A stretch of DNA of 37,190 nt, from assembly GCA_009787995.1 (NCBI GenBank), contig WQSH01000017.1, positions 1-37,190 on the forward strand, read 5' to 3'. This DNA is from Oscillospiraceae bacterium. Lineage in GTDB: Bacteria > Bacillota > Clostridia > Oscillospirales > Oscillospiraceae. This document shows positions 1 through 37,190 of the stretch, in pieces (positions within the stretch are counted from its first letter, which is position 1; each line of letters opens with the position of its first letter). The translations under genes and the position numbers were made by a program. Below the pieces are notes generated by a model. That model searched no databases and had not been told where the DNA came from. It saw only the letters and a program-made list of their open reading frames with translations.

Positions 1-163
1 GTAACAATTCAGTGCCAGCCAAGAAAACCTAAGTATTAGGCATTGAGAAGCCTGTACGCTCATCGTAGAGAGGGAATTCCGGCTACTGTCACGGAACTGA
101 CCGAGCGTAGAGGAGTGTGCAGGCTTCTCAATGCCGGACAGATAGCAGACACTGAATTGTTAC
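1..163. repeat. Outer inverted repeat around repeat copy 1
   Basis: GTAACAATTCAGTG at 1-14 is the exact reverse complement of CACTGAATTGTTAC at 150-163, so structured repeat copy 1 sits inside a second, larger 14-bp inverted repeat. Copy 2 near 31180 lacks this outer pair. It may be a host hairpin into which the repeat inserted, or an extension specific to this copy. The left arm begins at the window edge and may be longer. Confidence 0.75.
22..148 (+). repeat. Structured dispersed repeat, copy 1
   Basis: This 127-nt block recurs almost unchanged at 31171-31297 in the same orientation. Its ends form a perfect 15-bp stem, GCATTGAGAAGCCTG (40-54) with CAGGCTTCTCAATGC (120-134). Inside, TACGCTC (54-60) can pair with GAGCGTA (103-109), GTAG (65-68) with CTAC (83-86), and GTCA (88-91) with TGAC (98-101). 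A small hairpin CCTAA-GTA-TTAGG lies on the left (28-40). The two copies differ mainly in the loop of the GTCA/TGAC hairpin and in the left hairpin, as expected if the fold matters. It could be a non-coding RNA, a REP/MITE-like extragenic element or a mobile hairpin. I do not recognise a known family. Confidence 0.8.
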
Positions 164-204
164 CACACTAGGCTACAAACGAAATTATTCAATTAGCAAC
201 ACCG

Positions 205-233
205 TTGACAAGCGAGCCTCCGTGTGATAGTAT
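205..233 (+). promoter_or_regulatory. Promoter for the dapF-pyrG-dapL run
   Basis: TTGACA (205-210) and TAGTAT (228-233) are separated by exactly 17 bp, a good housekeeping sigma-factor promoter. Transcription would start near 240, leaving a leader of about 160 nt before dapF. The same -10 hexamer, TAGTAT, occurs in the exporter promoter near 35025. Confidence 0.7.
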
Positions 234-249
234 CTCTCGGTAAACAAAG

Positions 250-296
250 GCGTTTATCGATGAGCTGATTATAGATGTCAGCTTGCCGATAAGCGT
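250..296 (+). promoter_or_regulatory. Long hairpin in the dapF leader
   Basis: GCGTTTATCG (250-259) pairs with CGATAAGCGT (287-296), counting two G-U pairs, and inside it GAGCTGA (262-268) pairs with TCAGCTT (278-284). The result is a stem of about 17 bp with a 9-nt loop, just after the predicted transcription start. No U-run follows, so it is not a simple terminator. I find neither the conserved lysine-riboswitch core nor a T-box sequence. It may be an RNA stabiliser or an attenuation element; its function is unknown. Confidence 0.5.
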
Positions 297-398
297 CGTC
301 TCTGATTTACAATGAAATAGTGCGGCTTGTCTGCGGATGCGGAACTCTTGTTTGACCGCTTCAATGCCGGTGCCTGGCTACTTTTGAGAGGTGTGCTT

Positions 399-1292
399 AT
401 GCAATTACGGTTTACTAAAATGCAGGGATGCGGGAATGACTACATTTACTTCAACTGCCTCGAACTTGAAATGAAAAACCCTGAATCGCTTGCAGAATCA
501 TTGTCCGACAGGAACTTTGGCATAGGGGGCGACGGCATTGTACTCATTTTGCCCTCAAACTCCGCCGACGCAAAAATGCGCATGTTCAATGCCGACGGCA
601 GCGAAGGAAAAATGTGCGGCAACGCCATTCGCTGCGTCGCAAAGTATTTATATGATAACAACATCGTCAGAAAAAGGCGGCTATCTATAGAAACTCTCAG
701 CGGCATAAAGACGCTTGACGTAACCATAGAAAATGGGCTTGTTGCATCTGTCAAGGTAGATATGGGCAAAGCCGTGCTGCAGCCCGATTTGATTCCAGTG
801 CGCATAGGCGGTTTGCAGCCGCCTGCGGAGGATCACGGCCCGCCGCCGCAAAGCATCATAAATGAGCCGGTAGCCATTAGCGGAGTGGCGTATGCCGTCA
901 CATGCGTCTCGATGGGCAACCCTCATGCAGTTGTGTTCTGTGACGATGTCGAGGACTTTGCCGTAACCGAGGTTGGCCCGCTGTTTGAAAACCATCCTAT
1001 GTTCCCCGAAAGGGTGAATACCGAATTCGTAGAGATAGTTGGGAAAAACCATCTGAAAATGCGAGTTTGGGAACGTGGAAGCGGCGAAACGCTTGCCTGT
1101 GGGACGGGAGCCTGTGCATCGGCAGTGGCCGCCGTCCTAAACGGTCACTGCGGCAAAGGCGAAGATATAACAGTATCGCTGACCGGCGGCGACCTTACAA
1201 TCAACTACACCGACGACTCCGTCATCATGATTGGCGGCTGCGCAAAAGTGTTTGAAGGGGAAGTGGATTTACGCAAATACCAAAGTGCATAA
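399..1292 (+). CDS. dapF: Diaminopimelate epimerase
   Basis: Converts LL-diaminopimelate to meso-diaminopimelate, the lysine precursor and peptidoglycan cross-linking residue, in the cytoplasm. The 297-residue protein has both catalytic cysteines in their family motifs: Cys73 in CGNAIRC after NADGSE, and Cys234 in ACGTGACA. The N-terminal GCGNDY and GGDG motifs are also typical. A proline-rich insert near residues 138-151 lies between the two half-domains. The frame is open further upstream to 327, but the ATG at 399 follows GAGAGGTG and gives the normal family N-terminus, so I chose it. It leads a run with pyrG and dapL; DapL makes the substrate of this enzyme. Confidence 0.96.
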   Translation: MQLRFTKMQGCGNDYIYFNCLELEMKNPESLAESLSDRNFGIGGDGIVLILPSNSADAKMRMFNADGSEGKMCGNAIRCVAKYLYDNNIVRKRRLSIETLSGIKTLDVTIENGLVASVKVDMGKAVLQPDLIPVRIGGLQPPAEDHGPPPQSIINEPVAISGVAYAVTCVSMGNPHAVVFCDDVEDFAVTEVGPLFENHPMFPERVNTEFVEIVGKNHLKMRVWERGSGETLACGTGACASAVAAVLNGHCGKGEDITVSLTGGDLTINYTDDSVIMIGGCAKVFEGEVDLRKYQSA

Positions 1293-1310
1293 AAATGGTG
1301 GTGAGGATTT

Positions 1311-2900
1311 TTGACCAAATACATCTTTGTAACAGGCGGCGTTGTTTCCGGAATTGGAAAAGGCATCACTTCCGCCAGCTTGGGCAGGCTTCTGAAACAG
1401 CGGGGACTCAAGGTTGCTGCACAGAAGCTTGACCCCTATATGAACATCGACCCCGGCACAATGAACCCCTACCAGCATGGGGAGGTTTTTGTCACTGACG
1501 ACGGAGCTGAAACAGACCTTGACCTAGGGCATTACGAACGCTTTATCGATGAAAATCTCACCGAGCTGTCCTCTCTTACATCAGGTAAGGTATATTCCCG
1601 AATCCTTGAGCGTGAGCGGGCAGGCGGCTATTTTGGCGGCACCGTGCAGGTAATCCCGCATGTCACTGAGGAAATAAAACGGTTCATATATGCAGGGGCC
1701 GCAAGCTCAGGTGCAGACGTGCTCATCACCGAAATCGGCGGAACGACGGGCGACATAGAAATCCAGCCTTTCTTGGAAGCCATCCGCCAAATTACCCTTG
1801 AGCAGGAGCGAGACAGCTGCCTGTTTATACATGTCACATTAATACCTTACATAAAGGCTTCCGGCGAGCATAAATCAAAGCCCACGCAGCATTCCGTCAA
1901 GGAACTGCGCTCTATAGGCATTTCGCCAAACATTATTATCGCAAGAGCCGACGAACCCCTGAGCAGTGGAATCAGGGAGAAAATCGCATTGTTTTGCAAC
2001 CTAAAGCCTGATTGTGTCATAGAGAACATAACCCTCCCCTCCCTGTACGAAGCGCCGCTGATGCTGCACGAGAATGGGTTGGACGATGTCGTTTGCCGCG
2101 AGCTGATGCTTGACGCCCCTGAGGCGGACTTGAGCGAGTGGCGTCTTCTAGCGGAAAAAATCGCTTCAAGGAAAAAGGCCGTCTGCATTGCCGTCGTCGG
2201 AAAATATGTGCAATTGCCCGACGCTTACCTTTCAATCATAGAAAGCCTGCATCATGCAGGATTTGAAATCGGCGCAAATGTGGACATCCGCTTAATTGAC
2301 AGCGAGGCTGTAACCGAAGAAAACGCCGCTGAGATTTTTTCCGGCGTCGACGGGTTGATCATTCCCGGAGGTTTCGGCGATAGGGGCATTGAGGGCAAAA
2401 TCTCGTCCTGCCGTTATGCCCGTGAAAACGGTATCCCCTTCTTTGGAATTTGCTTGGGCATGCAGATTGCGGTGATTGAATTCGCTCGCAATGTCTGCGG
2501 ACTTGCGGGCGCGCACTCTGTCGAGTTTAACAGCCAGTCTCCGCACCGTGTGATTGATTTTATGCCCGGGCAGTCAGGGATGGTTGGGAGCGGCGGCACC
2601 ATGCGCCTAGGCGCATATCCATGCATTGCCGCAACCGGTTCGCTGCTCTGCAAGCTCTACGGCACGGCGGAGATAAGCGAAAGGCACCGCCATCGCCTTG
2701 AAGTAAACAATGATTATCGAGAGCCGCTAAATCAGCATGGCCTTGAGTTCTGCGGCTTATCCCCTGACGGCAAGCTGATTGAGTCGGTAGAATTGCCGAG
2801 CCACCGTTTTTTCATTGGCGTCCAATTTCACCCGGAATTCAAAAGCCGCCCCAACAAACCTCACCCATTATTTGTCGGGTTGCTTAGAGCCTGTTTATAA
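1311..2900 (+). CDS. pyrG: CTP synthase
   Basis: Makes CTP from UTP, ATP and glutamine, the last step of pyrimidine nucleotide synthesis. The 529-residue length is close to the usual 530-550. The N-terminal synthetase domain opens with [19 protein letters not shown]. The C-terminal class I glutamine amidotransferase domain has the nucleophile Cys381 in FGICLGMQ and the His/Glu of VQFHPEF near the end. The start codon is TTG, placed after GGTGAGGA, 18 nt downstream of dapF. It lies between two diaminopimelate genes, probably in one transcript. Confidence 0.97.
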
Positions 2901-2968
2901 TTTCGGCGTGATGCATTAGCAAGGATTATAAAAAGGCAACCTCAATCAAGGAAGGAAGCTGTATAATT

Positions 2969-4156
2969 ATGAACTTAAACAAGAACTACTCGAATCTGCA
3001 AGATAGTTATTTATTCTCCGAGGTCAGCAGGAAAGTCAGGGAATTTAAGGAGAAAAACCCGAGCCTAGACGTCGTCAGCCTTGGCATTGGCGATGTGACG
3101 CTCCCTCTCTGCCCTGTTGTCACGCAGGCGATGCACGATGCCGTCACGGAAATGGGTAACGCCGACACCTTTAAAGGCTATGGCGACTACGAGGGCTATG
3201 ATTTTTTGCGCAATGCCGTTTGTGGCTATTATGCAGGCAAGGGGGTTACATTGGGCGGGGACGAGGTGTTTATCGGCGACGGCGCAAAGAGCGACATAGG
3301 CAATATCCTTGATATTTTTTCATCGGACAACACCGTGCTGATTCCGGATCCAGTTTACCCTGTTTATGTGGACACAAACATCATGGCAGGGCGAAGCGTC
3401 GCCTACATGAGCGGCAATGCCGAGAATGGCTTCTTGCCCTTGCCTGACAATAGCGTAAAAGCAGATATCATATACCTTTGTTCGCCCAACAATCCAACCG
3501 GTGCGGTTTATAGCAAGGAACAGTTAAAATCGTGGGTTGATTATGCGCTTGAAAACAAGGCGGTGATTCTGTTTGATAGTGCCTACGAGGCATTTGTGCA
3601 GGACAAAGAACTGCCGACAAGCATTTTTCAGATTGATGGCGCCAAGAAATGCGCAATCGAATTTTGCTCGCTGTCAAAAACTGCCGGCTTTACTGGCACG
3701 AGGTGCGGATATACAATAGTGCCAAATGAGCTTGTACACGATGGGCAACCATTGGGCAGGTTATGGTTCAGGCGTCAGAGCACAAAATTCAACGGTGTTT
3801 CCTATGTAGTGCAGAAGGGCGCCGAAGCCGTTTTCACTAGGGATGGCTTGGCGCAGACTATGGATAGCATAAAATATTACCAAGAAAACGCCGCAATCAT
3901 AGCCAGGGCATTGTCCAAATTGGGCATCTGGTATACGGGAGGCCACAATGCGCCTTACATCTGGCTGAAATGCCCGGATGGGATGCCGTCATGGGAGTTT
4001 TTCGACTTGCTGCTCGAAAAAGCAAATGTCGTCGGCACGCCGGGATCGGGATTTGGAGCAAATGGGGAGGGATTTTTCCGACTGACAGCTTTTGGTAATA
4101 AGGAAAACGTAATAGAAGCCATGCGTAGGCTAGAAGAGATGAGGTTCGGAACATGA
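2969..4156 (+). CDS. dapL: LL-diaminopimelate aminotransferase
   Basis: A PLP enzyme that makes LL-diaminopimelate directly from tetrahydrodipicolinate and glutamate, the short DAP route known from plants, Chlamydiae and many anaerobic bacteria. The 395 residues match the family length. The PLP lysine is Lys237 in SLSKTAGFTGTRCGY, with SPNNPTGAV and the N-terminal SLGIGDVTLPL also typical. The ATG follows AAGGAAGG. The gap after pyrG is 68 nt with no hairpin seen, and the stop overlaps the next start (ATGA). With dapF this gives the last two steps to meso-DAP. Confidence 0.95.
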   Translation: MNLNKNYSNLQDSYLFSEVSRKVREFKEKNPSLDVVSLGIGDVTLPLCPVVTQAMHDAVTEMGNADTFKGYGDYEGYDFLRNAVCGYYAGKGVTLGGDEVFIGDGAKSDIGNILDIFSSDNTVLIPDPVYPVYVDTNIMAGRSVAYMSGNAENGFLPLPDNSVKADIIYLCSPNNPTGAVYSKEQLKSWVDYALENKAVILFDSAYEAFVQDKELPTSIFQIDGAKKCAIEFCSLSKTAGFTGTRCGYTIVPNELVHDGQPLGRLWFRRQSTKFNGVSYVVQKGAEAVFTRDGLAQTMDSIKYYQENAAIIARALSKLGIWYTGGHNAPYIWLKCPDGMPSWEFFDLLLEKANVVGTPGSGFGANGEGFFRLTAFGNKENVIEAMRRLEEMRFGT

Positions 4157-4440
4157 TAATTGACGACGCTTTGATAACATATTTGGAGGAGCTTTCCTGC
4201 CTTGCCTTGTCGGAGGGCGAAAAGCTCCGGATAAAGGGCGATTTGCAAAAAATCCTAGACAGCATGGCAATGCTTGCAGAGCTTGATACGGAGGGCGTTG
4301 CAGAGCGGAGCCACCCATTTGACAATGTCAACGCTTTTCGTGAGGATGTGGTTGCCGAGTCATTTGATCGGGAGCTTATTTTAAAAAATGCACCTTTGAG
4401 GAGCAAGAACGCATTCATTGCCCCAACGACGGTGCAGTAG
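4153..4440 (+). CDS. gatC: Aspartyl/glutamyl-tRNA amidotransferase subunit C
   Basis: GatC is the small stabilising subunit of GatCAB, which amidates Glu-tRNA(Gln) and Asp-tRNA(Asn). The 95-residue protein shows the family pattern: an N-terminal helix with YLEELSCLALSEGEK, a middle helix with ILDSMAMLAELDTEGV, then a conserved proline region and LRSKNAFIAP near the end. It overlaps dapL by the 4 bases ATGA, so it is translationally coupled. gatA and gatB are not in the window, which is unusual because the three are often adjacent. The assignment rests on the whole-length pattern rather than on catalytic residues, since GatC has none. Confidence 0.85.
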   Translation: MIIDDALITYLEELSCLALSEGEKLRIKGDLQKILDSMAMLAELDTEGVAERSHPFDNVNAFREDVVAESFDRELILKNAPLRSKNAFIAPTTVQ

Positions 4441-4459
4441 TGGAAGGATACTAAAATTT

Positions 4460-5638
4460 ATGGACTATGCTTTGGAATCCCTAAAGAAACATTATCAGTG
4501 GCGGGGAAAAATTGAAATAATCAGCAGGGTTCCGGTAGAAACTAGGGATGATTTGTCTCTTGCCTACACGCCCGGGGTCGCAGAGCCTTGCCTTGCCATA
4601 GAAAAAGATGTACAGCAAAGCTATGCGCTGACCCGCCGTTCCGACATTGTCGCAGTCGTGACGGACGGCACGGCGGTGCTGGGGCTGGGAGATATCGGAC
4701 CCGAAGCCGCGATGCCCGTAATGGAGGGCAAGGCTGTGCTATTTAAAGAGCTGGGCTGCGTGGATGCTGTGCCTCTGTGCATCCGTTCCCACGATGTTGA
4801 TGAGATTGTCAACACCGTGCGCCTGCTGGCTGGCAGCTTTGGCGGAATTAATTTGGAGGATATTTCCGCACCCCGCTGCTTTGAGATTGAGCGGCGGCTA
4901 AAGGATTGCTGCGATATCCCTATTTTCCATGACGATCAGCATGGGACTGCTATAGTTACGCTTGCGGCAATAATAAATGCATTGCGCCTCACGGGCAAGA
5001 AACTGGAAAATTCTTCCATAGTAATAAATGGCTCCGGTGCGGCGGGCATTGCCACGGCGCGGCTCTTAGCCGATTCGGGAGCCTCCAGCATCATCCTCTG
5101 CGACCGCCAAGGCGCAATTTTCAAGGGGCGGGGCGAGTTGAATGCGGAAAAGGAGCTGATTGCGGAGGCGACAAACCCCGAGCGCCGCAAGGGGGAGCTC
5201 AAGGATGTTTTGGTGGGGGCCGATATTTTTATCGGCTTGTCTACCCCCGGTTGCCTGACTCAGGCTATGGTTGAGAGCATGAACAAAGACCCCATTGTGT
5301 TTCCCATGGCAAATCCAGTCCCTGAAATCATGCCTGATTTGGCAAAGCTTGGCGGCGCTGCCGTCGTTGGCACTGGGCGCAGCGATTTTCCGAATCAGAT
5401 AAACAATGCCCTTGCTTTTCCCGGGGTGTTCAGGGGAGCTTTGGACGAGCTTGCTTCTGATATCAATGAAGAGATGAAAATCGCCGCCGCCAGGGCTATT
5501 GCGAGTTTTGTCAAAGACGATGAGCTATGCGAGGATTACATCATACCTAGTCCGTTGAATAGGGCTGTCGCCGCTGCTGTTGCAGACGCCACGGCTTTGG
5601 CTGCGAAATCTAGCGGTGTTTCGCGCCGGGGTCTGTAA
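4460..5638 (+). CDS. Malic enzyme (NAD(P)-dependent malate dehydrogenase, decarboxylating)
   Basis: Oxidatively decarboxylates malate to pyruvate and CO2. The 392-residue protein is the short prokaryotic form without a phosphotransacetylase domain. Catalytic Tyr36 is in LAYTPGVAEPC and Lys91 in MEGKAVLFKELG. Metal-site motifs EDISAPRCFEIE and FHDDQHGTAIV follow, then a Rossmann loop (GSGAAG) and the typical GRSDFPNQINNALAFPGVFRGA. I placed the start at the ATG after GGAAGGA. The frame is open for 14 more codons, but that would overlap gatC. The cofactor preference cannot be read from the sequence. It is the last gene before the terminator. Confidence 0.95.
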   Translation: MDYALESLKKHYQWRGKIEIISRVPVETRDDLSLAYTPGVAEPCLAIEKDVQQSYALTRRSDIVAVVTDGTAVLGLGDIGPEAAMPVMEGKAVLFKELGCVDAVPLCIRSHDVDEIVNTVRLLAGSFGGINLEDISAPRCFEIERRLKDCCDIPIFHDDQHGTAIVTLAAIINALRLTGKKLENSSIVINGSGAAGIATARLLADSGASSIILCDRQGAIFKGRGELNAEKELIAEATNPERRKGELKDVLVGADIFIGLSTPGCLTQAMVESMNKDPIVFPMANPVPEIMPDLAKLGGAAVVGTGRSDFPNQINNALAFPGVFRGALDELASDINEEMKIAAARAIASFVKDDELCEDYIIPSPLNRAVAAAVADATALAAKSSGVSRRGL

Positions 5639-5651
5639 TGTGACGCCCATC

Positions 5652-5740
5652 GGCAGTATATAATCACTGCCAACAAACCGCCTGTTGCGGAGGATGTTAG
5701 AGCTATCCACTTTGGATACTCCAGCATCCTCCGCTTTTTT
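5652..5740 (+). terminator. Strong rho-independent terminator after malic enzyme
   Basis: GCGGAGGATG (5687-5696) pairs perfectly with CATCCTCCGC (5725-5734) and is followed at once by six T (5735-5740). The loop holds a second hairpin, TATCCA (5704-5709) with TGGATA (5713-5718), so the stem is long. A smaller inverted repeat, GGCAGT/ACTGCC (5652-5671), lies just before it. This separates the lysine-side operon from the phosphonate operon. Confidence 0.9.
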
Positions 5741-5748
5741 ACGCAACT

Positions 5749-5797
5749 TTTACCTATTTCCGATGTCACAGTTTACATTGATGCGCTACAATTTACA
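5749..5797 (+). promoter_or_regulatory. TTTACA-type repeats before phnD
   Basis: TTTACC (5749), TTTACA (5772) and TTTACA (5792) recur at intervals of 23 and 20 bp in the 124-nt stretch between the terminator and phnD. They resemble Gram-positive Pho-box half-sites (TT-A-ACA), but the spacing is not the usual 11 bp. TACAAT at 5787-5792 could serve as a -10 but has no good -35. The stretch must hold the phosphonate operon promoter, although I cannot fix it. Confidence 0.3.
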
Positions 5798-5864
5798 TAC
5801 AAGCTTGTCCAAAGCAGTGAGCGGCCGTCACTTGAAACACAATATTGGAGGAGGAACACTCACT

Positions 5865-6872
5865 ATGAAGCGTATTTTTAAACGTATCGCATTACTGGCA
5901 TCCACCTTAGCAGCCACATTTCTGCTTTTCGGTTGCGGCAACTCCGAGCCTTCAGGGCCCGCCTCAAATCCGAGCACGGCTTCGGGCACGGCCCAGGCAG
6001 CTGCGCCTGAACTGACTCCGCAGGAGCGATGGGGGATAGACGAATTTGTTATTGTTTTGCTGCCGGGCGAAGACACCCCGGAAGTCGCATGGACTCGAGA
6101 AGTGTTTGGCGAAGCATTGGGAGAGGTGCTTGGGATTCCCGTCAGAGAGTTCCACGGAACCAGCTATGCCGCTGTAATTGAAGCCATGAGGGTTGGGCAT
6201 GCGCATGCGGCGCACTTCGGCCCATTTTCCTACGTCACCGCGGTTTACAGGGCGGGCGCAGAAGCCTTTGCGATTATCGGCAGGCCAGACCCCGCAGCAG
6301 AAGGCGGTTTTCTAAAGGGTTATTACTCGCTCTTCATCACCCACGTTGATTCAGGCATATACTCCATGGACGATTTGCCGGGGCGCACTTTCGGCTTTGT
6401 TGACCCTGAGTCCGCATCCGGGAATATTGTCCCGCTAAACGAGTTTATCAATTACTTCACACCAACGATGCCAGATTTGCATCAAGACGATTTGCACATC
6501 AGCGGCAGGTTTTTCTCAACATCGATGTTCACCGGCACACATCCAAACAGCATCCAAGGAGTCCTCAGGCAGGACATTGATGCGGCAGCTGTTGCAAGCA
6601 CTGTATTGACGAGAGAGGTGGACACGGGTCTTGTTGACATGAGCCAGTTGCGGATATTCCACAGCTCTCCGCTAATCCCCAACTCCCCGCTTGCTTTTCA
6701 AAGGGATTTGCCGGACGATTTGAAAGAACTCATCAAAAACTTTTTCTTTGAATGGGACGACGAGGAGTTCTGGGAGCACAGGGGTGGAATTGGCGCAAGG
6801 TACATCCCAATCTCTGACAGCGATTTCGACGTCATGAGAGAGCTTCGCGAAAGATTCGGCTTGGAAGACTAA
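5865..6872 (+). CDS. phnD: Phosphonate ABC transporter, substrate-binding lipoprotein
   Basis: Captures phosphonates outside the membrane and delivers them to PhnCE. The 335-residue protein begins with a basic, hydrophobic signal ending in the lipobox LLFGC (Cys24), so it is lipid-anchored as in Gram-positive bacteria. A Ser/Pro/Ala-rich linker follows. The PhnD fold is suggested by the segments GHAHAAHFGPFSYVTA and FGFVDPESASGNIVPL, which match the ligand-binding loops of the family. The ATG follows GGAGGAGG. It opens the phosphonate operon, and a hairpin separates it from phnC. Confidence 0.93.
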   Translation: MKRIFKRIALLASTLAATFLLFGCGNSEPSGPASNPSTASGTAQAAAPELTPQERWGIDEFVIVLLPGEDTPEVAWTREVFGEALGEVLGIPVREFHGTSYAAVIEAMRVGHAHAAHFGPFSYVTAVYRAGAEAFAIIGRPDPAAEGGFLKGYYSLFITHVDSGIYSMDDLPGRTFGFVDPESASGNIVPLNEFINYFTPTMPDLHQDDLHISGRFFSTSMFTGTHPNSIQGVLRQDIDAAAVASTVLTREVDTGLVDMSQLRIFHSSPLIPNSPLAFQRDLPDDLKELIKNFFFEWDDEEFWEHRGGIGARYIPISDSDFDVMRELRERFGLED

Positions 6873-6894
6873 GTAAGTAACTGAAAATGAAGGC

Positions 6895-6928
6895 GCACAA
6901 AGGTCCGACTTACGCTCGGCCTTTGTGC
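6895..6928 (+). promoter_or_regulatory. Intercistronic hairpin between phnD and phnC
   Basis: GCACAAAGGTCCGA (6895-6908) pairs with TCGGCCTTTGTGC (6916-6928) over 13 bp with one bulged T and a 7-nt loop. No T-run follows, so transcription should continue. Hairpins at this place, after a binding-protein gene, often protect the upstream mRNA, so that the binding protein outnumbers the transporter. That role is inference here. Confidence 0.75.
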
Positions 6929-6949
6929 CAAGAGCAAAGGAGGCTCACT

Positions 6950-7777
6950 ATGGATAGCGCAACAGGAACGTCAAATGTACTTCTCTCTGTAAAGAACCTA
7001 TCGAAACACTACGGCTCCACAAAGGCAGTGGATGATGTCAGCTTTGACATCAAAAAAGGGGAAATCGTCACCATAATCGGGCGCAGCGGTGCAGGGAAAT
7101 CCACCGTCATGCGATGCGTAAACAGGCTAGTGCATAGCAGCGGCGGCAAAATCACCTTCGATAATGTCGATATGGCTAGCAGAATGCCGGGAAAAACACT
7201 TAGGAAGACGAGGAGCAATATAGGTTTTGTTTTCCAACATTTCAACTTGGTGTATCGACTGACCGTCTTTCAGAATGTCATGCACGGAAGGCTTGGGCAT
7301 ATGTCCACTTTCGATGCGACATTGGGAAGGTATTCGGAAAGCGATAAGGAAAGAGCTTTTGAAATACTGAGCAGCCTTGGGTTAGAGGAGCAGATATACA
7401 AGCGAGCTTCAGACCTGTCCGGTGGGCAGAAACAGAGGGTCGGCATAGCCCGCGCTCTTATGCAAGAGCCCAGCCTGCTTATGTGCGACGAACCTATTGC
7501 ATCGCTAGACCCCGTCACAAGCAGGACTATCATGGACATAATCGTAGACCAAGCCAAAAAGCGAGGGATTGCATGCATAATAAATCTGCACCAGGTAGAC
7601 TTTGCTAAAGAGTATTCCACCCGGATTTTGGGGATGAGGGCAGGCAAGCTTGTGTTTGACGATTTGCCTGAACTTCTTACAAAGGAGAAAATTGACGATG
7701 TGTACGGCGTCTCAGCTCTCGAAGAGGGCGAGCGCGCCTATGCGGTGGGAATGGAGGCAATGGCAGTTGTTGGCTAA
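6950..7777 (+). CDS. phnC: Phosphonate ABC transporter, ATP-binding protein
   Basis: The ATPase that powers phosphonate import through the two PhnE permeases. The 275-residue protein has Walker A GRSGAGKST (44-52), the Q-loop in GFVFQHFNLV, signature LSGGQKQRVGIARAL, and Walker B LLMCDEP followed by ASLDP. The switch His is in NLHQVDFA, as in the phosphonate family. The ATG follows a strong AAAGGAGG. An upstream in-frame ATG at 6887 would put the N-terminus inside the hairpin, so it is unlikely. The 3' end overlaps phnE. Confidence 0.95.
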   Translation: MDSATGTSNVLLSVKNLSKHYGSTKAVDDVSFDIKKGEIVTIIGRSGAGKSTVMRCVNRLVHSSGGKITFDNVDMASRMPGKTLRKTRSNIGFVFQHFNLVYRLTVFQNVMHGRLGHMSTFDATLGRYSESDKERAFEILSSLGLEEQIYKRASDLSGGQKQRVGIARALMQEPSLLMCDEPIASLDPVTSRTIMDIIVDQAKKRGIACIINLHQVDFAKEYSTRILGMRAGKLVFDDLPELLTKEKIDDVYGVSALEEGERAYAVGMEAMAVVG

Positions 7778-8612
7778 GTTTTTTCACAGGGCTCGCCCGC
7801 ATGGCTCTAAAAAGGACGGTTACCGTGCTGTCCCAGATGAAATAAAAAAGCAGCGAAGACTCTATTACATAGTCATTGCAATAATCGCTTTAGCATTTAT
7901 TGCAACAACAGTAAACACATCATTTAACCCCTTTATCATCTTTTTCAATATGGAAAACTTCATTGCCTTCATAGTCAATGACATGATTCCCCCGAATTTC
8001 GGCAGGGCCGTCGGGCTTTGGGACTCCCTCATCCAAACGATTTCCATGGCATTTCTTGCGACCTTTGTTGGCGGCATAATATCCTTCTGCCTATGCTTTC
8101 TAGCATCATTTCAGACTTCGCCCAGCTCTGTAGTAGTGAGGCTTGTGCGTGGGCTGGCGTCATTGCAAAGAAATGTTCCGACCATCATATGGCTGTTCAT
8201 TTTCAGGATGACCTTTGGGATAGGCATAACGATTGGTTTTGTAGCCCTTCTCTTTAATACAGTGGGCTTTTTGACGCGCATGTTCGCCGAGGTGGTTGAC
8301 GAGGTTGGCAATGAGAGCATGGAAGCTCTCGACAGCACGGGATCCGCTTATCTTCCCAAGCTTGCCCAATGCGTCATACCTGCGGCTATCCCGGGCTTTG
8401 TGTCGTGGTTGCTGTTTTCCGTGGAGATTAACATCAGGTCGGCAGGAATCGTAGGAGCCATGGGGGGCGGAGGCATCGGCATGCTGCTGATGGGGCACTT
8501 GAACGCATTCAGATACCGCACGGCTTTTGCCTTTATTCTGGTATTAGCCGCCGTCATTATCATTATAGGCGTTATTACCGATTATCTGAGAGAGAGGGTG
8601 TTGTCAAAATGA
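7767..8612 (+). CDS. phnE: Phosphonate ABC transporter permease, first copy
   Basis: Membrane subunit of the phosphonate importer. About 281 residues with roughly six hydrophobic segments, starting with YYIVIAIIALAFIATT. The ABC-contact (EAA) loop reads EVGNESMEALDSTGSA, and the following segment, with VEINIRSAGIVGAMGGGGIG, is the strongly conserved PhnE C-terminal motif. The start is uncertain. GGAGG at 7753-7757 lies 9 nt before TTG 7767, which I prefer; ATG 7740, further into phnC, is the alternative with a weaker ribosome site. It overlaps phnC by about 11 nt and the next gene by 4 nt. Confidence 0.9.
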   Translation: MLAKFFHRARPHGSKKDGYRAVPDEIKKQRRLYYIVIAIIALAFIATTVNTSFNPFIIFFNMENFIAFIVNDMIPPNFGRAVGLWDSLIQTISMAFLATFVGGIISFCLCFLASFQTSPSSVVVRLVRGLASLQRNVPTIIWLFIFRMTFGIGITIGFVALLFNTVGFLTRMFAEVVDEVGNESMEALDSTGSAYLPKLAQCVIPAAIPGFVSWLLFSVEINIRSAGIVGAMGGGGIGMLLMGHLNAFRYRTAFAFILVLAAVIIIIGVITDYLRERVLSK

Positions 8613-9475
8613 CTGTTAGGGCAAAGACTGCCGCTGATGAATCAGGCGGCGCAGCACCTATGCCGCTGATGGTGAAAAATCGGCACGGGAAAATTAGGAT
8701 TCACAATCCAAAGTATACGCGGCCTTTCAATGTATTCCTATTGTTGTTTACGGTGCTGTCGCTTGGCTTGGCGTACATAATACCTTACGACTTCGGGAGG
8801 CTGCTGGTGCGCATAGTCAACATAGGGGATGCAATCAGACCGTTGCTGACCATCGACTTCAGCGAAATCGACCTAATCCTGCCATTCTTCTACCAAACCT
8901 TGAGCGTGGCTGTGCTTTCCACCATTTACAGTGCCCTCATCGGGCTGTTCTTTGCGGTGTTCATGGCACGGAACATCACGCCAAATAAATTCCTCCCGCC
9001 AATACTCGCCGCCATATTCACCTTCATCCGCGCAATTCCAAGCTTTGTTTTCGTCTTGTTGGTGCTGGTTTCTTTGGGCTTCGGCTCTGCGCCTGCCATA
9101 ATAGGCGTCACCATCAGCTCCACCGCTTTTTTTGCAAGGGCGTTTGCGCATGCCTTTGAAGAGGTGGATTCAGGAACGCTGGAAGCCTTGGAGGCCACGG
9201 GCGCAAACCGGATAAAAATCTTCTTCTCGGCCATCTTGCCCTCTGCGCTTACAATGGTGATTGCCTGGCTGACCGTCAACTTCGAGACGAATTTCCATGG
9301 TGCTACAATTTTGGGAGTGGTCGGCGCAGGCGGGATAGGGCATATCATTGCGATGGCATTTGGCAGCAACAGGTTTGGCAGAGCATGGGTCGCCGTCTTC
9401 GCTGTCGTGCTTTTTACATACGCATTTGAAATATCAACTAACATACTAAAACGCAAATTGAAGGGACTTGGATAA
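8609..9475 (+). CDS. phnE: Phosphonate ABC transporter permease, second copy
   Basis: Second PhnE-type membrane subunit, 288 residues, starting within the stop of the first (ATGA). The EAA loop (EEVDSGTLEALEATGA) and the segment NFETNFHGATILGVVGAGGIG match the first permease and the PhnE family, so the two probably form a heterodimeric channel. A charged N-terminal tail of about 40 residues precedes the first membrane segment, NVFLLLFTVLSLGLAYIIPY. Paired phnE genes are common in Gram-positive phosphonate operons. Confidence 0.93.
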   Translation: MTVRAKTAADESGGAAPMPLMVKNRHGKIRIHNPKYTRPFNVFLLLFTVLSLGLAYIIPYDFGRLLVRIVNIGDAIRPLLTIDFSEIDLILPFFYQTLSVAVLSTIYSALIGLFFAVFMARNITPNKFLPPILAAIFTFIRAIPSFVFVLLVLVSLGFGSAPAIIGVTISSTAFFARAFAHAFEEVDSGTLEALEATGANRIKIFFSAILPSALTMVIAWLTVNFETNFHGATILGVVGAGGIGHIIAMAFGSNRFGRAWVAVFAVVLFTYAFEISTNILKRKLKGLG

Positions 9476-9477
9476 AA

Positions 9478-10683
9478 ATGGAAAATCAGATTAATATTGT
9501 AAACGTAAATTTAGTTTTGCCGAATGAAATCGCAGAGAACACCTGCATAGCCTTGGAGGATGGTTTAATCAGCAGAATTGACTCCACATCGAGCCATGGG
9601 GATGTCATCGACGCAGAAGGCGGCTATCTCATGCCGGGGTTCATAGACATACATTCCGATCATATCGAGCAGGTAATAGAGCCAAGGCCGGGCACTTTCA
9701 TGGATATTGCCTTTGCTTTGCGGGAGCAGGAAAAGCAGCTCATCAACAATGGCATAACCACCATGTACCAATCCCTGTCCATGTGGAAGCCGATTATTTC
9801 ATCTACGAAGAAAAAAACGTTGCGGGAAAGCGACGGTTTGGAGAAGGTCGTCAGGGAAATCGCAAATGCGAGCAAAGCATCCCGCTTAATAAACCATAGG
9901 CTGCATATCCGCTTTGACATAACAAATATCGAGGCTGTTCCCGAGCTGATGGATATGCTGGCAAGCGGAGACGTCGCCCTCTTGTCCTTTATGGACCACA
10001 CTCCGGGGCAAGGGCAATACAGGGATATCGAAGAGGCAAAAGCGTCTATAAAAGCTTACAACTCCTCCTATGGCGAGGAAGAGGTTGAAAGGCTGTTTCA
10101 AGCGCGCATGAATGTTAAGAAGCTGCCCGACGAAACATTGATTGAAATAGCGAAGTTCGCCAACAGCATGGGTGTCGCAATCGCCTCACACGACGACGAT
10201 AGCACTGAAAAAGTGGATTTTGTAAAAAACTCCCTCAGAGCCACTATCAGCGAGTTCCCCGTGGAACTTGGCGTCGCCCGGTACGCAACGCAGGCAGGAA
10301 TGGAGACTCTGGGCGGCGCTGCGAATGTGCTCATGGGCAAATCGCATTCAGGAAACTTGTCCGCTACCGAGGGAATTCTGGACGGCTGCATCTCAATGCT
10401 ATGCTCCGACTACTATCCGCCCTCCATGATGCAGGCTGTGTTCAAACTGCATAGGGATTTCGATATGCCTCTATATGACTGCGTCAATCTCGTAACATCC
10501 GCTCCGGCTAGGGCTCTGGGCATTTATGAAGAAGTCGGCTCTATCGCAGAGGGGAAAGTGGCTGATTTAATACTGGTGGACGGCTCAGGGTCGCACCCTA
10601 ACATAACCACGGCAATAAAAAGAGGGGCTGTCATGTCTGTTCTGAATCACCCCAAATTACATGCTGCGGCAAGACGGAGCTGA
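9478..10683 (+). CDS. phnM: Ribose 1-methylphosphonate 5-triphosphate diphosphatase
   Basis: Removes pyrophosphate from alpha-D-ribose 1-methylphosphonate 5-triphosphate, the product of PhnGHIL, giving the PhnJ substrate. The 401-residue protein is an amidohydrolase-superfamily metalloenzyme. The metal motif is GFIDIHSDHIEQ (about residues 54-65), with further ligands likely in SHDDD, and LCSDYYPPSM is the PhnM-typical active-site segment. It starts 2 nt after the second phnE. It lies before phnG here, unlike the E. coli order, where it follows phnL. Confidence 0.95.
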   Translation: MENQINIVNVNLVLPNEIAENTCIALEDGLISRIDSTSSHGDVIDAEGGYLMPGFIDIHSDHIEQVIEPRPGTFMDIAFALREQEKQLINNGITTMYQSLSMWKPIISSTKKKTLRESDGLEKVVREIANASKASRLINHRLHIRFDITNIEAVPELMDMLASGDVALLSFMDHTPGQGQYRDIEEAKASIKAYNSSYGEEEVERLFQARMNVKKLPDETLIEIAKFANSMGVAIASHDDDSTEKVDFVKNSLRATISEFPVELGVARYATQAGMETLGGAANVLMGKSHSGNLSATEGILDGCISMLCSDYYPPSMMQAVFKLHRDFDMPLYDCVNLVTSAPARALGIYEEVGSIAEGKVADLILVDGSGSHPNITTAIKRGAVMSVLNHPKLHAAARRS

Positions 10684-10687
10684 GTAT

Positions 10688-11110
10688 ATGGAAAAGAAAC
10701 AGTTGTTCCGAATTTTGAATTTTACGGAAAGCTCCGAGGTCATAAGCTTTGGCACTCATTTGGAGGCGCAGCATGATGTGGCTGTCCTGAAAAAGCCTAA
10801 AAAAACGTTGGTTGTGCTCAAGCTCAGGGAAAGTGCGAGAAACAGCCTGTTTTATGCGGGAGAAGCCCTTGCCTGTGAATGCATGGTGGCTATCGGTAAC
10901 ATAAAGGGGTTTGCCGCCGCCTTGGGAGACGATTTGGAAAAGGTCTATGCAATGGCAGTCATAGACGCCGCAATGAATGCGGATTTGCCCGAAAAGGGGC
11001 AAATCCTTGATAAACTGGGGTCGTGGGAATCAAAGCTTTGCGAAAAGCGCGCGCAGGACTCAAAAATTGCCATGTCAACAAAAGTTAATTTCAACATTAT
11101 GGAGGAGTAA
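10688..11110 (+). CDS. phnG: Carbon-phosphorus lyase complex subunit PhnG
   Basis: Subunit of the PhnGHIJ core complex that activates phosphonates with ATP to the ribose triphosphate adduct. The 140-residue protein resembles PhnG in RESARNSLFYAGEALACECMV and in the helix that follows (GDDLEKVYAMAVIDAAMN). The ATG lies 4 nt after the phnM stop. An in-frame upstream ATG at 10661 lies inside phnM and is unlikely. The next gene begins 1 nt after its stop. Confidence 0.92.
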   Translation: MEKKQLFRILNFTESSEVISFGTHLEAQHDVAVLKKPKKTLVVLKLRESARNSLFYAGEALACECMVAIGNIKGFAAALGDDLEKVYAMAVIDAAMNADLPEKGQILDKLGSWESKLCEKRAQDSKIAMSTKVNFNIMEE

Positions 11111-11111
11111 T

Positions 11112-11699
11112 ATGGAGGGCATATCCGATGTTCATGATGCCTTGGGCACCCAGCGGATGTTCAAGAGCATTGTCAACGCTTTTTCCCACCCTTTTAAAAC
11201 ATATAGTTTAAAAAGCGGCGGAGGAGGGCCTCTGCCTGATGGCGACGATGCGGCGATAAAAGCGTTATGCTTTGTTTTTTTGGATAATACTGTGTCCTTT
11301 TACGTCCACGGCGACAAGGTTTTTGCCTGCGACATAAAAGAGATGACCTATGCCAATTGCGTAGGCATTGAAAAAGCGAATTTTGTTATAATCAAAGATG
11401 CCGCAAACTTCGATGCTTTTGAAGAAATACCCCAGGGCACCTTGCTTGACCCGCACAAAGGTGCTACAGTCATTGTCGCGGTGCCGAGTATTGGCGGAGA
11501 CGAGAAGATTACCGCCGAGGGCCCCGGCATAAACGGAAAGGCCACTTGCCAGCTAGACAAGCGCATTGCGGATTGCTTAAGCAAGGTTGCTAAGCTGGAC
11601 ATTGAATACCCTAAGGGTTTCGAACTTATTTTCGCAGACCCTCAAGGTGAGATACTGGCGGTTTCCCGTCGGACAAAATTCTATAGGGAGGCAATCTAA
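11112..11699 (+). CDS. phnH: Carbon-phosphorus lyase complex subunit PhnH
   Basis: Core subunit of the PhnGHIJ complex, 195 residues. Family marks are FKSIVNAFSHPF at the N-terminus, LLDPHKGATVIV, the short EGPGINGK segment, and an ending similar to PhnH. Its fold is related to PLP transferases but lacks cofactor residues; that comes from known structures, not from this sequence. The ATG follows GGAGGAG, which is the end of phnG. It abuts phnI with no gap. Confidence 0.92.
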   Translation: MEGISDVHDALGTQRMFKSIVNAFSHPFKTYSLKSGGGGPLPDGDDAAIKALCFVFLDNTVSFYVHGDKVFACDIKEMTYANCVGIEKANFVIIKDAANFDAFEEIPQGTLLDPHKGATVIVAVPSIGGDEKITAEGPGINGKATCQLDKRIADCLSKVAKLDIEYPKGFELIFADPQGEILAVSRRTKFYREAI

Positions 11700-12803
11700 A
11701 TGGCATATGTAGCTGTAAAGGGCGGGCAGGACGCTATAGAGAGTTCTGTTGAACTGCTGAAGCTGTCACGTAGCGACGGTTCGGCGGTTTTGGAGATAGA
11801 TGCTATTATCAACAGGGCAAAGCAGCTGATTGACAGGATTATGTGCGAGGCGGGCTTTTATGCGCCCGAGTATGCGGCCATTGCATTTAAGCAAAGCGAG
11901 GGCAGCCTTGAGGAGGCCGTTTTTTTGATGAGGGCTTATCGCTCCACCCTCTCGCAAACACATACGAGCCTGACGATCGACTGCAAGAACATGCGCCTTT
12001 CCAGAAGGATCTCTTCGGCTTTCAAGGATATCCCGCTGGGGCAGATACTAGGCGCTTCTTACGATTATACCCATAGGCTTTTGAATTTCCGATTGCGGGA
12101 CGAGGATGAGGGTGAATTGCGTTCTTTTAGAGAGCAATATTTTTCAAGCATCGGCGGCGAAGAGGTGGACATGAGGGCGGAGCGTGTTTCAGATTTGCTG
12201 AAAAAGGAAAACCTGATGGTCGCATATGAGCCTGACGACACCGAGCCAATGGATATCACAAAAAACAAACTTATGTTTCCCGCTTCAAGGAGCGCAAGGC
12301 TTCAAACTCTTTTCAGGGCGGATACGGGCTTCGTAAGCGGCGTATCTTATGCGGGACTCAGGGGCTATGGGTTCATGGCTCACCCCACAATCGGCGAGCT
12401 GCGCAGTGGTCATGTGGAAGTCGAAATTAAATATATTTTGGACGAAAACGAGAGCATGGTGCTTGGTGAAATATTTTTTACAGAGGTGGAATCATTTGTC
12501 TCCAGCCACAAAAGCTCTGAGCAGGAATTGGATGAACTGGAGATTGATGTAGGTTATGGGCTTGCATTCGGCAGAGCTGAAACAAAGGCGATTGCCATGT
12601 CAATATTGGATTGCGCCCTAAACTACCCCACGCCAAACAGCCCCCCAAATGATGAGGAATTTGTGTTGCTTCACGGCGAAGCGCTTGAAATGTCAGGGTT
12701 TATTTCCCATCTCAAGCTCCCCCACTATGTCACATACCAGTCCAAGCTGGATAACATAAGAAAAACCCGCAAGGCAAACGAAACTGCCGAAAAGAAAGGC
12801 TAG
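11700..12803 (+). CDS. phnI: Carbon-phosphorus lyase complex subunit PhnI (nucleosidase)
   Basis: Within the core complex PhnI displaces the base of a purine nucleoside triphosphate and, with PhnG, H and L, attaches phosphonate to the ribose. The 367-residue protein begins MAYVAVKGGQDAIESSVELL, the usual PhnI opening, and contains GYGFMAHPTIGELRSGHVEV and GYGLAFGRAETKAIAM, both typical. The length is normal. The ATG directly follows the phnH stop and is preceded by AGGGAGG. Confidence 0.95.
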   Translation: MAYVAVKGGQDAIESSVELLKLSRSDGSAVLEIDAIINRAKQLIDRIMCEAGFYAPEYAAIAFKQSEGSLEEAVFLMRAYRSTLSQTHTSLTIDCKNMRLSRRISSAFKDIPLGQILGASYDYTHRLLNFRLRDEDEGELRSFREQYFSSIGGEEVDMRAERVSDLLKKENLMVAYEPDDTEPMDITKNKLMFPASRSARLQTLFRADTGFVSGVSYAGLRGYGFMAHPTIGELRSGHVEVEIKYILDENESMVLGEIFFTEVESFVSSHKSSEQELDELEIDVGYGLAFGRAETKAIAMSILDCALNYPTPNSPPNDEEFVLLHGEALEMSGFISHLKLPHYVTYQSKLDNIRKTRKANETAEKKG

Positions 12804-12816
12804 AGGATGCAGGCGT

Positions 12817-13689
12817 ATGAATGAGAACAATGATTATAATTTCGCATTCTTAGACGAAGTTTCAAAACGTGAAATAAGAAGGGCGATTATCAAGGCCATC
12901 GCAATCCCCGGATATCAGGTTCCCTTCGGCTCCAGGGAACTGCCCATCGGACGAGGATGGGGCACAGGGGGCATACAGATTACACTCTCCATTATAGGCC
13001 CAAACGATGTCCTGAAGGTCATAGACCAAGGCAGCGACGACAGTGTCAACGCAGTTAGCATCAAAAAATTCGTACACGAATGCACGGGCGTGGAGATAAC
13101 CACAGACACGGAAAAAGCTGACGTAATCCAATCGAGGCATAGAATTCCAGAGGAGAAGCTAACTGAAGGCCAGGTGCTTGTGCTTCAAGTTCCGATGCCC
13201 GAACCTTTGAGGTATGTCGAGCGAAGCGAGCTGAAAGCGCGCAAAATGCACGCAGACTCAGAGTACAGCGCAGCTTGGCTTCTGCTCTATGAGCAAATCA
13301 TGCGGTATGGCAAAATAACGATGGGCGCAGCATACCCCGTCATGGTGGACGACAGATATGTCATGTCGCCAAGCCCGATACCCAGGTACGACACGCTAAA
13401 GCTCGATGATGCCGATTGCCTGTACTTATTTGGCGCAGGGCGTGAGAAAATGATTTATGCGGTGCCGCCGCATACAAGAGTCGTGCCACTGGATTTTGAA
13501 GATTATAAATTTGAAATCGAAGAGACCGAGGGGCGGGCATGCAGCATATGCGGCGCAACCGGCGTGTTTTTTGACGAGATATTTGATGCAGAAAGCGGTG
13601 AGAGGTATTTCCAATGCTCTGATTCCGGTTTTTGCGGCAAAAATGCGGAAAGGAATAAATCAAATGCAACAAGTAATGAATGTAAATGA
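12817..13689 (+). CDS. phnJ: Carbon-phosphorus lyase (radical SAM) PhnJ
   Basis: Cleaves the C-P bond of ribose 1-methylphosphonate 5-phosphate, giving the 1,2-cyclic phosphate and an alkane, using a radical from S-adenosylmethionine. The 290-residue protein keeps the PhnJ cluster motif CX2CX21C at Cys242, Cys245 and Cys267. Cys273 falls six residues on, where the radical-carrying cysteine of the E. coli enzyme lies (241, 244, 266 and 272 there). All key residues are therefore present and the lyase should be active. The 3' end overlaps phnK by 26 nt. Confidence 0.97.
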   Translation: MNENNDYNFAFLDEVSKREIRRAIIKAIAIPGYQVPFGSRELPIGRGWGTGGIQITLSIIGPNDVLKVIDQGSDDSVNAVSIKKFVHECTGVEITTDTEKADVIQSRHRIPEEKLTEGQVLVLQVPMPEPLRYVERSELKARKMHADSEYSAAWLLLYEQIMRYGKITMGAAYPVMVDDRYVMSPSPIPRYDTLKLDDADCLYLFGAGREKMIYAVPPHTRVVPLDFEDYKFEIEETEGRACSICGATGVFFDEIFDAESGERYFQCSDSGFCGKNAERNKSNATSNECK

Positions 13690-14494
13690 ACTCACGGTCA
13701 GGTACGGCGACGGCTGTGTGTACTGCATTGATTCGGATAAATCGCTTGATAAGAATCGTTGCCCAAAGTGCAAAACTGTATGGGCTGTGCGCAATGTGTC
13801 GTTCTCCCTGTATCATTCTGAGGTTTTGGGCGTGGTCGGCGAGTCCGGCTCGGGCAAATCGACGTTGATGAAAACTTTGTATTTTGACCGGGAGGCGACG
13901 TCGGGGCAAACGTTCTTAAATGCGTATGAAGACGGTAAGACTAACATTTTTAGCGTGTCTAGCCAGCAGCAGCGGGCTATCCGCAACAATCTGCTGGGCA
14001 TGGTGTATCAGAACCCGCTCTTAGGGTTGCTGATGGATTTTTCAAACGGCGGGAACATAGCTCAAAAGCTGATTGCCGCCGGGCATAGGAATGTTTCTGC
14101 TATGCAAAGCCGCACATTCGAGCTGCTTGAGCATATGGAAATCTCTGTAAACAGGGTGAAGGAGCCGCCTAAGAATTTCTCAGGGGGGATGCAGCAGCGT
14201 GTCCAGATTTCAAAGGCTATCGCAAACAATCCGCCCGTGCTGCTTCTTGATGAGGTCACTACAGGCCTAGACCTTTCCGTGCAGGCAAAGGTGCTTGACT
14301 TGATTCGTATGGTGCAGAAGAAATTCAATATTTCCATCATCGTCGTAAGCCACGACTTGGCAGTGATACGGATGCTTTCTGACAGAACCATAGTAATGCT
14401 CGACGGGCAGATTGTGGAGCATGGGTTCACAGACCAAATTCTGGAAGACCCCCAGCATCCATTCACGCAAACACTTGTGCATTCATTAATCTGA
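13664..14494 (+). CDS. phnK: C-P lyase accessory ATPase PhnK, with a four-cysteine insert
   Basis: ABC-type ATPase that binds the core complex through PhnJ. The 276-residue protein has Walker A GESGSGKST (59-67), signature FSGGMQQRVQISKA and Walker B VLLLDEVTTGLD, where the usual DEP is DEV. Unlike E. coli PhnK, it carries an insert before the Walker A with two CxxC pairs (Cys18/21 and Cys33/36, 11 residues apart), a likely zinc knuckle. I chose the ATG at 13664 because AAAGGA lies 9 nt upstream. ATG 13676 would also fit, but the longer open frame upstream lies inside phnJ. Confidence 0.93.
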   Translation: MQQVMNVNELTVRYGDGCVYCIDSDKSLDKNRCPKCKTVWAVRNVSFSLYHSEVLGVVGESGSGKSTLMKTLYFDREATSGQTFLNAYEDGKTNIFSVSSQQQRAIRNNLLGMVYQNPLLGLLMDFSNGGNIAQKLIAAGHRNVSAMQSRTFELLEHMEISVNRVKEPPKNFSGGMQQRVQISKAIANNPPVLLLDEVTTGLDLSVQAKVLDLIRMVQKKFNISIIVVSHDLAVIRMLSDRTIVMLDGQIVEHGFTDQILEDPQHPFTQTLVHSLI

Positions 14495-14509
14495 AAAGGA
14501 ACGGATAAA

Positions 14510-15208
14510 ATGCTTAATATTAATAATCTTTCAAAAACTTTTACTATGCACGTTGGCAATAGGGAGACAATCAACTGCTTAGATTCGGTTAGCTTGTCGG
14601 TAGAGCCCGGACAGATGCTTGCCGTCATCGGGCCCAGCGGCAAGGGGAAATCGTCCCTGCTTAAATGTGTGTACGGAACATACTTGACGACCTCCGGAAA
14701 TATCTATTACACGGACAAAAATAACGTAACGCACGATTTGGCTAATATGAACTTGCAAGACATGCGCTTGCTAAGGGTAAATGAGATTGGATATGTGTCG
14801 CAGTTTTTTCATGTTATCCCCAGGATTGCGGCAATCGAGATTCTGTGCGAGCCGCTGATAAACAGGGGGATTGGGCGTGCAGAGGCCGTAAAGAGAGCCG
14901 AGAGCCTCTTGGAAATGGTGGGGATTCCGGAAAGCCTGTGGAATATGTATCCGTCCACGTTCAGCGGAGGCGAGAAGCAGAGGCTGAATATAATATACGG
15001 CATCATAACAAAACCCCGCCTTGTCCTTCTGGATGAGCCGACGGCTTCGCTTGACCCAAATTCAAAAACGAGGGTGCTGGAGCTTATAAAAGAACTAAAG
15101 AGCCAAGGTTCCATCATTCTGGGCGTTTTTCATGATTACAATGCAATGAAGGTGGTTGCGGACAAGAGTTATAATATAGTTACGAAGCAAATGGAGCTGG
15201 TATCATGA
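14510..15208 (+). CDS. phnL: C-P lyase subunit PhnL (ABC-type ATPase)
   Basis: Required with PhnG, H and I to form the ribose 1-phosphonate 5-triphosphate. The 232-residue ABC ATPase has Walker A GPSGKGKSS, signature FSGGEKQRLNI, and Walker B LVLLDEPTASLDP. The C-terminal GVFHDYNAMKVVADKSYN carries the switch His and matches PhnL. The ATG follows AAAGGAACGG, 15 nt after phnK. The stop overlaps the next start (ATGA). Confidence 0.94.
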   Translation: MLNINNLSKTFTMHVGNRETINCLDSVSLSVEPGQMLAVIGPSGKGKSSLLKCVYGTYLTTSGNIYYTDKNNVTHDLANMNLQDMRLLRVNEIGYVSQFFHVIPRIAAIEILCEPLINRGIGRAEAVKRAESLLEMVGIPESLWNMYPSTFSGGEKQRLNIIYGIITKPRLVLLDEPTASLDPNSKTRVLELIKELKSQGSIILGVFHDYNAMKVVADKSYNIVTKQMELVS

Positions 15209-16005
15209 AGGCAGATTTGCATATGCACTCCACAGTGTCCGACGGTAGCGACAGTATAGAGCAGCTCATAGACCAGGCGGAGGAAAAAGGCCTGGACGCC
15301 ATAGCAATTACAGACCATGATACGTTGTCGCATCTGCAGCAAATGCCTGCGTCTGCAAACATTTCAGTGATTGGCGGCGTTGAGCTGTCTGCATCGCACC
15401 GCAAAACGGGGACAAAGGCTCATGTTCTGGGCTATGGCATAAAGAAGCCGGAAATCGTCATGGCTCTCACTTTGCCAATGCTGGAGGCCCGCAACCGGCG
15501 TTCCGAAGAGCAGGCCGGAATTTTGATTAAATCCGGCTATGATATTGACCTGTCCAAAATCGGACGAGCTGACGGAAAGTACCTCTACAAGCAGCATATC
15601 ATGGATTGGCTGTATAAAACAGGGCAGGTGACTGAACTGTTTGGAAGATTCTATGAAAACACGTTCAAGAACGGCGGCATTTGCGACTTTGACATCGAGT
15701 ACATAGATGTTTTTGATGCGGTGCGGGCAATCAAGGAGGCCGGCGGGCTGGCCGTGCTGGCTCACGCAGGGCAGCAACGGAATTTCTGGCTGGTGCCGGA
15801 TCTTTGCGAACTGGGGCTTGATGGGCTGGAGCTAAATCACCCTTCAAACAGCGCAGAGGATAAAAGAACCATTTCATCGCTAGCCGACTGCTTCGGCCTT
15901 TTTCTGACCGGAGGCAGCGATTATCACGGCAGATTTGGACAGGAGCCCTTCGGAGTCGGAGATATCCTGTCTGCGGCGAGCGGAGCGGAAGTGGTGAACA
16001 ATTAA
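15205..16005 (+). CDS. PHP-family phosphoesterase, probable ribose 1,2-cyclic phosphate phosphodiesterase (PhnPP type)
   Basis: The 266-residue PHP-domain protein has a full metal site: His6 and His8 in DLHMHS, Asp13, ITDHD (37-39), Glu60, His73, His187 in LAHAGQ, His212, and Asp239/His241 in GGSDYHG. It is coupled to phnL by ATGA. A PHP enzyme in the Eggerthella lenta phosphonate cluster (PhnPP) is known to open 5-phosphoribosyl 1,2-cyclic phosphate and remove the second phosphate, giving ribose 5-phosphate and Pi. The location, the fold and the absence of phnP and phnN from this operon all point to the same job here. The exact products are inference; a general nucleotide or sugar phosphatase of the YciV/TrpH type is the alternative. 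Confidence 0.82.
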   Translation: MKADLHMHSTVSDGSDSIEQLIDQAEEKGLDAIAITDHDTLSHLQQMPASANISVIGGVELSASHRKTGTKAHVLGYGIKKPEIVMALTLPMLEARNRRSEEQAGILIKSGYDIDLSKIGRADGKYLYKQHIMDWLYKTGQVTELFGRFYENTFKNGGICDFDIEYIDVFDAVRAIKEAGGLAVLAHAGQQRNFWLVPDLCELGLDGLELNHPSNSAEDKRTISSLADCFGLFLTGGSDYHGRFGQEPFGVGDILSAASGAEVVNN

Positions 16006-16103
16006 GTTGCGGTTTTTGTAATAAAATGCTACGATGGTACTGCTGGTCGTTATCTCTGAGAACTCAACCACCCCGCAGGGAGCCAATGAATACATCGTTT
16101 GTT

Positions 16104-16150
16104 CACCCAACGGACAATATGCTCCTATGCTACACTGTTGGGTGGTTTTG
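16104..16150 (+). terminator. Probable terminator hairpin after the phosphonate operon
   Basis: CACCCAAC (16104-16111) pairs perfectly with GTTGGGTG (16137-16144), followed by GTTTTGGTT. AACCACCC near 16064-16071 could compete for the same right arm. It lies between the convergent phn operon and yjbQ. The T-run is short and the loop is 25 nt, so termination is plausible but not certain. Confidence 0.5.
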
Positions 16151-16152
16151 GT

Positions 16153-16548
16153 TCATGTTCCTATCACCTGCACATAATATCTCCTGTTACGTGGCGGGTC
16201 GAACTCACAAAAGTAAATACCCTGCCAAGTGCCTAATGCGGGATTCCCATCAGTTATAATCACCGTAACGCTTGAACCTACGGCGGTAGCTTTCAAATGT
16301 GCTGCGCTGTTTCCTTCGCCATGCCGGAACTCTGTCCGGTCAGGGTAGGCTTTTGTAAGGCCTAAAAGCATATCATGGACAACATCCGGGTCGGCGTTTT
16401 CGTTTATGGTAATTCCTGCCGTTGTATGCGGGCAAAACACCACGGCTATGCCGCCTTTTATGCCGCTTGCGGAAATAGCCTCCCGCACTTTGCTTGTAAT
16501 GTTGTAAAAATTCTCCCGTGGGGTGGATATGCTAAATTCTTGTAGCAT
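16153..16548 (-). CDS. YjbQ / UPF0047 family protein
   Basis: The 131-residue protein is a short one-domain member of the YjbQ family, annotated in databases as a secondary thiamine-phosphate synthase enzyme; its true role is unsettled. Conserved marks are CPHTTAGITINENADPDV, the segment HLKATAVGSSVTVII with the preceding HGEGNSAAH, and LGTWQGIYFCEFDPPRNR. The His and Glu residues of these motifs form the presumed metal-binding active site. The ATG follows AAAGGTGAG. It converges with the phosphonate operon. Confidence 0.88.
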   Translation of the reverse strand: MLQEFSISTPRENFYNITSKVREAISASGIKGGIAVVFCPHTTAGITINENADPDVVHDMLLGLTKAYPDRTEFRHGEGNSAAHLKATAVGSSVTVIITDGNPALGTWQGIYFCEFDPPRNRRYYVQVIGT

Positions 16549-16566
16549 TAAAGTCTCACCTTTCTT

Positions 16567-16855
16567 TCAAAACAGCATCAACTGCTCTGTGCCATAACCG
16601 GCCTTGTAATGATGAATTAGCGTATAGAATTTCGCCACGACTGCTCCATAAGTCATCTTGTCCTCGACATACCCCTGCATCATATTTTTCATATCCTCTA
16701 TGACTTCGTTATGTATGGGGGGCAGTTTATCGGTCTTGTGGCAGCTAGCCGGCATTCAAAACCAGTTAGCTCTTTTCGTATGGATTTATAAGCAATGTTG
16801 CCACGGCGGTTATCGACAGGCTACAAACCCCGCAAAATCAACATTCTTTACGCCA
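16567..16855 (-). pseudogene. Short unknown reading frame, possible remnant of a decayed gene
   Basis: On the minus strand a 62-codon frame (16755-16567) ends 18 nt before yjbQ and encodes a helical, Met- and Tyr-rich peptide containing KNMMQGYVEDKMTYGAVVAK. A TGA stop immediately precedes its ATG and there is no clear ribosome site. Protein-like stretches in the other two frames lie just upstream (for example NRRGNIAYKSIRKELTGF and TGVKNVDFAGFVACR). One reading is a single older gene broken by frameshifts. I do not recognise the family. It could instead be noncoding; apart from this the 313 nt between yjbQ and guaA hold only a weak AATGTTG/CAACATT inverted repeat. Confidence 0.3.
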
Positions 16856-16861
16856 GTTTTC

Positions 16862-18364
16862 TTACTCCCACTCCACAGTTCCCGGGGGTTTGGAAGTGAT
16901 GTCGTAAACAACACGGCTGGCAGAGGGTATCTCGTTTGTTATTCTAGAAGACATCCTGCCTAAAACCCTGTGCGGCAGGGGGGAGTATTCGCAGGTCATG
17001 AAGTCTCCTGTCTCTACCGCCCTGATTGCGATTACCGGATCGTACGTCCTATCGTCGCCCTTTACCCCTACTGTGTGGGTGTCGGTCAGTACTGCGAAAT
17101 ATTGGTCGGGCTTGCGCCTAATGCCGTCCAGCTCCTCACGGACAATTGCGTCGGCTTTCCGCAGCACCTCCAGCTTTTCAAACGTTATCTTGCCCACGAT
17201 GCGCAAGGCAAGCCCCGGGCCGGGGAAAGGCTGGCGGCTTACGAGAGGCTTTGGGAGCCCCAGTTTCCTGCCCAAAATGCGAACCTCGTCTTTAAACAGT
17301 CCGGAAAGCGGCTCGATAATCTCGGAAAAGGCTAGGTTTTCAGGCAGCCCGCCTACATTGTGGTGGCTCTTTATTGTGGCGCCATGCTTGCCGCCTGATT
17401 CTACGATATCGGAGTAGATTGTGCCTTGGGCAAGGAAGGGAATATCTCCCAGCTTTGCGGCTTCCTCCTCAAAAACACGGATGAACTCCTCCCCTATGAT
17501 TTTGCGCTTTGCCTCGGGGTCAGCGACGTCTTTTAGTTTTGAAAGGAATCGCTCTTGCGCATTCACACGAATAAATTGCAACTTGCGTTTCGAGAACGCC
17601 CGCTCAATTTCATCACCCTCATTTAAGCGCATCAAGCCATGGTCAACGAATATGCAGGTAAGGCAACCGGGGATGGCTTTCGTCAGCAGGGCGGCACAAA
17701 CCGATGAATCGACTCCGCCCGAAAGTGCGAGCAGCACATTTTGGTCGCCAACTTTCCGCCTTATTGCACTTATCTGCAAATCTATGTAGTCGTCCAGCTT
17801 GTAGCCGCCTGTTGCGCCGCATATTTCAAACAAGAACTTCTCGATAATTGCCATTCCGCCGTCGGTGTGTTTGCTCTCAGGGTGAAACTGCACGCCATAC
17901 AACTTTTTTTCAGCGTCCTCACAAGCCGCAATGCAGGAAGCGGTGTGCGCTGTTGCGCAAAAACCGTCGGGCAGCTTCGTTACAGCATCCCTATGGCTCA
18001 TGAGAGCTTTGAAAGGAGCTTTTGACGAGTCGGCTGGTATGATGGGGATGCGGCCATATTCGCCTTTAATGCCGGGGGAAACCTCGCCTCCGAGCATATG
18101 GCACATTAGCTGCATCCCATAGCAAATGCCAAGGAGCGGGATTCCCAGATTAAACAGCTCGGGGTCGCACTTAGGCGAATCGGGCAAGTAAACACTGTTT
18201 GGGCCGCCTGTCAAAATGATGCCGATAGGGGAGAGCGCCTTGATTTCTTCCACGGGCATACCGCCTGGCCTTATCTCGGAAAAAACAGACAAGCCTCTGA
18301 CCGTGCCGGCGATGAGTTCTTTGTATTGCCCGCCAAAATCAAGTACCAATACGCATTCATTCAT
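16862..18364 (-). CDS. guaA: GMP synthase (glutamine-hydrolysing)
   Basis: Converts XMP to GMP with glutamine and ATP. The 500-residue protein is slightly short for the family. The N-terminal class I amidotransferase domain has Cys81 in GICYGMQ and His161/Glu163 in QFHPES. The ATP-pyrophosphatase domain carries the P-loop SGGVDS (215-220). The C-terminal dimerisation domain ends in the typical PPGTVEWE. It lies 8 nt after carA on the same strand, so it is probably the last gene of the arg-pur-carA run. I see no clear terminator after it. Confidence 0.97.
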   Translation of the reverse strand: MNECVLVLDFGGQYKELIAGTVRGLSVFSEIRPGGMPVEEIKALSPIGIILTGGPNSVYLPDSPKCDPELFNLGIPLLGICYGMQLMCHMLGGEVSPGIKGEYGRIPIIPADSSKAPFKALMSHRDAVTKLPDGFCATAHTASCIAACEDAEKKLYGVQFHPESKHTDGGMAIIEKFLFEICGATGGYKLDDYIDLQISAIRRKVGDQNVLLALSGGVDSSVCAALLTKAIPGCLTCIFVDHGLMRLNEGDEIERAFSKRKLQFIRVNAQERFLSKLKDVADPEAKRKIIGEEFIRVFEEEAAKLGDIPFLAQGTIYSDIVESGGKHGATIKSHHNVGGLPENLAFSEIIEPLSGLFKDEVRILGRKLGLPKPLVSRQPFPGPGLALRIVGKITFEKLEVLRKADAIVREELDGIRRKPDQYFAVLTDTHTVGVKGDDRTYDPVIAIRAVETGDFMTCEYSPLPHRVLGRMSSRITNEIPSASRVVYDITSKPPGTVEWE

Positions 18365-18372
18365 ATTATGCC

Positions 18373-19413
18373 CTAACCTAACCTCTCAATGAAACGGTCA
18401 AACAAGAAAGCCGTGTCCAGCGGGCCGCCGCAGGCTTCAGGGTGAAACTGCACAGAAAATGAAGCTCCGTAATCCATGCCCTCATTTGTGCCGTCGTTAA
18501 CGTTGATAAACGAGCTGTTGTCACCTCCTACCACAGCATAGCCGTGGTTTTGGCTTGTTATAAAGGTGCGACCCGTGCGCAAATCCTTGACAGGCTGGTT
18601 GGCGCCCCTGTGCCCGAATTTCAGCTTTGTCGTTTTGTAGCCATGCGCCATCGCCAAGAATTGATGCCCTAAGCAGATGCCGAAAATAGGCACGCCTGTT
18701 TCGGAAAGCGCTCGGACCACATCAACAATCCCCTTGTTTGCAGGGTCTGCCGGGTCGCCGGGGCCATTGCTGAGCATTATGCCCTGTGGGGAGGTTTTCA
18801 TTATTTCATTTGCGGGCGTATCGTATGGGAACGACCACACTTCGCAATCCCGATCCATTAGCTGTTTGGATATGCCCCGCTTTGCGCCGAAATCCATCAA
18901 GGCGATACGATGGGAGCCATCGCTTAGTTTCTCTATCGTGCTTGACGATACGGATGCGACGGCGCGGGCTGCCGCATGGCTCTGTGCATCTGCACAATCG
19001 GCGTCCGTTGGCGGAGACATCGTGATTTTTCCGTTCATAACGCCTTTTTCCCGAATAATTTTTGTTAGCGCCCTAGTGTCGATGCCATACAGCCCGACAA
19101 CGCCGTTTTCCTTTAAAAAGCTGTCCAGAGTGCCTTCGCTTCTAAAGTTGGAGGGTTCATGACACGGGTCTTTTACTATGTATGCAGACGCCGAGATGCC
19201 GGAGCTTTCAAAATCCGCAGGGATGATGCCATAGTTGCCTATGAGCGGGAAGGTTTGAAGGATAATTTGACCATAGTAGCTGGGGTCGGTCAGGGTTTCC
19301 AAATAGCCGACGACGCCTGTGGTGAAAACAATTTCTCCGATGGCGTCATTTTGTGAGCCAAATGATTTGCCTTCAAAAACCGTGCCGTCTTCCAGTGATA
19401 GATATGCTTTCAT
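18373..19413 (-). CDS. carA: Carbamoyl-phosphate synthase, glutamine-hydrolysing small subunit
   Basis: Releases ammonia from glutamine for carbamoyl phosphate synthesis, which feeds arginine and pyrimidines. The 346-residue protein has the N-terminal CarA domain (LEDGTVFEGKSFG, GIDTRALT) and a C-terminal class I amidotransferase with Cys247 in GICLGHQ and His324/Glu326 in VQFHPEA. The ATG follows AGAAGG. The large subunit gene carB, which usually follows, is not in the window; guaA takes that place. All catalytic residues are intact, so carB is probably elsewhere. Confidence 0.95.
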   Translation of the reverse strand: MKAYLSLEDGTVFEGKSFGSQNDAIGEIVFTTGVVGYLETLTDPSYYGQIILQTFPLIGNYGIIPADFESSGISASAYIVKDPCHEPSNFRSEGTLDSFLKENGVVGLYGIDTRALTKIIREKGVMNGKITMSPPTDADCADAQSHAAARAVASVSSSTIEKLSDGSHRIALMDFGAKRGISKQLMDRDCEVWSFPYDTPANEIMKTSPQGIMLSNGPGDPADPANKGIVDVVRALSETGVPIFGICLGHQFLAMAHGYKTTKLKFGHRGANQPVKDLRTGRTFITSQNHGYAVVGGDNSSFINVNDGTNEGMDYGASFSVQFHPEACGGPLDTAFLFDRFIERLG

Positions 19414-19440
19414 TTTATACCTTCTTTCTTTAGTATGTGC

Positions 19441-19604
19441 TAGGGCGTGCTTGAAAAATCATCACATTCGTCAAAATGCCCTATTTTCTGTCATATTTCG
19501 TTGTTTCCCCTTGAAATAAAGCAATTATTCCTGCGGGAAAACGCCACATCCGGCAAAAAATATGACAATTTTGCCAAATGCGCTGATTTTTCAAACACGA
19601 CCTA
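19441..19604. mobile_element. MITE-like inverted-repeat element between purA and carA
   Basis: The ends at 19441-19461 and 19584-19604 are inverted repeats matching at 19 of 21 positions, with core CGTGYTTGAAAAATCA, and each begins with TAGG. The match continues imperfectly inward (CAAAAT, then TCATATTT), so much of the 164 bp can fold into one hairpin. No reading frame is present. The outer TA on each side could be a TA target duplication, as for IS630-like and some IS5-like elements. The right end includes the TAG stop of purA. I infer a non-autonomous transposon. A plain regulatory hairpin in the purA-carA gap is the alternative. Confidence 0.65.
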
Positions 19605-20873
19605 CTCCAATACAAAATAATCGTCCCGTCCTGCCCCTACCGATACATATTTAATCGTGCAGCCAACAGCATCCTCGACAAAGCGGATGTATTTCAGCGC
19701 CGCATCGGGGAGTTCGCTGGTTTTTCTGCATTTGGATATATCGGACTTGAAACCTTCCAGATATTCGAAAATCGGCTTTGCCCTAGTGAGTCTGTCATCG
19801 GTGGGGAAGCGGTCTACTTTTTTGCCGTCCACTTCGTATGCAACGCAGACGGGGATTTTATCCATGTATGATAACACATCCATTTTGGTTAGCGCAAGCT
19901 CGTCTGCGCCTTGCATCTGCACCCCGTAGCGACTGGCCGGGACGTCGAATGCGCCTACCCTGCGCGGCCTGCCTGTCGCCGCACCATATTCCGCCCCTGC
20001 CTCGCGCAATGCCTCGGCCTCCTTGCCGTCCATCTCTACAGTGAACGGCCCCTCGCCCACGCAGCTGGAATAGGCTTTCATGACGCCAATCACACGCTGC
20101 GTTTTAACGCCGGGGATGCCTGCCCCCGTGGTCGCATATGAAGCTAGGGTGTGGGATGAGGTGGTATATGGGTAGATACCATAGTCTATATCCCTAAGTG
20201 CGCCCAGCTGGGCCTCAAAGAGGATGTCTTTGTCTGCGGAAACGGCATCAAGCAGATATTCCGATGTGTCGGTGATATACGGCAGGAGCTTGGAGCCATG
20301 CTCATCCAACCAGCGCAAAGTCTCGGGCAGATCTGCCTTACCTTCGCCATATCCCTTGAGCGTCAGGTTTTTCCACTCAACAATGTCGGCGAGCTTGCGC
20401 TTCAGGCTTTCAAAGTCCCGCAGATCGCCCATCCTGAGGCCTCTTTTCATATATTTGTCGCCATATACCGGAGCGATGCCCCTGCGGGTGGAGCCGAATT
20501 TCTTGTCCAGAAGACGCTCTTCTTCCAAAATATCCTGCAATATGTGATGGGGCATGCAAATAAAAGCCTTGTCACTGATTTTCAGGGTTTCAGGGCTCAA
20601 CTTAATGCCCTTGCTTGTGAGTGACTCAATTTCTCCACATAGATGAGCTATGTCAATCACCATGCCGCCGCCCATGACATTTACGGCGTCGTCGCGCAAA
20701 ATGCCTGATGGCAATAGGTTTAGGATAAATTTGCCTTTGTCATTGACCACCGTGTGCCCGGCGTTGTTCCCGCCTTGATAACGGCAGATTACGTCGAAGC
20801 TCTCCGACAGTAAATCCACCATACGTCCCTTGCCTTCATCTCCCCAGTTGATACCAACTACTGCAGTAAGCAT
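19602..20873 (-). CDS. purA: Adenylosuccinate synthetase
   Basis: Joins IMP and aspartate using GTP, the first step from IMP to AMP. The 423-residue protein has the catalytic loop GINWGDEGKGRMVD with Asp12, and NNAGHTVV with the catalytic His. TTTGAGIPG and the C-terminal KYVSVGAGRDDYF are family-like, so the protein looks full length. The ATG follows AGGGGGAT. The TAG stop lies in the outermost bases of the adjoining inverted-repeat element, so an insertion there may have supplied the stop. It follows purB by 15 nt. Confidence 0.96.
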   Translation of the reverse strand: MLTAVVGINWGDEGKGRMVDLLSESFDVICRYQGGNNAGHTVVNDKGKFILNLLPSGILRDDAVNVMGGGMVIDIAHLCGEIESLTSKGIKLSPETLKISDKAFICMPHHILQDILEEERLLDKKFGSTRRGIAPVYGDKYMKRGLRMGDLRDFESLKRKLADIVEWKNLTLKGYGEGKADLPETLRWLDEHGSKLLPYITDTSEYLLDAVSADKDILFEAQLGALRDIDYGIYPYTTSSHTLASYATTGAGIPGVKTQRVIGVMKAYSSCVGEGPFTVEMDGKEAEALREAGAEYGAATGRPRRVGAFDVPASRYGVQMQGADELALTKMDVLSYMDKIPVCVAYEVDGKKVDRFPTDDRLTRAKPIFEYLEGFKSDISKCRKTSELPDAALKYIRFVEDAVGCTIKYVSVGAGRDDYFVLE

Positions 20874-20888
20874 GTTATTATCCCCCTG

Positions 20889-22316
20889 TCAAACTGTGAT
20901 TTTTATGTCTGCACCCAGCAAATCCTTGTTGTCATCCAAAATCATGTCCACTTCCGACAAAAACTCCTCCGTCTGCTCCTTTGCCCTGCCCGTGAAGTTT
21001 TCGGCTTGCATAATGGAGTCTAACTCGCCCCGCGTGAGCCCAAAATCGCCGTCGGAGAGGATGCGGGATATTAAATTGTTTTCCCCGCCTTCCAATTTGA
21101 TTTTATTTGCCGCCTCTATCGAGTACACACGGATTTTTTCATGGAGAGCCTGCCTGTCGCCGCCCTTTTTGACGCAGTGCATTAGGATGTTTTCCGTCGC
21201 CATGAAGGGCAGTTCCTCGTCCAGGTGCTTCCTGATTATGTTGGGGTATACAGTGAGCCCGCCCGAGATATTTATTACCAGAGACAAAATTGCGTCAACC
21301 GCAAGAAATGCCTCGGGAATGGAAATGCGTTTGTTTGCCGAATCGTCCAGAGTGCGCTCCAGCCATTGGCTGCTTGCCGTCAAAGCGGGGTTGAGGGCGT
21401 CCACAGTCACGTACCTGGCGAGCGATGCGATGCGCTCGCTCCGCATGGGGTTGCGCTTATATGCCATTGCGCTGGATCCGATTTGGCCTGACTCAAACGG
21501 TTCTTCAAGTTCCTTCATGTGCGACAGCAGGCGTATGTCGTTGGAAAACTTATATGCGCTCTGTGCGATGCCTGAGAGTACGGACAGCGTGTAGTAATCG
21601 ACCTTTCTGGAATAAGTCTGGCCGCTGATTGCAAAAATCTTCTCAAAACCCATTTTAGCGGCTATTTTCTGCTCCAATGCCTTAACTTTGCCGTGGTCGC
21701 CGTCAAAGAGCGAGAGGAAGCTGGCCCCCGTGCCTGTCGTGCCCTTGCAGCCCAGCAATTTTAGGTTCCCCAATGCGAAGTCCAGCTGCTCGAGGTCTGT
21801 CAGCAAATCATGTATCCAGAGCGTTGCACGCTTTCCGACTGTTGTGGGCTGAGCCGCTTGAAAATGTGTGAAAGCGAGGCAGGGGAGGGCTTTATGTGTT
21901 TGCGCAAAGCCTGCTAGGTTGCCTATGGCGTTTATGAGCAATTTTTTCACCAGCAATAGTGCGGTGCGCTGCAAGATGATGTCGGTGTTGTCGCCCACAT
22001 AGCAGGAGGTCGCCCCCAGGTGGATAATGGGCTTGGCAGAGGGGCATTGCTCGCCATATGCGAGGATGTGCGCCATCACGTCGTGCCGAGTCTCCGCCTC
22101 ATGCTTGGCCGCAGACTCGTAATTTATGTCGCTGACATGCGATTTCATCTCTGCAATCTGCTTCTCGCTGATTTCAAGCCCAAGCTCGCGCTGGCTCTCG
22201 GCGAGGGCAATCCATAGTTTGCGCCATGTGGAGAATTTTGTGTCGTCCGAGAAAATGCGCTGCATTTCACGGCTTGCATATCTTTTACACAGTGGGTTTT
22301 CGTAGCGGTCAGGCAT
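20889..22316 (-). CDS. purB: Adenylosuccinate lyase
   Basis: Releases fumarate from SAICAR and from adenylosuccinate, so it works after both PurC and PurA, whose genes flank it. The 475-residue protein belongs to the fumarase/aspartase superfamily. The signature loop is GSSAMAYKRNPMRSE, the catalytic-base His lies in KGTTGTGAS and neighbouring segments, and TSCYVGDNTD holds substrate contacts. The ATG follows AAGGAGG and overlaps the purC end by 8 nt, so translation is coupled. Confidence 0.96.
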   Translation of the reverse strand: MPDRYENPLCKRYASREMQRIFSDDTKFSTWRKLWIALAESQRELGLEISEKQIAEMKSHVSDINYESAAKHEAETRHDVMAHILAYGEQCPSAKPIIHLGATSCYVGDNTDIILQRTALLLVKKLLINAIGNLAGFAQTHKALPCLAFTHFQAAQPTTVGKRATLWIHDLLTDLEQLDFALGNLKLLGCKGTTGTGASFLSLFDGDHGKVKALEQKIAAKMGFEKIFAISGQTYSRKVDYYTLSVLSGIAQSAYKFSNDIRLLSHMKELEEPFESGQIGSSAMAYKRNPMRSERIASLARYVTVDALNPALTASSQWLERTLDDSANKRISIPEAFLAVDAILSLVINISGGLTVYPNIIRKHLDEELPFMATENILMHCVKKGGDRQALHEKIRVYSIEAANKIKLEGGENNLISRILSDGDFGLTRGELDSIMQAENFTGRAKEQTEEFLSEVDMILDDNKDLLGADIKITV

Positions 22317-23154
22317 CTGTCAGCCTCCTTAAGCATTCTGAATAAATATCCGCCGTTTTGCACAGCACATCGTCGGGGACATTGCTAAATTGCATTTCGC
22401 CTCTTGATTTATTGCTCTGCAACCAATCCCTGACGAACTGCTTGTCATAGCTCTTGGGGGAGGCGCCGATCTCATAGTCGGCGAGGCTCCAGAATCTGCT
22501 GGAATCGGGTGTGAAAATTTCATCGGCAAGGACGAGCTGCCCATCGGCATCGATGCCGAATTCGAACTTCGTGTCGGCGATTATAAGCCCTTTGCTGTAT
22601 GCATGCTTGTAGCATTTGTCATAAAGCTCAAAGCTGACATCCTTGACTCTGTTTGCCAACTTAGCGCCAAGGCAGTCCTGAAAAAACTGAAAGGGCACAT
22701 ATTCATCATGCCCCTCATGTGCCTTGGTCGAAGGGGTGAATAATGGTGTGGACAGCTTTTCCGCCTGTCTGTAATCCCCCTCGATAACATTCCCGCAAAA
22801 GGGCTGCCTCCTGGAATAAGCCTCCCACATCTTTCCAAAGAGGTAGCCCCTTACTATGCATTCGAAAGGCAATATTTTCAGTTTTTTCACCAGCACCGTG
22901 CGTCCTGCAAATTCGTCTGTGCGAAAAAATGCAGGCATATCGCATGAATCACTTGACAATATGTGGTTTGGGATTATGTTTTTTGTATAATCGAACCAGA
23001 ATAACGAAATCTCGTTTAGGATTTTGCCCTTGCCTGCAACGGATTTGGACAAAATAACATCGAAAGCGGAGATTCTGTCCGTTGTGACGATAGCCAATTT
23101 GTCGTCAGAAACTTCGTACACATCCCTGACTTTCCCGCTAATCAGCTTTTTCAA
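22309..23154 (-). CDS. purC: SAICAR synthetase
   Basis: Couples aspartate to CAIR with ATP in purine synthesis, forming SAICAR. About 281 residues. Marks are the opening [20 protein letters not shown], the substrate loop PFECIVRGYLFGKMW, ADTKFEFGID and LADEIFTPDSSRFW. Start choice: an ATG at 23163 lies directly against GGGAGG, too close to be used well. The TTG at 23154 sits 9 nt after GGAGG and gives MKKLISGK, the normal family beginning, so I prefer it. The start lies inside the end of argH and the stop overlaps purB. Confidence 0.94.
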   Translation of the reverse strand: MKKLISGKVRDVYEVSDDKLAIVTTDRISAFDVILSKSVAGKGKILNEISLFWFDYTKNIIPNHILSSDSCDMPAFFRTDEFAGRTVLVKKLKILPFECIVRGYLFGKMWEAYSRRQPFCGNVIEGDYRQAEKLSTPLFTPSTKAHEGHDEYVPFQFFQDCLGAKLANRVKDVSFELYDKCYKHAYSKGLIIADTKFEFGIDADGQLVLADEIFTPDSSRFWSLADYEIGASPKSYDKQFVRDWLQSNKSRGEMQFSNVPDDVLCKTADIYSECLRRLTDA

Positions 23155-24538
23155 TGAATACATCCTCCCAGCGCAAGAACTCTTCCGCTTGCCTTATAGC
23201 TGCAGTTATGGCGGCCTCAGCCGGGCCGCCCGCAATTTTTCTGGCGTCTACAGAAGCCTTTATGGAAATCGCTTGGTAAATTGTTTCGTCAAAAATGTCC
23301 GAGATATCTTTTAGTTCGCTGAGCGATAGGTCTTCAAGCGTCGATTTCCTGCTGATGGCATATTGCACCAGCTTGCCGATGATTTCGTGCGCATCCCTGA
23401 AGGCGACGCCCTTACGTACTAGCCAGTCGGCAGCATCAGTGGCGTTGGTATAGCCGCCGAGGGCGCTTTTATACATGGCGTCCTTGTTGAAGGCGGTGGT
23501 TTTTAACATGCCTGTAAATACCGAGAGGCACGACCTCACTGTGTCAGCTGCGTCAAAGACCGCCTCCTTGTCCTCCTGCATATCCTTGTTGTATGCAAGC
23601 GGCAGACCCTTCATCATGGTCAGCAGACCCATGAGGCTGCCATAAACCCGGCCTGTCTTGCCCCTGATTAGCTCCGCCATGTCGGGATTCTTTTTCTGTG
23701 GCATTATCGAAGAGCCTGTCGAATAGGCGTCTGATATCTCGATAAAGCCGAATGCGTCATTCGACCACAAAACGAGTTCCTCTGAAAAACGGCTTAAATG
23801 CATCATTATCATGGACATACATGAGACAAACTCAATGCAAAAATCCCTGTCGGATACGGCATCCAAGCTGTTTGCCGTTATGTGGGAAAATCCTAGGAGT
23901 TCCCTAACATGTTCCCTGTCGATAGGGTAGACGGTCGCCGCAAGCGCACCTGCGCCGAGCGGCATTATGTCAGTCCTTGTGCGGCAATCGACGAGCCGCT
24001 CGCAATCGCGCTTGAACATTTGGAAATACGCCAGCAGGTGGTGCGCCAATGTTATGGGCTGCGCCTTTTGTAGGTGCGTGAACCCGGGCATGATGGTGCC
24101 TGTGTGCCGTTTCGCCAGATTCAATAGTGTGTCAAGCAAATCATGGAGCAACGCATTTACCTCGCCTATCTCACCCTTAACATACATCCTCATGTCTAAG
24201 GCCACTTGGTCGTTCCTGCTCCTGCCCGTATGCAAGCGCCTGCCGGCGTCGCCGATGCGCGAGGTAAGTTCGGCTTCGACGAATGAGTGTATATCCTCGG
24301 CGGCTGTGTCAATCTGCAGCCTGCCATCTTCGATATCCGCCAAAATGCCCCTTAGCGCCCCGACGAGCCCCTCAGCGTCAGAATTTGGGATTATCCCTTG
24401 CCGCCCAAGCATCTTCGCATGGGCTATGCTGCCGAGTATATCCTCTTTGTAAAGCTTTTGGTCGAAAGAAATAGATGAATGGAAGTGGTTTGCTTGTTCA
24501 TTTACCTGTCCGCCAAAACGTCCGCCCCATAGTTTCAC
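23138..24538 (-). CDS. argH: Argininosuccinate lyase
   Basis: Splits argininosuccinate into arginine and fumarate, the last arginine step. The 466-residue protein has the N-terminal [33 protein letters not shown] and the superfamily signature [12 protein letters not shown]. The start is GTG, overlapping the argG stop in GTGA, so the two are coupled. It is homologous to PurB, two genes downstream, but sequence and motifs clearly separate the roles. Confidence 0.97.
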
Positions 24539-25773
24539 TTTGCACCAGGCTCCTTTTTGAGGTTCTTTTCCAGCTCCTTTTTCATCAGTGCGCGGACAGT
24601 CATGGGAAGTCCAAGCAGATTGATGAAGCCCTCCGCATCCTTGTGGTCGTACAAGTCGCCTGTGGCAAAGCTGGAGAGTTCCAAATTATGCAGCGAGTAC
24701 GGCGACTCAACGCCTGCCGGGATTACGTTGCCTTTGTAGAGCTTGAGCTTGACCGAGCCTGTGACTGTTTCCTGTGTTTTGTCAACGAATGCAGAGAGCG
24801 CTTCACGGAGCGGAGAAAACCATTCGCCGGTATAAATAAGCTCCGCCAGTTCGAGCCCGACATTGGCTTTATAAACCTCTGTCTGCCTATCGATGCAGAG
24901 GCTTTCAAGTTCCCTGTGCGCCGCATACAGTATCGTGCCGCCGGGAGTTTCATAAACTCCGCGGGATTTCATGCCGACGACTCTGTTCTCAACTATGTCG
25001 GCTATGCCGATGCCGTTTCTGCCTCCGATTTTGTTCAGCGCCTCCATCAATGCGACGGGGGGCATAGCCACCTCGCCCAGCCTGGTGGGGATGCCTTTTT
25101 CAAAATATAGCTCCACATATTCGGGAGTGTCAGGTGCGTCCTCGGGTGGGACGCTCAGCTGAAGCAAGCGCCTGTAATTCGGCTCCTGTGCTGGGTCTTC
25201 GAGCTCCAAGCCTTCGTGGCTCAAGTGCCACAGGTTTTCATCGCGGCTATAGCTGTTTTCCTTCGTCATCGGGACTTCGATGCCTCGTTTTTCCAAAAAC
25301 TCCATGGCGTCTTCACGAGATTTTATATCCCAGATGCGCCATGGGGCGATGATTTTTATCCAAGGCGTGAAAGCTTTTATTGTGAGTTCAAACCTTATTT
25401 GGTCGTTGCCCTTGCCCGTTGCGCCGTGGCAGATGGCGTCAGCGTTTTCGGCAAGTGCGAGGTCTACGAATTTTTTTGCAATCAGGGGGCGCGCAACCGA
25501 TGTTCCCAGCAGATACTTTCCTTCGTAAACGGCATTTGCTTTGAGCATCGGGAAGATGTAGTCGGTCATGAATTCTTCCTTGGCGTCTATTACAGACACT
25601 TTGTTTGCGCCTATTTTGAGCGCTTTTTCCTGCAATGCGCCATAGTCGCCGCACTGCCCGATGTCTACGCAGCAGGCGATTATCTCACAGCCTTCATAGT
25701 TTTCCCTAAGCCAGGGTATGATAACGGTGGTGTCAAGCCCACCGGAATAGGCAAGCACTATTTTGTTGCTCAT
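24535..25773 (-). CDS. argG: Argininosuccinate synthase
   Basis: Condenses citrulline and aspartate with ATP to argininosuccinate. The 412-residue protein starts [16 protein letters not shown], carrying the ATP-pyrophosphatase P-loop, with [15 protein letters not shown] and [14 protein letters not shown] further on. The ATG at 25773 follows AAGGAGG; the frame is open upstream but without a better start. It is the first gene of the arg-pur-carA-guaA run, with a promoter about 130 nt upstream. Confidence 0.97.
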
Positions 25774-25906
25774 GTCGTCCTCCTTAATAAGCGGCACTGC
25801 TAAGGGCGCACACCACATGACGCCCGGCATGGACGGATTGTGACTAAAATATCAAAACCCAGCCAATGCCCACACCATCTGATGAACGCCCTTGTCCAGT
25901 GGGAAT

Positions 25907-25935
25907 AATTTACACCAAATCTTTTTAAAAGTCAA
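25907..25935 (-). promoter_or_regulatory. Promoter of the argG run
   Basis: Reading the minus strand, TTGACT (25935-25930) is followed after exactly 17 bp by TAAATT (25912-25907). This gives a leader of about 127 nt before argG. The leader holds two related segments, CACACCA..ATGA..CGCCC, on the plus strand at 25809-25825 and 25871-25891, which might bind a regulator. I see no T-box or ARG-box consensus. Confidence 0.6.
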
Positions 25936-25954
25936 CAGGGAATATCAAGCCGCA

Positions 25955-28333
25955 TTAAGTCTGCTCCGCAATGAAAATCGATGCGCGGCTCTGTATGACC
26001 CTTGCGGCATCCTGAGCTGTCCTCCTACCTGCGAAAAAGTCGTCCGCACCTTCATTTACGATGTTCATAAGGCTCGTCTCCACGCTCGTCATGCCGGATA
26101 CTGCGTCAATTAACTCCATCAGCTGGTCTGCCTCGTCTTGTGTCATCGCATAGACTGTTATAAAGACATCGCTGCCCATCGTACCCCACGTAGCCTGAGG
26201 CATTTCCACTTCGTTGCCATCCTCGTCCATCCAGAAGCTGGGGGTCATGGTTCTCTCAAGAGTGCGGTCGAATGCGGCCCTGTTCGTTGGCAGGCCGCCG
26301 CCCATCTGCAATGCCTCATATTGCCATTCCTCGGATAAAATGGAGCGGACGAATTCCCAAGCCGCCTGCTGGTTCTCACCCGGGCTAGTTATGGCGATGC
26401 CGCCCCACAGCGCCAAGGCGTGCTGGCCGACTCCGGTGGACGATGGGAATCCCTTGAATACTATGTCCCCGCCGAAAAACGCCATGTTCAACTGGATGCG
26501 CCCAAATTCTCCGAACATGTCCGCAATCATTATCTGCCTGCCCTCGGAAATCATTTCAGCATCCAACCAAGCGGTAAAATCCGCAGAGTCCGGCTCTGCA
26601 GGGAATAAGTCGGCAAGCTCGAGCAGCTGTATGAAATCGTCGCTTTCAAAGTTAACGGTCCCATTATTCCAATCGACAAAATCATCAACGTTCATTTGAA
26701 TCATGCGCGACAGGAAAGAACGGTTTGTCATAAACGCCCCTAAGGGTATGTCCGCCTGCGGGTTTGCCCTGAGCACATCCCTAAACTCATCGAAAGTCCA
26801 GCCCATGCCCTCGCCGAGAACCTCCGGGCTGCCGAGCAGGGTGTTTATCGTAAACGACGTGAAGACTTGGTAGAGGCTTCCGTCGACTTCCGACGCGCGG
26901 AAAACGCTTTCCATAAAGTCGTCCCTGCTAAGCTCGGGGTCGGCGTCTATGAAATCATATAAATCTACAAGCAGGCCTCTCGCCACGTACTGCCTGAACG
27001 GCAGGGCGGACATTTCCAGCATGTCGGGGACTCTCCCGGCGAGTATTTCAGTAGTCAGCCTGGTTAGTCCCGCCGTCATGTCGTCTGCCGTGTTAAACTC
27101 AGAAAAGTCCAGCACTTGGATGCGGTGCGTGCTGCTCGCTCTGTTGAAATCCACGACAGCGGTACGAAGCCTCCAATGAAGGTTCATAGTCCCCAGGGTG
27201 ATTACAGTCCTCTCAGGCACGCTCCCATAGGGCATCGGGGTGAGTAGCACCAGTTCAAAGGCTGTGCCGCCCGCCCCGAACGAACGGGTAATTGCCAGTA
27301 TGCGGCCATCCGGCAGGATGTAGGTTTCGAACAGACTGTCGCCCTGGATGTCGCTGTCTATCAAGTTGAGCAGCCTGACAGCCTCTCCCGTCCCAGCCTC
27401 AATGCCGTATAGGTGGGCATTGTCGCTGAACAAGGCTTCGAATTCGCCGCCGCCGGCAAAAGCATGGCGCACAAACGTGACTACATCCGGGAACTCTACG
27501 TCTTCGCCCCACTCCTCGGTTTCGGTATCAATCATCCGTATTCCGGCGCCCGTTTCCAAAAAACCGGCAAGTGCGACACTGCCGTCGTCGAAGCGGGCAA
27601 GGCGTTCAATCCAGTTTGGAGCCTCGAGCGTGAACTGCAAAGCGCCATTGCTGTCAAGCACAAAAATCGTACGGTTGGATGCGACAAAGATGTTGCCGTC
27701 GCCGTCAACAGTCAACCCGGAGACAAAAAATTGGTCGAAAGGCCCAGCATCAGGATCACCAAGGCCGCTGATGTCAAAAGACAACAGCTCCGCTCCGGTG
27801 CCGTCAAGCTTGCGCACCAGCGTTATGCTGCCTATAGGGGATTGGAACTGCCACATATCCTCCGGGTCTACATCCTCGTCTTCGGGCAGGTCAAAGCCCC
27901 AGAACATCCCATTTTCAGCCACCCAGATGTTTCCGTCGGCATCGTTGCTCAAGGCTTGGATCATAAAGCCCCCCGTGGAGCCTTCCGGCAGCTCGGCAGG
28001 GCTAAAGCCGACGAGCTCTTCCACGCCGGTGCCGTCAACATCCATGGAAAAGAGCCTGGTTAAACTCTCCCCCTCGTCCGTCCAATACGTTGTGGAAAAA
28101 TAAATGCGCTGATTAAAAAAAGAGATATTGGCTATGTCCGACATGTCTGGGGGGAACGTTACGAATTCTGGCACAAAAATATAATCCGGGGCATCAGCAG
28201 CGGTGCCGGGCGCGCTACCGGGAGAGTCCGTAGGTGTGTCGCCGCCACCATCCCTATTGCAACCGGCAAGTACCGAAACAAGCAGTGCCGCCACTATAGT
28301 CAGGGCAAGCGGACGCAGTAATTTCTCTTTCAC
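25955..28333 (-). CDS. Lipoprotein: propeller-like region fused to a family 1 solute-binding domain
   Basis: A 792-residue secreted lipoprotein. The signal ends in the lipobox SVLAGC (Cys25), then comes a Gly/Pro/Thr linker. Residues about 50-390 contain recurring beta-blade-like units with DGDGNIFVASNRTIFVLDS-type or DADGNIWVAENGMF-type motifs, as in NHL/YVTN-like propellers. From about 390 the sequence resembles ABC sugar-binding proteins: TRLTTEILAGRVPDMLEM, GLLVDLYDFIDADPE, WTFDEFRDVL, ALWGGIAITSPGENQQAAWEF. The start is GTG after AGGAGG. No ABC permease or ATPase partner is nearby. It may bind or sense a carbohydrate or peptide at the cell surface; the ligand is unknown. Confidence 0.82.
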   Translation of the reverse strand: MKEKLLRPLALTIVAALLVSVLAGCNRDGGGDTPTDSPGSAPGTAADAPDYIFVPEFVTFPPDMSDIANISFFNQRIYFSTTYWTDEGESLTRLFSMDVDGTGVEELVGFSPAELPEGSTGGFMIQALSNDADGNIWVAENGMFWGFDLPEDEDVDPEDMWQFQSPIGSITLVRKLDGTGAELLSFDISGLGDPDAGPFDQFFVSGLTVDGDGNIFVASNRTIFVLDSNGALQFTLEAPNWIERLARFDDGSVALAGFLETGAGIRMIDTETEEWGEDVEFPDVVTFVRHAFAGGGEFEALFSDNAHLYGIEAGTGEAVRLLNLIDSDIQGDSLFETYILPDGRILAITRSFGAGGTAFELVLLTPMPYGSVPERTVITLGTMNLHWRLRTAVVDFNRASSTHRIQVLDFSEFNTADDMTAGLTRLTTEILAGRVPDMLEMSALPFRQYVARGLLVDLYDFIDADPELSRDDFMESVFRASEVDGSLYQVFTSFTINTLLGSPEVLGEGMGWTFDEFRDVLRANPQADIPLGAFMTNRSFLSRMIQMNVDDFVDWNNGTVNFESDDFIQLLELADLFPAEPDSADFTAWLDAEMISEGRQIMIADMFGEFGRIQLNMAFFGGDIVFKGFPSSTGVGQHALALWGGIAITSPGENQQAAWEFVRSILSEEWQYEALQMGGGLPTNRAAFDRTLERTMTPSFWMDEDGNEVEMPQATWGTMGSDVFITVYAMTQDEADQLMELIDAVSGMTSVETSLMNIVNEGADDFFAGRRTAQDAARVIQSRASIFIAEQT

Positions 28334-28488
28334 GAGCGTTCCTCCTCTAAAATTGGTTACTGTCTAATTCCCCTGCTTGAGTAAGTATAATAAGACGGAT
28401 AATTCTCTCCTAAAATTGCATCATAAATGTATCTTGTAATTTTGCCGCAAAAGCTCTTCTGTGTCCGATATGTCTGCAGCAAAATTTG

Positions 28489-28517
28489 TTGACAAAAAAA
28501 GACGATTATGATAGGCT
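28489..28517 (+). promoter_or_regulatory. Possible promoter before the MFS transporter
   Basis: A perfect TTGACA (28489-28494) is followed after 17 bp by TAGGCT (28512-28517), a weak -10. TATGAT overlaps it but is too close to the -35. Another TATAAT occurs at 28386-28391 without a clear -35. The rest of the divergent gap 28334-28488 shows no other structure I can support. Confidence 0.4.
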
Positions 28518-28546
28518 TTTTCTCTCAGAAAGGTTGGTCACAAATA

Positions 28547-29767
28547 TTGAAAACTCAAAATCGTTGGCTCATAATAATCGTAAGCTTTGTCGCAAACCTA
28601 ATTGTTGGCTCCGCATACGCATGGAGCGTGTTTCAGCCTCGGCTGATTGAACTTTTTCACTACACGACCCCGCAAGCAAATATCGCATTCACCCTTTCGC
28701 TTGGCTTGGTGCCATTTGCAATGATTATTGCAGGGAAGGTGCAAGCAAAAATCGGTGTCCGCCTGACTATCCTTATAGGAGGGATAATTTTCGGGGCCGG
28801 TTTCATTTTGGCAAGATTTATTACGGAAAATGTCGCCACCCTATATCTCACATATGGCATGCTGGGCGGCATAGGGATTGGATTTGTCTATGGGTGCACT
28901 GTGCCTAACGCCGTGAAGTGGTTTCCGGATAAGCGCGGGCTTGCAGGCGGGATAATTGCCGGGGGCTTCGGAGGTGGGGCTGTCATATTTGCGCCGCTGT
29001 TTCGGAGTGCCGTCGAATCAATGGGGGTGCTTGAAACTTTCACAATATTTGGAATTATTTTCGGCATCGTGGTTATTATATGTTCGCTGTTTATATCTAC
29101 CCCGCCCGCTGACTTCAAACCTGTGGGATGGACTCCGCCGCAGACGGGGGGATCAGCCGCCGCCGCTGCCGGGCTCAATGTCGGCGAAATGCTAAAGACC
29201 ACCAGGTTTTACATCCTGTGGGCGGTATATACACTAGCTTGTGTGACCGGCCTGATGATTATCGCACATGCCGGGCATATCGCAGAGGTGAGGATTGGCG
29301 TGACCCCGGCCTCAGCGGCTACCGCAGTGGTATTGTTAGGCGTCGCCAATACGGCAGGGCGTTTGCTTTGGGGGGCTGTTTCCGACAAGATTGGTCGATA
29401 TCAGGCCCTTATTCTGATGTATGCTATGACAGCTGGAATGCTGCTTGTTTTGCACTCAGCAACCGATTTCACCTTGTTTGTCGTGTCTGTGATGGGCATT
29501 GGGTTATGCTTTGGCGGGTTCTTGGGGGTGTTCCCATCAATTTCCGCCGAAAATTTCGGCACGGCAAACTTGGGGATGAACTATGGTGTGCTGTTTATCG
29601 CATTCGGAGTCGCCGCCCTTGTCGGACCCAGGTTGGCTGCCACATTTTTTCAGTCAACCGGGTCACATTCGCTCGCTTTTGTCATCGCCACCATTATGAG
29701 CATCGTTGCCCTGGTAATAATGGTGCTCCTAATTGTTTCGCAAAAAAAGATAAAACATTCAAAATAA
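28547..29767 (+). CDS. MFS transporter, oxalate/formate antiporter (OFA) type
   Basis: A membrane carrier of about 406 residues with 12 hydrophobic segments. The beginning NRWLIIIVSFVANLIVGSAYAWSVF and GGIGIGFVYGCTVPNAVKWFPDKRGLAGGI match the OFA subfamily of the major facilitator superfamily, which carries small carboxylates. The start is uncertain: TTG 28547 follows AGAAAGG and fits the family, whereas ATG 28508 lies within the predicted promoter. It is followed by a CoA-transferase, so a carboxylate such as acetate, butyrate or oxalate is a reasonable cargo. That link is inference. Confidence 0.85.
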   Translation: MKTQNRWLIIIVSFVANLIVGSAYAWSVFQPRLIELFHYTTPQANIAFTLSLGLVPFAMIIAGKVQAKIGVRLTILIGGIIFGAGFILARFITENVATLYLTYGMLGGIGIGFVYGCTVPNAVKWFPDKRGLAGGIIAGGFGGGAVIFAPLFRSAVESMGVLETFTIFGIIFGIVVIICSLFISTPPADFKPVGWTPPQTGGSAAAAAGLNVGEMLKTTRFYILWAVYTLACVTGLMIIAHAGHIAEVRIGVTPASAATAVVLLGVANTAGRLLWGAVSDKIGRYQALILMYAMTAGMLLVLHSATDFTLFVVSVMGIGLCFGGFLGVFPSISAENFGTANLGMNYGVLFIAFGVAALVGPRLAATFFQSTGSHSLAFVIATIMSIVALVIMVLLIVSQKKIKHSK

Positions 29768-29794
29768 ATAATAGCGTATGGGAGAAAATTGAAC

Positions 29795-31093
29795 ATGGAT
29801 TGGAAAGATATTTACAAAGAGAGGCTTACCACGGCAGAAAAAGCAGTGGGGTTAATCAAATCAGGAAATAGGGTCGTAATAGGCCTGGGCGCCGGAGAGG
29901 CGACTGCCTTAGTCGATGCGATGGTAAAAAACCATAAGGCATACCGTGACGTGGAAATTGCACAAATGCTGCCGCTCGGAAAAACCGAGCACTCAGACCC
30001 GGGCATGGAGCCGCATTTTTGCTATAATTCCCTGTTTGTGTCAGGAAAATCAAGAAAGACGGTCAGCGATGGGCACGGCGACTATACGCCCTGCTATTTT
30101 TCGAAAATCCCCCTGCTATGGCATGAGGATTTGCCCGTGGATGTTGCAATGCTTCAGGTGTCCCCCCCCGATGAGCACGGTTTTTGCAGTTTGGGCGTTT
30201 CCGTGGACTATTCAAAAAGTGCCGCAGAGCACACCAAGCTGCTGATTGCCCAGGTAAATAAGCATATGCCGCGAACCCTAGGAGACAGTTTCCTCCACGT
30301 GTCGCAAATGGACTGCATTGTCGAACATGACCAGCCGCTCTTGTACCTTCCCGCCGCAAATATCGGCGAGGTTGAAAAGGCGATAGGTGGGCACTGTGCC
30401 AGCCTAGTGCGTGACGGTGACTGCCTGCAGCTTGGCATTGGAGCAATTCCGGATGCTGTGCTGCTGTTTTTAAAGGAACGGAAGGACTTGGGCATACACA
30501 CGGAGATGTTTTCCGACGGCGTGGTGGAGCTTGTTAATGCCGGAGTCATCAATAATTCGAAGAAGAACTTTAACCACGGAAAGATGCTTGCATCATTTTT
30601 GATGGGGACGCAGAAGCTGTACGACTTTGTGCATAACAATCCGATGGTATCCATGCACCCGACAGATTATACGAACGATCCATACCTAGCAGGGCAGAAC
30701 GACAATTTGGTGTCGATTAATTCCTGTGTTCAGGTAGATTTGCTGGGCCAGGTTTCTTCCGAGACTGTGGGTATGACCCAAATCTCCGGAGTGGGCGGGC
30801 AAGTGGACTTTGTCAGGGCTGCGGCAATCAGCAAAGGCGGGCGCTCCATTATCGCAATGCCGTCAACGGCAAAGGAGGGCAGCATCAGCAAAATTGTCCC
30901 AATCCTGGACGAAGGCGCAGTTGTGACGACAAACCGCAACGATGTGCAGTACATAGTCACGGAACACGGTGTCGCAAACCTAAGAAACCGGACGAATAGG
31001 GACAGGGCACGCATGCTCATCGACATAGCGCATCCGAAATTCAGGGAGCAGCTAAAAGAAGCTTTTAAACAGAGGTTCAAGACGGACTATTAG
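29795..31093 (+). CDS. Acetyl-CoA hydrolase/transferase family protein (4-hydroxybutyrate or butyrate CoA-transferase type)
   Basis: Moves CoA between acetyl-CoA and another short acid. The 432-residue protein matches the clostridial family in length and in LQVSPPDEHGFCSLGVSVD, LQLGIGAIPDAVL, the catalytic Glu237 in HTEMFSDGVVEL, SGVGGQVDFVRAA and the C-terminal VTEHGVANLRNRT. Glu238 is the active-site residue of the Clostridium aminobutyricum enzyme, only one position off. ATG 29795 follows GGGAG by 10 nt; TTG 29789 is too close. Its location after a carboxylate-type MFS carrier suggests uptake and activation of a fermentation acid. The exact acceptor cannot be told. Confidence 0.9.
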   Translation: MDWKDIYKERLTTAEKAVGLIKSGNRVVIGLGAGEATALVDAMVKNHKAYRDVEIAQMLPLGKTEHSDPGMEPHFCYNSLFVSGKSRKTVSDGHGDYTPCYFSKIPLLWHEDLPVDVAMLQVSPPDEHGFCSLGVSVDYSKSAAEHTKLLIAQVNKHMPRTLGDSFLHVSQMDCIVEHDQPLLYLPAANIGEVEKAIGGHCASLVRDGDCLQLGIGAIPDAVLLFLKERKDLGIHTEMFSDGVVELVNAGVINNSKKNFNHGKMLASFLMGTQKLYDFVHNNPMVSMHPTDYTNDPYLAGQNDNLVSINSCVQVDLLGQVSSETVGMTQISGVGGQVDFVRAAAISKGGRSIIAMPSTAKEGSISKIVPILDEGAVVTTNRNDVQYIVTEHGVANLRNRTNRDRARMLIDIAHPKFREQLKEAFKQRFKTDY

Positions 31094-31130
31094 AGGAAGG
31101 CGCAAAATTAGACTGTCAAGAAAACATGGC

Positions 31131-31170
31131 GGAGCGGGGGGGCTTTGATAGCTTCCCGCTCCATATATTT
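31131..31170 (+). terminator. Terminator after the CoA-transferase
   Basis: GGAGCGGG (31131-31138) pairs with CCCGCTCC (31155-31162), with a smaller GCT/AGC stem inside the loop, and is followed by ATATATTT. The structured repeat copy 2 starts immediately after it. Confidence 0.75.
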
Positions 31171-31297
31171 AGAAAACCTAGTAGCAGGCATTGAGAAGCC
31201 TGTACGCTCATCGTAGAGAGGGAATTCCGGCTACTGTCACGTCAGCTGACCGAACGTAGAGGAGTGTGCAGGCTTCTCAATGCCGGACAGATAGCAG
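31171..31297 (+). repeat. Structured dispersed repeat, copy 2
   Basis: The second copy of the element at 22-148, same strand and same 127-nt length. The 15-bp terminal stem is identical (31188-31202 with 31269-31283). The inner stem TACGCTC has one C-A mismatch here (GAACGTA). The GTCA/TGAC hairpin has loop CGTCAGC instead of CGGAAC. The single-stranded-looking GAGGAGTGTG on the 3' side is fully conserved. It lies between a terminator and the convergent exporter gene, 11 nt beyond that gene's stop. Confidence 0.8.
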
Positions 31298-31308
31298 GTG
31301 AATAACAA

Positions 31309-33150
31309 TTACTCCACATAGTGCTGGGCTTGTGCGTCCCATAGCTTGCGGTACAGGCCTGACTCTTCGGCCAGCAATGCGTCGTGCTCGCCGCGCTGCA
31401 CCATCTGACCGCCCTCGAAGACAGCTATGTCGTGGCAGAAACGGCAGGAAGACAGGCGATGCGAGATGAAAACGGCGGTTTTGCCCCCGATAGTCTGCTC
31501 GAAAGTTGAATAGACCTCGTACTCGGCAATAGGGTCGAGCGCGGCAGTCGGCTCGTCCAGGACTACTATCGGCGCATCCCTGTACAGCGCTCTTGCGAGC
31601 GCTATTTTCTGTGCCTCGCCGCCGGAAACCTGTGTCCCATCCTCGTCGTATGTTTTGTATAACATGGTGTCTAGCCCATCCGGCATGGTGCTCAGACGCT
31701 CTGAAAACCCTGCGCCGTCCAAACGCTCGGTCACGAGCGCCTCGTCGAATTGTTCCCCCACAGCGACATTCGCGCCAAGCCTGAAGGGCAGAATCTGGAA
31801 ATCCTGGAAAACCACGGAAAACAATGCGATGTACTGCTCGTAGTCATATTCCCTAATATCGACGCCATCAAGCAATACCACCCCCTCAGTCGGGTCGTAC
31901 AGGCGGCAGAGCAGCTTAATCATCGTCGTCTTGCCGCTGCCGTTTAGGCCTACTACGGCGAGCCTCTGCCCTGCGTTTAACTTGAGGTTGAGGTTCTTGA
32001 GGGCGTACTCCTCCACACCGGGATAGCGGAAGGAAACGTTGCGGAACTCGAGTTCGTGGTCATGCCCTTGCGCCTTTGCCGTGGGCCTTGTGCCCTTGAC
32101 CAGCAAGGCGGGCAAGTTCAAGAATTCGCGCATAGGCTTTAGAAAGGCCACGTTGTTGATAAGCTGGCCAAATGTCGAGACGATTGAGCCGACAGCCCCT
32201 GCAAAAGCCGTCACTGCGCCGACGCTCTGGACAATGCCGCCTACCGTGGCGGTGCCGCCCAATGCGCCATATCCGGCGAGCATGTAAAATCCGCCGCTGA
32301 GAATGGCAAGTATGCCCAGCATCAGCCCCTGCGTCCTGGCAAAATAGAAGAAGAATGGCATCCACGCCTTTACATTGAAGCTGTTGCGGAAAATGCTCAC
32401 CAGCGCTGCGCTTTGGTCGTAGAGGCGGATGTCCTTCGCAGCCTCGCCTGCCTTTATGTAGTCGCCGTAATAGCCTGCAGCGGTGTTGGCTTTGGCGTTT
32501 TCAGCATACACCTTCTTTAGGATGCTCTGAGCATTCATGTGCATGCGGAAAACAAGCAGAAGCCCAAATATGAAAAATCCAAACAGCGCCCATGCAGGCC
32601 AACCAGAAATGCCAACGCCCACAGCAAGCGGCCCGAAGATGAGCAACAAGGAAAAAATCATTGAGAAAAACTGCTCCGCCGCCCGGGTTGAGACAAAGTA
32701 AACATTTAAAAAGCCCAGCCCATTGCCCCTTGCGTGCGTGTCCATCCGGGCCAGTGCCTCGCTGATTTTGCTGTCCTCAGCGTGGGCGTAGTCCATCTTG
32801 ATGAACTGCTCCGCTTGCATCATAAGCATTTTTTGATAAATCCGCTCATAGTTGGAATCAGTTTCGAGTTCGCGGGTCAGAAAAGCCCTGGCAGCCGACA
32901 TCACGAAGGTTGCGGCGACAGTGATGCAGACGTAGAGCACGATTGAGTGGACGTCCTTCGCTCCGCTCAGCTGGTCGAGCACCCGCGCCGAGAAAAATAG
33001 CACCAGCATGGGCTGCGCCGCCGTAAGGAGTGCCTGCAGCAGCATCAGCGGCAAGAATGCGGGAGTCAACTTGGATACGAGCTTGTAGCCATAGCCCATT
33101 AGGCTGAGCGTCTCGCGCAAGGATAGCCTTGCGTCTTGAGAATCAGTCAT
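31309..33150 (-). CDS. ABC exporter half-transporter (permease-ATPase), second gene
   Basis: A 613-residue protein with an N-terminal six-helix exporter domain (about 25-340) and a C-terminal ATPase. Walker A GLNGSGKTT (401-409), signature VSGGEAQKIALARAL, Walker B VVLDEPTAALDP and the switch His in ISHRLSS are all intact. It starts directly after the stop of its partner (TAAATG) with a purine-rich GGAGAGGGGGCGGAG site, so the two likely form a heterodimer. The substrate is unknown. Linkage to a LytTR regulator and a LiaF-like protein suggests drug, peptide or cell-envelope stress export. The stop lies 11 nt from repeat copy 2. Confidence 0.9.
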   Translation of the reverse strand: MTDSQDARLSLRETLSLMGYGYKLVSKLTPAFLPLMLLQALLTAAQPMLVLFFSARVLDQLSGAKDVHSIVLYVCITVAATFVMSAARAFLTRELETDSNYERIYQKMLMMQAEQFIKMDYAHAEDSKISEALARMDTHARGNGLGFLNVYFVSTRAAEQFFSMIFSLLLIFGPLAVGVGISGWPAWALFGFFIFGLLLVFRMHMNAQSILKKVYAENAKANTAAGYYGDYIKAGEAAKDIRLYDQSAALVSIFRNSFNVKAWMPFFFYFARTQGLMLGILAILSGGFYMLAGYGALGGTATVGGIVQSVGAVTAFAGAVGSIVSTFGQLINNVAFLKPMREFLNLPALLVKGTRPTAKAQGHDHELEFRNVSFRYPGVEEYALKNLNLKLNAGQRLAVVGLNGSGKTTMIKLLCRLYDPTEGVVLLDGVDIREYDYEQYIALFSVVFQDFQILPFRLGANVAVGEQFDEALVTERLDGAGFSERLSTMPDGLDTMLYKTYDEDGTQVSGGEAQKIALARALYRDAPIVVLDEPTAALDPIAEYEVYSTFEQTIGGKTAVFISHRLSSCRFCHDIAVFEGGQMVQRGEHDALLAEESGLYRKLWDAQAQHYVE

Positions 33151-34986
33151 TTACTCCGCCCCCTCTCCATTGCTATCTTGATAGTAGCTGGCCTGTACTT
33201 CAAACATATTGGCGTAGAGCCCGCCAAGAGCCATGAGTTGTTCATGCGAGCCCTGCTCTGCGATGGCATTGCCGTCAATCAGCAAAATGCGGTCGCAGAA
33301 GCGCGTGGAAGCGAGGCGGTGCGATATGTAGACAGACGTCTTGCCCTCAGTAAGCTCCGCATAGCGCTGATATACCTCGTTTTCGGCAATCGGGTCGAGC
33401 GCTGCGGTCGGCTCGTCGAGCACTATGACCGGGGCGTTTTTGTATAGTGCCCGGGACATTGCGAGTTTCTGTTTCTCGCCGCCCGACAGCTCTGCGGCGT
33501 CCTGATGGACGGCGCGGACAAGCAAGGTGTCCTCCTTGTCGGGCAGGCTGTCTGTTTTTTCGCTCAGCCCGGTCAGCTCCAGGCATCGGCGCACATTCTC
33601 CCTGTCGGTCAGTTCTGGCGGCTGCTGGGATATATTCTCCGCAACAGAGGCGGACAGCATGTGGATATCCTGAAACACCGTTGAGAAAAGAGTGTAATAT
33701 TCATCTCGGTTGTATGCACCCACGGGGCTGCCGTTTAGAAGCACCTCGCCCTCACTTGGAGAGTATAGGCCGCACAGCAGTTTGACGAATGTTGTTTTTC
33801 CGGCGCCATTTGCGCCGACGATGGCTATGCGTTCCCCTGCGTCTATAGTAAGGTCGATGCCCGAGAGCGCAGCCTTTTCCGCTTTTGGGTATGTATAGCT
33901 GACGTTTCGGAACTCTATTGAGGGAGGAAGGTTGTCCCCTTGAGGGAGTGGCGCACCTGTGCCTGTGTTCATGCGGTCGGGATACTCCAGTGCCGCAGCT
34001 ATATCTCTCATTTCGACGCATGCCCTGTTAAGGTCGCTTGCGGCGGTCAGGATGCCGGATATCCAGCCTGCCAGGGCGCCTATTGCGGCGAAGATAAAGA
34101 CAAATTCGCCCAGCGTCATGCGCCCGTCCAGTATCAGCCATATTAGAAATGCGTACGCAGCGCCGTCCCGCAACAAAATCATCAGCGCATCCGCCAATTG
34201 GGCATGCATATTCTTGCTTAACAGCTTGCGCTCCGCTTTTCGGTGGGATGCAAACTCTGCGCCGTAAATGCCTTTCAGCCAGCCGAATGCGCCGTATAGC
34301 CTGATGTCTTTGGCGGCGTCGGGGTTTCGCAGCGTCTCGCTGAGGGAGTTGAGTTTGCGGAACTTCTTGCTCCGCTCATCCCGGGTGGCCTCCATGTAGT
34401 TGCGCGCGCGGCGGAGCATCAGCCAGTTTATGGTGGATGTGATGAACAATATGACGAGTATGAGCGGGTGAACGACTGCGATTACGCTGGCGTAGAGCAG
34501 GAAGCCGAGGCTGTTGGACAGCAGCTCAACCAGCGTGCGGGGGATGTTCATAGCAGGAGCGTGGTTGGAGGTTGCCGCCTTCATCGCCTTGTCGTCTACG
34601 GTCTTGAAATCGGGGTCTTCCATCAATTCAAAGTCCATGTTCATCATCTTTTTCATTTTTTGGACTAAGATTGTACCGACGCCGACAGTGCCGACAGCTT
34701 CGTTTGTAATGCTGTCGGTAAATGATTTTATGTAATTGACTACGACCAATAGCGCAGCCAAGCTGCCCACAGTGATAAAGAACTGCCTAGGCTCGACTTG
34801 CGCCGCAATTTGGTCCAGCACCACCCTGGGCATTAGTATGCCGAGGTACGGCAGTGCCACGCGCATAATGACGGCAATGCCGCATATGATGAGCACCGAT
34901 TTCTGTTCGCTCCAGTAGAGTGAAAGCGAGCTGGAGATACTGGTGCGGAGCATTTTGCCCCGAGTTTGTCCATTTATTTGTTCCAA
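33151..34986 (-). CDS. ABC exporter half-transporter (permease-ATPase), first gene
   Basis: A 611-residue permease-ATPase fusion. Membrane segments begin at about residue 30 (LIICGIAVIMRVALPYLGIL). The ATPase has Walker A GANGAGKTT, signature LSGGEKQKLAMSRAL, Walker B VIVLDEPTAALDP and switch His in ISHRLAS. Both partners therefore have complete sites, unlike many heterodimers with one degenerate site. The start is TTG after AAAGGAGA. A TTGACA/TAGTAT promoter and paired regulator sites lie just upstream, shared with the divergent LytTR operon. Confidence 0.9.
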   Translation of the reverse strand: MEQINGQTRGKMLRTSISSSLSLYWSEQKSVLIICGIAVIMRVALPYLGILMPRVVLDQIAAQVEPRQFFITVGSLAALLVVVNYIKSFTDSITNEAVGTVGVGTILVQKMKKMMNMDFELMEDPDFKTVDDKAMKAATSNHAPAMNIPRTLVELLSNSLGFLLYASVIAVVHPLILVILFITSTINWLMLRRARNYMEATRDERSKKFRKLNSLSETLRNPDAAKDIRLYGAFGWLKGIYGAEFASHRKAERKLLSKNMHAQLADALMILLRDGAAYAFLIWLILDGRMTLGEFVFIFAAIGALAGWISGILTAASDLNRACVEMRDIAAALEYPDRMNTGTGAPLPQGDNLPPSIEFRNVSYTYPKAEKAALSGIDLTIDAGERIAIVGANGAGKTTFVKLLCGLYSPSEGEVLLNGSPVGAYNRDEYYTLFSTVFQDIHMLSASVAENISQQPPELTDRENVRRCLELTGLSEKTDSLPDKEDTLLVRAVHQDAAELSGGEKQKLAMSRALYKNAPVIVLDEPTAALDPIAENEVYQRYAELTEGKTSVYISHRLASTRFCDRILLIDGNAIAEQGSHEQLMALGGLYANMFEVQASYYQDSNGEGAE

Positions 34987-35024
34987 TGTATGAATCTCCT
35001 TTAGGCAATTTAAGAACTTGCCGC

Positions 35025-35053
35025 ATACTACAGCAAGCCAAGGAGGCTGTCAA
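35025..35053 (-). promoter_or_regulatory. Promoter of the ABC exporter operon
   Basis: On the minus strand TTGACA (35053-35048) and TAGTAT (35030-35025) are separated by 17 bp. The nearest regulator half-site ends 10 bp upstream of the -35. The transcript would start near 35018, about 30 nt before the TTG start. Confidence 0.75.
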
Positions 35054-35063
35054 CAGGTTTGCG

Positions 35064-35137
35064 CTAAGTGGTAGGGAAATGAGGGGTAAGTGGTGTGTAT
35101 TAAACCGACCACTTACAGGCATATATTTACCACTTGG
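35064..35137. promoter_or_regulatory. Four LytTR-type 9-bp repeats in a mirror arrangement
   Basis: ACCACTTAC-like 9-mers occur four times. Two read on the minus strand (35064-35072, ACCACTTAG; 35086-35094, ACCACTTAC) and two on the plus strand (35108-35116, ACCACTTAC; 35129-35137, ACCACTTGG). Each pair is a direct repeat with a 13- or 12-bp gap, the two-helical-turn spacing typical of LytTR-domain binding sites. The inner two are exactly symmetric about 35101. They point away from each other toward the two promoters. The LytTR protein encoded next door is the obvious ligand. Confidence 0.8.
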
Positions 35138-35171
35138 CGAAAAACTATATCCAAAACCGGACATCATGCGC

Positions 35172-35177
35172 TATAAT
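35172..35177 (+). promoter_or_regulatory. Perfect -10 box of the LytTR operon
   Basis: TATAAT at 35172-35177, but the -35 position 17 bp upstream (35149-35154) reads ATCCAA, a poor match. It lies at the exact mirror position of the exporter -10. A good -10 with a bad -35 suggests dependence on the activator bound at 35108-35137. Start would be near 35184. Confidence 0.65.
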
Positions 35178-35204
35178 GCTGATTGCGATGAAAGGGGTGA
35201 TATG

Positions 35205-35660
35205 ATGAGGTTTCGCATTGAGTTCATACCAAAGGAAACGGACGAAGAAATAGTGATCCGGTGCCACAGCCTTGATGAGAACGTCAAGAGGCATTGTGAA
35301 GCAATCGAATCGCTATTAGACGACAGCCCTGCCATAGTGTACTACAAGGATGATATGGAGTTTTATTTGCCCAGCAGCTCCGTTTTATTCTTTGAGACAG
35401 ATGGAGAAATCGTTTACGCACACACAAAAAGCGATATGTTTAAAGTCAATTACCGCCTTTATGAGCTTGAAGCCATTTTGCCGCCGGAATTTTCAAGAAT
35501 ATCAAAATCCACCGTTGCAAACAGTTCACAAATATTGTCTCTGAGCAAAAATATATCCTCATCGGCATCTGTCCAGTTCTTCGGCACGCATAAGCAAGTA
35601 TTCGTATCAAGGCTTTATTTTAAGAGTTTGAAACAGAAATTAAGTCAAAGGAGAAGGTAA
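35205..35660 (+). CDS. LytTR-family DNA-binding regulator
   Basis: A 151-residue protein without a receiver domain. The C-terminal two thirds resemble a LytTR DNA-binding domain: YYKDDMEFYLPSSSVLFFETD, VYAHTKSDMFKVNYRLYELE, FSRISKSTVANSSQILSL and an end with FVSRLYFKSLKQKL. The first 45 residues (RFRIEFIPKETDEEIVIRCH) match the short N-terminal extension of stand-alone LytTR regulators. Two ATGs lie in a row. The second (35205) is better placed after AAAGGGG; the longer frame upstream overlaps the promoter region. It probably controls itself, the LiaF-like gene 1 nt downstream and the divergent exporter. Confidence 0.88.
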   Translation: MRFRIEFIPKETDEEIVIRCHSLDENVKRHCEAIESLLDDSPAIVYYKDDMEFYLPSSSVLFFETDGEIVYAHTKSDMFKVNYRLYELEAILPPEFSRISKSTVANSSQILSLSKNISSSASVQFFGTHKQVFVSRLYFKSLKQKLSQRRR

Positions 35661-35661
35661 A

Positions 35662-36567
35662 ATGAAAAGGTATAAGATTGGGAATATAGTATGGGGGCTG
35701 CTGTTTATAGTCGCCGCAGGCATGATTGTACTGCACCTCATGGGTCTTTTGGGCGAATTCAGCGTGTGGTCGCTGCTTCTAAGCATCCCCTTAGCAGGCG
35801 GGGCAGTGTGGAGTGCGATTAGGAGAGAGTGGTGGGGGATGTTTATGCTGATGGGTTTCTTGGTGTTAATCTACCGGAGAAATATTGAGTATGCGCTTGA
35901 CATCAGCATCGGCTTCTGGGCGATTTTTGGCATTGCGGCACTTCTGGCAATCGGCTGTTCCCTTATTTTTGGAAAAAAGGGGAAAAAAAAGCTAATAAAT
36001 GTTAACCTCGGGCACAAAAACGGCAAATCATATTCGAGGCGCACCGGTGAGAATGTCCGCTATAAAAACAGCGACAGAGGGAACCGAGGATATGACATCC
36101 ATGTAAGCAGAGGAAAAAAAGGCAAGGATGTCCACATTGTAAATGTCGATGGCGAGGACGTTCACGTCTTTAACGCTGACGACATTGGGGACGACGATGA
36201 CGACGGCGATGAGCACACCGTCGAGAATGTGAGCGGTGATGAAATATATTTCGAAGAGCGGTTTTCAGGGACGAGCAAGTACATAAGTTCTGAAAACTTG
36301 TCATACGTCAGCATCGATAACAGCTTTGGCTCAATGGAGGTCTACTTTGACAATGCAACGCTTTCACCCGAGGGCGCAGTGGTGGACATCAGCAACAGCT
36401 TCGGAGGGGTCGAGCTGTACATACCCCGCGAGTGGAATGTTATAAATAATGTCAGCACTTCCTTCGGGGGCACCGATGCTCCGGAGCGCGCACAAAAAGA
36501 AGGCGCGCCCACCATCACAATTTGCGGCTCAAACAGTTTTGGCGGTGTAGATGTAGAGCTAATCTAA
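35662..36567 (+). CDS. LiaF-like membrane protein
   Basis: A 301-residue protein with four predicted membrane segments (about 8-30, 34-50, 57-71, 79-103), a long basic then acidic linker (DDIGDDDDDGD near 174-183) and a C-terminal domain of LiaF/DUF2154 type. That domain carries four repeats of the form NSFGGVEL (near residues 220, 245, 266 and 291). LiaF proteins hold back cell-wall stress signalling at the membrane in Firmicutes. Here it pairs with a LytTR regulator rather than a LiaRS two-component system, so it may modulate that regulator. AGGAGAAGG precedes the ATG. The stop overlaps the convergent MFS gene. Confidence 0.82.
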   Translation: MKRYKIGNIVWGLLFIVAAGMIVLHLMGLLGEFSVWSLLLSIPLAGGAVWSAIRREWWGMFMLMGFLVLIYRRNIEYALDISIGFWAIFGIAALLAIGCSLIFGKKGKKKLINVNLGHKNGKSYSRRTGENVRYKNSDRGNRGYDIHVSRGKKGKDVHIVNVDGEDVHVFNADDIGDDDDDGDEHTVENVSGDEIYFEERFSGTSKYISSENLSYVSIDNSFGSMEVYFDNATLSPEGAVVDISNSFGGVELYIPREWNVINNVSTSFGGTDAPERAQKEGAPTITICGSNSFGGVDVELI

Positions 36568-37190
36568 CCCCTAAGCTTCGCATTATATCGCTTGTCTGAT
36601 GCAAAGAAGATGTAGACTAGCAGCCCGAGTGCCATAAGCACCGCCCCTGCCCAGAACACGAACCTGAAATCAAAGACGTCTATTAACGCACCGTGTAGCA
36701 AAGAGCCTACCGCAAAGCCGATGTCGATGGAAGTGAAAAAGGCGCCTGACGCAGTCCCCCTCCTTGCGGCGGAGCAGCGCTTGAAGATGAGCGAGTTGAA
36801 TGTGGGGTTGACTGCGCCCTGTGCAAGCCCAAGGGGGAAGCCGAGGGCGACGAGCGCAGGCAAGGTTGTGAGGAACGGCAGGATGATGTATCCGGCAATC
36901 AGGGCTATTAGCCCCGGAATCAAGACAAAATCGGAGCCGCGCCTGTCGACGACCTTGCCCATTAGCATGCGGGAAACGAAGACGCCGGCGGCACTGAAAA
37001 TAAAATATAGTGAAGGGTTGCCAATGCCGGTGCTTATGGCGTATGCGGGCAAAAATAAGGTTTTGCCCGCCATGCCCATAAATATCAGAGTCATGGCCGC
37101 AATGGGCTTGAAGACTGCGTACTCAAAGCCTAAAAACGTTTTGGGCAGCGGCTCGTCGGGCACGGAGGAAGTTGTTGTTGCGGCAGCCTT
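36564..37190 (-). CDS. MFS transporter, C-terminal half (runs off the window)
   Basis: The visible 208 codons encode about six membrane segments, from AVFKPIAAMTLIFMGMAG to GAVLMALGLLVYIFFASDKRY, including FSAAGVFVSRMLMGKVVDRRG, the repeated MFS loop motif. The frame stays open to the window edge through an Ala/Thr/Ser linker, which is probably the central loop of a 12-segment carrier. The GTG at 37163 is therefore likely internal. The substrate is unknown. Its stop overlaps that of the LiaF-like gene, so the two are tail to tail with no room for a separate terminator. Confidence 0.85.
   Translation of the reverse strand, partial: KAAATTTSSVPDEPLPKTFLGFEYAVFKPIAAMTLIFMGMAGKTLFLPAYAISTGIGNPSLYFIFSAAGVFVSRMLMGKVVDRRGSDFVLIPGLIALIAGYIILPFLTTLPALVALGFPLGLAQGAVNPTFNSLIFKRCSAARRGTASGAFFTSIDIGFAVGSLLHGALIDVFDFRFVFWAGAVLMALGLLVYIFFASDKRYNAKLRG

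Follow-up and report, generated by a model that had tools for sequence, protein, structure and literature searches.

Do the four ACCACTT boxes that lie between two divergent operons of an Oscillospiraceae bacterium serve a single regulator and, if they do, are both operons switched in the same direction? The window analysed here is the whole 37,190-nucleotide stretch of contig WQSH01000017.1 (assembly GCA_009787995.1). Near its right-hand end a LytTR–LiaF-like operon is read from the forward strand and a two-gene ABC exporter operon from the reverse strand (Table 1), with the four boxes between them in a control region spanning 35025-35177. On the regulator side the order is ACCACTTAC-12-ACCACTTGG-11-ATCCAA-17-TATAAT, whilst on the exporter side it is ACCACTTAC-13-ACCACTTAG-10-TTGACA-17-TAGTAT, and the centres of the four boxes follow one another in steps of 22, 22 and 21 bp.

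Table 1. Predicted genes and control elements of the two divergent operons (positions in the window)
Feature	Position	Strand	Evidence
ABC exporter half-transporter 2, abutting half-transporter 1	31309..33150	-	PF00005, 101.6 bits
ABC exporter half-transporter 1, TTG start	33151..34986	-	PF00005, 107 bits
-10 of exporter operon, TAGTAT	35025-35030	-	layout, promoter scan
-35 of exporter operon, TTGACA	35048-35053	-	layout, promoter scan
Proximal LytTR box, exporter side, ACCACTTAG	35064-35072	-	sequence layout, shuffle tests
Distal LytTR box, exporter side, ACCACTTAC	35086-35094	-	sequence layout, shuffle tests
Distal LytTR box, regulator side, ACCACTTAC	35108-35116	+	sequence layout, shuffle test
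Proximal LytTR box, regulator side, ACCACTTGG	35129-35137	+	sequence layout, shuffle test; kept in closest relatives
Weak -35 of regulator operon, ATCCAA	35149-35154	+	poor -35 also in three closest orthologs
-10 of regulator operon, TATAAT	35172-35177	+	also TATAAT in three closest orthologs
LytTR-domain regulator, no receiver domain, 151-152 aa	35202..35660 (start ATG 35202 or 35205)	+	PF04397
LiaF-like membrane protein (LiaF-TM and LiaF C-terminal domain)	35662..36567	+	PF22570, PF09922

An earlier, sequence-only reading of this DNA had described the region as a near-perfect mirror image around 35101, made up of two promoters, one with a good -35 and one with a poor -35, and LytTR-type direct repeats with gaps of 12 and 13 bp beside the regulator gene. 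These descriptions hold. Reflection about 35101 carries each -10 box and each inner half-site exactly onto its counterpart, with the outer half-sites missing theirs by 1 bp; the regulator gene adjoins the boxes; and in a simple promoter scan of 34900-36700, which listed six sites against 2.8 in shuffles, the exporter promoter scored 10 of 12 matches with a -35 of 6/6, the regulator promoter being missing from the list because its -35 is poor. The symmetry, however, does not extend beyond the elements themselves: even at the best axis only 33 of 81 positions match their mirror partners, boxes included, and the rest of the sequence is not mirrored. From the end of the inner box to the -35 the distance is 32 bp on each side (13+9+10 on the left, 12+9+11 on the right), so that the mirror image arises because two such promoters stand back to back (13+10 equals 12+11). 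Mirror symmetry as a mechanism in itself was rejected, since back-to-back placement suffices and the other sequence is unmirrored.

The pairs are not chance. The exact pair ACCACTTN{13,16}ACCACTT has two matches in the 2,419,784-base genome, one per strand and both at this spot, against none for the reversed control pattern in the same genome, and when the upstream region was dinucleotide-shuffled 200 times, no shuffle attained either the left or the right pair. When one mismatch was allowed in searches of the window's own genome, with position 4 left free, a 12-bp gap found the right pair only (two control matches) and a 13-bp gap found the left pair and two other places (no control matches). 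As further targets, G000:C4:43697 and G000:C5:30401 were set aside, each falling inside an opposite-strand ORF (547 and 586 aa, respectively).

The regulator matches PF04397 with 60.4 bits over residues 54-146, its sole detected Pfam family, and a ribosome-site-like AAAGGGG stands ahead of its start at 35191-35197. Searched against the PDB as a single sequence it gave no match at E 0.001; a profile built from 15 sequences (the regulator and 14 homologs) matched four distinct PDB sequences, with the response-regulator LytTR domain 3d6w at E 3.2e-7 and three AgrA sequences at a best E of 5.2e-6. The second gene of the operon follows after a gap of 1 bp. Its product is LiaF-like, as had been proposed, with PF22570 (LiaF-TM) at 34.2 bits (cut-off 27) and PF09922 (LiaF-like_C) at 29.9 bits, which is 0.9 bit over the cut-off of 29; the NCBIfam LiaF model NF040535 scores far under its own cut-off. 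Against the PDB the single LiaF-like sequence gave a lone, meaningless match (E 0.88) and the LiaF profile none at E 0.1. By analogy with related systems (see below), this protein is the probable partner holding the regulator. It also carries, between its membrane part and its C-terminal domain, an extra charged stretch of ~60 residues that is absent from the three closest orthologs. On the exporter side, a ribosome-site-like sequence for half-transporter 1 is found at 34996-35001, and the ATPase domain is C-terminal in both half-transporters. No Rfam family matched in the window at gathering score. Beyond the LiaF-like gene, a convergent MFS transporter gene occupies 36564-37190, its frame running off the contig end.

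What kind of system is this? The available text of PMC6193735 describes the LytTR Regulatory System (LRS) as a receiver-less LytTR regulator with a membrane inhibitor gene directly downstream and positive autoregulation through repeats. These are 9-bp direct repeats, mostly 12 bp apart (11 or 13 in a minority) and strongly biased to a position 10 bp upstream of the -35; among the Table 3 promoters are those of Streptococcus pneumoniae, ACCACTTAC-12-ACCACTTGC-10, and Roseburia intestinalis, ACCACTTAC-13-ACCACTTG-11 (PMC6193735). Gel shifts in that study show HdrR binding to the repeats, reporters show that the repeats are required for activation and positive autoregulation, and each of five S. 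mutans membrane proteins is required to hold its own operon down (PMC6193735).

Membership calls for a membrane protein with a DUF3021 or DUF2154/LiaF-type domain as well as for the receiver-less regulator and the spaced repeats. The present locus has a LytTR regulator of 151 aa lacking a receiver domain and, directly downstream after the 1-bp gap, the gene of a membrane protein of the LiaF type; its regulator promoter reads 9-12-9 and then 11 bp to the -35, or 10 bp if the spacer is taken as 18. The HdrRM and BrsRM systems of Streptococcus mutans likewise consist of a short LytTR gene followed immediately by a membrane protein gene, with 9-bp direct repeats 12 bp apart before the -35 whose letters are nearly identical to those here (PMC6193735), and HdrM shares with our LiaF-like protein the LiaF C-terminal domain, DUF2154 (PMC6193735, PMC11237479). 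The same pairing of a LytTR regulator with LiaF-TM and LiaF C-terminal domains appears in PMC11237479, which in its accessible part reports a gene association, LytTR genes sharing operons with LiaI-LiaF-TM/Toastrack proteins. Unlike HdrRM and BrsRM, the locus appears to have a second, inverted set of boxes serving an ABC exporter operon read in the other direction, whereas ABC genes linked to LRS in PMC6193735 are, in the text available, likely co-transcribed with the LRS. A search of open-access literature, with few preprints among it, turned up no account of a mirrored promoter shared by an LRS and an exporter. All three sequence features fit, with binding, activation and membrane inhibition to be expected by analogy, and we regard it as very probable that the locus is an LRS of the HdrRM kind, a class that the sequence-only reading had not named, with the divergent exporter as a target.

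Two other known systems are less close. On the model of the LiaFSR envelope-stress system, the LiaF-like membrane protein would be the probable negative partner. LiaFSR has such a protein in common with the locus, the output protein here being a LytTR DNA-binding protein, and no LiaS kinase and LiaR response regulator were found beside LiaF among the scanned proteins. In response regulators of the AgrA/ComE type, direct repeats lie about two helical turns apart. These share the LytTR DNA-binding domain; no receiver domain is present on the LytTR protein here, and neither a histidine kinase nor any other kinase or receiver domain was detected in the seven proteins scanned (28508-37163, the contig ending at 37190).

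The mechanism that we propose runs as follows. At rest the LiaF-like membrane protein, likely an inhibitor, would hold the regulator, which an envelope or drug signal (our guess) would set free. Each direct-repeat pair would then be occupied by a regulator dimer on a single face of the DNA, immediately ahead of the -35, and RNA polymerase would be recruited to both promoters; this would boost the ABC exporter and, by positive feedback, the regulator's own operon. Some basal activity is to be expected of the exporter promoter because its -35 is good, and the regulator promoter should depend more on the activator because its -35 is poor. One small regulator probably turns on its own membrane-partner operon together with the neighbouring export pumps, and the idea of one switch for both operons, put forward in the sequence-only reading, is also our best reading. 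A paralog among the seven LytTR matches in the window's genome could act here too.

How far is this arrangement conserved? Near related LytTR–LiaF loci the boxes recur on the regulator side, whilst beside the regulator the exporter-side boxes occur, among the loci compared, in the window only. A regulator match is present in 26 of 60 genomes, own included, and 15 loci were compared: the window, the 13 best-scoring relatives among the 60 genomes, and WRAK01000017, the one relative confirmed out of 83 stretches in a scan of genome contigs. A LiaF-like gene adjoins the regulator in all 14 relatives (in G016 its C-terminal part only). A sense-strand box pair within 300 bp upstream, at a shuffle p<0.05, is found at 13 of the 15 loci, three of these pairs being weak (p 0.040, 0.035 and 0.025). 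At the remaining two a pattern scan finds pairs further upstream, before the MFS gene that precedes the regulator (L014) and about 400 bp ahead of the regulator (L019). At other LytTR loci, of which L024 alone was checked for LiaF and had no match, none of eight had a sense-strand pair at p<0.05. The three closest orthologs (73-75% identity) keep boxes, spacing and TATAAT, and their -35 sequences are likewise poor (TTCCCA, TTCCCA and TGCCCA), as one would expect where the promoter depends on an activator.

Across the 15 loci a strong antisense-strand pair occurs in the window only, the L013 pair (p=0.04) being at about chance level. The four-box pattern AAGNGGTN{14,16}AAGNGGTN{5,35}ACCNCTTR, a strict one that letter variants would escape, was found in 2 of 394 genomes of the order, as was its reversed form; the two were the window's own genome and G421, where the match lies inside a 379-aa ORF and was taken as chance. 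That sample excluded the window's genus siblings, which were searched apart: 1 of 19 genomes (own) had the pattern, with no control matches. The exporter stands beside the regulator in the window only. The neighbours of the three closest regulator orthologs are, as read from ORFs, ribosomal protein genes (G012), a phosphatidyltransferase-like gene (WRAK01000017) and the contig end (G018), and beside none of the three is there a left-hand pair.

Further clues come from orthologs of the exporter, of which four (G005, G011, G007 and G010) show 64-71% identity. Two of them, in G011 and G005, have boxes, and do so away from any LytTR–LiaF pair. In G011 the order ACCACATAC-13-ACCTCTTGC-10-TAGACA-17-TAATAT (attained in 0/200 shuffles) has the window's 13-10-17 layout; here the exporter is on a different contig from the LytTR–LiaF pair, the latter lying far from the ends of a 262-kb contig. 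The G005 exporter has the strong pair ACCGCTTAG-13-ACCTCTTAC, followed 12 bp later by a weak third box, CCCTTATAC, and 10 bp after that by TAGACA-17-TAGTAT. G007 and G010 have no boxes within 300 bp upstream of the exporter; in these a same-strand ORF lies 24 bp ahead or overlaps, so there is no promoter gap. We infer from these arrangements that the exporter brings its own LytTR promoter, which here would stand back to back with that of the regulator and so account for the mirror image. The G005 genome (90% completeness) has no match to the window's regulator but eight other LytTR matches, and another LytTR protein may serve its exporter.

This last case bears on the first alternative, in which the right pair serves this regulator, the left pair another LytTR protein, and the operons are mere neighbours. 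Both the boxed G005 exporter and the seven LytTR matches of the window's genome could be accommodated by such an arrangement, yet the left and right boxes are nearly identical, with ACCACTTAC as the distal box on both sides, whereas position 4 differs among boxes at other places in the genus, and we consider separate control improbable.

A second alternative, close to the suggestion in the sequence-only reading that the regulator might repress or tune the exporter whilst activating its own operon, supposes that the exporter is otherwise constitutive from its TTGACA promoter and is repressed or damped by the regulator. With a perfect -35 that promoter could indeed fire unaided, and the lack of the left pair beside the three closest regulator orthologs would also suit this explanation. 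Against it, both exporter boxes lie wholly ahead of the -35, clear of the promoter; their spacing is that of the LRS promoters, for which activation by HdrR was shown (PMC6193735, available text); and the G011 and G005 orthologs retain boxes with the less perfect -35 TAGACA, G011 repeating the 13-10-17 layout. Repression is thus not borne out and is, in our view, quite unlikely. Finally, the probability that the boxes play no part in regulation, being similar by chance or derived from a repeat, is negligible: a degenerate pair pattern does occur near control frequency across the genus, but the exact pair is found nowhere else in the genome and has no control match, each pair fits a promoter, and the pair recurs at most of the related loci. 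Co-activation of both operons fits better than exporter repression, because both sides have what appears to be an activator layout.

If one regulator co-activates the exporter, are other genes of the genus boxed in the same way? The pair pattern ACCNCTTN{14,15}ACCNCTT was matched 36 times across 17 of 19 genomes and its reversed control 31 times across 15 of 19, and at such a frequency a pair counts only with a promoter or by orthology. Ten of the 36 were picked by eye and inspected; six lie upstream of a gene (L108, L109, L110, L111, L114 and L115) and four are not promoter-like (L112, L113, L116 and L117). As the six are pattern-picked places, their shuffle p-values are no independent test. 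In G012, whose regulator ortholog is 75% identical and where the window's exporter was not matched at E 1e-60 (21 of 58 candidates scored), two of the inspected places hold up: L108 (G012:C1:74500-79100) and L109 (G012:C3:97000-102000) have, in that order, a boxed TldD/PmbA-like gene, with three boxes ahead, and a boxed MFS_3-type exporter, the latter preceded by ACCGCTTAC-12-ACCACTTGG-10-TTTACA-17-TATAGT. Box pairs also stand ahead of MFS genes in G016 and G011. A transporter gene is in, or divergent from, the regulator operon at at least 4 of the 15 loci, a count uncontrolled for the background frequency of transporters: besides the window itself, an ABC gene lies 98 bp past the LiaF gene in WRAK01000017, an ABC ATPase gene 14 bp past it in G037, and an MFS gene precedes the regulator in G016.

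Measured from the end of the proximal box to the -10 in 21 promoters, the distance is 32-35 bp in nine, 54-55 bp in eight and elsewhere in four, the second register being one 21-bp step beyond the first; the automated choice of -35 and -10 behind these values is rough (for the G011 exporter it gave a register of 31, against 33 in the comparison of exporter orthologs). An ACC occurs 12 bp past the proximal box in 6 of the 21 and 13 bp past it in one more, other offsets up to 44 having 0-2. Together these sequence patterns suggest that some members of the genus have promoters with three boxes; in the text of PMC6193735 that is available, LRS promoters are described as pairs only. A further, weaker ACC box, displaced by one step of 21-22 bp towards the -35, can be seen in LRS and exporter promoters at L013, L015, L017, L020, L111, L114 and L115.

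A more ambitious reading would make the four boxes, all on one face of the helix, one cooperative operator, with two dimers head to head at its centre and all-or-none co-switching, and would see across the genus a portable module of 21-bp steps (two or three boxes) that puts differing exporters (ABC, MFS) under a conserved envelope-sensing LytTR–LiaF pair, the pump being changed and the sensor kept. This we offer tentatively, as possible but rather unlikely.

LRS are a widespread and little-studied class of sensory system, whose signals and targets are mostly unknown. The novelty here, which extends the known LRS kind modestly, lies in the divergent exporter as a probable target and in its counterparts at other places in the genus. 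That boxes of the LytTR–LiaF type stand at exporters of the multidrug type, in cis here and in relatives apparently in trans, suggests that for at least some LRS the answer to envelope or drug stress is the production of pumps, and the compact promoter pair offers a test bed for such a response.

Two further observations were made along the way. At L110 (451-675, in G015) a box pair lies ahead of a short Cys/Thr-rich ORF of 74 aa, which looks like a bacteriocin-type peptide gene and closely follows a LytTR gene as long as that of a response regulator. Upstream of a second short LytTR gene of G012 (L036, G012:C42) the box core forms an inverted repeat, AAGTGGT-12-ACCACTT, within a longer palindrome, which may act as an operator or else terminate the preceding gene.
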